From Sanguibacter sp. HDW7 (GTDB lineage Bacteria; Actinomycetota; Actinomycetes; Actinomycetales; Cellulomonadaceae): 64,000 nt of DNA. Shown piece by piece: positions 1-64,000 of the stretch; within the stretch, counting starts at the first letter, position 1; each line of letters begins with the position of its first letter. The notes under the pieces were generated by a model that worked only from the letters and a program-made list of their open reading frames with translations, searched no databases and was not told the DNA's origin. The position numbers were made by a program, and so were the translations under genes. The DNA is taken from the NCBI RefSeq assembly GCF_011300875.1, contig NZ_CP049862.1, positions 434,001 to 498,000 of the forward strand, written 5' to 3'.

Positions 1-1
1 G

Positions 2-496
2 CCGAGCTACTCGATCGTCAACCGTCACGTCGAGCTCCCTGACGCGGGCTCGACGCAGGACGCCGACGCGGTGCGCGACGGTGCGCTCTTCGCGCCCGCC
101 CCCGTGGGTCGCAGCCTGCTCGACGTCGTCGACGAGCTCGGCATGGGCACCGTTGTCTTCTCGCCGCTGCACCAGGGCCTGCTCACGGGGCGGTACCTCG
201 AGGGCGTGCCCGAGGGGTCGCGCGCGGCGGTCGCCCACTTCCTGCGGCCGGAGCGCCTGACGGACGACTACGTGCGCCGGATCCGCGGCCTTGCGGAGAT
301 CGCCGAGGCGCGCGGGCAGTCGGTCGCGCAGCTCGCGCTCGCGTGGGTGCTGCGGGACCGACGGGTGACGTCGGCGATCATCGGCGCGAGCTCGGTCGCG
401 CAGCTCGAGGACAACGTCGGGGCGCTCGCGGCACCTCCGCTCACGTCCGAGGAGCTCGCGGCCATCGACGCGCTCGCGGAGCACGGCGCGTTCTGA
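2..496 (+). CDS. Aldo/keto reductase, C-terminal part (5' end outside window)
   Basis: The reading frame is open from the first bases and ends with TGA at 494-496, so this is the C-terminal ~164 residues of a longer protein. The residues resemble the second half of the (beta/alpha)8 aldo/keto reductase fold: an early YSIVNR strand, then a VVFSPLHQGLLTGRY stretch, then an AQLALAWVL helix followed by IIGASSVAQLEDN, which is the NADP(H)-phosphate binding end of this family. The likely role is cytoplasmic NADPH-dependent reduction of a carbonyl substrate; the substrate cannot be inferred. The GTG at 71 is internal and not the true start. A strong hairpin follows the stop. Confidence 0.85.
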   Translation, partial: PSYSIVNRHVELPDAGSTQDADAVRDGALFAPAPVGRSLLDVVDELGMGTVVFSPLHQGLLTGRYLEGVPEGSRAAVAHFLRPERLTDDYVRRIRGLAEIAEARGQSVAQLALAWVLRDRRVTSAIIGASSVAQLEDNVGALAAPPLTSEELAAIDALAEHGAF

Positions 497-517
497 GCCG
501 GAAGGTCTGTGACGCAC

Positions 518-543
518 GGTGCCGGGCCCCCTTGCCCGGCACC
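518..543 (+). terminator. Hairpin terminator after the aldo/keto reductase
   Basis: A 10-bp perfect stem (518-527 with 534-543) with a 6-nt loop lies 22 nt after the stop codon. No T-run follows, as is common in GC-rich actinobacteria. Confidence 0.6.
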
Positions 544-684
544 GCGCGGTGCCGTCGCGGCCTGCCACGCCGCGTCCGGCGTCCACCCGGCGTGGTCCAC
601 GCATGTCGGGCGGACGGTCCTGCGCCGTGGCGCGGACCGGGTTCCGACTGCCGTGACGACGGTCGGAGGTGGTCCCGGACGGTC

Positions 685-706
685 CGCGGGGGCGTTCGCC
701 CCCGCG
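685..706 (-). terminator. Hairpin terminator after the MFS gene
   Basis: A 10-bp perfect GC stem (685-694 with 697-706), probably closing on a GTTC-type tetraloop, lies just downstream of the minus-strand MFS stop at 728. With the hairpin at 518-543 it separates two convergent genes. Nothing else is visible between 497 and 727. Confidence 0.55.
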
Positions 707-727
707 TCGGCCGGGCGTCGTGCGACC

Positions 728-2377
728 TCAGCCCTCGCTCGGGCAGGGGTCGGGGATCTCGTGCGGGCGGTAGCGCGGCAGCCGCGAGGCCGGGAAGATC
801 GCGAGGGCCGAGAACCCGGCGAGGACGAGCAGGCCTGAGCGCAGCGCTCCGAGGCGTGCGTCGGCGACGGTGTCGACCGTCACGACGACCTGGTCGGGGT
901 CGAGCCCGGCGTCCGTGAGGACCTGCTCGAGCTCGGCGTTCGAGACGAAGTCGAGCGAGTCGAGCCCTGCCTCCGCGACGATCGAGTCGGGCAGGACGGG
1001 GTGGTCGGCGACCGCCCGGGTGACGCCCATGCCGAGGAGCGCGACGAGGATCGCGCTGGCGAGCGCGGTGCCGACGGCGGACGCGAGGTTCTGCGTCGTG
1101 CCGCGCAGCGAGCCGACGTCGCCCGCGAGCTCCTTGGGCGAGGCCGTGACGAGGACGTTGAAGACGAGCGTGACGAGTGCTCCCTGCCCGATGCCGAAGA
1201 CGACGAGGCCGAGGATCGTCGGGAAGGTCTCCCAGTTGTTCGTCACGACGACCGAGAGCCACACGAGCGCGACGGTCGAGAGCGTGAAGCCGAACACGGC
1301 GATCTGGCGCGGGTTGTGGCGCGTGTAGAACTTCACGACGAGGAGCGCGGCGACGAAGACCGTGAGGTTGAACGGCATCATCGCGAGCGCGGTGTCGAAC
1401 GGTGTGCGTCCCTGGACGATCTGCGTGTAGAGCGGCACGGTGAAGTTCAGCGCGGCCTCGAGCGCGACGATGACGAACATCGCGTACATGGCTGCGCGCT
1501 CGCGGCCCGAGCGCAGGACGTGCAGGTCGAGGAGGGGAACCTCGCCCCGGGCGGTGCGGCGCCGGGTCCAGACGACGAAGGCCTGCAGGAGGACGACGCC
1601 GACGACGACGAGACCGATCGCGGGGGAGAGCCCGACGATGCTGAAGGGGGCGCTCTCGGCGACCTTGAGGATGCCCCAGGCGTTGAGGTTGTTGACGCCG
1701 AGCGTGAGACCCACGACGGCGGACCCGACGAGGACGGCGCCGACGAGATCGATCTTCACGGTGCGGTCGCCGCGGTCGGCGCGCAAGTCCTTCGACATGA
1801 CGAGGACGACGACGGCGAGGACGAGGAGGATCCCGAAGACGGGACGCCAGCCGACGAGCGTGCCGAGCAGGCCTCCGACGAAGAACGCGGTGACGCCGGA
1901 GGCGGCGCGGGCGGAACCGAGCGAGCCGATCGCGGTGGCCTGCTGGCGGCCGCGGTAGTTCTCGGCGATGAGCGCGACGAGGGCCGGGACGATGATCGCG
2001 GCGGTCGCGCCGGCAAGGGTCTGGGCGGCGATGACCCAGGTGATCGTCGGCGCGAGGAGCATCGCAGCCTGGGCGACGGCAAACACGGCGACGGCGATGC
2101 GGAACATGCGCAGCCAGCCGACGCGCTGGCCGATCTTGGCGCCGGCCATGACGAGCGCGGCGACAGCGAGGCCATACATGACGACGCCCATCGCGACGGT
2201 CGTCGGCGGTGCGCCGAACTCGGAGACCATGCCGCCGAGGGAGACGGGCAGGGCGGCGACGTTGAAGGACATGAGGACCTGGCCGAGGGCCAGGGCGATC
2301 ATGGGGCGCCACGAGCGTCGTTCGTCGGGCGGTGCTGGGACCGTGGGTGTGGGCACGGTGGGGGTGGTCGTGCTCAT
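728..2377 (-). CDS. MFS transporter, 14-TM DHA2-like
   Basis: A 549-residue hydrophobic protein with a polar N-terminus (Thr/Pro-rich, ~20 residues) and about 14 predicted membrane segments. Its length and layout fit the DHA2 branch of the major facilitator superfamily (drug:H+ antiporters of the EmrB/QacA kind). A long extracytoplasmic loop before the last membrane segment carries the acidic stretch around residues 470-510. The ATG at 2375-2377 overlaps the TGA of the upstream glutaminase gene by 4 nt (ATGA), so the two are translationally coupled. The pairing could mean export linked to glutamine/glutamate metabolism, but the substrate is unknown. Confidence 0.85.
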   Translation of the reverse strand: MSTTTPTVPTPTVPAPPDERRSWRPMIALALGQVLMSFNVAALPVSLGGMVSEFGAPPTTVAMGVVMYGLAVAALVMAGAKIGQRVGWLRMFRIAVAVFAVAQAAMLLAPTITWVIAAQTLAGATAAIIVPALVALIAENYRGRQQATAIGSLGSARAASGVTAFFVGGLLGTLVGWRPVFGILLVLAVVVLVMSKDLRADRGDRTVKIDLVGAVLVGSAVVGLTLGVNNLNAWGILKVAESAPFSIVGLSPAIGLVVVGVVLLQAFVVWTRRRTARGEVPLLDLHVLRSGRERAAMYAMFVIVALEAALNFTVPLYTQIVQGRTPFDTALAMMPFNLTVFVAALLVVKFYTRHNPRQIAVFGFTLSTVALVWLSVVVTNNWETFPTILGLVVFGIGQGALVTLVFNVLVTASPKELAGDVGSLRGTTQNLASAVGTALASAILVALLGMGVTRAVADHPVLPDSIVAEAGLDSLDFVSNAELEQVLTDAGLDPDQVVVTVDTVADARLGALRSGLLVLAGFSALAIFPASRLPRYRPHEIPDPCPSEG

Positions 2378-3393
2378 CGGTGGGCCTCCGGGGTGCAGGG
2401 GGCGGACGCGAAGATGTCGAGGCCGAGGGGGCGGGTGACGTGCTCGGTCGCGCGGCGCGCGCGGACGGACGTGCCGACATGGTCGAGGGGTGGTGACCAG
2501 GCGGCGAGGGCGCCCTTGCCGGGCGCGACGGACAGGACGGCGCCGGAGACGCCGGACTTGGCGGGCAGGCCGATCTCGAAGAGCCACTCGCCCGAGTGCT
2601 CGTACATGCCTGCAGAGGCGAGGACGGCAAGGGTGTCGCGGGCGACGGCGGGGTGGACGACCTGCTGGCCGGTCACGGGGTTGACGCCGCCGTCGGCGAG
2701 GGTTGCGCCCATGACGGCGAGGTCGCGGGCGGTGACGAGGATCGAGCACTGCTTGGTGTAGAGGTCGAGGGTCTCCTCGGGGTCGGCGTCGAGGTGGCCG
2801 TAGGAGGCGAGGAGGTGGGCGAGCGCGCGGTTGCGCTGGTTGGTCGCGGCCTCGGACTCGTACACGTCGATGTCGAGGGCGAGGGGGCGCCCGGCGAAGG
2901 CGGCGAGGCCGTTCTGCAGGGCGAGCCAGCGGGCGACGGGGCTCGCGCCGGGCATGAGCGCGGTGGTGGCGAGGGCGCCCGCGTTGACGAGCGGGTTCAT
3001 CGGGTGGCCGTCGTGGAGCTCGATGGCCATGACGGAGGAGAAGCCGAGGCCGGTGGCGTTGACGCCGATGAGGTCGCGGACGGCGCGGTGCCCGTGGGTC
3101 TCGCAGGCGAGGGCGTAGACGAAGGCCTTGGAGACGGACTGGATGGAGAAGGTCTCGTAGGCGTGGCCGACGGCGGTGACGTGGCCGTCGACGCCTGCGA
3201 GCGCGAGCCCGAAGGCGTCGGGGTCGGCGGTGGCGAGGGCGGGGATGTAGTCGGCGACGGTGCCGGCCGTCGTGTCGACGTGACGCTGATACGCGTCGGC
3301 GAGGACGGCGGCAACGGTCCCGTGGTCGGGGAGGTGACCGGTCGAGACGGGGGTAGGCGGGGCGTGGAGCGGTGGCGTGGCGAGCAAGGTCAT
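2374..3393 (-). CDS. glsA: Glutaminase (L-glutamine amidohydrolase)
   Basis: A 339-residue serine-dependent beta-lactamase-fold glutaminase that hydrolyses glutamine to glutamate and ammonia in the cytoplasm. Diagnostic segments are YIPALA near residue 50, the catalytic SxxK motif in SIQSVSKAF, NPLVNAGALA, the YESE..TNQRNRALA segment, and the C-terminal GLPAKSGVSGAV with APGKGALA. The length matches the family core of about 310 residues plus a short N-terminal extension. AAGGAACC precedes the ATG. It heads a two-gene unit with the MFS transporter and is divergent from a MarR-type regulator, which suggests local control. Confidence 0.93.
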   Translation of the reverse strand: MTLLATPPLHAPPTPVSTGHLPDHGTVAAVLADAYQRHVDTTAGTVADYIPALATADPDAFGLALAGVDGHVTAVGHAYETFSIQSVSKAFVYALACETHGHRAVRDLIGVNATGLGFSSVMAIELHDGHPMNPLVNAGALATTALMPGASPVARWLALQNGLAAFAGRPLALDIDVYESEAATNQRNRALAHLLASYGHLDADPEETLDLYTKQCSILVTARDLAVMGATLADGGVNPVTGQQVVHPAVARDTLAVLASAGMYEHSGEWLFEIGLPAKSGVSGAVLSVAPGKGALAAWSPPLDHVGTSVRARRATEHVTRPLGLDIFASAPCTPEAHR

Positions 3394-3435
3394 GGTGGTT
3401 CCTTGACTGTTGTGCGGGGTGCTTGTGGCTCTACT

Positions 3436-3458
3436 AGGAAAATCGATATCGTTTTCCT
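3436..3458. promoter_or_regulatory. 23-bp inverted repeat in the glsA upstream region
   Basis: Seven-base arms AGGAAAA / TTTTCCT pair perfectly around a TCGATATCG centre. The site lies 43-65 nt upstream of the glsA start, where an operator or promoter would sit. The A/T-rich arms stand out strongly against the local composition. It differs from the MarR-side palindrome at 3554-3569, so a second regulator may act here. Its identity is unknown. Confidence 0.45.
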
Positions 3459-3553
3459 TGACCTGGGCCAGAAGTCCTGGGATGTTTCACCACCCCCGTG
3501 TCCCCGTGTCCCCGGGTCGCCGCGCGCCGCCGATGGCCGTCGAGGCGACAGTG

Positions 3554-3569
3554 TGTCAACCAGTTGACA
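3554..3569. promoter_or_regulatory. Candidate MarR operator
   Basis: TGTCAAC-CA-GTTGACA is a perfect 7-bp palindrome with a 2-nt centre. It ends 31 nt upstream of the MarR gene start and overlaps a TTGACA -35-like hexamer (3565-3570). MarR regulators normally bind 16-20-bp palindromes that overlap their own promoters, so autorepression is the simplest reading. Confidence 0.55.
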
Positions 3570-3600
3570 ACTTGCGTGCACGGATGGTCCGATATCTGCT

Positions 3601-4095
3601 GTGACCAGCCCCTCCATGACCGAGTCCGGCCGGGTCGTCGTCGCCCTCCACGAGCTCCTCGCGGCCGTCGACGCCGGCTCCGAGCGGCTTCTGCGCGCCT
3701 CCTCCGGGCACTCCCTCGCCACTGTGACCTTCCTCTCGATCCTGGCCGACGCGCAGCGGACCGCAGCCCTCGACGGCGCCACCGATCCCACGGACCTCGC
3801 CCCGACGGGCCCGTGGGTCCGCGACCTCACGACCCTCGCCGACTGCCTCGGCGTCACCCGCGCAGCCGTCTCCAAGCGCGTGCCCACGCTCGTCGAGCAG
3901 GGCCTCGTCCTCACCTCCGCCGACCCCCGCCACGCGCGCCGCGTCCGGCTCGCGCTCACCGTCACGGGCGCCGCGGTCGTCGCCGACGCGACCGCGAGGC
4001 TCGACGCCTGGCTCGCCGGCGACCTCGCCGGCCGCCTCGACCTCCCCGCCCTCCACGCCGCACTCACCGCGGCCATCGCCGCGCTCGCCCCCTAG
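3601..4095 (+). CDS. MarR-family winged-helix transcriptional regulator
   Basis: A 164-residue protein with a helical dimerisation end, a central winged helix (LTTLADCLGVTRAAVSKRVPTL as recognition region, residues ~76-98), a wing (TSADPRHARRVRLALT) and a C-terminal helix pair. This is the size and order of MarR proteins. The GTG at 3601 gives the full frame; an in-frame ATG at 3616 is an alternative and neither has a clear ribosome-binding site. It is 8 nt upstream of a flavodoxin-fold oxidoreductase on the same strand and divergent from glsA. It probably senses an electrophile, phenolic or oxidant and controls both sides; the ligand is unknown. Confidence 0.85.
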   Translation: MTSPSMTESGRVVVALHELLAAVDAGSERLLRASSGHSLATVTFLSILADAQRTAALDGATDPTDLAPTGPWVRDLTTLADCLGVTRAAVSKRVPTLVEQGLVLTSADPRHARRVRLALTVTGAAVVADATARLDAWLAGDLAGRLDLPALHAALTAAIAALAP

Positions 4096-4103
4096 GAGCC
4101 CTG

Positions 4104-4745
4104 ATGCCCCGCACGCTCGTCGTCGTCGGACACCCCCTGCCCGGCTCGTTCACCCGCGCCCTCGCCGACGCCTACGTCGCCGGTCTGCGGGCCGGGGGTG
4201 AGGACCGCGTCACGGTGCTCGAGCTCGCGACGGCGGACCTGCCCCACGATCCACCCGCACGCGCCGCGCTCCGTGCGCCCGACGGCGCGACCGACCATCT
4301 CGAGCCGGGCGTCGCCGCGATGGTCGACGCGCTCGAGGAGGCCGAGCACGTCGTGGTCCTCTTCCCGATGTGGTGGGGCGGGCCGCCCGCCGTCCTCAAG
4401 GCGTGGGCCGACCGCGTCGTGCTCTCCGGCGTGGCCTACCGGGGAGGCGGCGCCGCGCTCCCCGAGAAGCTTCTGCGCGGCCGCACCGCGCGGATCGTCA
4501 TGACGATGGACTCCCCGCGCTGGTGGAACCAGCTCGTCTACCGCGACTCGGCCGTCACCCAGCTGAGCCGCGCGACCTTCTGGTACACGGGCGTCCGGAC
4601 CGTCGGCGTCGACCGGCTCACCGTCGTCAAGACCTCGACGCCCGCACGGCGCGAGGCCTGGCTCGCGCGCGTCGCGTCGCGCGGACGACGCGACGCGACG
4701 CGGGGCGTCGCTCCGGGTCCGGTCCTCGATCTCGCGCGTCGCTGA
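4104..4745 (+). CDS. Flavodoxin-fold NAD(P)H oxidoreductase (MdaB/KefF-like)
   Basis: A 213-residue protein with the N-terminal flavodoxin-like FMN/FAD binding start (LVVVGHPLPGSFTRALADA), a central VVLFPMWWGGPPAVLKAWADRV motif typical of NADPH:quinone reductases of the flavodoxin_2 family, and FWYTGVRTVG near the end. These enzymes carry out two-electron quinone reduction in the cytoplasm. The gene follows the MarR regulator by 8 nt with TAGGAG as ribosome-binding site overlapping the MarR stop, so the two form an operon. That arrangement suits MarR-controlled quinone or electrophile detoxification. Confidence 0.85.
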   Translation: MPRTLVVVGHPLPGSFTRALADAYVAGLRAGGEDRVTVLELATADLPHDPPARAALRAPDGATDHLEPGVAAMVDALEEAEHVVVLFPMWWGGPPAVLKAWADRVVLSGVAYRGGGAALPEKLLRGRTARIVMTMDSPRWWNQLVYRDSAVTQLSRATFWYTGVRTVGVDRLTVVKTSTPARREAWLARVASRGRRDATRGVAPGPVLDLARR

Positions 4746-4764
4746 CGCCCACCCTGCGCACGGA

Positions 4765-4787
4765 GGCTACTTCGCGTCCCCGTAGCT
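4765..4787. repeat. 23-bp direct repeat matching the polymerase 3' end
   Basis: This stretch matches 5050-5072 at 22 of 23 positions. The 5050 copy encodes the last codons and stop of the minus-strand polymerase (…SYADAK, stop); the 4765 copy would encode SYGDAK plus stop. Between the two copies lies a 262-bp segment carrying the 63-bp inverted repeat. It is either a remnant of a duplicated gene end or the footprint of an insertion. Confidence 0.6.
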
Positions 4788-4927
4788 GACGACGTTCGCG
4801 GGCGGGCACCCGCTGCAGCGGCTCCGAAGCGCGGTGCGTCCGCGGTGACGTCTGCGGTCGTGTCCCACCGTCGGCCCGTCGCGCCGACCTGGTCCTCTCG
4901 ACGGCAGCCGGACGGCCCGTCGCGCCG

Positions 4928-4990
4928 ACCTAGTCCTCTCGACGCGAGATAGTGCGCCGCAGCGACTACCTCGCGTCGACAGGACTAGGT
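4928..4990. repeat. Dispersed 63-bp inverted repeat, copy 1
   Basis: 25-bp arms (4928-4952 and 4966-4990, two mismatches) surround a 13-nt centre. The arm begins ACCTAGTCCTC and ends GCGAGATAG. Extra partial arms flank it: 4886-4905 repeats the left outer part with its GTCGCGCCG lead-in, and 5001-5018 repeats the right outer part, as if one element sat inside another. It occupies the convergent intergenic space between the oxidoreductase and the polymerase and could also act as a bidirectional terminator. Confidence 0.85.
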
Positions 4991-5051
4991 GACGGCACAC
5001 GGGACTAGGTGACGGCACGCTGGGCCCCGTCGCGGGCGGGTCCCGCGGGGG

Positions 5052-6983
5052 CTACTTCGCGTCCGCGTAGCTCGTCACCGCGGCGACGCTGAGGCGGAAC
5101 TCCACGCCGTTCTCGCCCGCGGGGCCGAAGAGGATGCGCCCAGCCTCGACCGCCGACTCCTCGACGATCCGTACGACCTCGTCCGCGAGATGCGCGGGCG
5201 TGTGGATGACGACCTCGTCGTGGAGGAAGAAGACGAGGTGCGGCCCGGCGGTCGCCCCGAGGATGCCTCGGGAGGCGTCGTCGCCCGTGTCGGGCGATCC
5301 CGTGTCGGGCGATCCCGCGCCCAATGGTCCTGCGTCCGACGGTCCTGCGTCCGACGGTCCTGCGTCGGACGACCCTGCGTCGGACGACTCGGTGTCCGCG
5401 ACCGCGAGCGCGTGGAGCCGTTGCCGGAGCACGGCCATCCAGCACAGGGCCCACTCGGCGGCGGTCCCCTGAACGATGAAGTTCCGGGTGAACCGTCCCC
5501 AGGCTCGGGCGCGCGACTGGCTCGCGGAGGCCGAGGACCGTTCGGCGCGCTCGACCGCGCGTTCGTCGGAGGGGCCCTCACCGCCGCCCTCGCCGGGCGG
5601 CCCCGCGAGCCCCGCACCGGCCCCGCCGCCGTCGTCCTGTGATCCGGTCCCGGGACGTCCCCACGCGCCGCCACCAGGGCTGACGCCACCGGACTCCGGC
5701 AGCGGCGACGTCCGCCCGAGCCACGTCATGACCTGCTCGCCGCGCTCCCCGGCCTCCGCGGCGCGCTCGACGAGGCCGATCGCGGCGGGGAACGCGCGTC
5801 GGAGCTGCGGCAGCACCTGCCCGGAGACACCCTGCGTGCCGCCGTACATCGCGCCGAGCATCCCGTACTTCGCGTGCTGCCGGTCGACGACGGCGCCCGA
5901 GGCGACGATGCCCTCGTACATGTCCGTCGCGCGGCCCGCACGCGCCATCGCGCCGTCGCCGCTCATCGCGGCGAGCACGCGGGGCTCGAGCTGGGCCGCG
6001 TCGGCGACGACGAAACGCCACCCGTCGTCGGCGCGCACCGCGTCGCGCACGACGTGCGGGAGCTGGAGGGCGCCGCCGCCGTCGGACGCCCAGCGGCCCG
6101 TGACGACGCCGCCGACGACGTAGACGGGTCGGAACCGGCCGTCGTGCACCCAGGTGTCGAGCCACGTCCAGCCGTTCGCGGTGAACAGGCGTGACATCGT
6201 CTTGTACTCGAGCAGGGGCGCGACGACGGGATGCGCGACCGCCTGCAGCTCCCACTTCGACGTCGAGGTGACGGGCAGGCCCGCGCGGCGCAGCGCGGCG
6301 AGGAGGTCGACGGGGGAGTCGGGGTTGACGGGGCCGACGCCGAGCGCGTCGCGGACCTCGGCGGCCTTGGCCTCCATGAGGGCGGGCCGGTAGCCGTCGG
6401 GCACGCGGGCGCCGAGCTCGCGCGCGAGGATCTGGTCGTGGACGTCGGCGCGCCAGGGCAGGCCGGCGGCGTGCATCTCGGCGGCGACGAGCGCGCCGAC
6501 GGACTCGGCGGCGAGCAACGTACCGAGTCGTGCGGCGTGACGTCCCGCGGTCTGCAGCGCCATGAGCTGGGCACGGAGCTCGACGACAGGGTCGGGCGGA
6601 GGGGCTGCGCGGCCGAGCTCGAAGAGCGGCTCGGCGGTCGCGGGGGCGCCCGGTGCGGGGGCAGGGCGGCGTGGTGCGTCCCACGCGTCGGGGGCGCTGC
6701 GGCCGAGCACCGACATGGCTGTCCACAGGCTGTGCCGGAGGATGGCTCTGCACAGGCGCAGGTCGTGGCAGCGGTCGACGCGCACGCCGGCCGCGAGCAG
6801 CGGCGGGTAGGCGTGCTCGGTGTCCGCCCAGGTCCATCGTGGGTGGAGCGTGCGCTCGAGCTCGACGACGCTCGCTGCGAGCGCGTCGTCGTCGACCGTG
6901 CGCAGGATGCGCGGCGGACCGTCCGCGCTCACGGTCGTGAGCGCGGTGCGGCCCCCGGGCATGGGGACGACGACGACGTACAT
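5052..6983 (-). CDS. Family A DNA polymerase-like protein (actinobacterial short form)
   Basis: A 643-residue protein matching the actinobacterial 'bifunctional 3'-5' exonuclease/DNA polymerase' group. The N-terminal ~150 residues fill the exonuclease position (CHDLRLCRAIL segment) but show no canonical DxE site. The polymerase part carries a variant motif A, DAAQLEPRVLAA (usual form DYSQIELR), motif B KYGMLGAMYGG, a NFIVQGTAAEWA segment, and motif C HDEV. Two low-complexity insertions break the domain: a Gly/Pro/Ser/Glu-rich stretch (~residues 420-480) and a Ser-Asp-Ala-Gly-Pro repeat encoded by 5281-5400. There is no 5'-nuclease domain. The gene is divergent from the trpS leader. Activity is likely but unproven given the motif A changes. 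Confidence 0.85.
   Translation of the reverse strand: MYVVVVPMPGGRTALTTVSADGPPRILRTVDDDALAASVVELERTLHPRWTWADTEHAYPPLLAAGVRVDRCHDLRLCRAILRHSLWTAMSVLGRSAPDAWDAPRRPAPAPGAPATAEPLFELGRAAPPPDPVVELRAQLMALQTAGRHAARLGTLLAAESVGALVAAEMHAAGLPWRADVHDQILARELGARVPDGYRPALMEAKAAEVRDALGVGPVNPDSPVDLLAALRRAGLPVTSTSKWELQAVAHPVVAPLLEYKTMSRLFTANGWTWLDTWVHDGRFRPVYVVGGVVTGRWASDGGGALQLPHVVRDAVRADDGWRFVVADAAQLEPRVLAAMSGDGAMARAGRATDMYEGIVASGAVVDRQHAKYGMLGAMYGGTQGVSGQVLPQLRRAFPAAIGLVERAAEAGERGEQVMTWLGRTSPLPESGGVSPGGGAWGRPGTGSQDDGGGAGAGLAGPPGEGGGEGPSDERAVERAERSSASASQSRARAWGRFTRNFIVQGTAAEWALCWMAVLRQRLHALAVADTESSDAGSSDAGPSDAGPSDAGPLGAGSPDTGSPDTGDDASRGILGATAGPHLVFFLHDEVVIHTPAHLADEVVRIVEESAVEAGRILFGPAGENGVEFRLSVAAVTSYADAK
5281..5400. 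repeat. 15-bp in-frame tandem repeat inside the polymerase gene
   Basis: Eight consecutive 15-bp units, the four between 5326 and 5385 nearly identical (GGTCCTGCGTCCGAC type on the plus strand). They encode five-residue units of the Ser-Asp-Ala-Gly-Pro type. Because the unit is a multiple of three, copy-number change would keep the frame. Confidence 0.8.
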
Positions 6984-7024
6984 GCCGTCATTCTCCGACG
7001 AGCCACCGACATCCGGCGCAGGGG

Positions 7025-7030
7025 TAGCCT
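7025..7030 (+). promoter_or_regulatory. -10 box for the trpS leader transcript
   Basis: TAGCCT sits 6 nt before the ATG of the leader peptide, the spacing expected for a leaderless transcript starting at or next to that ATG. No clear -35 is visible. Confidence 0.4.
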
Positions 7031-7036
7031 TGCCCC

Positions 7037-7078
7037 ATGACTTCGCACGCGTGGTGGTGGCTGCAGCTGCAGCCGTGA
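7037..7078 (+). CDS. trpS leader peptide (Trp-Trp-Trp)
   Basis: A 13-codon reading frame encodes MTSHAWWWLQLQP then stops, 87 nt before trpS. Three consecutive Trp codons (7052-7060) in a 13-residue peptide directly ahead of a tryptophanyl-tRNA synthetase gene are the classic signature of ribosome-mediated attenuation: scarce charged tRNA-Trp stalls the ribosome and changes downstream RNA folding. A TAGCCT box 6 nt upstream suggests leaderless translation. It is too short for normal gene calling. Confidence 0.75.
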   Translation: MTSHAWWWLQLQP

Positions 7079-7165
7079 CCCGACGTGTCCACCGAGCTGC
7101 CCCGTGCAGCCTCGGCAGACGACCGGTGCGACGGGACGCTCCCTCGAGAATCCTGGAGATGCACC
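7059..7165 (+). promoter_or_regulatory. Candidate attenuator between the Trp leader and trpS
   Basis: A stem-loop forms from CCGAGCTGC (7092-7100) with GCAGCCTCGG (7106-7115, one bulged C). Its 3' arm GCAGCC (7106-7111) can instead pair with GGCTGC (7059-7064), which overlaps the third Trp codon. The two folds are mutually exclusive, as attenuation requires. No U-tract follows, so control could be by ribosome-binding-site access rather than termination. The trpS ribosome-binding site GGAG is at 7155-7158. Confidence 0.55.
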
Positions 7166-8227
7166 ATGTCCGAGACCGCGACCCTCGACGCTGCGCGCGC
7201 CCGCAGCGCCCGCCTCGAGCAGCAGATCGCCCAGAACCCCGGCCAGTTCCGCGTCCTCACGGGTGAGCGCCCGACGGGGCCGCTGCACCTCGGCCACCTC
7301 GTCGGCACGCTCGCCAACCGGGTGCGTCTGCAGGAGGCGGGGGTCGAGCTCATGCTCATCCTCGCGGACTACCAGGTCATCACGGACCGTGACGAGATCG
7401 GCGACCTGCGCGCGACGATCCGCGAGATCCTCCTCGACTACGTCGCCGTCGGCATCGACGTCGAGAAGGCGACGATCTTCACGCACTCGTCGGTCCCCGC
7501 GCTCAACCAGCTGCTCCTGCCGTTCCTCTCGCTCGTCTCCGTCGCGGAGCTCGACCGCAACCCGACGGTCAAGGCGGAGACGGCCGCGACGGGCGGCCGT
7601 GCGATGAGCGGCCTCATGCTCACGTACCCCGTGCACCAGGCGGCGGACATCCTCTTCTGCCACGGCAACGTCGTGCCCGTCGGGCAGGACCAACTGCCGC
7701 ACCTCGAGATGACGCGCGTCGTCGCCCGCCGCTTCAACCAGCGGTACTCGCCGGACGCGCCGTACTTCCCCGAGCCCGCCGCGCTGCTCGCCCCGTCGCC
7801 GACCGTGCTCGGCACGGACGGCACGAAGATGAGCAAGTCGCGCGGCAACGCGCTCATGCTCTCGGCGACGGAGGACGAGACGGCGCGCTGGGTCAAGCGT
7901 GCGAAGACCGACACGGAGCGACGCATCACGTACGACCCCGCGAGGCGTCCGGAGGTCGCGAACCTCCTCGACCTGCTGGCGCTCGCGACGGGCGAGGACG
8001 CGGCCGCGGCCGCCGAGCGCATCGGCGACGGCGGCGCGGGCGTCCTCAAGCGTGAGCTCACGGAGGCGCTCGTCGAGCACCTCCGCCCCCTGCGGGAGCG
8101 GCGTGCCGCCGCGGCGTCGTCGGGCGACGACGTGCTCGAGATCCTGCGCCGCGGCAACGCGCGCGCGAACGAGCTCGCGGACGCGACGCTCGCCGACGTC
8201 CGACGACTCATGGGGACCGACTACTGA
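7166..8227 (+). CDS. trpS: Tryptophanyl-tRNA synthetase
   Basis: A 353-residue class I aminoacyl-tRNA synthetase that charges tRNA-Trp in the cytoplasm. The HIGH motif appears as HLGH (residues 41-44) after GERPTGPL, the KMSKS motif is exact (residues 221-225), and the conserved GQDQLPHLEMTR loop is present between them. The ATG at 7166 is chosen over the GTG at 7085 because GGAG lies 7 nt upstream and family members start close to the LEQQIAQNPGQFRVLTG region; the upstream stretch is leader RNA. The Trp-codon leader upstream implies induction by tryptophan starvation. It overlaps the next gene by one base. Confidence 0.96.
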   Translation: MSETATLDAARARSARLEQQIAQNPGQFRVLTGERPTGPLHLGHLVGTLANRVRLQEAGVELMLILADYQVITDRDEIGDLRATIREILLDYVAVGIDVEKATIFTHSSVPALNQLLLPFLSLVSVAELDRNPTVKAETAATGGRAMSGLMLTYPVHQAADILFCHGNVVPVGQDQLPHLEMTRVVARRFNQRYSPDAPYFPEPAALLAPSPTVLGTDGTKMSKSRGNALMLSATEDETARWVKRAKTDTERRITYDPARRPEVANLLDLLALATGEDAAAAAERIGDGGAGVLKRELTEALVEHLRPLRERRAAAASSGDDVLEILRRGNARANELADATLADVRRLMGTDY

Positions 8228-8841
8228 TGCCTGATCATCCTCGTCACTCGGCGGCCGTCGACCTCGCGCTCCTCGAGGGCGCGGTGCACGTCTGGTACCG
8301 CGAGCGGTCCGTGCTGCGGTTCCGCGCGCGGGCCCTGCTCGTCGTCGGGGTCGTCCTGGCCGTGCTGGTCGTCGGGCTCGTTGTCGAGCAGCTGCGGGTG
8401 CCGGCGGTCCTCACGGTCGTGCTGCTTGCGCCGGCTGCGGTCGCGGCTGCCGCGGTCGTCGTGCGCGCCGGGGACGTGTGGGGACTCGACGAGGGGTTCG
8501 CGCTCGCGGTGCGGGCCGACGGGCTCGTGCTTCCGCGCTTCGGGTTCGTGCCGTGGGAGCAGGTGACGGGCGTGCGAGTCGTCGACGACGAGGCGTCCGG
8601 CGTCGTGCCGCGCTTCCAGGCGTGGCTCGGCGTGCGGTCGGTGCGGATCCTCCACGTGTACGTCGACGACGTCGCGGCGCTCGCGTCGCGTGCGCCGGCC
8701 CGCTGGGCACGGCAGGTTGCCACGGATCCGGCGGCGCGACGGCGCGGCTGGGCGTTCGCGCCCGAGGCGCAGGTCGAGGACGGCGCGTACGCGGAGGTGC
8801 TGTCCGCGGTGAGGGAGCACGCGCCGCACCTGCTGGGCTGA
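8227..8841 (+). CDS. Membrane protein with PH-like domain
   Basis: A 204-residue protein. An N-terminal soluble stretch leads into two adjacent membrane segments (about residues 34-55 and 58-80), followed by a cytoplasmic part with the pattern FALAVRADGLVLPRFGFVPWEQVTGVRV, which resembles bacterial PH-like (bPH/DUF304-type) modules, then a charged C-terminal region. The function is not known. The ATG overlaps the trpS stop (TGATG), so it is translated with trpS. A short second copy of its C-terminal region follows at 8861-8983. Confidence 0.7.
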   Translation: MPDHPRHSAAVDLALLEGAVHVWYRERSVLRFRARALLVVGVVLAVLVVGLVVEQLRVPAVLTVVLLAPAAVAAAAVVVRAGDVWGLDEGFALAVRADGLVLPRFGFVPWEQVTGVRVVDDEASGVVPRFQAWLGVRSVRILHVYVDDVAALASRAPARWARQVATDPAARRRGWAFAPEAQVEDGAYAEVLSAVREHAPHLLG

Positions 8842-8860
8842 CCTGGGCGTTCGCGCGTCG

Positions 8861-8983
8861 GTGAGCGATCTGGCGCACCGCCTGCGCGGCTGGGTGTTCG
8901 CGCCGTCGGCCCAGCTCGAGGAGCGCAGTCTCGCGCGCATCGTCGACGCGATCTGGGAGCACGGGCTCCAGGTTCTCTGCTGA
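8861..8983 (+). pseudogene. Remnant of a second copy of the preceding gene (C-terminal tail)
   Basis: The 40 codons from the GTG at 8861 to the TGA at 8983 read …RLRGWVFAPSAQLEERSLARIVDAI…, parallel to RRRGWAFAPEAQVEDGAYAEVLSAV in the C-terminal region of the gene at 8227-8841. The spacing to the stop is also similar. Everything upstream of this tail is missing, so it looks like a deleted tandem paralogue. It might instead be a small translated ORF, but no ribosome-binding site is seen. Confidence 0.55.
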
Positions 8984-9069
8984 GGACCGTCCCGGACGAA
9001 AGTCGCTTCCTGGGCGGACAGGGCGCGCTACTCTCCTTCTAGAGAGGGTGGCCAGGGAGCGGGGGCGCT

Positions 9070-10332
9070 GTGCGACGGACAACGGTGTTGTGGGGTGCGG
9101 CGGCCTGCGTCGTGCTCGCTGCGTGCACGGGGCAGGGCCCCGCAGACCCGGCGTCGCCGCCGACCGCGGACGCGCCGTCGTCGACGGTGGACCGCGCGAC
9201 AGATCCGTCGGGCACGCCCGGACCGACAGGCGACGGCGCGACGACCCCCGGCGCCACGGGCGACGGCCCGAGCGCAACCCCGAGCGGCACCCCGGCAGAG
9301 GCGATGCTCCGATGGGCCGACGGCACACCCGTCGAGGGTGCGCAGCTCGATCTCGGTGCCGCCTCCCGCGTGCGGCTCGGCACGGACGTCACGCACGTGC
9401 GGGACGTCCCCGCGGAGCCCGGCCGCTTCTCCCTGCTCGACGACCTGCGCCCGGACGGCTCGTTCCTCACGCTCGCCGCGGACGCGGGCGGGACCGGTGG
9501 CGGGACCGCGATCGGCGCGCTGCGCGAGGTGACGGCGACGGGCGAACGCACGCTGCGGCCGCCGCCCGACACCGACCTCGACCGGCTCACGTCGATCGCC
9601 TCGATGCGACGCGTCGACGGTGGCATCGCGTGGATCGAGGTGCTCGACGGCGGCGCGCCGCGACGGCTCGTGCTCGCGCCGGACGGGTCCTCGCAGGGAA
9701 GGGCGGTCCGGAAGGCTGCGAGCGACGGTGATGCGCCGGCTGCGCTCGCACGCTGGGGAGCGGTGCTCCTTGACGGTCGCGTCCTCGCCTGGGACGGCAC
9801 GGTGACGGGGGAGCCGGCGGAGCCGGCGCTTGGGCTGCGTCACGTCGAGGCCGGCGACGACGTCGTCGAGACGCGGTGCGACCTCGAGGCGTGCGAGATC
9901 GTGCTCATCACCGAGGGCGGTCGACGGGAGCCGCTGCTGCGCGGCCCGCTCGGGATGTGGGTCTTGGTCGCGGACGGCCGCTACGTCGTTGCCGTCGTCG
10001 ATCGTGAGGACGGGACGTCGACGACCTGGGGTGTCGACACCCGCGAACGCACGGCGGTGCGCATCGTCGGCGAGCTGTGGGGCAGCGCCATGAGCGAGGG
10101 GCGGATCCTCGCGTTCGACGACCCGGACGCCCGCGTTGTCGTCGTCGATCTGGCGGCCGGGACTGTCGAGCAGCTCCGCGTCGAGACCGGGGCCCATGGC
10201 TATGAGATCGCGGGCGACCTCATCGCGGTGACGACCGGCTACAGCGAGGGAGCGGGGGCCGACGGCGACGGCGGAGACGTGCTGCGCTGGCCGCACGGGG
10301 CCGCGCGTCGAGCGGCGGATCCTGCACGGTAG
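9070..10332 (+). CDS. Secreted lipoprotein, WADG-family paralogue 1
   Basis: A 420-residue predicted lipoprotein. A short basic N-terminus and hydrophobic core end in a lipobox (VVLAAC, Cys at about residue 18), followed by a Pro/Thr/Ser/Gly-rich tether of ~60 residues and a globular domain that opens with LRWADGTPVEGAQLDLG. The rest alternates short strand-like segments with repeated motifs such as VLAWDGT, ILAFDDP and VVDLAAG, which suggests a beta-propeller. It is related to the lipoproteins at 14647 and 15999: the same WADG start, a Cys pair near CDLEACEI, and a similar total length. The function is unknown; it should sit on the outer face of the membrane. Start GTG with a GGGAGCGGGGG upstream. 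Confidence 0.75.
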   Translation: MRRTTVLWGAAACVVLAACTGQGPADPASPPTADAPSSTVDRATDPSGTPGPTGDGATTPGATGDGPSATPSGTPAEAMLRWADGTPVEGAQLDLGAASRVRLGTDVTHVRDVPAEPGRFSLLDDLRPDGSFLTLAADAGGTGGGTAIGALREVTATGERTLRPPPDTDLDRLTSIASMRRVDGGIAWIEVLDGGAPRRLVLAPDGSSQGRAVRKAASDGDAPAALARWGAVLLDGRVLAWDGTVTGEPAEPALGLRHVEAGDDVVETRCDLEACEIVLITEGGRREPLLRGPLGMWVLVADGRYVVAVVDREDGTSTTWGVDTRERTAVRIVGELWGSAMSEGRILAFDDPDARVVVVDLAAGTVEQLRVETGAHGYEIAGDLIAVTTGYSEGAGADGDGGDVLRWPHGAARRAADPAR

Positions 10333-10429
10333 GGGCGCTCGCGTCGACGACGTTCGATGCGACGGGGCTCGGTGCGCCGAGGAGCTTTCGCGCCCGGCCG
10401 GGAGCGACCGCGGGACCGAGGTCGCCAGG

Positions 10430-10449
10430 CCTTGGCTGACCAGCCAGGG
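10430..10449. terminator. Weak hairpin between convergent genes
   Basis: An 8-bp stem (10430-10437 with 10442-10449, one G-U pair) with a GACC loop lies between the lipoprotein stop (10332) and the surE stop (10453). Nothing else is recognisable in this gap. Confidence 0.4.
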
Positions 10450-10452
10450 CGG

Positions 10453-11286
10453 TCACCTGTCGACCGGGAGGTCCTGTCCGGTGAGCACGCCTGCGTCGAC
10501 GAGGTCGACGGGCGCGTCCTTGCGCGTCGGCCCGGGCTCGTCGGACGGCAACGGAGCGTCGTCGTCGGCGACGGGCGCACGCAGCAGCGACACCGTCGCC
10601 CACCCGCGCGAGAGCAGCCCCGCGTCCGAGCGGGGCTCGCTCGACGCGTCCGTGCCCGTGTACGTGAGCGTGAGGTGACCCTGGTCGAGCTCGCGGATGC
10701 GAGCGTGGACCATGCCGAAGCTCGCGAGCGGTGCACGACGCAGCCCGATGACGTCGGCGAGCGGCCGGTCGGGCACGTTGAGGTTGACGACGCCGCTCGG
10801 GTCGGGGTGCTCGAGCAGCCACGCGAGCACACGGGCCGTGAAGTGCTCGGCGGTGTCCCAGTGCTGCGGGTCCGCGGAGTTGAGCGACACCGCCATGCCG
10901 AGGATCTTGTGGGTGCTCGCGGCGTGCGCGGCGCCGACCGTCCCCGAGTGCAGGGTCGCGTGCCCTGTGTTGGCGCCGCGGTTGACGCCCGAGAGCACGA
11001 GGTCGGGCGCGGGCCCGAAGCCGCCGTGGGCGGCGACCATCGTGATGAGCGCGGGCGTCGCCCGGACGCCGAACGACTCGACGCCGTCGGGGAGCCCCGG
11101 TGGGGAGCGACGTTCGACGACGAGCCGCCCGTCGTCCTCCGCCCCCATGAGGGACGCGCTCGCGCCCGAGGACTCGCGTCGCGGTGCCGCGACGACGACG
11201 TCGTGACCGGCGGCGAGCGCGACGCGTGCGAGCACCGTGAGCCCGGGGGAGTCGATGCCGTCGTCGTTCGTGATGAGCGTGCGCAC
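10453..11286 (-). CDS. surE: 5'/3'-nucleotidase SurE
   Basis: A 277-residue SurE phosphatase. The N-terminal TLITNDDGIDSPGL carries the metal-binding NDDG motif, followed by VVVAAPRRESSGASASLM, the metal-ligand LSGVNRGANTG, and the YSGTVGAA-type stretch (HSGTVGAAHAAS). These enzymes dephosphorylate nucleoside monophosphates in the cytoplasm with a divalent metal. The GTG start at 11286 has AGGAGG 5-10 nt upstream and places NDDG at residues 7-10, as in the family. The C-terminal ~40 residues (Asp/Pro-rich) extend the core. It lies 95 nt downstream of a PfkB kinase on the same strand. Confidence 0.92.
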   Translation of the reverse strand: MRTLITNDDGIDSPGLTVLARVALAAGHDVVVAAPRRESSGASASLMGAEDDGRLVVERRSPPGLPDGVESFGVRATPALITMVAAHGGFGPAPDLVLSGVNRGANTGHATLHSGTVGAAHAASTHKILGMAVSLNSADPQHWDTAEHFTARVLAWLLEHPDPSGVVNLNVPDRPLADVIGLRRAPLASFGMVHARIRELDQGHLTLTYTGTDASSEPRSDAGLLSRGWATVSLLRAPVADDDAPLPSDEPGPTRKDAPVDLVDAGVLTGQDLPVDR

Positions 11287-11381
11287 GTGAGACCTCCTCG
11301 TCTCGTCCTTCCTCCACCCTGCACCGGACGGCCTGATCCCGCAGGGTGGCAGCTCCCGGTTCGTCGGCCCGGATGCCCGGT

Positions 11382-12314
11382 TCAGTCGGTGAGGGGGTCG
11401 ATGCGGATCTCGCTCGCCCACCGCTCGACCTGCTCGCGGCGACCCGTGCCGAGGCCGTGGCGGGTGACGTTGAGCGCGCCCGCGGCCGCGCCGAGCCGCA
11501 CGGCCTCGACGAGCGGCTCGCCGCGCGCGAGGCCGACGGCGATCCCGGCCGTCATCGAGTCGCCTGCGCCCCGGTGGTCGACGGTCGTCATAGGAGGCGT
11601 CGTCACGAGGAACGACGTGTCGGCGGCGACGAGGAGCGCGGGCTCGCCCGCCCGTGAGACGACGAGCGCTCCGAGGCCGTCGGCGACGAGCCCCCGTGCG
11701 GCGGCGGCGAGCGCGGGAAGGCTCGGGTCTGCGGCGAACCCGCCGTCGACGAGCTCCTCGTGGCTCATCTTGAGGACGATGCCCTCGACGTCGGCCACGG
11801 CGCGGGCCTGCGTGCCGGAGAGGTCCGCGACGACCGTGCGGTCCGCGGCCCGCAGGTCGCGGGCTAGGCGTCCGAGGACGTCGGGGGCGAGCGTCGGGTC
11901 CCGCGTGCCCGTGAGCACGCACGCGTCGGAGTCGAGCGACGCGACGAGGAACGTCCCGTAGAGGTCGTCGACGACGTGGCGGTCGAGCGTCCGCGACGGC
12001 TGCCGAGCGAGCTCGAGCCGCTCGCCGCCCCGTCGGTCGTGGACGTACGCGCCGGTCGGTGGGCCGGGAGTCGTGCGCAGGTCGATGCCCTCCTCGCGGG
12101 CGAGGTGCGCGACGACGGTCCCGGTCTCCCCGCCGACGGAGGCGCACGCCGTGACGGTCGCCCCGAGGGAGCGCGCCATGCGCGCGAGCCACAGCCCCTG
12201 CCCGCCGGCGTGGACGTGGATCTCGGGCGAGTCGAGCTCGGTCGAGACCTCGACGGTCACGGTGAGCAGCGGGTCGGGAGCGAGGACGACGACGTGGGGC
12301 GAGGTGGTTTCCAT
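11382..12314 (-). CDS. PfkB-family sugar kinase (1-phosphofructokinase-like)
   Basis: A 310-residue ribokinase-fold kinase. The N-terminus reads VVVLAPDPLLTVTVEV, followed by the HAGGQGLWLARMARSLGA substrate-loop region (GG(K/Q)G.NVA-like) and the C-terminal PfkB signature DHRGAGDSMTAGIAVGLA, whose Asp is the catalytic base (residues ~245-260). The order is closest to the 1-phosphofructokinase/tagatose-6-phosphate kinase branch, but the substrate cannot be fixed. A TATGCT box sits 5 nt before the ATG, suggesting a leaderless transcript. It lies downstream of the DUF779 gene by 36 nt. Confidence 0.82.
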   Translation of the reverse strand: METTSPHVVVLAPDPLLTVTVEVSTELDSPEIHVHAGGQGLWLARMARSLGATVTACASVGGETGTVVAHLAREEGIDLRTTPGPPTGAYVHDRRGGERLELARQPSRTLDRHVVDDLYGTFLVASLDSDACVLTGTRDPTLAPDVLGRLARDLRAADRTVVADLSGTQARAVADVEGIVLKMSHEELVDGGFAADPSLPALAAAARGLVADGLGALVVSRAGEPALLVAADTSFLVTTPPMTTVDHRGAGDSMTAGIAVGLARGEPLVEAVRLGAAAGALNVTRHGLGTGRREQVERWASEIRIDPLTD

Positions 12315-12350
12315 CCCCGAGCATAGGCACGGGTCGGTGCGCCGCGCTCC

Positions 12351-12758
12351 CTAGGCGAACGGCTCCGACTCGTCCATGAGGCGGGAGCGGATGACGAAGC
12401 GCACGCCCTCGGGAGCCTCAACGGAGAAGCCGGCGCCGCGGCCGGGCACGACGTCGACCGTGAGGTGGGTGTGGGACCAGTAGGCGAACTGCTCGGACGA
12501 CATCCAGAACTCGAGGGGCTGTGCCTCGTCCCCGTCCGGGGCGAGGTCGAAGCGGCCGAGCAGCACGTCGCGCTCAGTCGTGAGGAGCTCCCCCGCGGGG
12601 AAGCACATGGGGCTCGACCCGTCGCAGCAGCCGCCGGACTGGTGAAACATGAGCGGCCCGTGCTGGACCCACAGGCGGCGCAGCAGGTCGAGGGAGTCGT
12701 CGGCGAGCGCGACGCGTGAGCGGGTCTCGCCGGGGATCGTCACGTCGGCGTCGAGCAT
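12351..12758 (-). CDS. DUF779 protein associated with aldehyde dehydrogenase
   Basis: A 135-residue protein of the DUF779 family. Its hallmark is the HQSGGCCDGSSPMCFP stretch (residues ~39-54), with clustered Cys residues that could bind metal, followed by WSHTHLTVDVVPGRGAGFSVEAPEG. Family members are regularly encoded next to acetaldehyde-type dehydrogenases, as here (ald ends at 12924). The function is unknown, possibly an accessory to the dehydrogenase. The ATG at 12758 has AAGGAC about 5 nt upstream and is preferred over longer in-frame options. Confidence 0.85.
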   Translation of the reverse strand: MLDADVTIPGETRSRVALADDSLDLLRRLWVQHGPLMFHQSGGCCDGSSPMCFPAGELLTTERDVLLGRFDLAPDGDEAQPLEFWMSSEQFAYWSHTHLTVDVVPGRGAGFSVEAPEGVRFVIRSRLMDESEPFA

Positions 12759-12820
12759 GAGGTGTCCTTCGTGTGGGGGCAGGGCGTCCGGCGTCCCCTC
12801 CCGCTCCCTCGACCCCGACC

Positions 12821-12863
12821 CGTAGCGCCTGTGCACACCGGGGGAGTGTGCACAGACGCTACG
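12821..12863. terminator. Strong hairpin between ald and the DUF779 gene
   Basis: Arms CGTAGCG-C-CTGTGCACAC (12821-12838) and GTGTGCACAG-A-CGCTACG (12846-12863) form an 18-position stem with one C-A mismatch and a 7-nt loop. It sits 61 nt beyond the ald stop and 63 nt before the DUF779 start, so it may terminate ald or tune expression of the second gene. The outer word CGTAGCG/CGCTACG recurs in the hairpin at 33017-33057. Confidence 0.65.
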
Positions 12864-12923
12864 AGTCGGTCTGAGGGGTGGGCAGGTGGGGCGGTGCCGT
12901 GCCGGGTCGCGGCCGGGCCGGGT

Positions 12924-14447
<1,524 letters not shown>

Positions 14448-14483
14448 GGTGCTCCTTCGACGTCGTTGTCGGCGGTCTGGCTC

Positions 14484-14501
14484 GTGTGAGCCACGTCACA
14501 C
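14484..14501. promoter_or_regulatory. CRP- or Rex-type operator upstream of ald
   Basis: GTGTGA-N6-TCACAC is a perfect 6-bp palindrome with a 6-nt spacer, matching the TGTGA-N6-TCACA pattern. That pattern fits both CRP/GlxR-type cAMP receptors and actinobacterial Rex sites; rex itself is in this window (59308). It lies in the divergent region between ald and the lipoprotein at 14647. Just beyond it, 14521-14534 is TGCACGACGTTGCA, which recurs at 57444-57457. Confidence 0.65.
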
Positions 14502-14646
14502 ACGCTAGAGCGGTAGGGGTTGCACGACGTTGCACCGCAGGTCGGGACGCCATGCGGCCGCCGTCGACGCCGGCGCCGCGGGTCCGCTAGCGTCGAGCCG
14601 TCACCGGCGACGAGGTCGGTGACATGGCAGGCGGGGAGGGGGCGAG

Positions 14647-15999
14647 GTGCGGAACGTCGGACGCAGGGGCACGACGGGTGCGCGCAGCCGTGCCGTCGGC
14701 GCCGCGGCGTTGCTCGCGCTCGCCGCGGGTGGCCTCGCCGCGTGCACGCCGGCTCCGACGCCCACGGCTCCGACGCCCGTCTCGACGACGCCCGCACCGA
14801 CGGTGACGACGGACGAGCCCTCGACCGATCCCGAGACAGAGATCCCCGGGGGCGTCTTCCCGGGGTTTCCGACCGACGAGCCCACCGTCGAGCCGGAGGA
14901 GCCGCTCCGGTGGGCCGACGGCTCCGAGATCGAAGGAACCCTCCTCGACACGGGTACTGCCCGGCGCCTCGGCCCGGACGCCCTCACCGTCCTGCGGGAG
15001 CTCGAGTCCCCCGAGGGGCTCAGCCTCAACCTCCTGGACGTCGCCGTCGACGGCACGGTCCTCGTCTCGGACGTCGGCGAGCAGCGCTACGTCGAGCGCG
15101 AGGACGGCAGCGTCACCGTCGAGGCCACCGAGGGCTCAGTCGTGAGGGTCGTCGGGCCCAGGGGTGAGAAGGTCCTCACCTCGCCGTCGAAGGAGCCCGA
15201 GGAGACCTACTCGGGTCTCCTCCTGCCTGACGGCTCGGCCGTGTGGTTCGGTTCCCTGCTCGAGGAGAGCGCCGAGAACCACGTGTACCGCGCGCCGGCG
15301 GGGAGCACGAAGGGCGCCGAGGTCACCGGAGGCAAGGATGACGGGCCCGACGGCTTCGCGGGCTACCTCGACGACGGCATCGTGCTGCGCGACGGCAGGC
15401 TCCGCGCCTGGGACGGCACGACGCGCACGTTCATCGATCCGCTCGGCGAGGGCTCCGGCGTCCAGCGCGCCGGGTGCGCGCGCGAGGAGTGCCCGCTCAT
15501 CCGGGAGGACGTGACGTTCGACGACGACGCCGCCGAAGGCGACGCGACGGGGTACCTGCGCCCCGCGCACACGACGGTGTCGTTCCTCGAGGACGGTGCG
15601 TCGACCCCTGTGCTGACGTACGGGGGCGGTGGCTCGGTCGTCGGCGCGTACGAGCAGTGGATCGTCGTCGCGAACTTCAGCCCCGAGTCGGGCCACCGGA
15701 CGTGGATACTCGACACGTCGAACCGCACGGCCCGCTACCTCGCCGACCTGCCGAGCTTCGCGCTCGCGGGCCCACGACTCGTGTGGGGGACGTACCAGTA
15801 CAACGGTGAGCTCGACGACGAGGGGGGTGACGTCCACGTGCTCGACGTGCGGACCGGGGACCTCGCGCGCATCGTCGTCGACGAGGCCGTGGGCTGGCCG
15901 AGAGTCGCCGGCGACATCGTCGCATGGACCCGCCAGGCTGCGGATGGCAGCCTGGGCCGCACCGGCGCCGTCGCGCGCTTCGGCAAGGACGTCCCGTGA
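14647..15999 (+). CDS. Secreted lipoprotein, WADG-family paralogue 2
   Basis: A 450-residue predicted lipoprotein: basic N-terminus, hydrophobic core, lipobox GLAAC (Cys near residue 36), a Pro/Thr-rich tether, and a globular domain starting LRWADGSEIEGTLLDTGTARRLG. A Cys pair (GCAREECPL) sits where paralogue 1 has CDLEACEI and paralogue 3 has CSTGDCF, which suggests a conserved disulphide. Strand-rich repeats (DGRLRAWDGT, TWILDTSNR, VHVLDVRTG) suggest a propeller. It overlaps paralogue 3 by three bases, so the two are co-translated. The GTG at 14647 follows a purine-rich GGGGAGGGGGCGAG. Function unknown. Confidence 0.75.
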   Translation: MRNVGRRGTTGARSRAVGAAALLALAAGGLAACTPAPTPTAPTPVSTTPAPTVTTDEPSTDPETEIPGGVFPGFPTDEPTVEPEEPLRWADGSEIEGTLLDTGTARRLGPDALTVLRELESPEGLSLNLLDVAVDGTVLVSDVGEQRYVEREDGSVTVEATEGSVVRVVGPRGEKVLTSPSKEPEETYSGLLLPDGSAVWFGSLLEESAENHVYRAPAGSTKGAEVTGGKDDGPDGFAGYLDDGIVLRDGRLRAWDGTTRTFIDPLGEGSGVQRAGCAREECPLIREDVTFDDDAAEGDATGYLRPAHTTVSFLEDGASTPVLTYGGGGSVVGAYEQWIVVANFSPESGHRTWILDTSNRTARYLADLPSFALAGPRLVWGTYQYNGELDDEGGDVHVLDVRTGDLARIVVDEAVGWPRVAGDIVAWTRQAADGSLGRTGAVARFGKDVP

Positions 16000-17255
16000 T
16001 GCGCGCCCTGCGCGCCCTGTGCGCGGGAGTCGCTGCCGCGGCGCTGCTCGCGCTCGCGGCCTGCACGCCGTCGAGCACCGACCCGACTCCGCCGCCGACG
16101 TCGCCGCCGACCGTGACGCCCGCGCCGTCGTCGACCACGACGCCCGAACCGCCGTCCGACCCGGACCCGACGGTGCCGGACGACCTCGCGACCGTGGGGG
16201 CGCAACCGATGACGTGGGCCGACGGAACGCTCGTCGACCTCGTGCCCCTCGACCCGGGCCTCGCCCGGCGGCTCGACGCGGCGAGCCTCCGGACCGTCGC
16301 TCGACCGCAGGCCGCGGACGGAAACGAGCTCGTGCTGCTCGGCCTCGGTGACGACGGTTCCGCGCTCGTCGCCGACGCGACGCAGGCCACGAACATCGAC
16401 GAGGCGGAATCCCGCACGACGCGGCTGCGGTTCGAAGGACCGGGTGGCGCGCGCGAGCTCGACCCGCGGCCTGGTGACGGCCTGTTCTACGGCGGGCGCG
16501 TCCTCGATGACGGTGGCGCGCTCGGGTTCCGCTACAGCTCGGAGGGGAACTTCGACGGCGATGTCCTTCACTTCCGCGCCGGTGAGAACCGGTCCGAGCG
16601 CATTGACCTTCAGGGCGGGCGAGTCCTCGACGCGGGGGTGCTCGGCGTGGACGGCTCCCTCACGACGTGGGACGGGAAGGAGCGCCCGACGGGGTTCACG
16701 ACCACTCCCGATACCGCCGACGTCTTCGCCACGGAGTGCAGCACGGGCGACTGCTTCTGGAGCACCCGCTATGACGAGTCGGTCGAGGCGTTCGAGCAGT
16801 CGGGTGCGCTCGTGCGGACCGTCGACGGCTCCGCCGAGGTCGTCGCGCACATCCCCGCGAACGCCCTGCTCATCGGGGCCGACGGGGACACCGTCGTCCT
16901 GCACTACTACGTGGCTGACGAGGTCGGGTGGAGGCTCGTGATCCTCGACGTCGCCGCACGGACCGCGAGGACGGTCGCCCACGTCGGGGTCGCGGACTTC
17001 GACGATGGCAGGCTCGCGTGGTCGGGCATCGACCCGCTCGTGTGGAACTCCGGCGAGGGCGGGGGGCGGGCCAGCGACGTCCATGTGCTCGACCTCGCCA
17101 CCGGTGCCCTCGTGCGCATCCCGCTGCAGGCCCCGGCCTACCAGGTGTTCGCTCGTGGGACGCACCTCGCGTGGACCCTCGTCGGGGAGTCGCAGGAGGA
17201 CCCCGTGACCCACGGTGTCGTCGTCGACCTCCCGGCAAAGCTCCTCGCGGGCTGA
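15999..17255 (+). CDS. Secreted lipoprotein, WADG-family paralogue 3
   Basis: A 418-residue predicted lipoprotein. The signal ends in ALAAC (Cys ~residue 22), a very Pro/Thr-rich tether of ~45 residues follows, and the globular domain starts MTWADGTLVDLVPLDPGLARRLD, clearly related to paralogue 2 (LDTGTARRLG). It shares the Cys pair (CSTGDC) and the DGSLTTWDG and VHVLDLATG repeats. The ATG at 15999 overlaps the TGA of paralogue 2 (TGATG); longer upstream frames would run into that gene and are not used. It is the last gene before a convergent GAF regulator. Function unknown; expected on the outer face of the membrane. Confidence 0.75.
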   Translation: MRALRALCAGVAAAALLALAACTPSSTDPTPPPTSPPTVTPAPSSTTTPEPPSDPDPTVPDDLATVGAQPMTWADGTLVDLVPLDPGLARRLDAASLRTVARPQAADGNELVLLGLGDDGSALVADATQATNIDEAESRTTRLRFEGPGGARELDPRPGDGLFYGGRVLDDGGALGFRYSSEGNFDGDVLHFRAGENRSERIDLQGGRVLDAGVLGVDGSLTTWDGKERPTGFTTTPDTADVFATECSTGDCFWSTRYDESVEAFEQSGALVRTVDGSAEVVAHIPANALLIGADGDTVVLHYYVADEVGWRLVILDVAARTARTVAHVGVADFDDGRLAWSGIDPLVWNSGEGGGRASDVHVLDLATGALVRIPLQAPAYQVFARGTHLAWTLVGESQEDPVTHGVVVDLPAKLLAG

Positions 17256-17301
17256 CGTGTCGGGGGCCGCACGCCGCAGGACGGCCGCGAGCGCCCCGGG
17301 C

Positions 17302-18672
17302 TCAGTCCGCGACGAGCTCGGCCTCGAGCCGCTCGAGGTGGAGGACGACGCCCGCCCGGCGCGGTGAGCGCGCCGGCAGGAGGCGCAGGGCGGTGCGCCA
17401 CACGTCGACGTCGTCAGTTCCGTCGGGCGTGCGCGCGAACTCGAGGAGCGCCTCGACCGAGCCGTCGGTGACGAGCGCCTCCCGCAGGCGCTCGCGGACG
17501 AGGTCGCGGAGCACGACGACGCTCGGCGCGGTCGACGACGGCAGGACCGGGCCGGGGTAGGCGGCGAGCGCGACGCGGTGAGCGCCCCGCTCGAGGAACG
17601 CGAGGACGCGGTGCGCGTCGAGGTCGAGCGGTGCGGGCAGGCGGTAGGGGCGCGCGAGCGGGACGAGGTCCGGGGCTGCATCCTCGAGGATCTTGCGCAG
17701 GCGCACCATCTCGGCGCGGAGCGTGACGACGGCATCGTCGCGGCCGTAGACGGCCTCGGCGAGCTCTGCGGCGCTGAGGCCCGCGGGCCGGTCGGCGAGC
17801 ACGGTGAGGATCTCGGCGTGGCGTGCGGAGAGCGTCGTCGTGCCGTCGGGCGTGCGCAGGGCGGCGTCGTCGCGGCCGAGCACGCACAGGGCCGGACGCG
17901 CCGACGCGGGGCCCTGACTCCTGGACGCGACGACGACGGGGCGGGAGGGCGCACCCGCGGGCTCGGCGTGGGGGACGGCCACGCCGAGCTCCGCGTCGTG
18001 CGGTCGGTGGCCGGGCGCATGGGGCGCGTCCGGGAGGGGTGCCTGCCCGTGCCCGACGGACGCGAGCGCCGTCGGTGGGGGGAGCGACGTCGGGCGGTCG
18101 CCGGGCGACGCGAGGGCGAGCTCGGCCTCCGCGGCGGCGGCCGTGGCCTCGAGGAGCGGCAGGACGCCCGCAGCGACGGCGGCGTCACCTCCCGTGACGT
18201 CGAGGACACCGAGGAGCGTGCCGGTCGCGCGGTCGCGCAGGGGGACAGCGCTGCACGACCACGGGTGGACCATCCGCGCGAAGTGCTCGTCGCGGCGGAT
18301 CTGCACGGCGCGGCCGAGCGCGAGGGCGGTGCCCGGTGCGCTCGTGCCGGCGACGGCCTCGGACCAGTCCGCGCCCTCGAGGAAGGCCATGTTCTCGGCG
18401 CGGCGGCGTGCCGTGCGGTCACCGTCGACCCAGAGGAGGCGGCCGGCGCGGTCGCCGAGCGCGACGACGAGGCCTGCGTCGGTCGCGTACCGCACGAGCA
18501 GCCGCTCGACGACGGGCCAGGCGAGCGACAGGGGGTGCTCGGCGCGGTAGGCGCGCAGGAGGTCGTCGGGCACGTCGAGCATGCCGGGCACGGCGTCGGG
18601 GTCGAGCGCGGCGGAGCGGCGCCACGACTCGGCGACGAGCCGCCGTGGCTGACCGGGCGCAGACCCGCGCAT
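17302..18672 (-). CDS. GAF-domain transcriptional regulator (ald-associated)
   Basis: A 456-residue protein. The N-terminal SWRRSAALDPD stretch and the following sensor region (residues ~40-195, ending RATGTLLGVLDVTGG) match the GAF-containing activator family (AcoR-like N-terminal half) found beside acetaldehyde dehydrogenase genes. A Pro/Ala-rich linker follows, then a C-terminal winged-helix-like region around TLSARHAEILTVLADRPAGLSAAELAEAVYG. There is no AAA+ domain, so it is not a sigma-54 activator. The ATG at 18672 has GGAGGGG 7 nt upstream. Two lipoprotein genes separate it from ald, its probable target. Confidence 0.78.
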   Translation of the reverse strand: MRGSAPGQPRRLVAESWRRSAALDPDAVPGMLDVPDDLLRAYRAEHPLSLAWPVVERLLVRYATDAGLVVALGDRAGRLLWVDGDRTARRRAENMAFLEGADWSEAVAGTSAPGTALALGRAVQIRRDEHFARMVHPWSCSAVPLRDRATGTLLGVLDVTGGDAAVAAGVLPLLEATAAAAEAELALASPGDRPTSLPPPTALASVGHGQAPLPDAPHAPGHRPHDAELGVAVPHAEPAGAPSRPVVVASRSQGPASARPALCVLGRDDAALRTPDGTTTLSARHAEILTVLADRPAGLSAAELAEAVYGRDDAVVTLRAEMVRLRKILEDAAPDLVPLARPYRLPAPLDLDAHRVLAFLERGAHRVALAAYPGPVLPSSTAPSVVVLRDLVRERLREALVTDGSVEALLEFARTPDGTDDVDVWRTALRLLPARSPRRAGVVLHLERLEAELVAD

Positions 18673-18793
18673 CGCACACCCCTCCGTCGTGGTCGCACCC
18701 CCGCGCGTCCCCAACCTACCCTGGGACGAAGGTCCCAACCAGAGCACACCGCCCCGTTCGCGCCCTCCCGTCCGTGCCCTCCGGGACCGCGCG

Positions 18794-18856
18794 ACCTAGT
18801 CCTCCTGGTGCGACCTAGAACGGGAGACGTCCTAGGTCGCACCAGGAGGACTAGGT
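18794..18856. repeat. Dispersed 63-bp inverted repeat, copy 2 (perfect arms)
   Basis: Two perfectly complementary 25-bp arms (18794-18818 and 18832-18856) surround a 13-nt centre. The arm begins ACCTAGTCCTC and ends GCGACCTAG. It lies downstream of pckG and upstream of the GAF regulator, both on the minus strand, so it could also terminate pckG. The rest of 18673-18907 shows nothing recognisable. Confidence 0.9.
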
Positions 18857-18907
18857 GGCCGACGCGCTGCGACGCTCTCCGGCTGCCCGAGGGAGAACCG
18901 GTCGTCG

Positions 18908-20812
18908 TCAGCGGGTCAGGCGGGCGCGAAGCGTCGACAGCTCCGTGCGGAGCGCGGTGGGGACGCGGTCGCCGAACTGCGCGAAGAACTCCTCCGTGAG
19001 CGTCGCCTCGTGCAGCCACGCGTCACGGTCGACGCGGAACAGCTCGTCGAGCGCACCCGCGGCGAGGTCAAGACCAGTGACGTCGAGCGACCCGTCCGCC
19101 GGGACCCGCCCGACGGCAGTGTCCCGCGCACCCGGCACGGGGCCGCCCCACGGGCGGACGTCGTCCTCGACGCCGGGACGCTCCGCGCTCGCCCCCTCGG
19201 GCCGCGAGCGCAGGTCCGTGCGCCGCAGCAGCCACTCGACGACGCGCGAGTTCTCGCCGAAGCCCGGCCACAGGAAGCTGCCGTCGGCGCCCTTGCGGAA
19301 CCAGTTGACCTGGAAGATCACCGGCCGCCGCGCCGGGTCGAGGCGCGCCCCGACGTCGAGCCAGTGCTGCCAGTGGTCGGCCATGTTCATCCCGCAGAAC
19401 GGCAGCATCGCGAACGGGTCGCGACGCAGCTCGCCGACGGTGCCCTCGGCTGCCGCCGTCTGCTCGGAGGAGACGGTCGCGCCCATGAGCACGCCGTGCT
19501 GCCACGAGTACGCCTCGGCGACGAGCGGCACGTTCGACGCGCGGCGCCCGCCGAGGACGATCGCGTCGAGGGCGACGCCGTCGGGGTCCTCCCAGTCGTG
19601 TGCGATCGTCGGGCACTGCGCGGCTGCGACGGTGAAGCGCGCGTTGGGGTGCGCGGCGGGCCGGCCGCAGCCCGGCGTCCAGTCCTGCCCCTGCCAGTCG
19701 GTGAGGTGTGCGGGCGGCTCCTCCGTCATGCCCTCCCACCACACGTCGCCGTCGTCCGTGAGGGCGACGTTCGTGAAGATCGTGTCGCGCGCGACCGTGC
19801 GCATGGCCGTCGGGTTCGTCGACCAGCCCGTGCCGGGCGCGACGCCGAAGAACCCGGCCTCGGGGTTGATGGCGCGCAGCCGGCCGTCGGGACCGGGGCG
19901 CATCCACGCGATGTCGTCGCCGATGGTCTCGACGCTCCACCCGGGGACCGTCGGCTCGAGCATCGCGAGGTTCGTCTTGCCGCACGCCGACGGGAACGCG
20001 GCGGCGAGGTGGTAGTCGTGGCCCTGGGGGCTCGTCGCGCGGACGATGAGCATGTGCTCGGCGAGCCAGCCCTCGGCGCGGCCCATCGTCGAGGCGATGC
20101 GCAGCGCGAAGCACTTCTTGCCGAGCAGCGCGTTGCCGCCGTAGCCCGAGCCGTACGACCAGATCTCGCGGGTCCGGGGGAAGTGGGCGATGTACTTCGT
20201 CGGGCTGCACGGCCACGGCACGTCGGCCTGCCCGGGCTCGAGCGGCGCACCGAGCGTGTGGACGGCCGGTACGTACGACGCGCCGTGGTCGATCATGCGG
20301 AGCACCTCGCGCGAGACGCGCGTCATGACGTGCATGGAGACGACGACGTACAGGGAGTCGGTGATCTCGATGCCGACCTGCGAGATCGGCCCGCCGAGCG
20401 GCCCCATGGAGAACGGGACGACGTACATCGTGCGGCCGCGCATCGCGCCGCGGACGACGCCGTGGAGCTCTCGCCGCATCGAGGTCGGGTCGCGCCAGAG
20501 GTTCGTCGGGCCCGCGTCGGCCTCGTCGTCCGAGCAGATGAACGTGCGCGACTCGATGCGTGCGACGTCGGACGGGTCGGAGCGCGCGAGGTAGGAGCCG
20601 GGCCGCCTGGCCGGGTCGAGCGGGAGGAGGGTGCCCGCCTCGACCATGAGCGCGGTGAGGCGGGTGCGCTCGTCGGCGGAGCCGTCGCACCAGACGATCT
20701 CGTCGGGCTCGAGGAGGTCGGCGACGGCGGAGACCCAGGCACGTGCCGCGAGCTGGCGGCCGTCGCACGTCGTCGTCGGGGGCAGCGTGGGTGCGGGGGC
20801 GGTGATGCTCAT
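18908..20812 (-). CDS. pckG: Phosphoenolpyruvate carboxykinase (GTP)
   Basis: A 634-residue GTP-type PEP carboxykinase, which converts oxaloacetate plus GTP to PEP and CO2 in gluconeogenesis. Visible family landmarks are [32 protein letters not shown], the P-loop region [13 protein letters not shown], the second kinase motif in [18 protein letters not shown], and the nucleotide segment around [12 protein letters not shown]. The usual GTP-PEPCK length is ~600-620; the extra residues lie near the C-terminus (Glu/Pro/Gly-rich, ~540-580). The ATG at 20812 has GGAGAGG just upstream. The divergent RamB-type regulator next door fits carbon-source control of this gene. Confidence 0.96.
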
Positions 20813-20916
20813 CGGCCTCTCCTCGTCGTCGATGTCGGGCTCGTGGCGGAGGCCTGAGCCTCGCCGTGCTCCCACTCTCGCCCTGCCCGTGCACGGTTTC
20901 ACCGCGCGATCCCTGG

Positions 20917-20946
20917 AAAGAATCGCCGATCTTTCACTAGGGTGAA
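20917..20946. promoter_or_regulatory. Candidate operators between pckG and its divergent regulator
   Basis: GAAAG and CTTTC half-sites face each other at about 20917-20935, and TTCAC-tagg-GTGAA (20933-20946) is a perfect 5-bp palindrome directly before the regulator start. TAGGGT (20938-20943) lies 6 nt before the ATG at 20950 and would serve as the -10 of a leaderless transcript, so binding to the palindrome would block it. Confidence 0.5.
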
Positions 20947-20949
20947 GCG

Positions 20950-22386
20950 ATGGACCTCCTCATCCTGGGCCGACGCATCCGGCACTTCCGCACCGCCGCG
21001 GACCTCACGCTCGACGACGTCGCGGGCGTCACCGGACTTGCGCCCTCGCAGCTCTCCCAGATCGAGAACGGCAAGCGCGAACCGCGCATCTCAGCGCTCG
21101 GCGCGCTCGCGGCCGCGTTCGGGGTGACGGTCCAGGACCTCCTCGCGGAGGAGCCGCCGTCGCCGCGCGCCGCGCTCGAGGTCGAGCTCGACCGGGCGCA
21201 GCGCGGCTCGACGTACGGCCGCCTCGGGCTGCCCGAGGTCAAGGCGTCGGCCAAGCTTCCGCAGCCCGTCCTCGAGAGCCTCGTCGGCCTCCACCGCGAG
21301 CTCGCCCGACGTGACCGCGAGGCCGTCGCGACCCCCGAGGCCGCGCGCGCCGCGAACCTCGAGCTGCGCACCGCGATGCGCGACCGCGACAACCACCTGC
21401 CAGAGATCGAGTCTGCGGCCGAGGACCTCGTGCGTCGCGCGGGCTACGTCGGCGGGCCTCTCACGCACCGCACGGTCGCGCGCGCCGCGGAGCTCCTCGG
21501 CTTCGAGATCCTCCACTCGGGCGAGCTGCCGCGCTCGACGCGCACCGTCACGGACCTCGCGTCGGGCCGCATCTACCTCCCGCCCGCGTCGATCCCCGGC
21601 GGTCACGGGCTGCGTTCGCTCGCGCTCCAGGCCCTCGCGCACCGCGTGCTGGCGCACAGCCGCCCCGAGTCGTACGCCGACTTTCTGCGGCAGCGTCTCG
21701 AGATCAACTACTTCGCGTCCGCGTGCCTCGTGCCGCGCTCGGTCGCGGTGCCGTGGCTGACCGAGCGCAAGAAGGAGCGCGACCTCGCGGTCTCCGACTT
21801 CCGCGACGCGTTCGGCGTCTCGCACGACGCGGCGGCGCAACGCTTCACGAACCTCGCGACCGTCGACCTCGGCATCCACCTGCACTACCTGCGCGTCACG
21901 GGCGAGGGGACGCTCCTGCGCGGCTACGAGAACGACGGGGTGCGCTTCCCGAGGGACGTCACCGGCGCGATCGAGGGCCAGACGGTGTGCCGCAGCTGGG
22001 CGGCCCGGCAGGCGTTCACGTCCCGCGACCGCACGAGCGAGTACTACCAGTACACCGACAAGCCCGGCGGCACGTACTGGTGCTCGACGCAGACGGGCAC
22101 CGCGGAGAACGGCGAGTTCTCCATCTCCGTCGGCGTGCCCTTCGCGGACGTCCGCTGGTTCCGGGGCCGTGAGACCGGCCGACGCATGACGTCGACGTGC
22201 CCCGACGCCGCATGCTGCCAGCGGCCTGCCGCCGCGCTCGAGGAGCGGTGGGCCGACGCCGCATGGCCGAGCGCGAAGATGCACCAGCACGTCCTCGCGG
22301 CGCTCCCGACGGGCCGCTTCCCGGGCGTCGACGACGCCGAGGTCTATCGCTTCCTCGACCGCCACGCGCCGGTGACCGACGACTGA
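20950..22386 (+). CDS. XRE-family regulator, short-chain fatty acid / RamB type
   Basis: A 478-residue regulator with an N-terminal Cro/XRE helix-turn-helix ([39 protein letters not shown], residues 5-45), a central ImmA/IrrE-like region in which the zinc-protease signature is degenerate (ALAHRVLAH), and a C-terminal Cys-containing module ([10 protein letters not shown]) as in the DUF2083 domain. This is the architecture of RamB and PrpR, which control acetate/propionate and gluconeogenic genes in corynebacteria and mycobacteria. It is divergent from pckG, a known RamB-regulon member in corynebacteria, so control of pckG is likely. The transcript is probably leaderless. Confidence 0.88.
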
Positions 22387-22432
22387 CGGAAGCGGTGAGC
22401 GCCCGCGTCCGCGAGATCGTCACCTTCCCGCG

Positions 22433-22495
22433 ACCTGGTCCTCCTGGTGCGACCTAGGGCGGCAGCAGTCCTAGGTCGCACCAGAAGGACTAGGT
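22433..22495. repeat. Dispersed 63-bp inverted repeat, copy 3
   Basis: 25-bp arms (22433-22457 and 22471-22495) with one G-T wobble and one mismatch surround a 13-nt centre. The sequence is nearly the same as copy 2 (GTCCTCCTGGTGCGACCTAG in the arm). It follows the stop of the RamB-type regulator by 46 nt and precedes the membrane protein gene at 22576. Confidence 0.88.
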
Positions 22496-22575
22496 CGTGC
22501 AGGGTGCAAGCCGGACGACGTGCGCGACACAGGCACGGTGGAGGGCGACCGCCGCCCCCGTGAGGAGGGGCCGCC

Positions 22576-23025
22576 ATGCCGTCGTCCGCCGTGGTCCCCG
22601 CGGACGTCCTGCTGCTCCCGCCCGAGGATGAGGCGTGGCTGCGCGTCGCCGACGTCCTCGCCGCGTCGTGGCTCGTGCTCGTCCCGCTCGCGCTGCTCGC
22701 CGTCGCGGTCTGCGCGCGTCGGCGCGGTTGCCGGGTTGCGCGCGCCGGCATCTGGGTCGGATCGCTCGTCGTCGTCGCGGTTCTCGTCACTGTTGCGCTG
22801 CGCGTGTGGCTCGTGCCGACGCTGTGGCCCGGGTTCTACGTCGACGACGTGGGCGGCGCGGGGCTCCCGACGAGGTTCCGCCCGACGCTCGGCTCGGCGT
22901 TCGGTGAGGTTGCCGTGCCTCTGGGTGCGGCCGCGCTCGCCGTCGTCGGCGGCGTCGTGGCCGAGAGGTGGGGTCGACGCGGATCCTCCCGTGGTCTGAC
23001 GCCCGCGCAGGAGGGACTCTCCTAG
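22576..23025 (+). CDS. Small membrane protein A of a related pair
   Basis: A 149-residue protein with three probable membrane segments (residues ~28-48, ~55-78, ~112-130) and an extracytoplasmic loop WPGFYVDDVGGAGLPTRFRPTLG between the last two. GGAGGGG lies 5 nt before the ATG. The N-terminal pattern EDEAWLRVADVLAASWL resembles SERAWLIVAHLLDVVWV in the next gene, so the two are probably distant paralogues in one transcription unit. No recognised domain; function unknown. Confidence 0.65.
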   Translation: MPSSAVVPADVLLLPPEDEAWLRVADVLAASWLVLVPLALLAVAVCARRRGCRVARAGIWVGSLVVVAVLVTVALRVWLVPTLWPGFYVDDVGGAGLPTRFRPTLGSAFGEVAVPLGAAALAVVGGVVAERWGRRGSSRGLTPAQEGLS

Positions 23026-23058
23026 CATCGGTCGCAGCGGCGCACCCTAGCGCTCGCG

Positions 23059-23760
23059 ATGGGGGCGACGATGACGACGACAGACCGCACGAACGATCGC
23101 CCGACCCGGGGCGGCAGCGCGCGCACCCTGACCCGCCCCGCCCCTGCGCGCCGGCTGCTCGCACTGCTTGCCGCAGTTCTCTCGGCGCTCGCCGGTATCG
23201 CGGCGCTCGGTGCGACGGCGGTCGTCGGCGGCCACCGTTACGAGGGTGGCGGCGCCACGCTGACGTTTCCCGTGAGCGGTGCCCTCACGCAGGCCGAGGG
23301 ATCGGTGAGCGCCGTGTCGCTCCGGTGGGTCGCGCTCTCCGAGAGTGAGCGGGCCTGGCTCATAGTGGCGCACCTCCTCGACGTCGTGTGGGTGCCCGGG
23401 CTGCTCCTGCTCACGAGCGTCCTCCTCGTCCGGCACGCGTCAGGCCGTCGCACGGCCGTGTGGGTCGGGGTCGTCGCGGTGGGCGTCGGGCAGCTCGTGG
23501 CGTCCGCGATCGCCGCGCTCCTGCGGGGCGACGTCCTGCCCGCGGTCGGCGCGCGGCTTCTCCCGACCGAGCCTGCTGAGGGCGGCACGATCCCGTACCT
23601 GCACCTCGAGACCGAGCAGGCCGGGGCGTTCGCCGCGAACGTCGGGGCGACGAGCGTCATCGTCGGGTTGCTCGTCGTCGTCGCGGGGCTCGTTCTCGCA
23701 CTCGTGCGGGCGACGTCCCACGGAGCTGCGGGAACTGCCCCCGACGCGACGTCGGCGTGA
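23059..23760 (+). CDS. Small membrane protein B of a related pair
   Basis: A 233-residue protein with a basic N-terminus, about four membrane segments (residues ~33-55, ~100-122, ~132-155, ~195-220) and an exported loop after the first one. Its SERAWLIVAHLLDVVW segment parallels the preceding protein. The ATG at 23059 is used; an in-frame ATG at 23071 is an equally possible start. It lies 33 nt after the previous gene and ends before a composite palindrome. Function unknown. Confidence 0.65.
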   Translation: MGATMTTTDRTNDRPTRGGSARTLTRPAPARRLLALLAAVLSALAGIAALGATAVVGGHRYEGGGATLTFPVSGALTQAEGSVSAVSLRWVALSESERAWLIVAHLLDVVWVPGLLLLTSVLLVRHASGRRTAVWVGVVAVGVGQLVASAIAALLRGDVLPAVGARLLPTEPAEGGTIPYLHLETEQAGAFAANVGATSVIVGLLVVVAGLVLALVRATSHGAAGTAPDATSA

Positions 23761-23875
23761 GGCTGGTGCGATACCGGGGTCTACTTCCTGACCTTCTTGA
23801 ACCCCCGAAGGGGACAACCCGTGTACCGCCTTACCGCCAGGTCGACCAACCAACCCCGACCCTATCCCCCGCCCC

Positions 23876-23949
23876 CCGCGAGATAGGGGCGGGAGCCCGA
23901 GACAGGGGTCTGCAGACCCCTGTCTCGGTGCTGTACCCCTATCTCGCGG
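23876..23949. repeat. Composite nested palindrome between convergent genes
   Basis: An outer inverted repeat (23876-23889 with 23936-23949, 14 bp perfect, containing GCGAGATAGGGG) encloses a 30-bp perfect palindrome (23898-23927, core GGGGTCTGCAGACCCC). The outer word GCGAGATAG/CTATCTCGC is the same as in 63-bp copies 1 and 5. It lies between convergent gene ends (23760 and 23955) and could terminate both. The preceding 23761-23875 is an unusual C-rich stretch with no ORF I can support. Confidence 0.8.
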
Positions 23950-23954
23950 ACGGG

Positions 23955-25262
23955 TCAGAGGGCTTCGTCGAGGAGGTCGAGCAGGTGCGTGAGCGTGCCG
24001 CCGACGCGCAGGCCGTCGTGCTCGTGCTCGTTCGTCACCCACGTCCGCACGTTGCCGACGTCCGACGCCGTCGCGAGCGAGAGGTCCGCCGGCACGAACA
24101 TGTCGTCGTGGTAGACGGCCGCGACGACGGGCACGTCGTTCGACGCGAGCCGGTCGACGTCGTAGAGCGACGGCCACTCCGTGCGCGCGTGCAGCGCCTC
24201 CGTCGCGGCACGGAACGGCCGCAGCTCGCTCATCTCCTCGAACATCCAGGGCAGGATCATCTCGCCCGTGAGCTGCAGCGGACGCGCGTCCGGCGCGAAG
24301 TCGTCCGGCATCGTCGCGTGCGCGGCCCACGGCCGCACGTCGTCGCCGCTCGCGTAGATCGACTCGTGCAGCACCGCGTACATGGGGTTCGTGCGGAAGC
24401 CCGTCGCCGCCTCGAGCCCCGCAAGGAACGTGTCGGAGAGCCGTTCGCCCGCGTCGGGGGAGCCGTCGGGCAGGAACGCGTCGTCGAGCAGCCAGTGGAT
24501 GCGGTCCGCGCCCTGCTTCATGCCGAGGTCCATGCCGAGCGACTGCACGCGGCGCGTCGAGACGACGTCGCCGTTCGGGAGCGTCGTCGTACCCGCGTCG
24601 AGCACGTCCGCGACCCGCGCGAGCAGCGCGACGTCCTCCGGGTGGCGTGCGCGGAGCGCCGCGTTCTTGCCGCGCGTGCGCGCCCACGTGTTCGTGTAGA
24701 GCGCCGTCGCGTCCGGGCGCAGGCTCGCGAGGCCGCCCGTGACGAGGCACGCCTCGAGGGCCTCGGGGTGCTGCGAGAGGTAGGCGAGCGTGAGGAAGCC
24801 GCCGTACGACTGGCCGAGCGTCGACCACGTGCGACCGCCGAACACCTGCGCGCGCACCGCCTCTGCGTCCGCGATGATCGCGTCCGCGCGGAAGTGCGCG
24901 AGGTACTCGGCCTGCGCGGCCGTCGCCTCCGCCTGCGAGCGGCCGGCGGCGAGCGTTGCCATCGTCGCCGCGGTCACCGGGGTCGAGCGGCCCGTGCCGC
25001 GCTGGTCGAGCAGCACGACGCGGAAGCGCTCGAGCGCGGTGCCGACCCAGCCCTCCGCGCCCAGCGGACGCGGCGAACGGCCGCCCGGGCCGCCCTGGAG
25101 GAACAGGAGGAGCGGAAGGTCGTCGCCCGCGCGCGCCGCCGTGACGACCTCGCGCGCGAGGACCTGGATCGTGCGAGGGTCCGAGGGATCGCCGTGGACG
25201 AGGGGGACGGTGACGACGTGGTCGGTCACGCGGACGCCGGGAAGACGGTGGAGGGTGCTCAC
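23955..25262 (-). CDS. Alpha/beta hydrolase, proline iminopeptidase-like (S33)
   Basis: A 435-residue S33-type peptidase. The oxyanion-hole region LLFLQGGPGGRSPRP (~residues 50-64), VVLLDQRGTGRS, and the nucleophile elbow TLGQSYGGFLTLAYL (Ser ~residue 145) are clear, and NEHEHDGLR near the end supplies the catalytic His. Enzymes of this size release N-terminal proline from peptides in the cytoplasm. The GTG at 25262 is chosen because GACGAT lies 6 nt upstream as a -10-like box and because the metalloprotease gene ends 90 nt upstream; no clean ribosome-binding site exists. Confidence 0.85.
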   Translation of the reverse strand: MSTLHRLPGVRVTDHVVTVPLVHGDPSDPRTIQVLAREVVTAARAGDDLPLLLFLQGGPGGRSPRPLGAEGWVGTALERFRVVLLDQRGTGRSTPVTAATMATLAAGRSQAEATAAQAEYLAHFRADAIIADAEAVRAQVFGGRTWSTLGQSYGGFLTLAYLSQHPEALEACLVTGGLASLRPDATALYTNTWARTRGKNAALRARHPEDVALLARVADVLDAGTTTLPNGDVVSTRRVQSLGMDLGMKQGADRIHWLLDDAFLPDGSPDAGERLSDTFLAGLEAATGFRTNPMYAVLHESIYASGDDVRPWAAHATMPDDFAPDARPLQLTGEMILPWMFEEMSELRPFRAATEALHARTEWPSLYDVDRLASNDVPVVAAVYHDDMFVPADLSLATASDVGNVRTWVTNEHEHDGLRVGGTLTHLLDLLDEAL

Positions 25263-25351
25263 AGGGACATCGTCCCACCCGCCCGCGCCTTGCCACCTGC
25301 CGTGATCCGGCGCCCTGCCCGGCCCGCCCACCTGGGCGTCGGGCCGAGCCG

Positions 25352-26506
25352 TCACAGGTGCGGCGTGCACCGCCCCGCACCGAGGGCCGCAAGCCCCTCG
25401 ATCTCGCCCGGCCCCCACGCCGAGACGCTGTTCGCGCCGCCGTACATGAGCGTCTCGGGCGCGTCGACGTGCCCGAGCCCGAGCAGGTGCCCGACCTCGT
25501 GCCGCAGCACACCCACGTACGCGGGCTCGCCCGCCTGCCGTGCCGCGTCGAGCAGCTCGAGGTCGAGCGCGATGCCACCCGTGACGTACCCGGTCTGGTT
25601 CCCGCGGGACACGTACTGCGCGCCGCCGAGCCCCGCGACGTTGCCGGCAAGCTCGGGGATCTGCTCGGGCGTTGCCCAGCCGACGATCGCGGGCGCCCAC
25701 CGGTCGCCGTAGCGGCTCGGCTGGTAGGGCTCGCGGTCGAAGCTCACGCGCTCGTCGGTGGTTCCCTCGATGGCGATCGACAGGCCGCTGAGCGCCGATG
25801 CCTCGGCGAGCACCTGCCCGAGCCAGCCCTCGAAACCCTTGGGCGCGCCCGTGGGGTCGATGACGACGCGGATCGTGCGGCACGGCGACCATGTCGCGAC
25901 GTCGGAGAGCATCTCGTGCGGGCCGATCCTGCTCGGGGTGACGGCGGGCAGGATGCGGTCCTTCTCGGCGTCGACCCCGGGCCGGGGCCAGTCGCCGCCG
26001 AGGCCAGGCGGCTCACCCAGCCACTGTACGCGCGGCACGTCGAGCGTCGGGGAGAGGCGATCAGGCCCGAGGAAGCGATCGAGACCGACGACCGTGACGA
26101 CGAGGACGAGGACGAGCGAGAGCCACCCGCCGCGACGGCGGGGTACGGACCGCGTCCGGCGGTTTGGGTCGGACGCCGCGGAGTACACGAGGCGCGGCGC
26201 AGGGTACGGGTGCCGCTGCGCCGGAGGGTCCCACGAGGCCGCGGCCCGCTCGATCTCGGCGAAGGCGCGCGCGTAGGCCTCGTCGGACAGCTGCGGCACG
26301 CCAGGCCCGGGCTGGGGCGACCATGACACGGGAGCGTCGGGCAGGATCACGGGTACGGCGTCGTCGGGGGAGACGGGCGGGTCGTACGGCGACCGCGGCG
26401 TCCCCGAGGGCGGGCTGAGGGGTGACGGGTGGGACGGGTCCGCCGCATGGCGCCCGCGGGGCGCTGCGTCGTCGGGAGGGCCCTCGGGCGTCGTCACGGG
26501 ACTCAT
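25352..26506 (-). CDS. Membrane-anchored metzincin-type metalloprotease 1
   Basis: A 384-residue protein with a long Pro/Ser/Asp-rich cytoplasmic N-terminus (~125 residues), an arginine-rich stop followed by one membrane segment (GGWLSLVLVLVVTVVGL, ~residues 125-143), and an external domain. That domain contains WSPCRTIRVVIDPTGAPKGFE and ends with the full zinc site HEVGHLLGLGH (HExxHxxGxxH) followed by a LMYGG Met-turn, the metzincin/matrixin signature. The single TM points the catalytic domain outward. ATG 26506 is used; ATG 26527 is also possible. It is divergent from a second protease of the same family. Confidence 0.82.
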   Translation of the reverse strand: MSPVTTPEGPPDDAAPRGRHAADPSHPSPLSPPSGTPRSPYDPPVSPDDAVPVILPDAPVSWSPQPGPGVPQLSDEAYARAFAEIERAAASWDPPAQRHPYPAPRLVYSAASDPNRRTRSVPRRRGGWLSLVLVLVVTVVGLDRFLGPDRLSPTLDVPRVQWLGEPPGLGGDWPRPGVDAEKDRILPAVTPSRIGPHEMLSDVATWSPCRTIRVVIDPTGAPKGFEGWLGQVLAEASALSGLSIAIEGTTDERVSFDREPYQPSRYGDRWAPAIVGWATPEQIPELAGNVAGLGGAQYVSRGNQTGYVTGGIALDLELLDAARQAGEPAYVGVLRHEVGHLLGLGHVDAPETLMYGGANSVSAWGPGEIEGLAALGAGRCTPHL

Positions 26507-26599
26507 CGTGCCGCACGCCACCGACATCGGACCACGCGCGGCATCGAAAAGCCGCGTGGGGTGTTGCCACCCAGGCGCGCGAGGCAGCAGGATGCGGCC

Positions 26600-27520
26600 G
26601 TGACCTTCACACCCGATGCGCCGAGACGCTCGATGGTGACGCTGCCTCGAACGCTCGCCGTCGTCGGGACCGCTGCCGTCCTCTTCCTCGTTCTCGCCCC
26701 GCTCCTCCCCAGCCGCGACGAGCCCTCTCCGGTCCCGTCAGTGTCGCCGGCCTCCACCCCGACGGCGATGCTCCGCCCTGACGTCGTCCATGACCTCCGT
26801 CCCGCGCCGGGGCTCGCGGAGTCCGTGGACCGGCTGCGTCCCGCCGTCGAGGCCGCGGCGACGGACGAGCAGTTCGCGTTTCTCGAGCAGCACACCGACG
26901 CGCCCGTGCGGTGGTCGCCGTGCCGGGGGATCCACGTCGTCATCAACCCCGGGTCAGCCCCCCGTGCGTTCGAGGCGAAGACGCTCCTCCTGCTCGAGGA
27001 GCTGAGCGATGCGACAGGACTGGTCTTCGTCTACGACGGCGTCACCGCGGAGCGGGTCGACATCGACCGGGACGACTACCAGCCCCAGATGTACGGCGGA
27101 CGCTGGGCCCCGGTCCTCATCGGCTTCGGGGAGCTCGACGAGCACGGCGTCGACTTCCTGGGCCTCGCGCAGAACCTCACACGTTCATCGACCGAGCTCG
27201 AGGACGCCTGGGACGGGTGGGACCCGCTCGACGACGTCGGCTTCGACGTGGCGCACGGCGCGGCGTACGACGAGGCTCTCGGGTACGTGAGCGGCACGAT
27301 CGTCCTCGACCCGAGCGTCCTCGACCTCGAGCCGGTGGCTGGCGAGATGGCCTGGACGGGCGTCCTCCGGCACGAGCTCGGTCATCTTGTCGGTCTTGAC
27401 CACGTCGAGGACCCGATGCAGATCATGCATGCGTGGCAGTGGGGAGTCCGGACGTACGCAGACGGCGATCGCGCGGGCCTCGCCGTGCTCGGTGCCGGTG
27501 CGTGTCGCCCTGACCAGTAG
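26600..27520 (+). CDS. Membrane-anchored metzincin-type metalloprotease 2
   Basis: A 306-residue protein with an N-terminal signal/anchor (TLAVVGTAAVLFLVLAPLLP, ~residues 15-35), then an external domain with RWSPCRGIHVVINPGSAPRAFE, a QPQMYGGRWAPVLIGF segment, and the zinc site HELGHLVGLDH with the Met-turn QIMHAW. It is a clear paralogue of the protein at 25352-26506 (compare YQPSRYGDRWAPAIVGW) but lacks the long cytoplasmic extension. The GTG at 26600 is chosen for AGGA 8 nt upstream; ATG 26633 is possible. The 93-nt divergent space holds an inverted repeat of the CCACGCG…CGTGG type. Confidence 0.8.
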   Translation: MTFTPDAPRRSMVTLPRTLAVVGTAAVLFLVLAPLLPSRDEPSPVPSVSPASTPTAMLRPDVVHDLRPAPGLAESVDRLRPAVEAAATDEQFAFLEQHTDAPVRWSPCRGIHVVINPGSAPRAFEAKTLLLLEELSDATGLVFVYDGVTAERVDIDRDDYQPQMYGGRWAPVLIGFGELDEHGVDFLGLAQNLTRSSTELEDAWDGWDPLDDVGFDVAHGAAYDEALGYVSGTIVLDPSVLDLEPVAGEMAWTGVLRHELGHLVGLDHVEDPMQIMHAWQWGVRTYADGDRAGLAVLGAGACRPDQ

Positions 27521-27532
27521 CGGGGCACGACG

Positions 27533-27573
27533 ACGGCCCCCGCCCGCCGCTCGAGGCGGCGGACGGGGGCCGT
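27533..27573. terminator. Bidirectional terminator
   Basis: An 18-position GC-rich stem (27533-27550 with 27556-27573, one mismatch) with a 5-nt loop lies between the convergent metalloprotease and glpK ends. Confidence 0.75.
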
Positions 27574-27589
27574 TCCCCCGGGACGGGGG

Positions 27590-29107
<1,518 letters not shown>

Positions 29108-29186
29108 GGTGGGGTTCCTTCACGTCGTCGTGGTCGGAGGGCTGCGGAGGTGGTGCGGTGGCGCCCGGGCCGGGCGCGGTCGGGAT

Positions 29187-29214
29187 GCGGGCGGCGCGCA
29201 CGCGCGCCGCCCGC
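29187..29214 (-). terminator. Intercistronic hairpin between glpF and glpK
   Basis: A 12-bp perfect GC stem (29187-29198 with 29203-29214) with a 4-nt CACG loop begins a few bases past the glpF stop. It may terminate part of the transcription or protect the upstream mRNA, so glpK could be expressed at a different level from glpF. Confidence 0.6.
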
Positions 29215-29220
29215 GGCAGG

Positions 29221-29967
29221 TCAGATGTATGCGGCGCCGACGAGGCCACCGATGAGGCCACCGAGGAGCGGGCCGACGATCGGCACCCACGCATAGCCCC
29301 AGTCGCTCGAGCCCTTGCCCTTGATGGGCAGCAGGGCGTGCGCGATGCGCGGGCCGAGGTCACGGGCGGGGTTGATGGCGTACCCGGTCGGGCCTCCGAG
29401 GGAGGCACCGATGCCGACGACGATGAGGGCGACGCCGAGCGGGCCGAGGCCCGAGGGGGTCTGGCTGGAGACGACGACCCAGAAGACGAGGACGAAGGTC
29501 GCGATGACCTCGGTGATGACGTTCCAGCCGTAGGAGCGGATGCCGGGGCCCGTCGAGAAGACGCCGAGCTTGGCGCCCGGGTCGGCGTCCTCGTCGAAGT
29601 GCTTCTTGAACGCGAGGAACATGAGGACGGCGCCGAGGAAGGCGCCGAGCAGCTCTGCGGCGAAGTAGACGAACATGTTCCCGACGGTCGGGTCGATCAC
29701 GCCGGCGTCACTCGTGAAGAACGGCTTGTCGGCGGCGAAGAGCCCGAGGGTCACGGCCGGGTTGAGGTGGGCGCCGGACTTGAAGGCGACATACACACCG
29801 GCGAAGACCGCGAGGCCCCAGCCGAAGTTGATGAGGAGCCATCCGCCGTCGAAGCCCTTGGACTTCGGCAGGAGGACGGTGGCGACGACACCGCCACCGA
29901 GGAGCAGAAGGATGGCGGTGCCGAGAACCTCGGACCAGAAGGCGTCCATCAGCATGAGGGTGCTCAC
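29221..29967 (-). CDS. glpF: Glycerol uptake facilitator (aquaglyceroporin)
   Basis: A 248-residue MIP-family channel with six membrane helices and both half-helix motifs: HLNPAVTLG (first NPA, ~residue 70) and YAINPARDLGPR (second NPA followed by Asp, the mark of glycerol rather than water channels, ~residue 190). It passes glycerol across the cytoplasmic membrane by facilitated diffusion, and glpK traps it. The GTG at 29967 is used; in-frame ATG codons at 29955 and 29949 are alternatives and no clear ribosome-binding site decides. It lies 140 nt downstream of glpD. Confidence 0.95.
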   Translation of the reverse strand: MSTLMLMDAFWSEVLGTAILLLLGGGVVATVLLPKSKGFDGGWLLINFGWGLAVFAGVYVAFKSGAHLNPAVTLGLFAADKPFFTSDAGVIDPTVGNMFVYFAAELLGAFLGAVLMFLAFKKHFDEDADPGAKLGVFSTGPGIRSYGWNVITEVIATFVLVFWVVVSSQTPSGLGPLGVALIVVGIGASLGGPTGYAINPARDLGPRIAHALLPIKGKGSSDWGYAWVPIVGPLLGGLIGGLVGAAYI

Positions 29968-30107
29968 TTTCAGGGGTGGACTTCGTTGTCACGCCCCGGC
30001 CGCGTCGGTGCGGTCGGGTGGGCGCCGCCCGGGTGGGCGGGGCAGGAAGGGTGGAGCAGGGTGGTGCTGTCCGGTTTTCGGTGCGGTGCCGGGGCGCCGC
30101 CCCAGGT

Positions 30108-31859
30108 TCAGCGACCGAGCGGCCGCAGGGGTGCGACGTCGGCGGCGGCGAGGCGGGTGCGCTCGGCCGACGCGTCGTCGGGCTGGCGCTCCGCCGCGGC
30201 CTCAGCCTCTGCGCGAGCGGTGTACGAGGTGACCTCGTCGAGGCGTCGGGGCTCGTCCCAGCCGAGGCGGTCCGCGGCGATGCGGGAGATCTCCTCGAGC
30301 GCGGCGAGCCCGCGGTCGCGGATCTCGTAGTTGAGTCGGGTGCGGTGGAGCAGGACGTCCTCGAGGTGGAGGACTCCTTCGGCCTCGACCGCGTACGCGA
30401 TCTCGGCACGGAGGTACGCGGGGGCGTGCTCGAGCGGGCGGGCGAGGTCGGGCTGCGCCTCGCACAGCGCGACGAGGTCGCCGACGAGCGAGCCGTAGCG
30501 GTGGAAGAGGTGGTCGAGCATCGCGCGGTCCCAGCCGTAGGTGCGGGCGTGGCGGCGGGCCCAGTTGCGCTGCGCGTCGAGCCCGACGGCTCCGAGCAGC
30601 GGTGTCTGCGCCGTGACCGACGGCCGGGTGCGGGCCTCGACGCCGAGCGCGAAGTCGACCGCGTCCTCCGCCATGACCCGGTACGTCGTGAGCTTGCCGC
30701 CCGCGATGACGGTGAGCCCGGGGGTCGGCGAGGCGACGGTGTGCTCGCGGGAGACCTTCGCGGAGCTTGTGCCCTCCTTGGTCCCGGGCTGGAGGAGGGG
30801 TCGCAGGCCGGCCCACGTGCCGATGATGTCGTCCCGCGTGAGCGGGTCGGCGAGGACTGCGTTGGCGTGCTCGAGCACGTAGTCGATGTCCGCGCTCGTC
30901 GCGACGGGGTGCGTGAGCTCCTGCTCCCACGGGGTGTCGGTCGTGCCGATGACCCAGTAGCGCGACCACGGGATGACGAAGAGCACGGACTTCTCGGTCT
31001 GGAGGATCAGGCCGACGGTGCCGCGGATGCGCTCGCGGGGCACGACGATGTGGATGCCCTTGGATGCGAGGACGCGCAGGCCGCCGTCGGAGCCGGCGAG
31101 GGACTCGGTCTCCTCGGTCCACACGCCCGTCGCGTTGATGACGTGGCGCGCCTTGACAGGGAAGCGCTCGCCCGTCTCGAGGTCCTCGAGGACGGCGCCG
31201 TCGACCCGGCCCGACGGGCTCGACGTGAGCTCGACGACCTGTGTGCGGGTCGCGGCGTGCGCGCCGTACTCCGAGGCGGTGCGGACGAGCGTGAGGACGA
31301 GGCGGGCGTCGTCGACGGACGCGTCCCAGTAGCGCAGGGCGCCGACCGCGGCGTCGTGGCGCAGGTCGGGGAAGAGCTTCTCCATGCCGGTGCGCGTGAG
31401 GTGGCGGTGCCAGGGCATGGCGCGCGAGCCGGGAGCGAGGGTCGCGAGGCCGTCGTAGAGGGCGACGCCCGCGCCGATGTACGCGCGCTGCCACACGTGG
31501 TGCTCGAGCGGGAAGAGGAAGGAGACGGGCTTGACGAGGTGCGGCGCGAGCTTCTTGATGAGGAGGTCGCGCTCGGTGAGCGCCTCCTTGACGAGGTGGA
31601 AGTCGAGCATCTGCAGGTAGCGCAGGCCGCCGTGGACGAGCTTGGAGGAGCGTGACGACGTGCCGGACGCCCAGTCCTGGCTCTCGACGATCGCGGTCGT
31701 CAGGCCGCGGCTCACGGCGTCGAGAGCGATGCCGGCGCCAGTGACACCGCCGCCGACGACGAGGACGTCGAGCGGCTCGGTGACCGACGCGCGGAGGGCG
31801 TCGAGCGAGGCGCGACGGGTCGCCGGGGTGAGGCGGGATGCGGAACCGGAGACGGACAT
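30108..31859 (-). CDS. glpD: Glycerol-3-phosphate dehydrogenase, FAD-dependent
   Basis: A 583-residue GlpD/GlpA-family flavoprotein oxidising glycerol 3-phosphate to dihydroxyacetone phosphate at the membrane and feeding electrons to quinone. The FAD-binding LDVLVVGGGVTGAGIALDA is at residues ~25-43, followed by SSRSSKLVHGGLRYLQ, the mid-domain KGIHIVVPRERIRG, IIGTWAGLRPL and GGKLTTYRVMAEDA. The C-terminal DAO_C-type region follows. The ATG at 31859 has AAAGGTGA upstream. It is divergent from a sugar-sensing regulator and probably heads glpD-F-K. A small GGGGCG-type hairpin follows the stop (~30091-30104). Confidence 0.95.
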   Translation of the reverse strand: MSVSGSASRLTPATRRASLDALRASVTEPLDVLVVGGGVTGAGIALDAVSRGLTTAIVESQDWASGTSSRSSKLVHGGLRYLQMLDFHLVKEALTERDLLIKKLAPHLVKPVSFLFPLEHHVWQRAYIGAGVALYDGLATLAPGSRAMPWHRHLTRTGMEKLFPDLRHDAAVGALRYWDASVDDARLVLTLVRTASEYGAHAATRTQVVELTSSPSGRVDGAVLEDLETGERFPVKARHVINATGVWTEETESLAGSDGGLRVLASKGIHIVVPRERIRGTVGLILQTEKSVLFVIPWSRYWVIGTTDTPWEQELTHPVATSADIDYVLEHANAVLADPLTRDDIIGTWAGLRPLLQPGTKEGTSSAKVSREHTVASPTPGLTVIAGGKLTTYRVMAEDAVDFALGVEARTRPSVTAQTPLLGAVGLDAQRNWARRHARTYGWDRAMLDHLFHRYGSLVGDLVALCEAQPDLARPLEHAPAYLRAEIAYAVEAEGVLHLEDVLLHRTRLNYEIRDRGLAALEEISRIAADRLGWDEPRRLDEVTSYTARAEAEAAAERQPDDASAERTRLAAADVAPLRPLGR

Positions 31860-31931
31860 GGGGTCACCTTTCGTCGTCGTCGACCTGGTGACGTCCACGC
31901 AACCAGCGACGGCACGGACGCGCAACCGGGG

Positions 31932-31945
31932 TGCACAGATGTGCA
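31932..31945. promoter_or_regulatory. Candidate operator of the glycerol regulator
   Basis: TGCACA-GA-TGTGCA is a perfect 6-bp palindrome with a 2-nt spacer in the 145-bp divergent space between glpD and the SorC-type regulator, 72-86 nt upstream of glpD. It is the only obvious dyad there besides a CCCCGGG repeat near 31963-31980. Confidence 0.5.
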
Positions 31946-32004
31946 AGGCTAGGACCTAGATCCCCGGGACAAACCCCCGGGTGCGGAGCAGGAAGGGTCA
32001 AGAG

Positions 32005-33024
32005 GTGGCCATGCGTGCACGTGGGAGGGACGTCCTCGCAGCGGCGTCGATGTACTACCTGCAGGACATGACGATGGAGACGATCGCTCGCCAGCTCGGC
32101 ACGTCGCGCTCGACCGTCTCCCGGCTCATCAAGGAGGCGCGCGAGACCGGCGTCGTCGAGATCACGCTGCGTCCCACGCAGTCACGCGCCCCCGGCCTCA
32201 CCCAACGCATCCGCGACCGCTACGGCATCGACGCGTACGTCGCCCCCGTGCCCGACTCCGCGTCCCAGGCCGACCGCCTCGACCACGTCGCACGCGCGGC
32301 CGCGCGCCTCGTCGGCTCGTGGTTCGACTCCGAGATGGTCCTCGCGATCGCGTGGGGCACGACGATCCACGCGATCGCCGAGCACCTCCAGCGCAAGCCC
32401 ACGCGCGGTTCCGCCGTCGTCCAGCTCAACGGCGCCGCCAACACCCGCTCGAGCGGCGTCGACTACGCGGGCGACCTCATCTCCGGCTACGGCCGGGCCT
32501 TCGGTGCGCACGTCCACCACTTCCCCGTGCCGGCGTTCTTCGACTTCGCCGAGACACGCGACGCCATGTGGCGCGAACGCTCCGTGCGCCGCGTGCTCGA
32601 CGTCCAGCGGCGCGCGGACATCGCGCTGTTCTCCGTCGGCGCGCTCGAGGGCGAGCTGCCGAGCCACGTCTACTCGGCCGGCTACCTCGAGCCGTCGGAC
32701 GTCGAGATGCTCGGGGTCGAGGGCGTCGTCGGCGACGTGTGCACGGTGTTCCTGCGGGCCGACGGCTCGTTCTCCGACATCGCGATCAACGCGCGCGCGA
32801 CCGGGCCGACGCCCACGCAGCTCCGCGAGATCCCGCGGCGCGTGTGTGCGGTCGCGGGCGACACGAAGGCCGTGCCGCTGCGTGCGGCGCTGCTCGCGGG
32901 CATCCCGACGCACCTCATCACGGACGAGCTCACGGCGCAGCGGCTCCTCGAGCTCGACGATGACGTCGACGACGACCCGACCTGGACTCCCGTCGGTGAC
33001 CCCCATCCCCTCCGCGGCTCGTAG
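32005..33024 (+). CDS. SorC/DeoR-type sugar-binding transcriptional regulator
   Basis: A 339-residue regulator. The N-terminal helix-turn-helix MTMETIARQLGTSRSTVSRLIKEARETG covers residues ~21-48, followed by the SorC/sugar-binding effector domain (VLAIAWGTTIHAIAEHL, VVQLNGAAN, LFSVGALEG, GVEGVVGDVCTVFLRADG, RRVCAVAGDTKAVPLRAALLAGIPTHLITDE). The conserved phosphosugar-binding pattern suggests a phosphorylated polyol or sugar as effector, and glycerol 3-phosphate is the natural candidate given divergence from glpD-F-K. The GTG at 32005 has AGGAAGG 8 nt upstream; ATG 32011 is an alternative. The stop codon sits inside a hairpin arm. Confidence 0.88.
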   Translation: MAMRARGRDVLAAASMYYLQDMTMETIARQLGTSRSTVSRLIKEARETGVVEITLRPTQSRAPGLTQRIRDRYGIDAYVAPVPDSASQADRLDHVARAAARLVGSWFDSEMVLAIAWGTTIHAIAEHLQRKPTRGSAVVQLNGAANTRSSGVDYAGDLISGYGRAFGAHVHHFPVPAFFDFAETRDAMWRERSVRRVLDVQRRADIALFSVGALEGELPSHVYSAGYLEPSDVEMLGVEGVVGDVCTVFLRADGSFSDIAINARATGPTPTQLREIPRRVCAVAGDTKAVPLRAALLAGIPTHLITDELTAQRLLELDDDVDDDPTWTPVGDPHPLRGS

Positions 33025-33057
33025 CGCTCCTCCACGCTGGTGATGCTCGCTACGAGC
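33017..33057 (+). terminator. Hairpin terminator overlapping the regulator stop
   Basis: Perfect 10-bp arms GCTCGTAGCG (33017-33026) and CGCTACGAGC (33048-33057) enclose a 21-nt loop; the TAG stop of the regulator lies in the left arm. The CGTAGCG/CGCTACG word is shared with the hairpin at 12821-12863. Confidence 0.6.
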
Positions 33058-33103
33058 GTGCATCGATGCGACGAGTCGGCAGTCGGGGCGGAAGGGCCGC
33101 CGG

Positions 33104-33382
33104 TCAGGCCGCCGCGTTCTCCTCGCTGTCGAGGATCAGCCAGTCCGGCCACAGCTCCGACGACGCGAAGAGCGCGGCGCCCCACAGGACGAGGACCAGC
33201 GCGGTTGCGAGGATCCACAGCGCCCTCATCTTCCGGGGGGAGCTCCGGAGCGGCGTCGCGAGCGCGGCGAGCGGTCCGACGAGCGCGAAGGGAGCGAGGA
33301 TCCCTGTGAGGGCGAGCATCGCGGCGAACCAACGGTCCTGGGTTCTTGACGTGACGGGCGGTGCTGCGACGGCGTCGGCCAT
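33104..33382 (-). CDS. Small two-TM membrane protein
   Basis: A 92-residue protein with two membrane segments (residues ~20-42 and ~52-73) separated by a short basic loop (LRSSPRKMR) and with an acidic C-terminal tail. The start ATG at 33382 has GAGAGGGG upstream. It is convergent with the glycerol regulator. No recognised domain; function unknown. Confidence 0.6.
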   Translation of the reverse strand: MADAVAAPPVTSRTQDRWFAAMLALTGILAPFALVGPLAALATPLRSSPRKMRALWILATALVLVLWGAALFASSELWPDWLILDSEENAAA

Positions 33383-33441
33383 GAGTGTTCCCCTCTCGGC
33401 GGCGTGAAGCTGTCCACTCTAGAGCAAAGATCTCGCTCTCA

Positions 33442-33458
33442 CGATATGTCGCGATATG
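33442..33458. promoter_or_regulatory. Phased CGATATG direct repeat upstream of the NAGS gene
   Basis: CGATATG occurs at 33442-33448 and again at 33452-33458, exactly 10 bp apart (one helical turn), in an otherwise GC-rich region 43-59 nt upstream of the N-acetylglutamate synthase start. TAGCGT at 33489-33494, 6 nt before the GTG, is a likely -10. The protein binding the repeat is unknown. Confidence 0.4.
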
Positions 33459-33500
33459 CTCGGCGCGCTGCCGCCGAGCACGGGGGAGTAGCGTTCTCGC

Positions 33501-34016
33501 GTGAGCTCCGCCCTTCCTGCCTTTACCGTCCGTCCCGCCCTGCCCGCCGACGTCCGCGCGATCCGCGAGCTCGTCGAGCCGTACGCGCACCGACGCATCC
33601 TCATCGCGAAGGAGCAGGTCACCTACTACGAGGCGGTGCAGGAGTTCGTCGTCGCGGTCGACGGCGCGGCCACGGTCATCGGGTGCGGTGCGCTGCACGT
33701 CATGTGGTCGGACCTCGCGGAGATCCGCACGCTGGCCGTCGGGCCGGGCTGGGTCGGCGCGGGTGTCGGGCACGCGATCCTCGACACGCTCGTCGAGCGC
33801 GCGCGGGCGCTCGGGCTCGAGCGCGTGTTCTGCCTGACGTTCGAGGTCGACTTCTTCGCGCGCCACGGGTTCGAGGAGATCGAGGGCACGGTCGTCACGA
33901 CCGACGTCTACGCCGAGCTGCTGCGCTCGCACGACGACGGCGTCGCGGAGTTCCTCGACCTCGCGCGGGTCAAGCCGAACACCCTCGGCAACACCCGCAT
34001 GCTCCTCCGCCTCTGA
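33501..34016 (+). CDS. argA: Amino-acid N-acetyltransferase (short N-acetylglutamate synthase)
   Basis: A 171-residue GNAT-fold enzyme of the short actinobacterial N-acetylglutamate synthase type: FTVRPALPADVRAIRELVEPYAHRRILIAKEQVTYYEAVQEF at the start, then the acetyl-CoA loop AEIRTLAVGPGWVGAGVGHAI (residues ~75-95) and VFCLTFEVDFFARHGFEEIEG near the end. It carries out the first step of arginine biosynthesis, glutamate plus acetyl-CoA, in the cytoplasm. The GTG at 33501 is preceded by TAGCGT at 6 nt and by no ribosome-binding site, so the mRNA is probably leaderless. It stands alone, away from other arg genes. Confidence 0.88.
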   Translation: MSSALPAFTVRPALPADVRAIRELVEPYAHRRILIAKEQVTYYEAVQEFVVAVDGAATVIGCGALHVMWSDLAEIRTLAVGPGWVGAGVGHAILDTLVERARALGLERVFCLTFEVDFFARHGFEEIEGTVVTTDVYAELLRSHDDGVAEFLDLARVKPNTLGNTRMLLRL

Positions 34017-34046
34017 GGGCTGCCCGCCGGGCCCGGCCCGATACGC

Positions 34047-34113
34047 CGAGATAGCCCCTACGACGCGAGATAGGGCGTGCCAAGGACTGTCTCGCGTCGT
34101 AGGGACTATCTCG
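34047..34113. repeat. Dispersed 63-bp inverted repeat, copy 5 (67 bp here)
   Basis: 27-bp arms (34047-34073 and 34087-34113, two wobble positions) surround a 13-nt centre; the inner 63 bp is 34049-34111. Each arm begins and ends with CGAGATAG, 19 bp apart. It lies between the convergent N-acetylglutamate synthase and mutY genes. Confidence 0.88.
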
Positions 34114-34131
34114 CGAGCACGTGAGGGACTG

Positions 34132-35016
34132 TCAGGTCGGGAGGTGGAGGCCGCCGGGCGACTCCTCCGCCAGGTGGTCCTCGACGAGGGTCGCGATGCA
34201 GCGTTCCAGCTGGGCCGCGTCGGGCCAGAGCTCCGCGAGCTCCGCGCGCGGGACCGGCACGGAGGCAGCGCGCAGCGCGCCCATGACGCGGCCGCGGCAC
34301 TGCCGGTCGGTGCCCTCCCACGCCTGCGTCCGACGTCGGCCGGCGTGCTCGTCGGGCGGCGACCCTGCGAGACGCCACGCGCACAGGTCCGCGACCGGGC
34401 ACTCGCCGCAGCGCGGCGCTCGAGCCGTGCAGACGAGCGCCCCGAGCTCCATCGACGCGGCGGCCCACGCGGCCGCGGACGCGTCGTCGTCGGGCAGGAC
34501 CTGCTCCGCGAGCCGCACCTCCCCGGCCGTCTGGTGCGGGTGCGGCAGCGCCGTGCCCGCGACGGCGCGCGCGAGCACGCGCCGCACGTTCGTGTCGAGG
34601 ACGACGGCCCGACGCCCGAACGCGAACGCCAGCACCGCCCCCGTCGTGTACGGGCCGATGCCCGGCAGCGCGAGCAGCTCCTCGGAGGTGGACGGCACCT
34701 CGCCGCCGTGCCGCTCGACGATCGTCCGCGCGCAGTCCTGCAGCCGCAGCGCACGCCGCGGGTAGCCGAGCGTGCCCCACATCCGCAGGACGTCGGCGGC
34801 CTCCGCGGCCGCAAGCTCGGCCGGGCCGGGCCACCTCTCGAGCCACGCGCGCCACGACGGTTCGACGCGTGCGACGGGCGTCTGCTGCGACATCACCTCG
34901 GAGACGAGCACGCCCCAGGGCGTGCGGTCGGGCGCCCGCCACGGCAGGGGCCGCGCCTCGCGCGCGAACCACTCGACCGTGCGGGCGCGCAGGAGGGCGG
35001 GGGAGGTGGTGGGCAC
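34132..35016 (-). CDS. mutY: A/G-specific adenine DNA glycosylase
   Basis: A 294-residue MutY that removes adenine mispaired with 8-oxoguanine. Residues PLPWRAPDRTPWGVLVSEVMSQQT (~23-46) hold the catalytic Glu, LLALPGIGPYTTGAVLAFAFG is the helix-hairpin-helix (~112-132), VVLDTNVRRVL holds the catalytic Asp, and C-x6-C-x2-C-x5-C (CTARAPRCGECPVADLC) binds the 4Fe-4S cluster (~197-213). The C-terminal 8-oxoG recognition (NUDIX-like) domain is absent or very short, as in many actinobacterial MutY. Start GTG at 35016. Confidence 0.94.
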   Translation of the reverse strand: MPTTSPALLRARTVEWFAREARPLPWRAPDRTPWGVLVSEVMSQQTPVARVEPSWRAWLERWPGPAELAAAEAADVLRMWGTLGYPRRALRLQDCARTIVERHGGEVPSTSEELLALPGIGPYTTGAVLAFAFGRRAVVLDTNVRRVLARAVAGTALPHPHQTAGEVRLAEQVLPDDDASAAAWAAASMELGALVCTARAPRCGECPVADLCAWRLAGSPPDEHAGRRRTQAWEGTDRQCRGRVMGALRAASVPVPRAELAELWPDAAQLERCIATLVEDHLAEESPGGLHLPT

Positions 35017-35067
35017 GGAGCCATGGTCGCACCCGGCGGGCCGTCGGCCCGTCGCGCACGGCCCGCG

Positions 35068-35130
35068 AGCTAGTCCTCTCGACGCGAGACAGTCGCCGGC
35101 GCGCCCTGTCTCGCGCCGAGGGGACTAGGT
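35068..35130. repeat. Dispersed 63-bp inverted repeat, copy 4
   Basis: 25-bp arms (35068-35092 and 35106-35130, one mismatch near the end and two wobble positions) surround a 13-nt centre. The arm sequence CTAGTCCTCTCGACGCGAGA is shared with copy 1. Unlike the others it lies between two divergent gene starts (mutY at 35016 and the secreted protein at 35345), so a terminator role is unlikely here. The rest of 35131-35344 shows no other recognisable element. Confidence 0.88.
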
Positions 35131-35344
35131 CGGCGGACAGGCGCCGAGGGCCGGATCGCGACCCGGAGGGTGGCATCGCGGGTGAGAGTCCTCGGGTCGA
35201 GGGGTCCTGGCACCTCACCCCCTCACGACCTGCGGACGGGTGCCGGGTGACGTCCAGGGCGATCCCTGGCGTGCCACAGTGAACGCTGGTCGGCTGGCAG
35301 GACCGCCGGGCCACGGTGCCCGGCTCCGACCGACGGGAGCCGTC

Positions 35345-37132
35345 ATGCGCCTGCACCACCGGACCATCGCCCTCCTCGGGGCACTCGCCCTCGCCCTGCC
35401 GGCCGTGCTCGTCGCGAGCCCGGCGCACGCTGCGGAGCTCGTCGAGTCCGAGCCGAACGACAACACGTCGGTGGCGGACGCGCTGCCGCTCGCGACGACG
35501 ATCCGAGGCTCGTCGTGGTCCGACCGGTGGACGTACGACCGCGACTACTTCGAGACGACGATCCCGAAGGACTCGCGGCTCACGCTCCAGATGGTGTTCC
35601 CGTCGGGTCTCGTCGGCGGCGCGTACGAGGTGACGCTCTACGACGGCTCCGGAGGGAGGCGCGGGTCGTGGGAGCTCGAGGGGACTGACTCGGCGGGCGC
35701 GTGGGGGAGGGCGCAAGCGATCTTCGTGCCGGCGGGCAAGGTCAGGGTCCTCGTCGAGGCGCAGAGCACGGACGCCGTGTGGGGCAAGGAGTACACGCTG
35801 CGGCTCGACGCGACGCCGGGGTTCGTCGAGACGGAGGGGAACGACAACTCGTCGGTCGCTGACGCGCTGCCCCTCGCGACGGTCATCCGCGGCTCGACCT
35901 ATGGGACGCAGTGGTACGACCGCGACTACTACGTGACGAACATCCCCAAGGACTCGCGCGTCACGCCGACGCTGACGTTCCCCTCGGGCCTCGTCGGTGG
36001 CGCGTACGACGTGACGCTGTACGACTCCTCGGGTCGGGCGCGCGGGTCGTGGGCCCTCGAGGGGTCGGACTCGGCGGGTGCGTGGCGGAGCGCGCAGGCG
36101 ATCTTCGTCCCCGCGGGCCCGGTGACGATGCTCGTCGAGGCGCAGAACACGGACGCGGTGTGGGGCAAGGAGTACGCGTTGCGGCTCGACGCGACGCCGG
36201 GCTTCGTGGAGACGGAGTCGAACGACAACTCGTCGGTCGCTGACGTGCTGCCCCTCGGGACGACCGTCCTCGGCTCGGTCTACGGGACGTCGTGGTACGA
36301 CCGTGACTACACGGTGACGCGGCTCGCGAGCGCGACGCGCGTGCGGGTCGGCCTGACGTTCCCGACGGGTCTGGCGGGGGCCGCCTACACGGTCTCGGTG
36401 TACGACGACTCCCAGCGGCTCGTCTGGTCGAAGGCCCTCACGGGAGCCGACGCCTCGGGGGCGTGGGCGTCGCGGGCGATCGTCCCCGCGACCTCGGGGA
36501 ACCTCTACGTCCTCGTCGAGGCGAAGGATTCCGACGCCGTGTGGGGCAAGGAGTACCGCCTGCGCCTCGACCCGGTGGTGACGGCAGCCCGGCCGCGGGT
36601 GTCGGGAGCTGCGAAGGTCGGCAAGCGGCTCACGGCGGTCCCCGGCACGTGGACGTCCGGGGCGCGGCTCACGTACCAGTGGTTCCGGTCCGGCAAGGCG
36701 ATCACGGGTGCGACGGCACGCACGTACGTCGTGCGCCCGTCCGACGCGGGGCGTCCGCTCACGGTGCGCGTCGCGGGCTCGCGCTCGGGGTACCTTCCCG
36801 CGAGCTCGACGTCCGCGAAGGTGACGGTCGCGCGTCTCACACCGAAGGTCACGGCGTCGAAGGTGACCGTGAAGAGTGGCGCGACGGCCCGGCTCTCGGT
36901 GTCCGTGGCGACGTCGGCGACCTCCCGCCCGACCGGCACCGTCACGGTGAAGGTCGCCGGGAAGACCGTCCGGGTCACGGTCTCGGCGAAGGCGAAGGGC
37001 AAGGTGAGGGTGACGCTCCCGAAGATCTCCAAGCGCGGCACCCACAAGGTGACGGTGACGTTCTCGCCGTCGGGCTCGACGAAGGTCTCGACGACGGCGC
37101 GGACGGTGACGACGACGGTGCGCGTGCGCTGA
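35345..37132 (+). CDS. Secreted PPC-repeat / Ig-like repeat protein
   Basis: A 595-residue exported protein with a signal peptide ending AHA-AE near residue 31. Three tandem ~115-residue repeats follow, each starting (V)ES/TE.NDN(T/S)SVAD.LPL and containing DRDY, FPSGL.GGAY.VTLYD and TDAVWGKEY.LRLD; these resemble bacterial pre-peptidase C-terminal (PPC) domains. Then come an Ig-like module (VGKRLTAVPGTWTSG.LTYQWFRSGK) of the kind common in actinobacterial surface proteins, and a Lys/Thr/Ser-rich C-terminal Ig-like module. No catalytic domain or sortase motif is visible. It probably binds a polymer or protein outside the cell. Start ATG with GGGAG upstream. Confidence 0.8.
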   Translation: MRLHHRTIALLGALALALPAVLVASPAHAAELVESEPNDNTSVADALPLATTIRGSSWSDRWTYDRDYFETTIPKDSRLTLQMVFPSGLVGGAYEVTLYDGSGGRRGSWELEGTDSAGAWGRAQAIFVPAGKVRVLVEAQSTDAVWGKEYTLRLDATPGFVETEGNDNSSVADALPLATVIRGSTYGTQWYDRDYYVTNIPKDSRVTPTLTFPSGLVGGAYDVTLYDSSGRARGSWALEGSDSAGAWRSAQAIFVPAGPVTMLVEAQNTDAVWGKEYALRLDATPGFVETESNDNSSVADVLPLGTTVLGSVYGTSWYDRDYTVTRLASATRVRVGLTFPTGLAGAAYTVSVYDDSQRLVWSKALTGADASGAWASRAIVPATSGNLYVLVEAKDSDAVWGKEYRLRLDPVVTAARPRVSGAAKVGKRLTAVPGTWTSGARLTYQWFRSGKAITGATARTYVVRPSDAGRPLTVRVAGSRSGYLPASSTSAKVTVARLTPKVTASKVTVKSGATARLSVSVATSATSRPTGTVTVKVAGKTVRVTVSAKAKGKVRVTLPKISKRGTHKVTVTFSPSGSTKVSTTARTVTTTVRVR

Positions 37133-37142
37133 GCGCTTCGCG

Positions 37143-37191
37143 GGAGGGGCAGGCGCGCCCGGGTCGCACGATCCGGCGCGCCTGCCCCTCC
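37143..37191 (+). terminator. Hairpin terminator after the PPC-repeat gene
   Basis: A 17-bp perfect stem (37143-37159 with 37175-37191) with a 15-nt loop begins 10 nt after the stop. Confidence 0.75.
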
Positions 37192-37243
37192 GGTGTCGGT
37201 GGCCCGCACTACCGTGGGTCGCAGGACCGAGCGAGGAGGACCG

Positions 37244-37834
37244 GTGAGCACGCTGCTGAGACCCACAGGGTCATTGCCGCCACGCGTCTACTGGCGTCGC
37301 CGCCTCGTCGTGCTCGTCGTCCTCGTGGCGGTCGTCGCGCTCGCTGTCGTCGTCGTCCAGAAGATCGGCGACGGCCCGTCGACACCCAAGGACAAGCCGG
37401 CGGCCGGGGCCACGTCGTCGCCCTCCGAGACGCCGTCGGCGGGCGTCCCCATCTGCACGAAGGACGTCCTGGCGACGAAGCTCGAGGCGAACGGCAGCGA
37501 GTTCGCGGCCGGCGCCGAGCCCGCGTTCACGGTGACGATGACGAACACGTCGAAGGTTCCCTGCCTCGTCGACGTCTCCCACGAGACCCGGGTCGTCACC
37601 GTGACGTCAGGGCCCGCCCGCGTGTGGGGCAGCGGTGACTGCGTGAAGTCGAGCAAGCCGAAGACGCTGCTCGTCGGCGCCGGCAAGTCCGAGGCGTCGA
37701 CGCTCACGTGGGACCGCACGCGCTCCGAGGAGGGCTGCCCCCGGACGGGTGTCGTGGCGAAGGCCGGGACCTACAAGGCGACGGCGACGGTTCTGGGCGC
37801 GGCGTCGAAGGAGATCTCCTTCGTCCTCAAGTGA
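37244..37834 (+). CDS. Membrane-anchored exported protein of unknown function
   Basis: A 196-residue protein with a basic N-terminus, one membrane segment (RLVVLVVLVAVVALAVVVVQ, ~residues 18-40), a Ser/Pro/Thr-rich linker, and an external ~110-residue domain with CTKDVLATKLEANGSEFAAG, FTVTMTNTSKVPCLVDVS and paired cysteines (C…C…C…C). It resembles the single-domain DUF4232-like exported proteins of actinobacteria in pattern only. The GTG at 37244 has GAGGAGGA 4 nt upstream. Convergent with disA. Confidence 0.65.
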   Translation: MSTLLRPTGSLPPRVYWRRRLVVLVVLVAVVALAVVVVQKIGDGPSTPKDKPAAGATSSPSETPSAGVPICTKDVLATKLEANGSEFAAGAEPAFTVTMTNTSKVPCLVDVSHETRVVTVTSGPARVWGSGDCVKSSKPKTLLVGAGKSEASTLTWDRTRSEEGCPRTGVVAKAGTYKATATVLGAASKEISFVLK

Positions 37835-37842
37835 GGCGGCCA

Positions 37843-37860
37843 CACCGCCCGGTGGCGGTG
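37843..37860. terminator. Short hairpin between convergent genes
   Basis: CACCGCC (37843-37849) pairs with GGCGGTG (37854-37860) around a CGGT loop, 9 nt after the upstream stop and 77 nt from the disA stop. Confidence 0.5.
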
Positions 37861-37936
37861 CTCGGCACCGACGAGGGGACGCGGCTCAGAAGCTGCAGTC
37901 GCGCAGACGCTGCGGGCGCTCGGGCGGCGCGGATGC

Positions 37937-39022
37937 TCAGACGTACCGCTCGAGGATGCTCGACTCCGCGAGGCGTGAGAGACCCTCGCGCACGGCGCGG
38001 GCGCGCTGCTCGCCGACGCCGTCGACACCCATGAGCTCCTCGATCGTCGCTGCGAGCAGGCGCTGCAGCCCGCCGAAGTGGGTGACGAGCCGCTCGACGA
38101 TCGCGCCGGGCAGGCGCGGGACCTTCGAGAGCAGGCGGTAGCCGTGCGGCGCGACGGCCGCGTCGAGGGCGTCGCCGCCGCCGGGCAGGCCGAGCACGCG
38201 GCCGATCTGCGAGAGGTCGAGGAGCTGCGTCGAGTCGAGCAGCGAGAGCGCCTGGAGGACGTCGGAGATCGAACGGTCCTTGGCGCGCAGCTCGACGTAG
38301 TCGCGGATGACGGCGTCGCGGTCGGAGCCGAGGCCGCCGACGAGCTCGTCGAGCTGGAGCGCGAGGAGGCGGCCGTCGGTGCCGAGCTCGATGACGTAGC
38401 CGGCGATCTCCTCGTGGATGCGGGAGACCATCTCGAGGCGCTGGACGACGGCGCACACGTCGCGGACGGTGACGAGGTCCTCGATCTCGAGCGCGGATAG
38501 CGTCCCGGAGACCTCGTCGAGGCGGGCGCGGTAGCGCTCGAGCGTCGAGAGGGCCTGGTTGGCGCGGGACTGGATGACCTCGGTGTCCTCGAGGACGTGG
38601 CGTCCGCCGTTGGTGTAGACGGCGACGATGCGCATGGACTGCGACACGGAGATCACGGGGAATCCGGTCTGCTTGGCGACGCGCTCGGCGGTGCGGTGAC
38701 GCGTGCCGGACTCCGACGTGGGGATGGTGGCGTCCGGGAGGAGCTGGACCGCAGCGCGCACGATGCGCGAGCTGCGCGGGTCGAGGACGATCGCGCCATC
38801 CATCTTCGCGAGCTCGCGCAGGCGGGTCGCGGAGAAGTCGACCTCGAGCTCGAAGCCGCCCGAGCACAGGGACTCGACGACGGGGTCCATGCCCATGACG
38901 ATGAGAGCGCCCGTGCGTCCGCGGAGGATGCGTTCGAGCCCGTCACGGAGCTCGGTGCCGGGCGCGACGGCCATGAGGGTGTCGCGCAGCTGGGCGTCCA
39001 TGTGGGCGGAGATCTGGGGCAC
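37937..39022 (-). CDS. disA: DNA integrity scanning diadenylate cyclase DisA
   Basis: A 361-residue DisA, which makes cyclic di-AMP from two ATP and scans DNA for branched structures. The DAC domain shows the DGA motif (residues 75-77) and the RHR motif in SESGTRHRTAERVA (residues 108-110); the central coiled region follows, and the C-terminal helix-hairpin-helix (EELMGVDGVGEQRARAVREGL, ~330-350) binds DNA. The GTG at 39022 has TAGGAT ending 6 nt upstream (39029-39034), pointing to a leaderless transcript whose promoter lies in the 31-nt radA-disA gap. Both genes commonly pair in Gram-positive bacteria. Confidence 0.96.
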   Translation of the reverse strand: MPQISAHMDAQLRDTLMAVAPGTELRDGLERILRGRTGALIVMGMDPVVESLCSGGFELEVDFSATRLRELAKMDGAIVLDPRSSRIVRAAVQLLPDATIPTSESGTRHRTAERVAKQTGFPVISVSQSMRIVAVYTNGGRHVLEDTEVIQSRANQALSTLERYRARLDEVSGTLSALEIEDLVTVRDVCAVVQRLEMVSRIHEEIAGYVIELGTDGRLLALQLDELVGGLGSDRDAVIRDYVELRAKDRSISDVLQALSLLDSTQLLDLSQIGRVLGLPGGGDALDAAVAPHGYRLLSKVPRLPGAIVERLVTHFGGLQRLLAATIEELMGVDGVGEQRARAVREGLSRLAESSILERYV

Positions 39023-39053
39023 GTCGCGATCCTATCTGTCAGGCCCGCGGTTC

Positions 39054-40457
39054 TCAGCGGGTGGCGCGCTCGTCGGCGTCGGCGAAGTACAGCTCGGCGG
39101 CCTCGGCGACATGGTGGACGGGCCGGATCGTGAGCCCTGCGGGCAGCCGGGCGGGGTCGAGCTGGGAGGCGGAGGCCGCGGGCACGACGGCCGTGCGCAG
39201 CCCGAGGCGGGCGGCCTCACCGAGCCTCCGCGCGAGCGCCGCGACGGGTCGTAGCTCACCCGAGAGCCCGACCTCGCCGATCGCGAACGTGCCGCGCGGT
39301 AGCGCGCGGTGGCGGGCGGCGCTCATGACGGCGAGCGCGACAGCGAGGTCCGCGGCGGGCTCGGAGACGCGCAGGCCGCCGACGGTCGACGCGTAGACGT
39401 CCTGCTGGTCGAGGCGCAGCCCCGCGAAACGGTGCATGACGGCGAGCAGCATGGCGAGACGCGAGGAGTCGAGGCCGTTCGTCGTGCGCCGGGGGTTGGG
39501 GACCGTCGACGGGACGGCGAGCGCCTGGACCTCGAGCGGAAGCGGCCGGCGGCCCTCGAGGGTCACGGTGACGCACGTGCCGGGGACGTCCTGGACGGCC
39601 GCGGAGACGAAGAGCCCCGAGGGGTCGGCGAGACCGACGATGCCGCCCTCGGTGAGCTCGAAGCACCCGACCTCGTCCGTCGGTCCGTAACGGTTCTTCA
39701 CGGCGCGCACGAGCCGCAGGCTCGAGTGCCGGTCGCCCTCGAACGTGCAGACGACGTCGACGAGGTGCTCGAGCGTGCGCGGGCCTGCGACAGAGCCGTC
39801 CTTGGTGACGTGACCGACGAGCAGCACGGGCATGTTGCGGGACTTGGCGGCCTGGATGATCGAGGAGGCGACCTCCCGCACCTGGGCGACTCCGCCCGGC
39901 CCGCCCTCGACCGCCGTGGAGGCGATCGTCTGCACCGAGTCGAGCACGAGGAGGTCGGGCTCGCTCGCCTCGACGTGCCCGAGGACGGTGCCGAGGTCGG
40001 TCTCCGAGGCGAGGAGCAGCGAGGGTGCGAGCGCCCCGATGCGCTCGGCGCGCAGGCGCACCTGCCCCGCGGACTCCTCGCCCGAGACGTAGAGGACGGT
40101 GCGGCCGCCCATCGCGGCGATTGCCGCGACGTCGAGCAGGAGGGTCGACTTGCCCACGCCGGGCTCCCCGGCGAGGAGGACGACGGCGCCGGGCACGAGT
40201 CCTCCGCCGAGGACCCGGTCGAGCTCGTCGACGCCCGTCGGCACGGCGCGCGCCGCGTCGACCGGGACCTCGGAGATCGGCACGGCGGGGGTGCGTGCGG
40301 GCGAGGTCGCGGCGGTGCGAGGCCCCGCAGGGGCCTCGGCCTCCGCAACGGTGCCCCACTCCTGGCACTCGCCGCAGCGCCCGACCCACTTCACGGTGGT
40401 CCAGCCGCACTCGGTGCAGCGGAACGCGGGGCGGGGACGGGGTGTGCGGGCGGCCAT
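39054..40457 (-). CDS. radA: DNA repair protein RadA
   Basis: A 467-residue RadA/Sms, a RecA-like branch-migration ATPase. An N-terminal zinc finger (CTECGWTTVKWVGRCGEC, residues ~13-30) precedes the RecA core with Walker A GEPGVGKST (~95-103), the RadA-specific KNRYG motif, and a C-terminal Lon-like domain (GTFAIGEVGLSGELRPV). The ATG at 40457 has TACCGT ending 6 nt upstream, a second leaderless-type promoter. It is upstream of disA on the same strand with 31 nt between them, and divergent from the LacI regulator. Confidence 0.96.
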   Translation of the reverse strand: MAARTPRPRPAFRCTECGWTTVKWVGRCGECQEWGTVAEAEAPAGPRTAATSPARTPAVPISEVPVDAARAVPTGVDELDRVLGGGLVPGAVVLLAGEPGVGKSTLLLDVAAIAAMGGRTVLYVSGEESAGQVRLRAERIGALAPSLLLASETDLGTVLGHVEASEPDLLVLDSVQTIASTAVEGGPGGVAQVREVASSIIQAAKSRNMPVLLVGHVTKDGSVAGPRTLEHLVDVVCTFEGDRHSSLRLVRAVKNRYGPTDEVGCFELTEGGIVGLADPSGLFVSAAVQDVPGTCVTVTLEGRRPLPLEVQALAVPSTVPNPRRTTNGLDSSRLAMLLAVMHRFAGLRLDQQDVYASTVGGLRVSEPAADLAVALAVMSAARHRALPRGTFAIGEVGLSGELRPVAALARRLGEAARLGLRTAVVPAASASQLDPARLPAGLTIRPVHHVAEAAELYFADADERATR

Positions 40458-40556
40458 GGCGACACGGTAGCCGGGGCCACCGACATCGCGGAGTCGGGCC
40501 GAGCACCTGCGATAGTGGGGCCTGGTCCGCGTGGCGCGGGCCGGAGGAGGGTCGCC

Positions 40557-41594
40557 ATGTCCGAGGACGGACGGACGCCGGACCGCGCGCCGTCGATGGC
40601 CGACGTCGCGCAGGTCGCCGGGGTCTCGCACCAGACCGTGTCGCGCGTGCTCAACGACCACCCGAACGTGCGCCCTCAGACGCGGGCCGCGGTCCTGAGC
40701 GCGATCGAGCAGCTCGGCTACCGGCGCAACAGCGCGGCCCGCGCGCTCGTCACGCGGCGCTCGGGCGTCCTCGGCGTCGTGACGACGGGCTCGGCGCTGT
40801 ACGGCCCGTCCTCGACGCTCCTCGGGATCGAGCTCGCGGCGCGCGAGCACGGCTATGTCGTCACGGTCGCGACGGTGACGTCGTTCGAGCCGGCGACTAT
40901 GTCGGCGACCGTCGAGCAGTTCCTCGAGCAGCGCGTCGAGGGGATCATCGTCGTCGCGCCGCAGGTCGACGCGACGCGCGCGATCCTCGAGCTCGGCGCG
41001 CCGGTGCCGATCGTCATGGTGTCCTCGTCGTCGGTCGACGCGCGCGGCGCGGGTGCGTCCGCGGTGCGGTCGGTGGGCGTCGACCAGGTCGCGGGCGGGC
41101 GTCTCGCGACGGAGCACCTGCTGGGGCTCGGGCACCGCGACGTCCTGCACGTCGCGGGACCGCAGGACTGGTTCGACGCGCGGGCGCGCCTGGTCGGCTG
41201 GCGGGCGGCTCTCGACGCGGCGCCCGGCGCGACGGGGGAGCTCGTGCAGGGCGACTGGACGGCGGACGTCGGCTACGAGCTCGGGCTGCGGCTCGTCCGA
41301 GAGGGTCTGCCGTCGGCGGTGTTCGCGGCGAACGACCAGATCGCGCTCGGCATGCTGCGGGCGTTCTGGGAGCGGGGCGTCGTCGTGCCGCGGGACGTCT
41401 CGCTCGTGGGCTTCGACGACGTCGCGGGTGCGGACCACTTCATCCCGCCGCTCACGACGGTGCGGCAGGACTTCGTAGCGCTCGGGCGTCGTGCGCTCGC
41501 GGCGACGGACGCGATGGTGACGGGCGGGGAGCCGGACTCGTCGCCGCTCGTCCCGGAGCTCGTGGTGCGCGCCTCGACGGCGCGCCCGGCGTAG
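40557..41594 (+). CDS. LacI-family regulator, probable L-arabinose repressor
   Basis: A 345-residue LacI/GalR regulator with an N-terminal HTH (MADVAQVAGVSHQTVSRVLNDHPNVRP, residues ~14-40), hinge helix (ARALVTRRSGVLGVVTTG) and a periplasmic-binding-protein-like effector domain ending PLTTVRQDFVALGRRALA. GGAGGAGG lies 6 nt before the ATG. It is 263 nt upstream of the arabinose operon on the same strand, and two identical LacI-type operators in this window (41835 and 45903) precede the enzyme and transporter operons, so it most likely represses both until an arabinose-related ligand binds. The last codons and stop lie in the first unit of a 23-bp tandem repeat. Confidence 0.88.
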   Translation: MSEDGRTPDRAPSMADVAQVAGVSHQTVSRVLNDHPNVRPQTRAAVLSAIEQLGYRRNSAARALVTRRSGVLGVVTTGSALYGPSSTLLGIELAAREHGYVVTVATVTSFEPATMSATVEQFLEQRVEGIIVVAPQVDATRAILELGAPVPIVMVSSSSVDARGAGASAVRSVGVDQVAGGRLATEHLLGLGHRDVLHVAGPQDWFDARARLVGWRAALDAAPGATGELVQGDWTADVGYELGLRLVREGLPSAVFAANDQIALGMLRAFWERGVVVPRDVSLVGFDDVAGADHFIPPLTTVRQDFVALGRRALAATDAMVTGGEPDSSPLVPELVVRASTARPA

Positions 41595-41771
41595 CGCCGG
41601 GCACACCCCTGGCGCAGGGCCCGACGCGCGGGCTGTGTTGCGGCCGGCGTTCCCCTGGCGTAGCGCCTGACGTGCGCCCGGTGCAGCGCCCGACGCGCCG
41701 CTGGCGCAACGCCCGACGCACGGCCCGCGTAGCGCCCGACGAGCCCAGGCGTCGCGCCCACCGCTGCCGCA
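41588..41771. repeat. 23-bp tandem repeat array (about eight units)
   Basis: Units start at 41588, 41611, 41634, 41657, 41680, 41703, 41726 and 41749, exactly 23 bp apart. The consensus core is GGCGTAGCGCCCGACGCGC; units at 41657-41744 are best preserved, while those at 41634 and 41749 are decayed. The first unit contains the LacI stop codon (TAG at 41592-41594). There are no unique spacers, so it is not a CRISPR array. It fills most of the gap before the arabinose promoter. Confidence 0.8.
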
Positions 41772-41820
41772 GAATCCCGCCCCGCGTGGGCCGGGGCTGG
41801 CGGAGAGGCCGATCCACGTC

Positions 41821-41850
41821 TTGCGATCTCGCAATTGTGAGCGCTAACAT
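41821..41850 (+). promoter_or_regulatory. Promoter and LacI operator of the arabinose enzyme operon
   Basis: TTGCGA (41821-41826) and TAACAT (41845-41850) form a -35/-10 pair with an 18-nt spacer. The operator TTGTGAGCGCTAACAT (41835-41850), a classic LacI-family palindrome centred on AGCGCT, covers the spacer and the -10. The ATG at 41858 is 7 nt past the -10, so the transcript should be leaderless. The same 18-bp word recurs at 45903-45920. Confidence 0.75.
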
Positions 41851-41857
41851 TCCCAGC

Positions 41858-43546
41858 ATGGAGCAAGGAAGCCCCCGCACCGATGCGGCCCGCACCCTCA
41901 CCGAGGGGCGCGCCGTCCTCGGCATCGAGCTCGGCTCGACGCGCATCAAGGCCGTCCTCGTCGACGCCGACCTCACCCCCCTCGCGCAGGGTTCCCACGC
42001 GTGGGAGAACGACCTCGCGGACGGCACCTGGACCTACCCGCTCGACGCCGTCGAGACCGGCCTGCAGGCCGCCGTCGCCTCCGTCCTCGCGGACGCCGAG
42101 GCCCGCCACGGCGTCCGCCCGAGCACCCTCGGGGCGCTCGGCGTCTCCGCGATGATGCACGGCTACGTCGCGCTCGACGCCGCCGGCGAGCTCCTCGTCC
42201 CCTTCCGCACGTGGCGCAACACCTCGACCGGGCCGGCCGCCGCGGAGCTCACCGCGCGCCTCGGCGTCAACATCCCCCTGCGCTGGTCCGTCGCCCACCT
42301 CGTCCAGGCGGTCCTCGACGACGAGCCCCACCTCGCGCGCCTCGCACGGCTCACGACGCTCGCGGGCTACGTCCACCACCGCCTCACCGGCCGCCACGTG
42401 CTCGGCGTGGGCGACGCGTCGGGCATGTTCCCCGTCGACCCCGTCACGCGCGGCTACGACGCGGACCGCCTCGCGGCGACCGATGCCCTGCTCGCCGAGC
42501 ACGGCCACGCGCTGCGGCTCGCCGAGCTGCTCCCGACGCCCCTCGTCGCCGGTGCGGACGCGGGCACGCTCACCGAGGCCGGCGCGCGCTACCTCGACCC
42601 GACCGGGACCCTGCGGGCCGGCGTGCCCGTCGCGGCGCCCGAGGGTGACGCCGGCACAGGCATGGTCGCGACGGCCGCCGTGCGACCGCGCACGGGCAAC
42701 GTCTCCGTCGGCACGTCGATCTTCGCGATGGTCGTCCTCGAGCAGCCCCTCGCGCGCGTCCACCCGGAGATCGACGTCGTCACGACGCCCGCGGGCGACC
42801 TCGTCGCGATGGTCCACTGCAACAACGGCGCGAGCGAGCTCGGCGCCTGGGCTGCGCTGCTCGGCGAGCTCACGTCCGCGCTCGGCACGCCCGCCACGTC
42901 CGACGACGTCTTCGCGGCGCTCCTCGGCGCGGCCCCGGGTGGTGAGCCCGACGCGGGCGGCATCGTCGCGTACAACCAGGTCTCGGGCGAGCCCGTCGCC
43001 CACCTCGACGCCGGGGCGCCGCTCGTCGTCCGCACACCCGGCAGCCGCCTCACGCTCGCGAACCTCGCGCGCGCCCAGGCCTACGGCGTCTTCGCGACGC
43101 TGAGCCTCGGGCTGCGGGCCCTCGCGGAGGAGGGCGTCGTCATCGACTCCCTGCGTGCGCACGGCGGGATCTTCCGCACGGCCGGCGTCGCGCAGCGCTT
43201 CTGCGCGGCCGCGGTCGGCGCGCCCGTCGTCGTCGGCGAGACCGCGGGCGAGGGCGGCGCGTGGGGCATGGCCGTGCTCGCCGACCTGCGCCGCGAGGTC
43301 GCCTCGGGTGCGGGCATCGTCCCCGACCTCGGCGACCACCTCGACCGCGTCGTCGGCGCGCGCTCCGCGACGTCCGTCGTCGAGCCCGACCCCGTCGACG
43401 CCGCGGGATACGCGACCTACCTCGCCCGGTACGAGGCTGGGCTCGAGGCGGTCCGGGTCGCGGCCCGGACCCTCACGCCCCCGCCGCCCACGGCCGACGC
43501 CCTCGTCGCGGCGGGTGCCGCGACCTCCGGAAGGACCGACGCATGA
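41858..43546 (+). CDS. FGGY-family carbohydrate kinase, probable ribulokinase
   Basis: A 562-residue FGGY kinase with the N-terminal ATP-binding start [18 protein letters not shown] (residues ~20-37), [21 protein letters not shown], and the second-domain [15 protein letters not shown] and [16 protein letters not shown] segments. It is not a close AraB but belongs to the XylB-like group of long kinases; its place directly before araD and araA, behind an arabinose-type operator, makes L-ribulose phosphorylation the best guess (a non-orthologous ribulokinase of the AraK kind). Xylulose remains possible. The start lacks a ribosome-binding site, in line with a leaderless mRNA. Its TGA overlaps the araD ATG. 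Confidence 0.85.
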
Positions 43547-44241
43547 CCACGCTCGACGCCCTGCCCGCCGACGTCCGCGACGAGGTCGCGCGCGTACGGG
43601 CGAAGGTCGCCCGTCTCCACGCCGAGCTGCCCCGCTGGGGGCTCGTCGTCTGGACCGCCGGCAACGTCTCGGAGCGCGTGCGCGTCCCCGGCGGCGAGGA
43701 CCTGCTCGTCATCAAGCCGTCGGGCGTCACGTACGACGAGCTCACCGCGGACGCGATGGTCGTGTGCGACCTCGACGGCGTGCTCGTCGACGGCGACCGC
43801 GCCCCCTCCTCGGACACCGCCGCGCACGCCTACGTGTACCGGCACATGCCCGAGGTCGGGGGCGTCGTCCACACGCACTCGACCTACGCGACGGCCTGGG
43901 CCGCGCGCGGGGAGGAGATCCCGTGCGCGCTCACGATGATGGCCGACGAGTTCGGCGGGCCCGTGCCCGTCGGGCCCTTCGCGCTCATCGGCGACGACTC
44001 GATCGGTCGCGGCATCGTCGACACGCTCACGGGCTCACGCAGCCCGGCCGTCCTCATGCGCAACCACGGCCCGTTCACGATCGGTCGCGACGCGACCGCA
44101 GCCGTCAAGGCCGCGGTCATGGTCGAGGAGGTCGCGCGCACGATCCACATCGCCCGCCAGCTCGGCGAGCCCGACCTCATCGCCGACTCGCACGTCGACG
44201 CCCTCTACGCCCGCTACCAGAACGTCTACGGCCAGCACTGA
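43543..44241 (+). CDS. araD: L-ribulose-5-phosphate 4-epimerase
   Basis: A 232-residue class II aldolase-family epimerase converting L-ribulose 5-phosphate to D-xylulose 5-phosphate. Family marks are [13 protein letters not shown] (residues ~34-46), [12 protein letters not shown], the zinc ligands in [13 protein letters not shown] (HTH, ~106-108), and the third ligand in [11 protein letters not shown] (~180). GGAAGGA precedes the ATG, which overlaps the kinase stop (ATGA), so the genes are translationally coupled. It is the middle gene of the kinase-araD-araA operon. Confidence 0.95.
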
Positions 44242-44264
44242 CGCCGGCCACCACGGAGCACACC

Positions 44265-45770
44265 ATGACGAAGCCCTACGCCGACCGCGAGATCTGGTTC
44301 CTCACCGGGAGCCAGGAGCTCTACGGGCCGGACACCCTCGCGCAGGTCGCGCAGCAGTCCCAGGAGGTCGCGCGCGTCCTCGACGCCTCGCCCGACGTGC
44401 CCGCGCGCGTCGTGTGGAAGCCGGTCCTCACGACCGCTGACGCGATCCGACGCGTCATGCTCGACGCCAACGCCGACGACCGCGTGCTCGGCGTCGTCAC
44501 GTGGGCGCACACGTTCAGCCCGTCGAAGATGTGGATCACGGGCCTCGACCTGCTGCGCAAGCCGCTGCTCCACCTGCACACGCAGGCGAACGTCGAGCTG
44601 CCGTGGGACACGATCGACTTCGACTTCATGAACCTCAACCAGGCGGCGCACGGCGACCGCGAGCACGCGTACATCCAGACGCGTCTCGGGCTCGCGCGCA
44701 CGACGGTCGTCGGGCACGTGTCGAACCCCGCAGTGACGGCGCGCGTCGGCACGTGGGTGCGTGGCGCGGCGGGCTGGGCGGCGACGCACGAGCTGCGGCT
44801 CGCGCGCTTCGGCGACAACATGCGTGACGTCGCGGTGACTGAGGGCGACAAGACCGAGGCGCAGCTGCGGTTCGGGGTGTCGGTGAGCACGTGGGGCGTC
44901 AACGACCTCGTCGCCGTCGTCGACGCGGCCGCGGACGACGAGGTCGATGCGCTCGTCGCGGAGTACGAGGCGCTCTACGACGTCGCTGCGGAGCTGCGGC
45001 GCGGGGGCGGCCGTCACGACGCGCTGCGCTATGCCGCGCGCCAGGAGATCGGCCTCGAGCGGATGCTCACGAGCCTGGGGGCGAAGGCGTTCACGACGAA
45101 CTTCGAGGACCTCGGCGGGCTGCGTCAGCTGCCGGGCCTCGCGGTGCAGCGCCTCATGTCGAAGGGCTACGGCTTCGGCGCCGAGGGCGACTGGAAGACG
45201 GCGGTGCTCGTGCGCGCCGCGAAGGTCATGGGGGAGGGGCTGCCGGGCGGCGCCTCGCTCATGGAGGACTACACGTACGACCTCACGCCGGGCGACGAGC
45301 GGATCCTCGGGGCGCACATGCTCGAGATCTGCCCGTCGCTCACGACGTCGACGCCGCGCGTGGAGATCCACCCGCTCGGCATCGGGGGCAAGGAGGACCC
45401 GGTGCGCATGGTGTTCGACACGGACCCGGGGGTGGGCGTCGTCGTCTCGCTCGCGGACATGCGTGACCGCTTCCGCCTCACGGCGAACGTCGTCGACCTC
45501 GTCGAGCACCCGCCGCTGCCCCACCTGCCGGTGGCGCGTGCGGTGTGGCGGCCTCGGCCGGACCTGTCGACGTCGGCGGAGGCGTGGCTCACGGCGGGCG
45601 GCGCGCACCACACGGTGCTGTCGACGGCTGCCGGCGTCGAGGCCTTCGAGGTCTTCGCGCAGATCGCGCGGACGGAGCTGCTCGTCATCGACGAGAGCAC
45701 GACGCGTCGTGGTTTTGCCGACCAGGTGCGGTGGAACCAGGTGTACTTCCGGATGGCCCAGGGGCTCTGA
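44265..45770 (+). CDS. araA: L-arabinose isomerase
   Basis: A 501-residue L-arabinose isomerase (L-arabinose to L-ribulose, Mn-dependent, cytoplasmic). The N-terminal [28 protein letters not shown]-like [55 protein letters not shown] and [21 protein letters not shown] segments are all typical, and the length is standard. GGAG lies 8 nt before the ATG. It ends the enzyme operon and is followed by a strong terminator. Confidence 0.97.
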
Positions 45771-45783
45771 CGCCGTCCGGACC

Positions 45784-45823
45784 GGACCTGCCGCGACCCC
45801 GTCCTCGGGGGAGCGGCAGGTCC
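45784..45823 (+). terminator. Terminator of the arabinose enzyme operon
   Basis: GGACCTGCCGC (45784-45794) pairs perfectly with GCGGCAGGTCC (45813-45823), with a further CCCC/GGGG pairing inside the loop, 13 nt after the araA stop. Confidence 0.75.
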
Positions 45824-45902
45824 ACGCCCCGGTTGCCCGGGGCGGGCGCGGTACGCGGGGGATCGTGATCAAAAGGTGACACGTAGCCCTTCGCACCGCG
45901 TG

Positions 45903-45920
45903 TTGTGAGCGCTAACATTC
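45903..45920 (+). promoter_or_regulatory. LacI operator of the arabinose transporter operon
   Basis: TTGTGAGCGCTAACATTC is identical over 18 bp to the site upstream of the kinase gene (41835-41852). TAACAT at 45913-45918 again provides the -10, so the operator covers the promoter. The 5' leader to the ATG at 45996 is about 70 nt and carries AAGGAGGAGAG, unlike the leaderless enzyme operon. Confidence 0.75.
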
Positions 45921-45995
45921 AATCAGGCAGGAGTCGCTGACGACTCCGCGCACCGCTGGACCACAGACGGCCCGGCATCTCAAGGAGGAGAGAAA

Positions 45996-46982
45996 ATGCG
46001 TCACTCGAAGCTCGGTCGCCTCACCATCGCGGCCCTCGCCACCCTGTCCCTCGCCACCCTCACCGCGTGCGGCGGCGACGACGCCGGCGACGGCGGCACC
46101 ACCGCAGGCGGCGGCGACAAGGCCGGCAACATCAAGGTCGGCTTCTCCCAGCTCGGCGCCGAGTCCGGCTGGCGCACCGCCAACACCGAGTCCGTCAAGG
46201 CCAACCTCACCGCCGACAAGGGCTTCGACCTCACGTTCGTCGACGCCCAGCAGAAGCAGGAGAACCAGATCAAGGCCCTGCGCGACTTCATCGACCAGGA
46301 CGTCGACGTCATCGCGTTCTCGCCCGTCATCGAGACCGGCTGGGACGAGGTCCTCCAGGACATCAAGGACGCCGGGATCCCGCTCGTCCTCGTCGACCGC
46401 ACCGTCGACACGACCGTCGCCGACCCCTACGTCACCTGGATCGGCGCCGACTTCACCCAGGAAGGCCGCACTGCCGGCGAGTGGGTGAAGAAGAACTTCC
46501 CCGACGCCAAGATCTTCGAGCTCCAGGGCACCATGGGCTCGGGCGCCCAGACCAACCGCCAGGAAGGCTTCCGCGAGGTCATCGGCGACAACGTCATCGG
46601 TGAGGCATCCGGCAACTTCACGCGGGCCGAGGGCAAGGCCGCCGTCGAGGGCGCGCTCGCCGCGTACAAGGACCTGGACCTCATCTTCGCCCACAACGAC
46701 GACATGGGCCTCGGCGCCATCGAGGCCCTCGAGGCCGCCGGCAAGAAGCCCGGCGTCGACGTGAAGATCGTCACCGTCGACGGGGTCCGCGACGGCCTCC
46801 AGGCCCTCAAGGACGGCAAGTTCAACTACGTCGTCGAGTGCAACCCCGCGTTCGGCAACCAGCTCGCCGACCTCATCCGCTCCGTCAAGGCCGGCGAGTC
46901 CGTGCCGAAGGAGACCATCGTCATCGACGAGGCCTTCGACCAGACGATCACGCAGGAGTTCATCGACGCCCGCACCTTCTGA
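45996..46982 (+). CDS. ytfQ: Sugar ABC transporter substrate-binding lipoprotein (YtfQ-like)
   Basis: A 328-residue periplasmic-binding-protein family I lipoprotein. The signal ends in a lipobox (LATLTAC, Cys ~residue 25) and a Gly/Asp tether. The mature domain starts IKVGFSQLGAESGWRTANTESVK and contains QKQENQIKALRDFIDQDVDVIAFSP, VLVDRTVDT and NDDMGLGAIEALEAAG, closely following E. coli YtfQ, which binds galactofuranose. Here the arabinose operator and neighbours suggest L-arabinose (perhaps furanose form) as ligand. GGAGGAGA precedes the ATG. A hairpin separates it from the ATPase gene. Confidence 0.92.
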   Translation: MRHSKLGRLTIAALATLSLATLTACGGDDAGDGGTTAGGGDKAGNIKVGFSQLGAESGWRTANTESVKANLTADKGFDLTFVDAQQKQENQIKALRDFIDQDVDVIAFSPVIETGWDEVLQDIKDAGIPLVLVDRTVDTTVADPYVTWIGADFTQEGRTAGEWVKKNFPDAKIFELQGTMGSGAQTNRQEGFREVIGDNVIGEASGNFTRAEGKAAVEGALAAYKDLDLIFAHNDDMGLGAIEALEAAGKKPGVDVKIVTVDGVRDGLQALKDGKFNYVVECNPAFGNQLADLIRSVKAGESVPKETIVIDEAFDQTITQEFIDARTF

Positions 46983-46990
46983 CCCCACCC

Positions 46991-47022
46991 GGCGTCCGGC
47001 CCGTCCCCGCGGGCCGGACGCC
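46991..47022 (+). terminator. Intercistronic hairpin after the binding-protein gene
   Basis: A 13-bp perfect stem (46991-47003 with 47010-47022) with a 6-nt loop. Such hairpins after binding-protein genes usually stabilise that part of the mRNA or stop part of the transcripts, giving more binding protein than permease. Confidence 0.7.
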
Positions 47023-47057
47023 GCCGTCAGAACCGCGAGCAGGAAGAGGCGCACGTC

Positions 47058-48599
47058 ATGACCACCCCCGCCCCCCAGGCACCCACCCCCGTCGTCGAGA
47101 TGCGAGACATCACGATCACCTTCCCGGGGGTCAAGGCGCTCGACGGAGTCGACCTGCGGCTGTTCCCCGGCGAGGTCCACTCGCTCATGGGAGAGAACGG
47201 TGCCGGCAAGTCGACGCTCATCAAGGCGCTCACGGGCGTCTACCAGATCGACGGCGGCACCATGACCGTCGACGGCGTCGAGCACCGCTTCTCCGGCCCC
47301 GACGAGGCCCAGGGCGCCGGCATCTCGACCGTCTACCAGGAGGTCAACCTCTGCGCGAACCTCTCGGTCGCGGAGAACGTCATGCTCGGCCACGAGCCGC
47401 GCACAGGCCCCTTCCTCTCGTGGCGGCGCATGCGTCGGCAGGCCGCCGAGCACCTCGCACGCCTCCACGTCGACATCGACCCCGCCTCGCGCCTCTCCGC
47501 GCACTCGATCGCCGTCCAGCAGCTGTGCGCCATCGCCCGCGCCACCGTCCGTGAGGCCAAGGTCCTCATCCTCGACGAGCCCACCTCGAGCCTCCAGAAG
47601 GCCGAGGTCGACGAGCTCTTCGCCGTCGTCCGCGAGCTGCGCGACGCAGGCGTCGCGATCCTCTTCGTCTCCCACTTCCTCGACCAGGTCTACGAGATCT
47701 CCGACCGCCTGACGATCCTGCGCAACGGCCGGCTCGTCGGCGAGCACCTCGCCGCCGAGCTGCCCCGGCGCGAGCTCATCGGCCTCATGATCGGCCGCGA
47801 GGGCGCCGCCCTCGACGCGATCGAGGGACGCGCCCAGCAGGCGTTCACCGCCGACGACGACGCCACGCCGACCATCGAGGCCGCCGGGCTCGGCCGCCAC
47901 GGCCGCATCCAGCCGTTCGACCTCACGGTCCGCCCCGGCGAGATCGTCGGGCTCGCGGGGCTCCTCGGCTCGGGCCGCACCGAGGCCGTGCGCCTCCTGT
48001 GCGGCGCCGACCGCCCCGAGGAGGGCGAGCTCCTCCTCGGCGGCGAGCGCATCCGCATCGCCGACCCGCTCACGGGCCTGCGGCACGGCATCGCGTTCTC
48101 CTCCGAGGACCGCAAGAAGGAGGACGTCGTCGGCGACCTCACGGTCCGCGAGAACATCGCCCTCGCCATCCAGACGGTCCGCGGCGTGTGGCGCCCCGTC
48201 CCGCGCAGGGAGCTCGACGAGCTCGTCGCGAAGTACGTCGAGGCGCTCGACATCCGGCCCGCCAACCCGAACCAGCTCGTCAAGAACCTCTCGGGCGGCA
48301 ACCAGCAGAAGGTGCTGCTCGCCCGGTGGCTCGCGACCGCGCCCCGCCTGCTCATCCTCGACGAGCCCACGCGCGGCATCGACATCGGCGCGAAGACCGA
48401 CATCCAGAAGCTCGTCGCGGAGCTCGCCGCCGACGGCATGTCCGTCGTCTTCATCTCCTCGGAGTTCGAGGAGGTGCTCCGCGTGAGCCACCGCATCGAC
48501 GTCCTGCGCGACCGCCGCATCGTCGAGACCCTCACCAACGGCCCGGACGTCGACCAGGACACGATCCTCGAGGCCATCGCCACGAAGGAGGTGGCCTGA
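47058..48599 (+). CDS. ytfR: Sugar ABC transporter ATPase, tandem domain (YtfR-like)
   Basis: A 513-residue protein with two ABC cassettes in one chain, as in monosaccharide (CUT2) importers. The first has Walker A GENGAGKST (~residues 44-52) and Walker B VLILDEPTSSL; its signature is replaced by SAHSIAVQQLCAIARA, the form seen in this subfamily. The second has a degenerate Walker A (GLLGSGRTEAVR), signature LSGGNQQKVLLARWL and Walker B LLILDEPTRGIDIGAK. It powers import through the two permeases downstream, with which it is tightly spaced (stop 48599, next ATG 48601). Confidence 0.93.
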   Translation: MTTPAPQAPTPVVEMRDITITFPGVKALDGVDLRLFPGEVHSLMGENGAGKSTLIKALTGVYQIDGGTMTVDGVEHRFSGPDEAQGAGISTVYQEVNLCANLSVAENVMLGHEPRTGPFLSWRRMRRQAAEHLARLHVDIDPASRLSAHSIAVQQLCAIARATVREAKVLILDEPTSSLQKAEVDELFAVVRELRDAGVAILFVSHFLDQVYEISDRLTILRNGRLVGEHLAAELPRRELIGLMIGREGAALDAIEGRAQQAFTADDDATPTIEAAGLGRHGRIQPFDLTVRPGEIVGLAGLLGSGRTEAVRLLCGADRPEEGELLLGGERIRIADPLTGLRHGIAFSSEDRKKEDVVGDLTVRENIALAIQTVRGVWRPVPRRELDELVAKYVEALDIRPANPNQLVKNLSGGNQQKVLLARWLATAPRLLILDEPTRGIDIGAKTDIQKLVAELAADGMSVVFISSEFEEVLRVSHRIDVLRDRRIVETLTNGPDVDQDTILEAIATKEVA

Positions 48600-48600
48600 C

Positions 48601-49710
48601 ATGACGGGCCCCACCGTCGAGCTCACCCCCGACAGGGCGAGCCGACCCGCACCCGCCGCAGCTCCCGCCCCCGGGCTCGTGCGCCGGATCACCCACCACC
48701 AGCTGTTCTGGCCCGTCGTCGCGCTCGTCGCGCTCGTCGTCCTGTGCGGCCTCAAGAACCCGACGTTCCTCACGATCGAGCTGCGCGACGGCAACCTCTT
48801 CGGGCAGCTCGTCGACATCGCCCGCATGTCCGCGACCCCCCTGCTGCTCGCGCTCGGCATGGCGCTCGTCATCGCGACGGGCGGCATCGACCTCTCGGTC
48901 GGTGCCGTCATGGCGATCTCCCTCGCCGTGTCGCTCACCTACCTCGACGGCGCCGCGAACCCCGCCTCGGTCGGGACCGCAGCCGTCGCCGTGCTCCTCG
49001 GCGTCGCCGTCGCGCTCCTCGCGGGAGTCTTCAACGGCTTCATGGTCTCCGTCCTCGGCATCCAACCGTTCATCGCGACGATGATCCTCATGGTCGCCGG
49101 ACGCGGCATCGCGATGCTCATCACGCAGGGCCAGATCACGACCGTGACGAGCGCCCCGTTCAAGTTCCTCGGCTCCGGCTTCGTCCTCGGCGTCCCGACG
49201 CCCGTCATCGTCGCGCTCGTCATGCTCGTGCTCGTCGCGGTCCTCGTGCGCCGCACCGCGCTCGGCATGCTCCTCGAGTCGATCGGCATCAACCGCGAGG
49301 CCTCGCGCCTCGCGGGCGTCCAGTCCCGGAACATCACGTGGCTCGTCTACATCGTGTGCGCGCTGCTCGCGGGCCTCGCCGGCATCGTCTACGGAGCCCC
49401 CACCATGGCGGCCGACGCCAACAACATCGGCCTCATGAAGGAGATGGACGCCATCATGTGCGTCGTCCTGGGCGGCACCGCGCTCGCGGGTGGCAAGTTC
49501 TACCTCTCCGGGACCGTCGTCGGCGCCCTCATCCTCTCGACGATCGAGCGGGCCGTCGTCATCTTCCACGTGCCCTCGCAGATCACGCCCCTGTTCAAGG
49601 CCCTCGTCATCATCGTCGTGTGCGTCGCCCAGTCCCCGCGGCTGCGGGAGATCCTGCGTGACGGTCTCGCGCGACTGCGGCCCCGCGCCCTCCCGGAGGT
49701 GGCGTCATGA
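48601..49710 (+). CDS. ytfT: Sugar ABC transporter permease (YtfT-like)
   Basis: A 369-residue CUT2-type permease with a polar N-terminal tail of ~30 residues and about nine membrane helices. The ALGMALVIATGGIDLSVGAVMA motif (~residues 84-105) is the standard CUT2 signature, and the C-terminal GGTALAGGKFYLSGTVVGALIL segment is also typical. It forms the membrane channel together with the next gene product. It starts one base after the ATPase stop and its TGA overlaps the next ATG (ATGA), so the permeases are coupled. Confidence 0.92.
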   Translation: MTGPTVELTPDRASRPAPAAAPAPGLVRRITHHQLFWPVVALVALVVLCGLKNPTFLTIELRDGNLFGQLVDIARMSATPLLLALGMALVIATGGIDLSVGAVMAISLAVSLTYLDGAANPASVGTAAVAVLLGVAVALLAGVFNGFMVSVLGIQPFIATMILMVAGRGIAMLITQGQITTVTSAPFKFLGSGFVLGVPTPVIVALVMLVLVAVLVRRTALGMLLESIGINREASRLAGVQSRNITWLVYIVCALLAGLAGIVYGAPTMAADANNIGLMKEMDAIMCVVLGGTALAGGKFYLSGTVVGALILSTIERAVVIFHVPSQITPLFKALVIIVVCVAQSPRLREILRDGLARLRPRALPEVAS

Positions 49711-50756
49711 CGACGACCGTCCAGCCCCCCGCCCCTGCGCCCGTGCGCGCGTCCCGCACCCGGCTCGGCGGCCTGCGTCGCTATCTCGCGCCCGAGTACC
49801 TGCCGATCGCCGGCACGGTCCTCACGCTCGTCCTCATGCTCGTCGTCGGCGAGGTCCGGTACGGCGGCGCGCGCGGGTTCGTCTCGCCCAAGCTGTTCTC
49901 CAACCTGCTCCAGGACAACGCGTACCTGCTTGTCCTCGCGGTCGGCATGACGTTCGTCGTCATCACGGGAGGGATCGACCTGTCCGTCGGTGCGGTCGTC
50001 GCGCTCGTCGGCCTCGTCATCGCGACGCTCCTGCCGCTCGGCGTGCCGCTGCCGGTCGTCCTTGTCCTCGGCGTCCTCATCGGCACGGTGTTCGGCCTGC
50101 TCATCGGCGTGCTCGTCGAGTACTTCGACATCCAACCCTTCATCGCGTCGCTCGCCGCGATGTTCCTCGCACGCGGCCTGTGCAACGTCGTCTCAGTCCA
50201 GTCGCTCGCGATCAAGGACAAGGGCTTCGGTGCGCTCGCCGGCTGGAGCCTGAAGTTCGGCGAGGGCCGCGACATCTGGAAGATCAACCTCTCGATGATC
50301 GTCGCCGTGCTCGTCCTCGCGGTCGCGTACGTCGTCCTCCACCACACGCGCTTCGGGCGCACCGTGTACGGCGTGGGGGTCGGTGACCGCGGCAACGCGA
50401 TCCAGCTCGTGGGCCTCAAGGCCGGCCGGACGCGCCTGTGGGTGTACATCATCTCGGGCACGTGCGCGGGCGTCGCGGGCATCCTCTTCGCGTTCTACAC
50501 GAAGTCCGGGTTCAACCTCACGGGCGTCGGCATGGAGCTCGACGCGATCGCGGCGGTCGTCATCGGCGGCACGCTCCTCGCGGGCGGCGGCGGGTTCGTG
50601 CTCGGCACGGGCGTCGGCGTCCTCGTCTACGGGCTCATCCAGGTGCTCATCGCGCGCGAGGGCCTCGACTCGTGGTGGACCAAGGTGTTCATCGGTGTCG
50701 TCCTGCTGGTGTTCGTCGTCCTCCAGCGGGTCATCGCGGTGCGTCGGCGCGCATAG
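49707..50756 (+). CDS. yjfF: Sugar ABC transporter permease (YjfF-like)
   Basis: A 349-residue CUT2-type permease with about nine membrane helices, carrying AVGMTFVVITGGIDLSVGAVVALVG (~residues 79-103) and VIGGTLLAGGGGFVLGTGVGVLVYGLIQ near the C-terminus. It is the second, non-identical half of the membrane channel, as in E. coli YtfT/YjfF. It is translationally coupled to the preceding permease by a 4-nt overlap and is followed by a strong terminator, so it ends the importer operon. Confidence 0.92.
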   Translation: MTTTVQPPAPAPVRASRTRLGGLRRYLAPEYLPIAGTVLTLVLMLVVGEVRYGGARGFVSPKLFSNLLQDNAYLLVLAVGMTFVVITGGIDLSVGAVVALVGLVIATLLPLGVPLPVVLVLGVLIGTVFGLLIGVLVEYFDIQPFIASLAAMFLARGLCNVVSVQSLAIKDKGFGALAGWSLKFGEGRDIWKINLSMIVAVLVLAVAYVVLHHTRFGRTVYGVGVGDRGNAIQLVGLKAGRTRLWVYIISGTCAGVAGILFAFYTKSGFNLTGVGMELDAIAAVVIGGTLLAGGGGFVLGTGVGVLVYGLIQVLIAREGLDSWWTKVFIGVVLLVFVVLQRVIAVRRRA

Positions 50757-50809
50757 CGCCGCGTCCGCGGACGCCGGCGACGGGTCCTGCGGGCCCGTCG
50801 TCGGCGCTG

Positions 50810-50852
50810 CGCGCGGGCGCCCGTCCCGGTTGGGGGGACGGGCGCCCGCGCG
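50810..50852 (+). terminator. Terminator of the sugar importer operon
   Basis: An 18-bp perfect GC stem (50810-50827 with 50835-50852) with a 7-nt loop, 54 nt after the last permease stop. Confidence 0.8.
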
Positions 50853-50934
50853 CGTCGTGGACGGAACGCCGGCCTGCGGGCGTGCGGGTGCGTCGCGGCG
50901 TACGCTTCCGTGAGCACCGGAGGAAGGACGCACG

Positions 50935-51669
50935 ATGACCACGCACGACGACGCGCACGCGAACCCGCCCGAGGAGCCGACGGCCGACGCCGCGGCCGAC
51001 GAGACCGCCGCGGCAGCGGTCGGAGCGTCGGCCGGAGCGGCGGCGGACGGCACCGCTGCGCGCGAGGGATCCGCTCACGCGCAGAGCTCCGGGAGCAAGG
51101 GCCGTGCCCTGTGGATCGCCGCGGGCGCGGCCGTTCTCGTCGTCGCAGCGACGGTCGTCGCGATCGTCCTCAACCAGCCTGAGGAGCCCGTCGCCGCCCC
51201 GACGACGCCGCCCGCGGTGACGATCACGAACCCCCTGCCGACCCCCGTCGGCACGCCCGCCGAGCGGGAGACGAAGAGGCCCCTCGAGAAGGCGTTCCCC
51301 GACGCAGTCCTCCAGTGGACCGTCGCGACGCAGGAGCGCACCAAGGTCGCGAAGAAGCCCCTCGAGTCCTACCGCCTCACCTACACCGACGGGGCTGGCG
51401 GAACCGTCACGGTCGACGTCGTCCAGACCCGCACGGTCGAGGCCGCGGTCAAGGCGTCGACGCAGGCCGCGGACGACGAGACTCCCCTGAGCGCCGGATC
51501 GACGGTCGCCGAGCTCCCTGTTCTCGTCGGGACGACCGAGGTCGGGACGGCGTCGATCGCGACGGGCGGAGAGGTTGGCCTCGCGTACTGGACCAACGGC
51601 ACGACGTCGTTCCGTGCGACGGGCCCCGGCGCGGCGATCGAGAGCTTCTTCCTCGCGTTCCCCATGTGA
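50935..51669 (+). CDS. Single-TM exported protein of unknown function
   Basis: A 244-residue protein: an Ala/Asp/Glu-rich cytoplasmic N-terminus (~60 residues), one membrane segment (ALWIAAGAAVLVVAATVVAIVL, ~residues 58-80), a Pro/Thr-rich linker, and an external domain of ~140 residues without cysteines. GGAGGAAGG lies 6 nt before the ATG. The low-complexity N-terminus is common in actinobacterial membrane proteins. No recognised domain. Confidence 0.65.
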   Translation: MTTHDDAHANPPEEPTADAAADETAAAAVGASAGAAADGTAAREGSAHAQSSGSKGRALWIAAGAAVLVVAATVVAIVLNQPEEPVAAPTTPPAVTITNPLPTPVGTPAERETKRPLEKAFPDAVLQWTVATQERTKVAKKPLESYRLTYTDGAGGTVTVDVVQTRTVEAAVKASTQAADDETPLSAGSTVAELPVLVGTTEVGTASIATGGEVGLAYWTNGTTSFRATGPGAAIESFFLAFPM

Positions 51670-51688
51670 GTACCGGCGGAGCGTGCGC

Positions 51689-51715
51689 CCCGCCCGAGGC
51701 AGCATGTCGGGCGGG
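51689..51715 (+). terminator. Hairpin terminator
   Basis: CCCGCCCGA (51689-51697) pairs perfectly with TCGGGCGGG (51707-51715), 19 nt after the stop of the single-TM protein. Confidence 0.6.
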
Positions 51716-51785
51716 CGGGCGTCTTCCCCGATGACACGGGCCCCGGAGGGGTCCGCGCGTGCCCGGCGGGTGTTGGATGGGCCGT

Positions 51786-52505
51786 ATGACCGATGACCTC
51801 GCCGTCGACGTCCGGGCCCTGCGCGTCGTGCGCGGGCGCACCCCCGTGCTCGACGGGCTCTCGCTCACCGTCCCCGCCGGTCAGGTCGTCGGCCTGCTCG
51901 GCCCGTCCGGCTCGGGCAAGACGACGCTCATGCGGGCGATCGTCGGCGTCCAGGTCGTCGCGGGCGGCGACATCACGGTGCTCGGGCGGCCCGCGGGCGT
52001 GCGGGAGCTGCGCGGACGCGTCGGCTACGTGTCGCAGCGGCCGTCGGTGTACGCGGACCTCACCGTCGTCGAGAACCTCCGGCACGGCGCGGGCCTCCTC
52101 GGCGCCGGGCGCGACGAGGTCGAGCGGGTGCTCGCGGACGTCGACCTCGTGCGGCACCGCGACACGCTCGTCGCCGAGCTCTCGGGCGGTGAGGCCGCGC
52201 GCGTCTCGCTCGGCGTCGGGCTGCTCGGGTCGCCGCCGCTGCTCGTCCTCGACGAGCCGACCGTCGGCCTCGACCCGGTCCTGCGCCGCGACCTGTGGGC
52301 GCTGTTCCGCTCGCTGTGCGACCGCGGCACGACGCTCCTCGTCTCGAGCCACGTCATGGACGAGGCCGAGCGCTGCGACCGCGTCCTCCTGCTGCGAGGC
52401 GGCGAGCTGCTCGCCGACGACACCGTGCCCGGCCTGCTCGGCGCGACCGGCGCCACCGACGTCGAGGGCGCGTTCCTCGCGCTCGTCGAGGGGAGCGACC
52501 GATGA
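51786..52505 (+). CDS. ABC transporter ATPase (ABC-2 exporter type)
   Basis: A 239-residue single ABC cassette: Walker A GPSGSGKTT (~residues 38-46), Q-loop YVSQRPSVYADLTVVENL, signature LSGGEAARV, Walker B LLVLDEPTVGLDP and H-loop VSSHVMDEAERCDR. This is the form that pairs with ABC-2 membrane proteins for drug, lipid or antibiotic export. The ATG at 51786 matches the expected domain start; no strong ribosome-binding site is seen. It overlaps the next gene by 4 nt (ATGA). Confidence 0.92.
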   Translation: MTDDLAVDVRALRVVRGRTPVLDGLSLTVPAGQVVGLLGPSGSGKTTLMRAIVGVQVVAGGDITVLGRPAGVRELRGRVGYVSQRPSVYADLTVVENLRHGAGLLGAGRDEVERVLADVDLVRHRDTLVAELSGGEAARVSLGVGLLGSPPLLVLDEPTVGLDPVLRRDLWALFRSLCDRGTTLLVSSHVMDEAERCDRVLLLRGGELLADDTVPGLLGATGATDVEGAFLALVEGSDR

Positions 52506-53233
52506 CCCTCCAGCGCACCTTCGTGACGGCCGCGCGCGTGCTGCATCAGCTGCGGCACGACCGTCGGACGATCGGCCTCGTCATCGTCCTGCCGTGCCTC
52601 CTGCTGAGCATCGTCGCGTGGATGTTCTCGGGCACCCCGACGCTCGACCACTGGGGGCCGATGCTCGTCGGCATGTTCCCCATGCTCGTGATGTTCCTCG
52701 TGACGAGCGTCGCGATGCTGCGCGAGCGGCAGTCGGGGACGCTCGAGCGGCTCATGACGCTGCCGGTCGGGCGGGCCGACGTCGTCGTCGGGTACGCGCT
52801 CGCGTTCGCGCTGCTCGCGACGGTGCAGGGGCTAGTGCTCGTCGGGTTCACGACGTGGGTGCTCGGCATGGACGTCGCGGGGTCCCTCGGCCTCGTCGTG
52901 CTCGTCGCGGTGCTCGACGCGGTGCTCGGCTCGGCGCTGGGGCTCGGGGCGTCGGCGCTCGCGCGGACCGAGTTCCAGGCGGTGCAGCTCATGCCCGCGG
53001 TGATCTTCCCGCAGCTGCTCGTGTGCGGGATCCTTATGCCGCGCGCGGACCTGCCGCAGGTGCTCGAGTGGTTCTCGCGCGCGATGCCGCTCACGTACGG
53101 CATCGAGGCGATGCAGCACCTGGCGCTCGGCGCAGGGTGGGCCGACGTCCGTGGGGCGATCGGTGCGATCGCGTTGTTCGTCGTCGGCGCGATCGTCCTC
53201 GGCGTCGTGACGCTCCGCCGCCGCACGCCGTAG
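52502..53233 (+). CDS. ABC-2 type permease
   Basis: A 243-residue membrane protein with six membrane helices and the ABC-2 pattern: RHDRRTIGLVIVLPCLLL after the first cytoplasmic helix, MLRERQSGTLERLMTLPVGRADVVVGY (the EGT..RL..P.. coupling segment, ~residues 78-104), and FPQLLVCGILMPRADLPQVLEWFSRAMPLTYGIEAM near the end. It forms the exporter with the preceding ATPase, to which it is translationally coupled. The cargo is unknown; no biosynthetic genes are nearby. Confidence 0.9.
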   Translation: MTLQRTFVTAARVLHQLRHDRRTIGLVIVLPCLLLSIVAWMFSGTPTLDHWGPMLVGMFPMLVMFLVTSVAMLRERQSGTLERLMTLPVGRADVVVGYALAFALLATVQGLVLVGFTTWVLGMDVAGSLGLVVLVAVLDAVLGSALGLGASALARTEFQAVQLMPAVIFPQLLVCGILMPRADLPQVLEWFSRAMPLTYGIEAMQHLALGAGWADVRGAIGAIALFVVGAIVLGVVTLRRRTP

Positions 53234-53277
53234 TCCGGGGCGCGGGGTCCTGCGCTCGCTCGACCCCTCCGAGTTCC

Positions 53278-53314
53278 TTGCGTCCACGCCCCCCTCAGGG
53301 GTGCCAGGACGCAA
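53278..53314. terminator. Hairpin between convergent genes
   Basis: TTGCGTCC (53278-53285) pairs with GGACGCAA (53307-53314), with an inner CCCC/GGGG pairing in the loop; it lies between the permease stop (53233) and the stop at 53333. Confidence 0.55.
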
Positions 53315-53332
53315 TCAGCCGCCGAGTCCCGC

Positions 53333-53764
53333 TCAGGCCGGGATGATCACGGTGAGCGACGTGAGGAGCACCAGCCCCGCGACGGTGGCGACGACGGGGA
53401 CCGTCGACCGCTTTGGGCCGGCGAGGTAGAGCCCGCACACGCCGCCGAGGACGGGGACGACTCCGCCGAGGATGATCCCGCCGACGACCGCGGCGAACGG
53501 CGGCTGCCCGACGATGATGCCGATCGCGAGCCCGACGAGCCCCGCGCTCGCGACGTACGCGACCGTCGTCCACGTGATCCCGTGCTGCGCGGGCGGACGC
53601 TCGTCCTCGGGCCTCTTGGGCTGGAGGAGCGGGGCGAGCTTGCGCGAGACCGGGCGCGGGCGGCGTCGACGTTCGCCGGAGAACATGGTCGCGGCGACCG
53701 CGATCATGAGGACGGACGACGCCAGGAGGGCGATCGTCGTGACGATCTCGACGGCGGTGCTCAC
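53333..53764 (-). CDS. Small membrane protein of unknown function
   Basis: A 143-residue protein with four probable membrane segments (residues ~5-27, ~68-86, ~90-110, ~122-140) and a basic cytoplasmic loop (ERRRRPRPVSRKLAPLLQPKRPEDERPP) between the first and second. The GTG at 53764 is a guess: GGAGGG is almost touching it, so a slightly different start is possible. It is downstream of the trk genes on the same strand but separated by a perfect palindrome. No recognised domain. Confidence 0.6.
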   Translation of the reverse strand: MSTAVEIVTTIALLASSVLMIAVAATMFSGERRRRPRPVSRKLAPLLQPKRPEDERPPAQHGITWTTVAYVASAGLVGLAIGIIVGQPPFAAVVGGIILGGVVPVLGGVCGLYLAGPKRSTVPVVATVAGLVLLTSLTVIIPA

Positions 53765-53831
53765 CCCTCCATCATCCCTGAGGTTCGGAGCAGCAACCGC
53801 CGCCCGACGCCCCACGCCCCGCCACTCCCGC

Positions 53832-53880
53832 ACGGATTGACGCCTTCCGACCATCGAACGGTCGGAAGGCGTCAATCCGT
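53832..53880. terminator. Perfect 21-bp inverted repeat after trkA
   Basis: Arms at 53832-53852 and 53860-53880 are perfectly complementary over 21 bp with a 7-nt loop. It lies 59 nt beyond the trkA stop, a likely terminator for trkH-trkA. Its sequence is unrelated to the 63-bp family. Confidence 0.7.
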
Positions 53881-53938
53881 CGAGAAGGGGCGGGAGGGAA
53901 GGGGCGGGAGGGTGGAGCGGGGAGAGGGAAGGGCGAGG

Positions 53939-54649
53939 CTACGGGCGGGCCGCGAAGCGCTCGAGGAGCTCGGAGTGCCCCGAGACGACGAGGAGGTCGT
54001 TCGCGGAGATGCGCGTCTGCGGCGTCGCGTAGATGAACTCCTGGCCCGGAGGCTTCACGCCGATGACGGTGACGCCGTAGCGGGTGCGCACCTTCGACTG
54101 CTCGACGGTGAAGCCCTGCATCTCCTTCGGCGGGCGCATCTTGACGATCGTGAAGCCGTCCTCGACCTCGATGTAGTCCATGAGCTTGCCGGAGACGAGG
54201 TGGGCGACACGGTTGCCCGCGTCGGCCTCCGGAAAGACGACGTGGTGCGCGCCGATGCGCTGGAGGATGCGGCCGTGCTCGGCGGAGACGGCCTTCGCCC
54301 AGATCTGGGGCGTGCCCATGTCGACGAGGTTGCCGGTGATGAGGACGGAGGCCTCGAGGGAGGATCCGACGCCGACGACGGCGACGGGGAAGTCGCGTGC
54401 GCCGAGCTGCTCGAGGGCCTCGGGGTTGGTCGCGTCGGCCTCGACGAGGGGGATCCGGCCGGCCCACTGCTGGGCGAGCATGGTGTTGCGCTCGACGGCG
54501 AGGACGTCCTGGCCGAGCCTGTCGAGCGTCGCGGCGAGCGCGGAGCCGAACCGGCCGAGGCCGATGACGAGGATGCCGTCGCCCGCGCCGGACCGCTTGG
54601 GGGTCGTCGCGGAGCGGCTCGCGTGCGTCTGCGTGTACCTGTCAGCCAA
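53939..54649 (-). CDS. trkA: Potassium uptake regulatory subunit TrkA/KtrA
   Basis: A 236-residue RCK protein. After a ~24-residue polar N-terminus the Rossmann motif VIGLGRFGSALAATL (residues ~28-42) binds nucleotide (NAD or ATP/ADP), VLAVERN ends the second strand, and a C-terminal RCK_C domain (~residues 155-230) would bind small ligands, perhaps cyclic di-AMP, which is made by DisA in this window. It gates the TrkH channel on the cytoplasmic face. The TTG start at 54649 is supported by GAAAGG 7 nt upstream and overlaps the trkH 3' end by 8 nt. Confidence 0.92.
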   Translation of the reverse strand: MADRYTQTHASRSATTPKRSGAGDGILVIGLGRFGSALAATLDRLGQDVLAVERNTMLAQQWAGRIPLVEADATNPEALEQLGARDFPVAVVGVGSSLEASVLITGNLVDMGTPQIWAKAVSAEHGRILQRIGAHHVVFPEADAGNRVAHLVSGKLMDYIEVEDGFTIVKMRPPKEMQGFTVEQSKVRTRYGVTVIGVKPPGQEFIYATPQTRISANDLLVVSGHSELLERFAARP

Positions 54650-56024
54650 TGATCGGCCTTTCTTCGGGGAGCCGGATGACGCGGCTCCGGTCGCGCAGCG
54701 CGAGCGCCGCAGCGAGTGTCATCGTGCCTGTGCGCCCGATGAACATCAAGGCGATGAGCACGAACTTCCCGGCGTCGGGAAGCAGGTGGGTGCCGCCTGT
54801 CGAGAGGCCGACGGTCGCGAAGGCGGAGATCGCCTCGAAGAGGACGACGTCGAGGGTCCATCCGGTGATCTCGAGCAGTGCGAGGCAGGCGACGAGGATC
54901 GTCGTCGCGCCGACGAAGACGACGGCGACGGACAGGCGCAGGGTGTCGCGCGGGATGCGGCGCCCGAACGCCTCGACGTCGCGGTCGCCGCGGGCCTCGG
55001 AGATGATCGCGAGGAGCATGACGGCGAGCGTCGTCACCTTGATGCCGCCCGCGGTCGACGCGGAGCCGCCACCGACGAACATGAGGGCGTCGGTGACGAG
55101 CCAGCTCGACTCGTGCATCGACCCGACGTCGACGGTCGAGAATCCTCCGGAGCGTGGCATGACGCCGGCGAAGAGCGACGCGAGCAGCTTGTCGGCCCAG
55201 CCGAGCGGCCCGAACGTGTCCTTGTTGCGCCACTCGAGGGCGGCGAACGCGATGGTGCCGACGAGGACGAGCGTCGCGGACATCGTCACGGTGAGCTTGG
55301 CGTGGAGGTTCCAGCGGCTGAAGCGTCGGCCCTGCCGGGCGATGTTGAGGATGACGGGGAAGCCGAGCGAGCCGATGAACACCCCGAGGATGATCGGCAG
55401 GAGGAGGGCCCAGTCGCCGACGTGCGGCGCGAGCCCCTCGGCGGTGGGGATGAAGCCTGCGTTGTTGAACGCGGACACCGCGTAGAACACGGAGTGCCAG
55501 AGCGCCTCGCCGAACGACTCGTTGAGCATGAGGAAGCGCGGCATGAGCAGGACGGCGATCGCGGCCTCGAGCGTCAGCGACGTGATGACGACGACCTGGA
55601 TGAGCGAGCCGACCTCGCCGAGCCGTGTCGTCTTGGTCTCCGAGGCCGTGAGGAGCTTCTGGGTGAGGCCGATGCGCCGGGACACTGCGGCGCCGAGGAT
55701 CGATGCGAGCGTCATGACGCCGAGGCCGCCGACCTGCATGCCGAGGAGGATGACGCCCTGCCCGAAGCCCGACCAGTAGGTGCCGGTGGGGACGGTGACG
55801 AGGCCGGTGACGCACACGGCCGAGGTCGCGGTGAAGAACGCGTCGACGAAGGGTGCGCGCACGCCGGTCGACGTCGCGGCGGGCAGGCAGAGCAGTCCGG
55901 TGAAGACGAGGATGACGCCGCCGAACGTGATGATCGCGAGGCGCGCGGGGGAGTGCCGGGCGAGCCTGTCGACGAGCTCGCGGCCCGCCCAGGCCACGGC
56001 CTTGAGCTTCTGCCCCACGTCCAC
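54642..56024 (-). CDS. trkH: Potassium channel/transporter subunit TrkH/KtrB
   Basis: A 460-residue membrane protein of the Trk/Ktr/HKT superfamily with four repeated pore loops: TATSAVCVTGL, YAVSAFNNAGF, GVMPRSGGFST and EAISAFATVGLSTG, each bringing the conserved Gly to the selectivity filter. About ten membrane segments are visible. GTG 56024 is preferred over GTG 56069 because GGAG lies 5 nt upstream and the N-terminus then starts just before the first helix. It forms the K+ pathway with TrkA, encoded next on the same strand with overlap. Confidence 0.92.
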   Translation of the reverse strand: MDVGQKLKAVAWAGRELVDRLARHSPARLAIITFGGVILVFTGLLCLPAATSTGVRAPFVDAFFTATSAVCVTGLVTVPTGTYWSGFGQGVILLGMQVGGLGVMTLASILGAAVSRRIGLTQKLLTASETKTTRLGEVGSLIQVVVITSLTLEAAIAVLLMPRFLMLNESFGEALWHSVFYAVSAFNNAGFIPTAEGLAPHVGDWALLLPIILGVFIGSLGFPVILNIARQGRRFSRWNLHAKLTVTMSATLVLVGTIAFAALEWRNKDTFGPLGWADKLLASLFAGVMPRSGGFSTVDVGSMHESSWLVTDALMFVGGGSASTAGGIKVTTLAVMLLAIISEARGDRDVEAFGRRIPRDTLRLSVAVVFVGATTILVACLALLEITGWTLDVVLFEAISAFATVGLSTGGTHLLPDAGKFVLIALMFIGRTGTMTLAAALALRDRSRVIRLPEERPIIG

Positions 56025-56215
56025 GCCGTCTCCGTCCTTGCTCTGCGCTGCGGTCCGACGGGGCCGCACTGGTCAACGATGCCACCTGCGGGGCCCGCGC
56101 GCCGACATGACCGGTGCGTCCGTGCGGACGCGTCGGCGTCCGCGGCGCGCGGTCAGCGGGTGGACGGGACGTGGACACGACGGCGGGGCGGTGTGACGCA
56201 CGTTACGGTGACGAC

Positions 56216-57415
56216 ATGTCCGCAACCGTCCACGTGGCCTGGTCGCCGCAGCTCCTCGGGTACGACTTCGGGCTCGGCCACCCCATGTCGCCCGTGCGGC
56301 TGCGGCTCACGGTCGAGCTTGCGCGCGAGCTCGGCGTGCTCGAGGGTGCGGACGCGCTCGTCGTCGAGCCCGAGCCGGCGGACGACGCCCTCCTGGGGCT
56401 CGTCCACGAGCAGGCGTACCTCGATGCGGTGCGGGCGGCCGCGGAGCGCGGGATCCCGGACCCGGTGCGCGGGCTGGGCACGGAGGACGACCCGATCTTC
56501 CCGCGGATGTACGACGCCGCGGCGCGGATCGTCGGCGGCACCGTCGACGCGGTGCGGGCGGTCGTGAGCGGGCGGGCGGCCCACGGCATCAACGTCGCGG
56601 GCGGCATGCACCATGCGATGCCGGGCGGCGCGTCGGGATTCTGCGTGTTCAACGACGCGGCGGTCGCGATCCAGGACGCGCTCGACGCGGGCGTGGAGCG
56701 CGTCGCGTACGTCGATCTCGACGCGCACCACGGCGACGGCGTCGAACGCACGTTCTGGGACGACCCGCGTGTTCTCACGGTGTCGGTGCACCAGTCGCCG
56801 GCGACCCTCTTCCCGGGCACGGGCTACCCGACCGAGGTCGGTGGGCCTGCCGCCGAGGGCACGGCCGTCAACGTCGCGCTGCCGCCGCGGACGGAGGGCG
56901 CAGGCTGGCTGCGGGCGGTCGAGGCGACGGTGCTGCCTGCCGTGCGGGCGTTCGAGCCTGCGCTGCTCGTCACGCAGCACGGCTGCGACGCGCACGGCCG
57001 CGACCCGCTCTCGGAGCTGCGCGTCGGTATCAGGGCGCAGCGGCACGCGGCGGAGTGGATGCACGAGCTTGCGCACGAGGTGTGCGACGGCCGTTGGGTC
57101 GCGCTCGGGGGCGGCGGCTACGCGATCGTCGGCGTCGTGCCGGTTGCGTGGACGAACCTGCTGGGCGTCGTCTCGCACCGTCCTGTCGCGCCCGAGACGC
57201 CCGTGCCGGCGCCGTGGCGGGCGCGGGTCCTCGAGGAGTTCCTCGTCGAGGCGCCCTCCCGCATGGGAGGGGACGACGTCGCGGACCTAGCGAGCGGCCC
57301 GGACCACCGGTCGTGGGACAGCGGCTACGACCCCGCGGACCCGATCGACAGGGCGGTGCGCGCGACGCGTGCCGCGGTCTTCCCGCACCTGGGTCTTCTG
57401 CCTGACGACCACTGA
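56216..57415 (+). CDS. AcuC-like histone-deacetylase-family amidohydrolase
   Basis: A 399-residue class I/AcuC-type zinc deacetylase. HPMSPVRLRLTVEL at residues ~22-35, GGMHHAMPGGASGFCVFNDAAVA (~138-160), the zinc ligands in VDLDAHHGDGVERTFWDD (~173-190), HQSPATLFPGTG and TQHGCDAHGRDPL, and the C-terminal LGGGGYAIVGVVPVAW all fit. Acetoin-utilization family proteins deacetylate proteins such as acetyl-CoA synthetase. No acetoin genes are nearby. The ATG at 56216 has TACGGT ending 6 nt upstream (56204-56209), a leaderless-type promoter. Confidence 0.9.
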   Translation: MSATVHVAWSPQLLGYDFGLGHPMSPVRLRLTVELARELGVLEGADALVVEPEPADDALLGLVHEQAYLDAVRAAAERGIPDPVRGLGTEDDPIFPRMYDAAARIVGGTVDAVRAVVSGRAAHGINVAGGMHHAMPGGASGFCVFNDAAVAIQDALDAGVERVAYVDLDAHHGDGVERTFWDDPRVLTVSVHQSPATLFPGTGYPTEVGGPAAEGTAVNVALPPRTEGAGWLRAVEATVLPAVRAFEPALLVTQHGCDAHGRDPLSELRVGIRAQRHAAEWMHELAHEVCDGRWVALGGGGYAIVGVVPVAWTNLLGVVSHRPVAPETPVPAPWRARVLEEFLVEAPSRMGGDDVADLASGPDHRSWDSGYDPADPIDRAVRATRAAVFPHLGLLPDDH

Positions 57416-57443
57416 GCGAGCGCCGGGACGCGTGTGACGACTG

Positions 57444-57457
57444 TGCACGACGTTGCA
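57444..57457 (+). promoter_or_regulatory. 14-bp word shared with the ald upstream region
   Basis: TGCACGACGTTGCA is identical to 14521-14534. A TGTGA half-site (57433-57437) lies just upstream and a TAGAGT -10-like box at 57493-57498, in the 136-nt region before the small HTH gene. Confidence 0.35.
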
Positions 57458-57551
57458 GGTGAGACGGGCTACCGCCCGCGTGCGCGAGGCCCTAGAGTGA
57501 GTCGCTGAACGGCCGCTGGGTGCGGCCGACGACCGTCTCAGGAGGGGCCAG

Positions 57552-57758
57552 ATGACCGACGCCACCGCGCGTCCTTCCTTCCTCACCGTCGCCGAGGTCG
57601 CCGACGCCATGCGGGTCTCCCGCATGACGGTCTACCGGCTCGTGCACGCCGGTGAGATGCCAGCGATCCGCGTCGGGAAGTCCTTCCGCGTGCCGGCGTC
57701 GGCGCTCGAGCAGTACCTCGCCCAGGCGACGCTCGACCAGGATCGCCTGACGTCCTGA
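57552..57758 (+). CDS. Small excisionase-type helix-turn-helix DNA-binding protein
   Basis: A 68-residue MerR-like/excisionase-fold protein: FLTVAEVADAMRVSRMTVYRLVHAGEMPAIRVGKSFRVPASALEQYL. The helix-turn-helix is at residues ~13-32, followed by a short wing. GGAGGGG lies 5 nt before the ATG. It is not a phage excisionase by context: no integrase is nearby, and in actinobacteria this gene regularly precedes the small ribosomal protein bS22 gene found here. It is a chromosomal regulator with unknown targets. Confidence 0.88.
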   Translation: MTDATARPSFLTVAEVADAMRVSRMTVYRLVHAGEMPAIRVGKSFRVPASALEQYLAQATLDQDRLTS

Positions 57759-57823
57759 CCTGCGGTCCCGCTCCTGCCGAGCGGTCCCTGGGCGGCATGT
57801 CGCGGGCACCCCTGCGCGCGAGG

Positions 57824-57829
57824 TAGGAT
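57824..57829 (+). promoter_or_regulatory. -10 box for the bS22 gene
   Basis: TAGGAT at 57824-57829 would start transcription near 57836, just ahead of a run of six T (57840-57845) that is rare in this sequence. The leader to the ATG at 57909 is about 70 nt. Confidence 0.4.
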
Positions 57830-57908
57830 CGACAAGGACTTTTTTCCAGCGTGGTGGCCGCACGGTGTGCCGCGCGTGCACATCCGACGAGACACTGCGA
57901 GGGACGCC

Positions 57909-58007
57909 ATGGGCTCCGTGATCAAGAAGCGCCGCAAGCGTATGGCGAAGAAGAAGCACCGCAAGCTGCTTCGCAAGACGCGCCACCAGCGTCGTAACAA
58001 GAAGTGA
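57909..58007 (+). CDS. Small basic ribosomal protein bS22 (AURKAIP1/COX24 domain)
   Basis: A 32-residue protein, MGSVIKKRRKRMAKKKHRKL followed by LRKTRHQRRNKK, almost entirely Lys/Arg/His. This is the conserved actinobacterial bS22/AURKAIP1-COX24 peptide, bound to the 30S subunit near the decoding region in mycobacteria. Position behind a small HTH gene and before a strong terminator is typical. It is short enough to be missed by ORF length filters. Confidence 0.93.
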   Translation: MGSVIKKRRKRMAKKKHRKLLRKTRHQRRNKK

Positions 58008-58029
58008 CCTCACGCCTCAGCGCGTGACA

Positions 58030-58063
58030 GACGGCCTCCGTCCCCACCGGGACGGAGGCCGTC
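58030..58063. terminator. Strong terminator after bS22
   Basis: A 15-bp perfect stem (58030-58044 with 58049-58063) with a CACC loop followed by GTCGTCGTT, 22 nt after the bS22 stop and convergent with the HAD gene. Confidence 0.85.
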
Positions 58064-58158
58064 GTCGTTCTCGCGAGGGCCGCGGAGGTGCCGGGGCACA
58101 GGGTTCCTCGACCGCGCGCAGGCGCGGCCCACGTGCAGCGGCGGGAGGGCGGGTGCGC

Positions 58159-59022
58159 TCAGCGCCCGCGCACCGTGCGCGTGAGGGAGCGGGCGACGAG
58201 CCCGAGCACCCAGGCGGCGCCGGCCCACGACGCCGTCTTGAGCGACCTCTTCGCGATCCGACGCTTGCCACGGAACTCGCGCATGGGCCAGCCGCGCTCC
58301 CTCGCGAAGCGTCGCAGCCGCGGCTCGGGGTTGATCGCGCACGGGAACCCGACGGTCGACAGCAGCGGGATGTCGTTCGCGGAGTCGCCGTACGCGTAGG
58401 AGGCGGCGAGGTCGATGCCCCGCTTCTCGGCGAGGGCGAGCACGCCGTCGGCCTTCGACTCACGGTGCATGAGCTCGCCGACGAGCCGGCCCGTGTAGAC
58501 GCCGTCGACGTGCTCGGCGATCGAGCCGAGCGCGCCGGTCGTGCCGAGACGCTGGGCGATGAGCGCACCGATCTCGATGGGGGCGGCCGTGACGAGCCAG
58601 ACCTCGTGACCCGCGGCGAGGTGCGCGTCGAGGATCTTGCGCGTGCCCGGGAAGATCCGTGAGACGAGCGCCTGCTCGTAGACCTCCTCGCCGACGGCCG
58701 TGACCTCGGCGACGGAGTGCCCCTTGATGAGGAGGAGCGCGCGGTCCCGCACGGTGCCGATCTGCTCGTTGTTCTCGCCGACGGCGAGGTAGCGCATCTG
58801 CTGCATCGAGGCGAAGACGATGTCGCGGACGCGGAAGAACTCGCGCTTGTAGAGGCCGATCGCGAGGTGGAAGGACGACGCGCCTCGGATGATCGTGTTG
58901 TCGACGTCGAAGAACGCGGCGACGACGCTGCCGGGCGCTGGTGCCTCGGGGACGACGCCCCGCGGATCCTCGCCCGGGACCGGGGGCACGTCGGCCGAGC
59001 TCGGGGGTTCGGTGCGTGCCAT
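58159..59022 (-). CDS. HAD-IB family phosphatase (SerB-like)
   Basis: A 287-residue HAD hydrolase. Motif I FFDVDNTIIRG (nucleophile Asp, ~residue 38), the helical cap through the YKREFFRVRDI region, motif II in VWLVTAAP, and motif III YGDSANDIPLL (~residue 220) are all present, with a C-terminal hydrophobic stretch (TASWAGAAWVLGLVARSL). HAD-IB proteins with this pattern dephosphorylate small molecules such as phosphoserine or lysophospholipids. The ATG at 59022 is followed by a ~30-residue polar extension. TAGAGT lies 7 nt upstream, so the transcript may be leaderless. Divergent from the glutaredoxin gene. Confidence 0.88.
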   Translation of the reverse strand: MARTEPPSSADVPPVPGEDPRGVVPEAPAPGSVVAAFFDVDNTIIRGASSFHLAIGLYKREFFRVRDIVFASMQQMRYLAVGENNEQIGTVRDRALLLIKGHSVAEVTAVGEEVYEQALVSRIFPGTRKILDAHLAAGHEVWLVTAAPIEIGALIAQRLGTTGALGSIAEHVDGVYTGRLVGELMHRESKADGVLALAEKRGIDLAASYAYGDSANDIPLLSTVGFPCAINPEPRLRRFARERGWPMREFRGKRRIAKRSLKTASWAGAAWVLGLVARSLTRTVRGR

Positions 59023-59059
59023 GTCGACCACTCTAGTGACCGCTCCGTAGGGTTGGCTC

Positions 59060-59311
59060 ATGCAGACCGAGGTCAGGGTTCGTCTCATCACCCGTTCGAC
59101 GTGCTCGTTGTGCGACACCGCACGCGAGACGGTGGCCGCCGTGTGCGCCGACGAGGGCGTCGCGTGGGAGGAGCTCGACGTCGACGAGGACCCGGTCCTC
59201 CTCGCGGAGCACGGCGAGCACGTGCCGGTCGTGCTCGTCGACGGCCATCAGGTGGGTTTCTGGCGCATCCCGGAGAAGCGGCTGCGACTGTTCGTCCAGG
59301 GTCTGCGGTGA
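59060..59311 (+). CDS. Glutaredoxin-like protein (DUF836)
   Basis: An 83-residue thioredoxin-fold protein with the redox motif CSLC in TRSTCSLCDTARETV (residues ~12-26) and the cis-Pro in HVPVVLVDG (~55-63). It would act in cytoplasmic thiol-disulphide exchange. TAGGGT ends 6 nt before the ATG (59048-59053), a leaderless-type promoter. Its TGA overlaps the rex GTG (GTGA), so redox protein and redox sensor are co-translated. Confidence 0.88.
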   Translation: MQTEVRVRLITRSTCSLCDTARETVAAVCADEGVAWEELDVDEDPVLLAEHGEHVPVVLVDGHQVGFWRIPEKRLRLFVQGLR

Positions 59312-59949
59312 GCGAGCGGTCGCTCCCGCCGCCGACGCTCGAGCGGCTGCCCGTCTACGTGCGGGTGCTCGACGAGCTCGCGCGGCAGGGTGAGACGACG
59401 ACGTCGTCGTCGCGTGTCGCCGAGCTGGCGGGCGTCGCGCCCGCACAGGTGCGCAAGGACCTCTCGCGTCTCGGCACGTACGGCACGCGGGGCGTCGGCT
59501 ACGACGTCGTGGATCTCGCGGCGCACGTGCGTCGGGCGCTGCACCTCTCGGACGCGCACCGCGTCGTCGTCGTGGGGGCCGGCCACCTGGGGCAGGCTGT
59601 CGCGCGCTACGGGGGCCTGAGGGCCCGAGGCTTCGAGGTCGTCGCGCTCACGGACGTCGACCCGGAGGTCGTCGGGACGGTCGTCGGCGGCGTGAGGGTG
59701 CGGCACGAGGACGAGCTGGCGGACGTCGTGCGGTCGACGGCCGCGACGATGGCGGTGCTCGCGGTCCCGTCGGACGCCGCGCAGCCGTCGCTCGACGCGC
59801 TCGCTGCGGCGGGCGTGCGCTCGGTCCTCAGCTTCGTCCCGGGGCAGCTCGTGGTGCCCGACGGGGTCGCGCTGCGCATCGTCGACGTCGCGGCGGAGCT
59901 GCAGATCCTCTCGTTCTACGCGGCGTCGCCGCCGCGCACCGCTCCCTGA
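59308..59949 (+). CDS. rex: Redox-sensing transcriptional repressor Rex
   Basis: A 213-residue Rex. The N-terminal winged helix (PTLERLPVYVRVLDELARQGETTTSSSRVAELAGVAPAQVRKDLSRLGTYGTRGVGYDV, residues ~7-65) and the C-terminal Rossmann domain with VVVVGAGHLGQAVARYGGL (~88-106) match the family closely. Rex senses the NADH/NAD+ ratio and represses respiratory and fermentative genes. The start overlaps the glutaredoxin stop. In related genomes rex is often followed by hemA; here a trp gene follows instead. A possible target site in this window is 14484-14501. Confidence 0.95.
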   Translation: MSERSLPPPTLERLPVYVRVLDELARQGETTTSSSRVAELAGVAPAQVRKDLSRLGTYGTRGVGYDVVDLAAHVRRALHLSDAHRVVVVGAGHLGQAVARYGGLRARGFEVVALTDVDPEVVGTVVGGVRVRHEDELADVVRSTAATMAVLAVPSDAAQPSLDALAAAGVRSVLSFVPGQLVVPDGVALRIVDVAAELQILSFYAASPPRTAP

Positions 59950-60030
59950 CGTCGTCCCGGCCGACTCCCTGGCGCGCCCGTGCGGTCTCACGGGATGGGA
60001 CCGCCCTGGGCGTGCGGCGACGGGCACGGG

Positions 60031-60036
60031 TAGGTT
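60031..60036 (+). promoter_or_regulatory. -10 box for the trpEG leader transcript
   Basis: TAGGTT ends 7 nt before the leader-peptide ATG (60044), consistent with a transcript that starts at or next to that ATG. Confidence 0.45.
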
Positions 60037-60043
60037 GGCCGAC

Positions 60044-60079
60044 ATGTTCGCGACGACCAGCTGGTGGCACCGCCTCTAG
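60044..60079 (+). CDS. trpL: trp leader peptide (Trp-Trp)
   Basis: Eleven codons, MFATTSWWHRL and TAG, with two adjacent Trp codons (60062-60067) near the end. It lies 94 nt before an anthranilate-synthase gene and directly ahead of a complete attenuator. The leader is too short for ORF callers. Ribosome stalling at the Trp codons under tryptophan shortage should favour the antiterminator. Confidence 0.88.
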   Translation: MFATTSWWHRL

Positions 60080-60134
60080 GCGGTGCGTTCGCGACTTCTC
60101 ACGAGCAAGGACCGCCCCCTGACGGGCGGTCCTT
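60067..60134 (+). promoter_or_regulatory. Transcription attenuator of trpEG
   Basis: Four segments fit the classical scheme. Segment 1 GCACCGCC (60067-60074) pairs with segment 2 GGCGGTGC (60079-60086). Segment 3 AAGGACCGCCC (60107-60117) pairs perfectly with segment 4 GGGCGGTCCTT (60124-60134) as terminator. Segment 2 GGCGGT (60079-60084) can instead pair with ACCGCC (60111-60116) in segment 3 as antiterminator. Stalling at the Trp codons covers segment 1 and frees segment 2. The stretch after segment 4 has GTGCGTT rather than a pure T-run. Confidence 0.88.
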
Positions 60135-60173
60135 GTGCGTTCCTGGGCCCTCCGTCCGACCCCAGGAGACATG

Positions 60174-62201
60174 ATGACCAGGACCGACGTTCCTGCCGAC
60201 GACGCATCCGCGCAGCCCACCCCTCCCGGTGTGTCGGGCGATGCCCGCGTGCTCGAGGCCGAGCCCGCGCCCGGCGCCGACCCGGCGTCGGTCGTCGCGA
60301 GTCTCCGCCCGCCGTTCGCGCTCCTCGCCCGCGAGGGCGGCGACGTCGAGGTGCTCACGGGCACCGCGGTCGACGTCGACCTGCTCGACGAGATCCCGCT
60401 GCACGACGCGGCCGGCCGTCCGCGGGAGGTGCTCGCGCTCGTGCCGTTCCGGCAGGTGCGTGAGCTCGGCTTCGACGCGGTCGACGACGACGCCCCGCTG
60501 CGCTGCCTCGTCGTCGACGAGCGCCGCGTCCTTGTGCGGGCCGACGCGCTCGCGGCGTTGCCCGCGGAGCCCGTCGACGTGGTCGACGAGGGCTTCGACA
60601 TCGACGACGACGCGTACGCGCAGACCGTGCGGCGGGTCGTGACCGACGAGATCGGGCGTGGGTCGGGCTCGAGCTTCGTCGTGCGCCGTGACCGCCGGGG
60701 GCGCGTCGACGCGGACGCCGTGACCGCGGCGCTCACGTGGTTCCGCAGCCTGCTCGCGACGGAGACGGGCGCGTACTGGACGTTCGCGATCGTCACGGAG
60801 GGGCACGTCGCGGTCGGTGCGACGCCCGAGGTCCACGTGTCGGTGCGCGACGGCGAGGTGACGATGACGCCGATCTCGGGGACGCTCCGGCACGGTGCCG
60901 AGCCACCGACGCGCGAGCAGATGCTCGAGTTTCTCGCGTCGACCAAGGAGACCGAGGAGCTCTTCATGGTCGTCGACGAGGAGCTCAAGATGATGAGCGC
61001 GGTCTGCCCGGACGGCGGGCGCGTCTCGGGACCGTTCCTGCGGCCGATGTCGCGCCTCACGCACACGGAGTACGCGCTCACGGGCCGTACGCACCTCGAC
61101 CCGCGGGACGTGCTGCGCGCGACGATGTTCGCGCCGACCGTCACGGGCTCGCCCATGCGTTCGGCGTGCACGGTCCTCACGCGGCACGAGGGACGTGGGC
61201 GCGGCTACTACTCGGGCGTCGCGGCGCTCTTCACGCCGCGCCCGGGCGCCGAGGGGGCCGCCGCCTCCCACGACCTCGACGCCCCGATCCTCATCCGCAC
61301 CGCGTACCTCGCGGGCGGCCGGCTCACGGTGCCGGCGGCCGCGACGATCGTGCGCCACTCCGACCCCGCCTCGGAGACGGCGGAGACGACCGCGAAGGCG
61401 TCGGGCGTCCTCGGGGCGCTCGGTGTCGTGCCGCGGCCCGTGCGCGCCCCGTCCCGGGACGGGGCGCACACGGACCCGGGCGTGCTCACCGCGCTCGCGG
61501 CCCGCAACGCCCGCCTCGCATCCTTCTGGCTCGAGGACCAGGGCGCACCCGCGACGGCCGGTCCTGTGGACGCACCGGCCACGACGGTGCCTGTGGGCAG
61601 GCCGACGCGCGCTGTCGTCGTCGACGCGGAGGACGCCTTCACGACGATGCTCGCCCACCAGCTCCGTCACCTCGGCCTCGAGGCCGTCGTCGTGCCCTGG
61701 GACGCCGTGACGGACGACGATCTCGACGCGGCCGACCTCGTCGTCGCCGGCCCCGGCCCGGGCGATCCCCGCGACGGCTCGCCGCGCCTCACGCGGCTCC
61801 ACGACGTCGTCGGGCGCCGGCTCGCGCAGCGCAGGCCGCTGCTCGCGGTGTGCCTGAGCCACCAGGTGGTCGCGCACCGGCTCGGGCTGCCCGTCGAGCC
61901 GCTGCCCGCGCCGCGGCAGGGGATTCCGCTCGAGATCGAACTCGACGGGCAGCAGGCGCTCGTCGGCTTCTACAACACCTTCGCGGCGTACGTCGCCCCG
62001 GGCACGGAGGCGCTGACGACGGACGTCGGCGAGGTGCGCGTCGCGGCGGGCGCGGCGGGCGAGGTCCACGTGCTGCGCGGGGAGGCGTTCGCGAGCGTCC
62101 AGGGCCATCTCGAGTCGGTCCTCTCGCGCGACGGCCTCGCGGTGCTGCGCACGCTCGTCGGGCACGCGCTCGCTGTGCGACCTGGCGTGCCGGCGGTCTG
62201 A
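60174..62201 (+). CDS. Anthranilate synthase TrpE-TrpG fusion (PhzE-like architecture)
   Basis: A 675-residue fusion. The N-terminal chorismate-binding domain (residues ~30-440) includes MTPISGTLRHGAEPP, TKETEELFMVVDEELKMM, LRPMSRLTHTEYALTG and GRGYYSGVAALF; the C-terminal glutamine amidotransferase domain (~478-670) has VVAGPGPGDPRDGSPR, the catalytic Cys in VCLSHQ (~residue 560, usual form CLGHQ) and the His/Glu pair in VQGHLES. It makes anthranilate from chorismate and glutamine; the same order occurs in PhzE, so aminodeoxyisochorismate synthesis cannot be fully excluded, but the trp leader argues for tryptophan. ATG 60174 is chosen for AGGAG at 60164-60168. Confidence 0.92.
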   Translation: MTRTDVPADDASAQPTPPGVSGDARVLEAEPAPGADPASVVASLRPPFALLAREGGDVEVLTGTAVDVDLLDEIPLHDAAGRPREVLALVPFRQVRELGFDAVDDDAPLRCLVVDERRVLVRADALAALPAEPVDVVDEGFDIDDDAYAQTVRRVVTDEIGRGSGSSFVVRRDRRGRVDADAVTAALTWFRSLLATETGAYWTFAIVTEGHVAVGATPEVHVSVRDGEVTMTPISGTLRHGAEPPTREQMLEFLASTKETEELFMVVDEELKMMSAVCPDGGRVSGPFLRPMSRLTHTEYALTGRTHLDPRDVLRATMFAPTVTGSPMRSACTVLTRHEGRGRGYYSGVAALFTPRPGAEGAAASHDLDAPILIRTAYLAGGRLTVPAAATIVRHSDPASETAETTAKASGVLGALGVVPRPVRAPSRDGAHTDPGVLTALAARNARLASFWLEDQGAPATAGPVDAPATTVPVGRPTRAVVVDAEDAFTTMLAHQLRHLGLEAVVVPWDAVTDDDLDAADLVVAGPGPGDPRDGSPRLTRLHDVVGRRLAQRRPLLAVCLSHQVVAHRLGLPVEPLPAPRQGIPLEIELDGQQALVGFYNTFAAYVAPGTEALTTDVGEVRVAAGAAGEVHVLRGEAFASVQGHLESVLSRDGLAVLRTLVGHALAVRPGVPAV

Positions 62202-62238
62202 CGAGCCGCCGAGCGTCGCACCTCGGACCTCCGGCGCA

Positions 62239-62282
62239 GCACGGCGCCCCCGCACCCTCGAAGGGGTGCGGGGGCGCCGTGC
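62239..62282. terminator. Bidirectional terminator
   Basis: A 19-bp perfect GC stem (62239-62257 with 62264-62282) with a 6-nt TCGAAG loop between the convergent trpEG and subtilase genes. Confidence 0.88.
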
Positions 62283-62291
62283 GCTACGAGG

Positions 62292-64000
62292 TCACCTCAC
62301 GAACGAGTGGTGACCCTTCGACCGCGTGATGTGGTCACGGTGCTTGTGGTGCTTCTTGCCCTTCGGCGGCTTCGTCGGCGACGACGCCGCGGGCATGGTG
62401 AGCACCTGGGCCCGCTCGCCCTCCTCGCCGTGGAGGTGGAGGACGAGCGCCTTCGCGCCCTTCGCCACGCCCGAGCCGAGCTTGTACCCGATGGTTCCGG
62501 GTGCGTCGACGTAGAGCGGGGAGTCGACGACGATGTCGGGGTCGGCCGCGTCGTACGCGATCGCACCCGACGTGTCGACGTCCTCGCCCGTGTACCCGGA
62601 GTACATGCCGACCTGGTAGGTCACCGGGAACGACGTGGCCCCCGCGGGCATGCCGATCGCCGCCGGGTCGACGGGGATGAGCAGCACGTTGGAGTCGAAC
62701 ACGTTGGTGTCGGTGTCACCCTCGGCGAGGTTCGCCGGGATGATCGAGACCGGCGCGCCCGTGCGGAGGTCGACGAGCAGCGCCTCGAGGAGGTCGGTGC
62801 TCGGGGCGTTCTGCACGTACACCTCGTAGTCGGCCCGGCCGTCGCCGTCGACGTCGAGGTCGACGTACGGGATGGTCGTGTTGCCGATGGTCGCCCAGTC
62901 GCCCCACGTGGCGATGCCGAACCAGAGCAGGCCGTCGGCGTAGCCGCCGGACCCCGCCACGGAACCGGCGCCGACGTACCGCAGGTCGCCCGCGCGCTCG
63001 GAGGCGATCGACACGCAGCCGGTCGTCACCTTGGCCGTGCACCTCGGCAGCTTGCCCGAGGTCTCGCCGAGCGTGAGGACGGACGCGAGCGAGGTGTACG
63101 CGCTCGAGCCGGAGCCCTGGTCGATGCCGGTGCCGCGCAGGCGGATCACCGGGTCGGCCTTCTTCGACGTCTGCACGGTCGCAGTGGTCTGCGAGGTCGG
63201 CTTGGCGGCGCCGTAGACGGGCACGCGGAGCTCGTCGCCCCGTGCGGTGAGGACGATGCGGCCCGACGCGTCGGCGACGAACTGCCGTGCCTCGGTGCCG
63301 CCCGTGTACGGGTTGACCTGCGTGGCGTCCATCGTCGGGTCGATCGTGCGACGCAGCTTCGAGGGCTGCACCGTCATCGTCACGGTGACCTTCGCGGTGC
63401 CGCCCGCGCGCACGCGCACGCTGGACGGCGAGACCGTGTACCTGACGCCCGGCTGGGTCGTCGCGGCCTCGTAGGTGACGCGGACGTCCTTCGTCGTGCG
63501 TCCGGTGTTGCGGACCGTCACGGTGCGACGCTCGGTGACCTTGCTCTTCGTGATGGGCGCGGCGACGACGCCGAACGACGCCGAGACGGCGCCCGAGCCT
63601 GCCGAGGCGTACGCGACGAGGTCGGTCGTCACGGCGGACAGCGCGTCGACGCGGCCGGCGCCCACGCGGGCGGGGCCGTAGATCGTGCCGTCCGACGTGT
63701 GCAGGTCGTGCGTCGCGGTGTTCATGATCGCTGCCTTGACGCGCTCGACGTCCCACGAGGGGTGCGTCGCGCGGACGAGCGCGGCGATGCCCGCGACGTG
63801 CGGTGCGGCCATCGACGTGCCGTTGATCGTCATCGAGCCGGAGCCCGTGCCCATGCCGACCGAGGTGATCGTGTCGCCGGGGGCGGTGACGTCGGGCTTG
63901 ACGACGCCGAGCGAGCCGTGGACGCCGCGCGACGTGAACGAGCTGATCGTGTCGGCGATCGACGGCGTGACGTCCTTGATCGTGCCCTGGAGCGAGCCGT
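62292..64000 (-). CDS. Secreted subtilisin-family (S8) serine protease, C-terminal part
   Basis: The frame is open to the window edge, so the N-terminus with the catalytic Asp and His lies beyond 64000. The visible ~569 residues begin in the catalytic domain (GVVKPDVTAPGDTI) and include the catalytic Ser motif INGTSMAAPHVAGIAAL. An Fn3/Ig-like region follows (RTVTVRNTGRTTKDVRVTYEA, VRVRAGGTAKVTVTM), then a long C-terminal domain with YVDLDVDGDGRADYEVYV, which looks like a Ca-binding DxDxDG loop. The tail is rich in Lys/His (KGKKHHKHRDH) and has no sortase motif. It should be an exported protease; the domain layout is that of large actinobacterial subtilases. Confidence 0.93.
   Translation of the reverse strand, partial: GSLQGTIKDVTPSIADTISSFTSRGVHGSLGVVKPDVTAPGDTITSVGMGTGSGSMTINGTSMAAPHVAGIAALVRATHPSWDVERVKAAIMNTATHDLHTSDGTIYGPARVGAGRVDALSAVTTDLVAYASAGSGAVSASFGVVAAPITKSKVTERRTVTVRNTGRTTKDVRVTYEAATTQPGVRYTVSPSSVRVRAGGTAKVTVTMTVQPSKLRRTIDPTMDATQVNPYTGGTEARQFVADASGRIVLTARGDELRVPVYGAAKPTSQTTATVQTSKKADPVIRLRGTGIDQGSGSSAYTSLASVLTLGETSGKLPRCTAKVTTGCVSIASERAGDLRYVGAGSVAGSGGYADGLLWFGIATWGDWATIGNTTIPYVDLDVDGDGRADYEVYVQNAPSTDLLEALLVDLRTGAPVSIIPANLAEGDTDTNVFDSNVLLIPVDPAAIGMPAGATSFPVTYQVGMYSGYTGEDVDTSGAIAYDAADPDIVVDSPLYVDAPGTIGYKLGSGVAKGAKALVLHLHGEEGERAQVLTMPAASSPTKPPKGKKHHKHRDHITRSKGHHSFVR

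Follow-up and report, generated by a model that had tools for sequence, protein, structure and literature searches.

The 64,000-nucleotide stretch of actinobacterial DNA analysed here (the window) carries a gene for a tryptophanyl-tRNA synthetase (TrpRS) that is directly preceded by a short open reading frame (ORF) with three consecutive tryptophan codons. Judging from the sequence and its relatives, this gene appears to encode an auxiliary TrpRS and is very probably controlled by ribosome-mediated attenuation. The kind of control is already known from Streptomyces. What is new is its breadth, the rewriting of the stem sequences, and the existence of Sanguibacter-type species that have the leader on the only TrpRS found in them.

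The leader peptide and its promoter

The leader ORF occupies positions 7037 to 7078 of the forward strand (ATG 7037 to TGA 7078). It translates into MTSHAWWWLQLQP, a peptide of 13 residues in which three tryptophans follow one another; their TGG codons lie at 7052, 7055 and 7058. The distance from its stop codon to the trpS ATG at 7166 is 87 nt. Promoter, leader and gene are arranged as follows.

7025 to 7030, forward strand: -10 box TAGCCT (TANNNT), 6 nt upstream of the leader ATG, predicted leaderless start
7037 to 7078, forward strand: leader ORF MTSHAWWWLQLQP with its stop codon, assigned from translation and conservation across loci
7155 to 7158, forward strand: Shine-Dalgarno sequence GGAG of trpS, assigned from sequence, before ATG 7166
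7166 to 8227, forward strand: trpS, tryptophanyl-tRNA synthetase (TIGR00233), closest solved relative D. radiodurans TrpRS II

With the -10 box ending 6 nt upstream of the leader ATG, the trpS mRNA probably starts at this ATG, a spacing of 6 to 7 nt being that of leaderless transcripts. Among 84 distinct leaders, the box is 6 nt from the start in 46 cases, 7 nt in 37 and 8 nt in 1, counts that reflect the pre-selection of these leaders for a TANNNT box 5 to 8 nt upstream. Of the 498 plus-strand ATGs in the window, 6 lie 6 or 7 nt downstream of a TANNNT box, and Trp leaders account for two of these six.

A chance ORF is ruled out by conservation in relatives, described below, and by Markov-1 simulations. 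In 30 simulated sequences of 64 kb, ORFs of 8 to 25 codons on both strands contained two consecutive Trp codons 1.4 times and three consecutive Trp codons 0.03 times for every 64 kb. No simulated ORF of this kind came with a TANNNT box at leaderless spacing, whereas two Trp ORFs of the real window do: the 7037-7078 leader and a second one at 60044-60079. Across the whole genome of 3.35 Mb, TANNNT-N5-8-ATG-N6-40-TGGTGG has 4 matches, compared with 1 for a reversed-pattern control, and two of the 4 are the window's Trp leaders.

Elsewhere, trpS genes are often under the control of T-boxes. No T-box or other Rfam family reaches its gathering score anywhere in the window, and no T-box is found among the 3 sub-threshold, chance-level Rfam matches of the region 6900-7300 around the leader. 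T-boxes frequently control the synthetases of Firmicutes, according to the excerpts of PMC1262725. Nevertheless, given also the conservation of the leader and the simulations, the probability that a chance ORF or a T-box accounts for the region is negligible.

A probable auxiliary tryptophanyl-tRNA synthetase

The first-pass annotation had described a 13-residue frame with three Trp codons directly in front of trpS. The frame is as described and the gene assignment is secure, since the product matches TIGR00233 with 231.7 bits (E=1.3e-68), above the cut-off of 176.75. A longer trpS frame from GTG 7085 was rejected: it would run through the hairpin downstream of the leader and has no visible ribosome site, so 7166 is taken as the start.

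The closest solved relatives of the window TrpRS are PDB entries 1yi8 (E 7.1e-65) and 2a4m (E 4.3e-64), both of them Deinococcus radiodurans TrpRS II. The genome has a second trpS gene, at 923315, whose product is 33% identical to the window enzyme over residues 19-347. In the following, type A denotes the kind of trpS found in the window, and type B the kind of the genome's other trpS. Being nearest to TrpRS II and accompanied by a second TrpRS in the genome, the window enzyme has the marks of a D. radiodurans TrpRS II-like auxiliary synthetase; it also shares an RPTG motif with TrpRS II itself. The type-A motif G[DEA]RPTG is present in 116 of 116 motifs caught by the search pattern. A mixed bin of remaining sequences, which also held type-A upstream stretches, yielded GMQPT in 4 of 5 motifs and GERPTG in 1 of 5; the type-B motif is GMQPT in the four found. 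The type-A arginine presumably sits at the position where lysine, not glutamine, gives S. coelicolor TrpRS1 its indolmycin resistance, and it is our guess that type A is resistant to TrpRS inhibitors such as indolmycin. As a side observation, TrpRS matches in three genomes (G417, G408 and G579) contain one to three in-frame stops, which may be due to alignment overrun.

The second trpS has no Trp leader in the 715 bases upstream, nor in locus L002. This bears on an earlier suggestion that tryptophan supply and tRNA charging would answer to the same signal. For charging, the suggestion applies to the trpS of the window, which has the leader, and fails for the second trpS; the switch would thus govern the spare enzyme, and not tRNA charging as a whole.

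The supply side of the suggestion fares similarly. A Trp leader had been claimed in front of trpEG, and the leader MFATTSWWHRL at 60044-60079 indeed precedes a TrpE/TrpG-like gene. It has a -10 box 7 nt upstream, again the spacing of a leaderless start, and a strong hairpin (-34.5 kcal/mol including flanks) comes after it. The gene downstream, at 60174-62201, has TrpE-like and TrpG-like parts, all of which score below the cut-offs. The genome's best trpE match (1551152) has no Trp leader in about 650 bases upstream, so that, among the anthranilate synthase genes, the shared signal was seen at the TrpEG-like gene only.

Four pairing segments

The leader and the region downstream contain four segments with overlapping complementarity.

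7059 to 7064, forward strand: segment 1, GGCTGC, which includes the end of the third Trp codon
7069 to 7074, forward strand: segment 2, GCAGCC, in the last codons of the leader
7092 to 7100, forward strand: segment 3, CCGAGCTGC, 5' arm of the presumed terminator hairpin
7106 to 7115, forward strand: segment 4, GCAGCCTCGG, 3' arm of the hairpin, with no U-tract after it

The alternative pairings 1:2, 2:3 and 3:4 have energies of -10.2, -10.2 and -13.6 kcal/mol. Mutually exclusive pairings, one of them over the third Trp codon, had been noted before, and they are borne out by these segments. Stems that exclude each other, with one lying over the regulatory codons, are a hallmark of attenuators, and are found here at the levels of sequence, energy and conservation. 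The fold of the region 7037-7185 is only modestly better than that of shuffled sequences (z -1.80, 10 of 200 shuffles as good), and the evidence for structure is therefore comparative and not thermodynamic.

The following mechanism is proposed. Transcription would start at or very near the leader ATG, and ribosomes would initiate on the leaderless mRNA. With ample Trp-tRNA, the ribosome would reach the stop codon and cover segments 1 and 2, 3:4 would pair, and trpS would be turned down. Tryptophan starvation or a block of the housekeeping TrpRS would make charged Trp-tRNA scarce; the ribosome would then stall on the Trp codons and mask segment 1. Segment 2 could then take segment 3 before segment 4 is made, 3:4 would not form, and the spare TrpRS would be expressed. 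Without translation, 1:2 would form and 3:4 would remain on. We infer the stalling, the timing of each stem and the stop of transcription by 3:4. At equilibrium, 3:4 is favoured over 2:3, and masking segment 1 does not keep the model from folding 3:4; the switching must therefore be kinetic and take place during transcription.

Complementarity of segments 1 and 2 is widespread: GGCTGC...GCAGC is present in 67 of the 84 distinct leaders, and GAGCTGC...GC(A/G)GC in 71. The 1:2 pairing is kept even where a stop codon separates the two segments and the peptide differs (for example at L152, L155 and L168); this suggests that the RNA, and not the peptide, is under selection. In the distant lineages represented by L014, L107, L128 and L211, the sequences are different, and 1:2, 2:3 and 3:4 complementarity is kept. 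The energies of their own segment 2 and segment 3 combinations are -14.0 (L014), -13.2 (L128) and -13.8 (L211), for segments that were picked by eye. Combining segment 2 of L014 or L128 with the other sets, each other's excepted, gives -4.9 to -12.2. A four-segment switch written with different letters in several distant lineages should be useful for studying how such switches evolve. In a class-wide test of 2:3 covariation, 2 of 10000 permutations did as well as the real pairs, a result that we give little weight, since the automatic hairpin picker was wrong in several loci.

Conservation in relatives

By a strict threshold, type A was found in 81 of 221 genomes of the same family, at 82 places, and 78 of the 82 upstream regions were read, four cut or partial places being left out. 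The criterion for a leader was a Trp-containing ORF of 7-26 codons whose start lies 5-8 nt downstream of a TANNNT box. At this promoter spacing, a leader with one to three Trp codons is present in 74 of the 78 regions, with two consecutive Trp codons in 67 and three in 38. The loci without leader are L022, L053, L167 and L173. By the same rule, none of 24 upstream regions of type-B genes has a Trp leader, and looser rules add one type-B case, L193 of genome G048. L003, a 93% relative of the window, has the leader, the Trp codons, the -10 spacing and all four segments intact, as in the window.

The best 80 named loci listed give a broader view. Leaders are found at 27 of them, including records from Flavimobilis, Sanguibacter hominis, Oerskovia, Promicromonospora, Cellulosimicrobium and Isoptericola, as well as one Cellulomonas, Austwickia and some Propionibacteriales. 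Among the same 80, the records of Brachybacterium, Nocardioides, Gleimia, Actinomyces and Schaalia do not satisfy this rule.

The first-pass annotation had tied its proposal to the conservation of Trp codons and stems in relatives, and would have abandoned it had they been absent. Both are conserved, and 3:4 covaries (see below). The attenuation of trpS by a Trp leader that it proposed is strongly supported at the sequence level by the conserved leaders together with this covariation.

The output hairpin

The core pairs of 3:4 are present in all 73 loci caught by the search pattern, and the outer positions take C-G, U-A, G-C, A-U and G-U pair types across these loci. In 38 non-redundant loci, 3:4 has an energy of -23.5 kcal/mol with its own arms versus -19.4 kcal/mol with swapped arms, and 0 of 5000 swaps were as good; own arms also beat swapped arms when the outer parts are considered alone. 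The hairpin is more than 2 s.d. better than shuffles in 35 of the 38 loci. RNAalifold on 33 sequences found 20 pairs, 4 of them with two-sided change, and a small covariation term (-0.72), which is explained by the invariance of the switching core within the family: the core must pair with two partners. The leader is thus followed by a conserved, covarying output hairpin, as in known attenuators. In genome G305, a terminator-like hairpin remains before the type-A trpS (L210), and the leader seems to have been lost, with stop-like codons in place of Trp codons.

How the hairpin acts is less clear. No U-tract follows it in the window, where the 8-nt windows searched contain at most 1 U. It is therefore not classed as an intrinsic (Rho-independent) terminator; termination is something we infer for the window, and release may need Rho or be weak. 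By contrast, 6 or 7 U are present in the 8 nt after the hairpin in 10 of 73 family-type loci, and several distant lineages have a U-run after the hairpin, such as CCCTTTT.

The missing U-tract would also fit Rho-dependent termination somewhere between the leader and trpS. A stalled ribosome would then prevent it, and the hairpin would serve as a pause site or a block. Rho has been proposed for other actinobacterial leaders that lack terminators, according to excerpts of PMC1262725. A hairpin that is kept and covaries across the family is, however, not demanded by Rho alone, and we consider this explanation unlikely.

Alternatively, the ribosome on the leader could govern access to the trpS Shine-Dalgarno sequence, and not transcription, with which the missing U-tract would also fit. 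A partly conserved element of uncertain role lies upstream of GGAG.

7139 to 7142, forward strand: CTCC, complementary to GGAG, within the partly conserved element

With one search pattern, a CTCC-like element was found upstream of GGAG in 49 of the 84 distinct leaders. At L046, L013 and other loci, a GC(A/G)GCTCC element 10-20 nt before the trpS Shine-Dalgarno sequence can pair either with the latter or with segment 3, and a stretch of 7 nt near the trpS start can pair over its whole length with segment 3 (G-U allowed) in 31 of 54 loci. The window has no such full 7-nt match near the start; like L003, it scores 5/7, which is shuffle-level. In the model of the window, moreover, accessibility of the Shine-Dalgarno sequence is nearly independent of the ribosome position (mean unpaired 0.58 to 0.79). 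Together with the U-run that follows the hairpin in several relatives and more distant lineages, this makes translational attenuation improbable.

It could also be that the window has an ancestral attenuator in decay, and that trpS is now constitutive or controlled otherwise. The window hairpin is weaker than the average among its relatives (shuffle z -2.03 versus a mean of -3.82), it has no U-tract, and the near-start element is not kept. Decay is nonetheless hard to reconcile with the intact leader, Trp codons, -10 spacing and four segments in both the window and L003, and we regard it as quite improbable.

Leader presence and TrpRS copy number

In a sample of 59 genomes, the leader precedes type A in 17 of 18 genomes with both types, and in 2 of 9 genomes with type A alone. 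A class-wide sample, in which 40 of 52 type-A places were read, gave a similar picture: the leader is present at 29 of 33 places with a second TrpRS match in the genome, and at 1 of 7 places without, with the proviso that the search scored few candidates per genome and may have missed a second TrpRS. Of the four misses, three do have a leader with three consecutive Trp codons, behind a NANNNT box; no leader precedes the remaining one, L210. When NANNNT is allowed as the -10 box, the count rises to 32 of 33. Among the negatives with type A alone, L239 had only 187 bases available upstream.

Pooled, 49 of 51 sampled genomes with a second TrpRS have the leader before the TrpRS II-like gene, G048 being one of the two exceptions, versus 3 of 16 genomes in which the TrpRS II-like enzyme is the only one found. 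Fisher's test gives p = 2e-9 for the association of leader and copy number. On a 27-row tree of type-A proteins, the leader changes state once, leaving 2 independent pairs (sign test p = 1). The 49 of 51 genomes are therefore not 49 independent events, and the Fisher p value is not used as evidence.

The genus of the window does not follow a single pattern. In G002 and G005, the only TrpRS found is type A, with an intact leader that has three consecutive Trp codons (L005 and L004), and G001 and G003 have type B alone. The genus thus offers a natural comparison of relatives with both enzymes, with the unregulated enzyme only and with the regulated enzyme only. That the actinobacterial Trp attenuator marks whichever TrpRS is the spare, and that in the Sanguibacter-type species G002 and G005 it sits on the sole TrpRS found, is a tentative reading, about which we have somewhat more doubt than confidence. 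If true, an essential synthetase in these genomes would answer directly to how far its own tRNA is charged.

The data suggest that the widespread second TrpRS is a reserve, a backup called up by failing tRNA charging. The backup reading makes a testable prediction about the response to tryptophan shortage and to natural TrpRS inhibitors.

Relation to known systems

The first-pass annotation had considered leader-peptide attenuation to be far less familiar for trpS than for trp biosynthesis. It is better known than this suggests, since such attenuators are already in print for Streptomyces (PMC1262725, PMC8079986). Attenuators of trpS were predicted in this genus in 2005 (Seliverstov et al., PMC1262725), and a leaderless trpL2-trpS transcript was mapped in S. 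lividans TK24 in 2021 (PMC8079986). Transcriptional attenuation mediated by the ribosome was reportedly described for the gene of an auxiliary, antibiotic-resistant TrpRS (Vecchione and Sello 2010, J Bacteriol 192:3565, a title cited in PMC4787780), and a 2015 conference paper cited in PMC4833913 deals with Trp attenuators of actinobacteria. For the family of the window, no paper on leader-peptide attenuation of trpS was found among those listed in the open-licence literature, which does not include most subscription journals.

According to the excerpts, S. lividans trpL2-trpS resembles the window in having a 13-residue leader on a leaderless transcript before trpS, with two hairpins downstream (PMC8079986). 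The excerpted text reports no U-rich stretch, and the window hairpin likewise has no U-tract. The S. lividans leader has one Trp codon (MMTRTCTQLWRAA), whereas that of the window has three. In S. avermitilis, a candidate classical attenuator precedes one trpS gene, trpS2, as in the window (PMC1262725). The trpS case in the excerpts of this paper concerns Streptomyces only, whereas the window lies outside this genus. The trp operon attenuators of Corynebacterium and Streptomyces in the same source are similar in their double or triple UGG codons and in an antiterminator and terminator that share a segment, but they differ in controlling biosynthesis and in having terminators with poly-U (PMC1262725). 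The system of Vecchione and Sello is, judging by its title, a spare TrpRS under a leader peptide, like that of the window, with experiments there and sequence analysis here. Taken with these precedents, the leaders found here would mean that control of a tRNA synthetase by a leader peptide reaches well beyond Streptomyces, into a large part of the actinobacteria. The organism used by Vecchione and Sello was reportedly S. coelicolor.

Two genomes depart from the usual arrangement of leaders. G048 has a type A without leader, and its other TrpRS (L193; 34% identical, 92 bits) has a candidate leader with two consecutive Trp codons and the hairpin GGCCGCCC/GGGCGGCC. G031 carries two type-A trpS genes (L008 and L134), each with its own Trp leader, plus one type-B gene.
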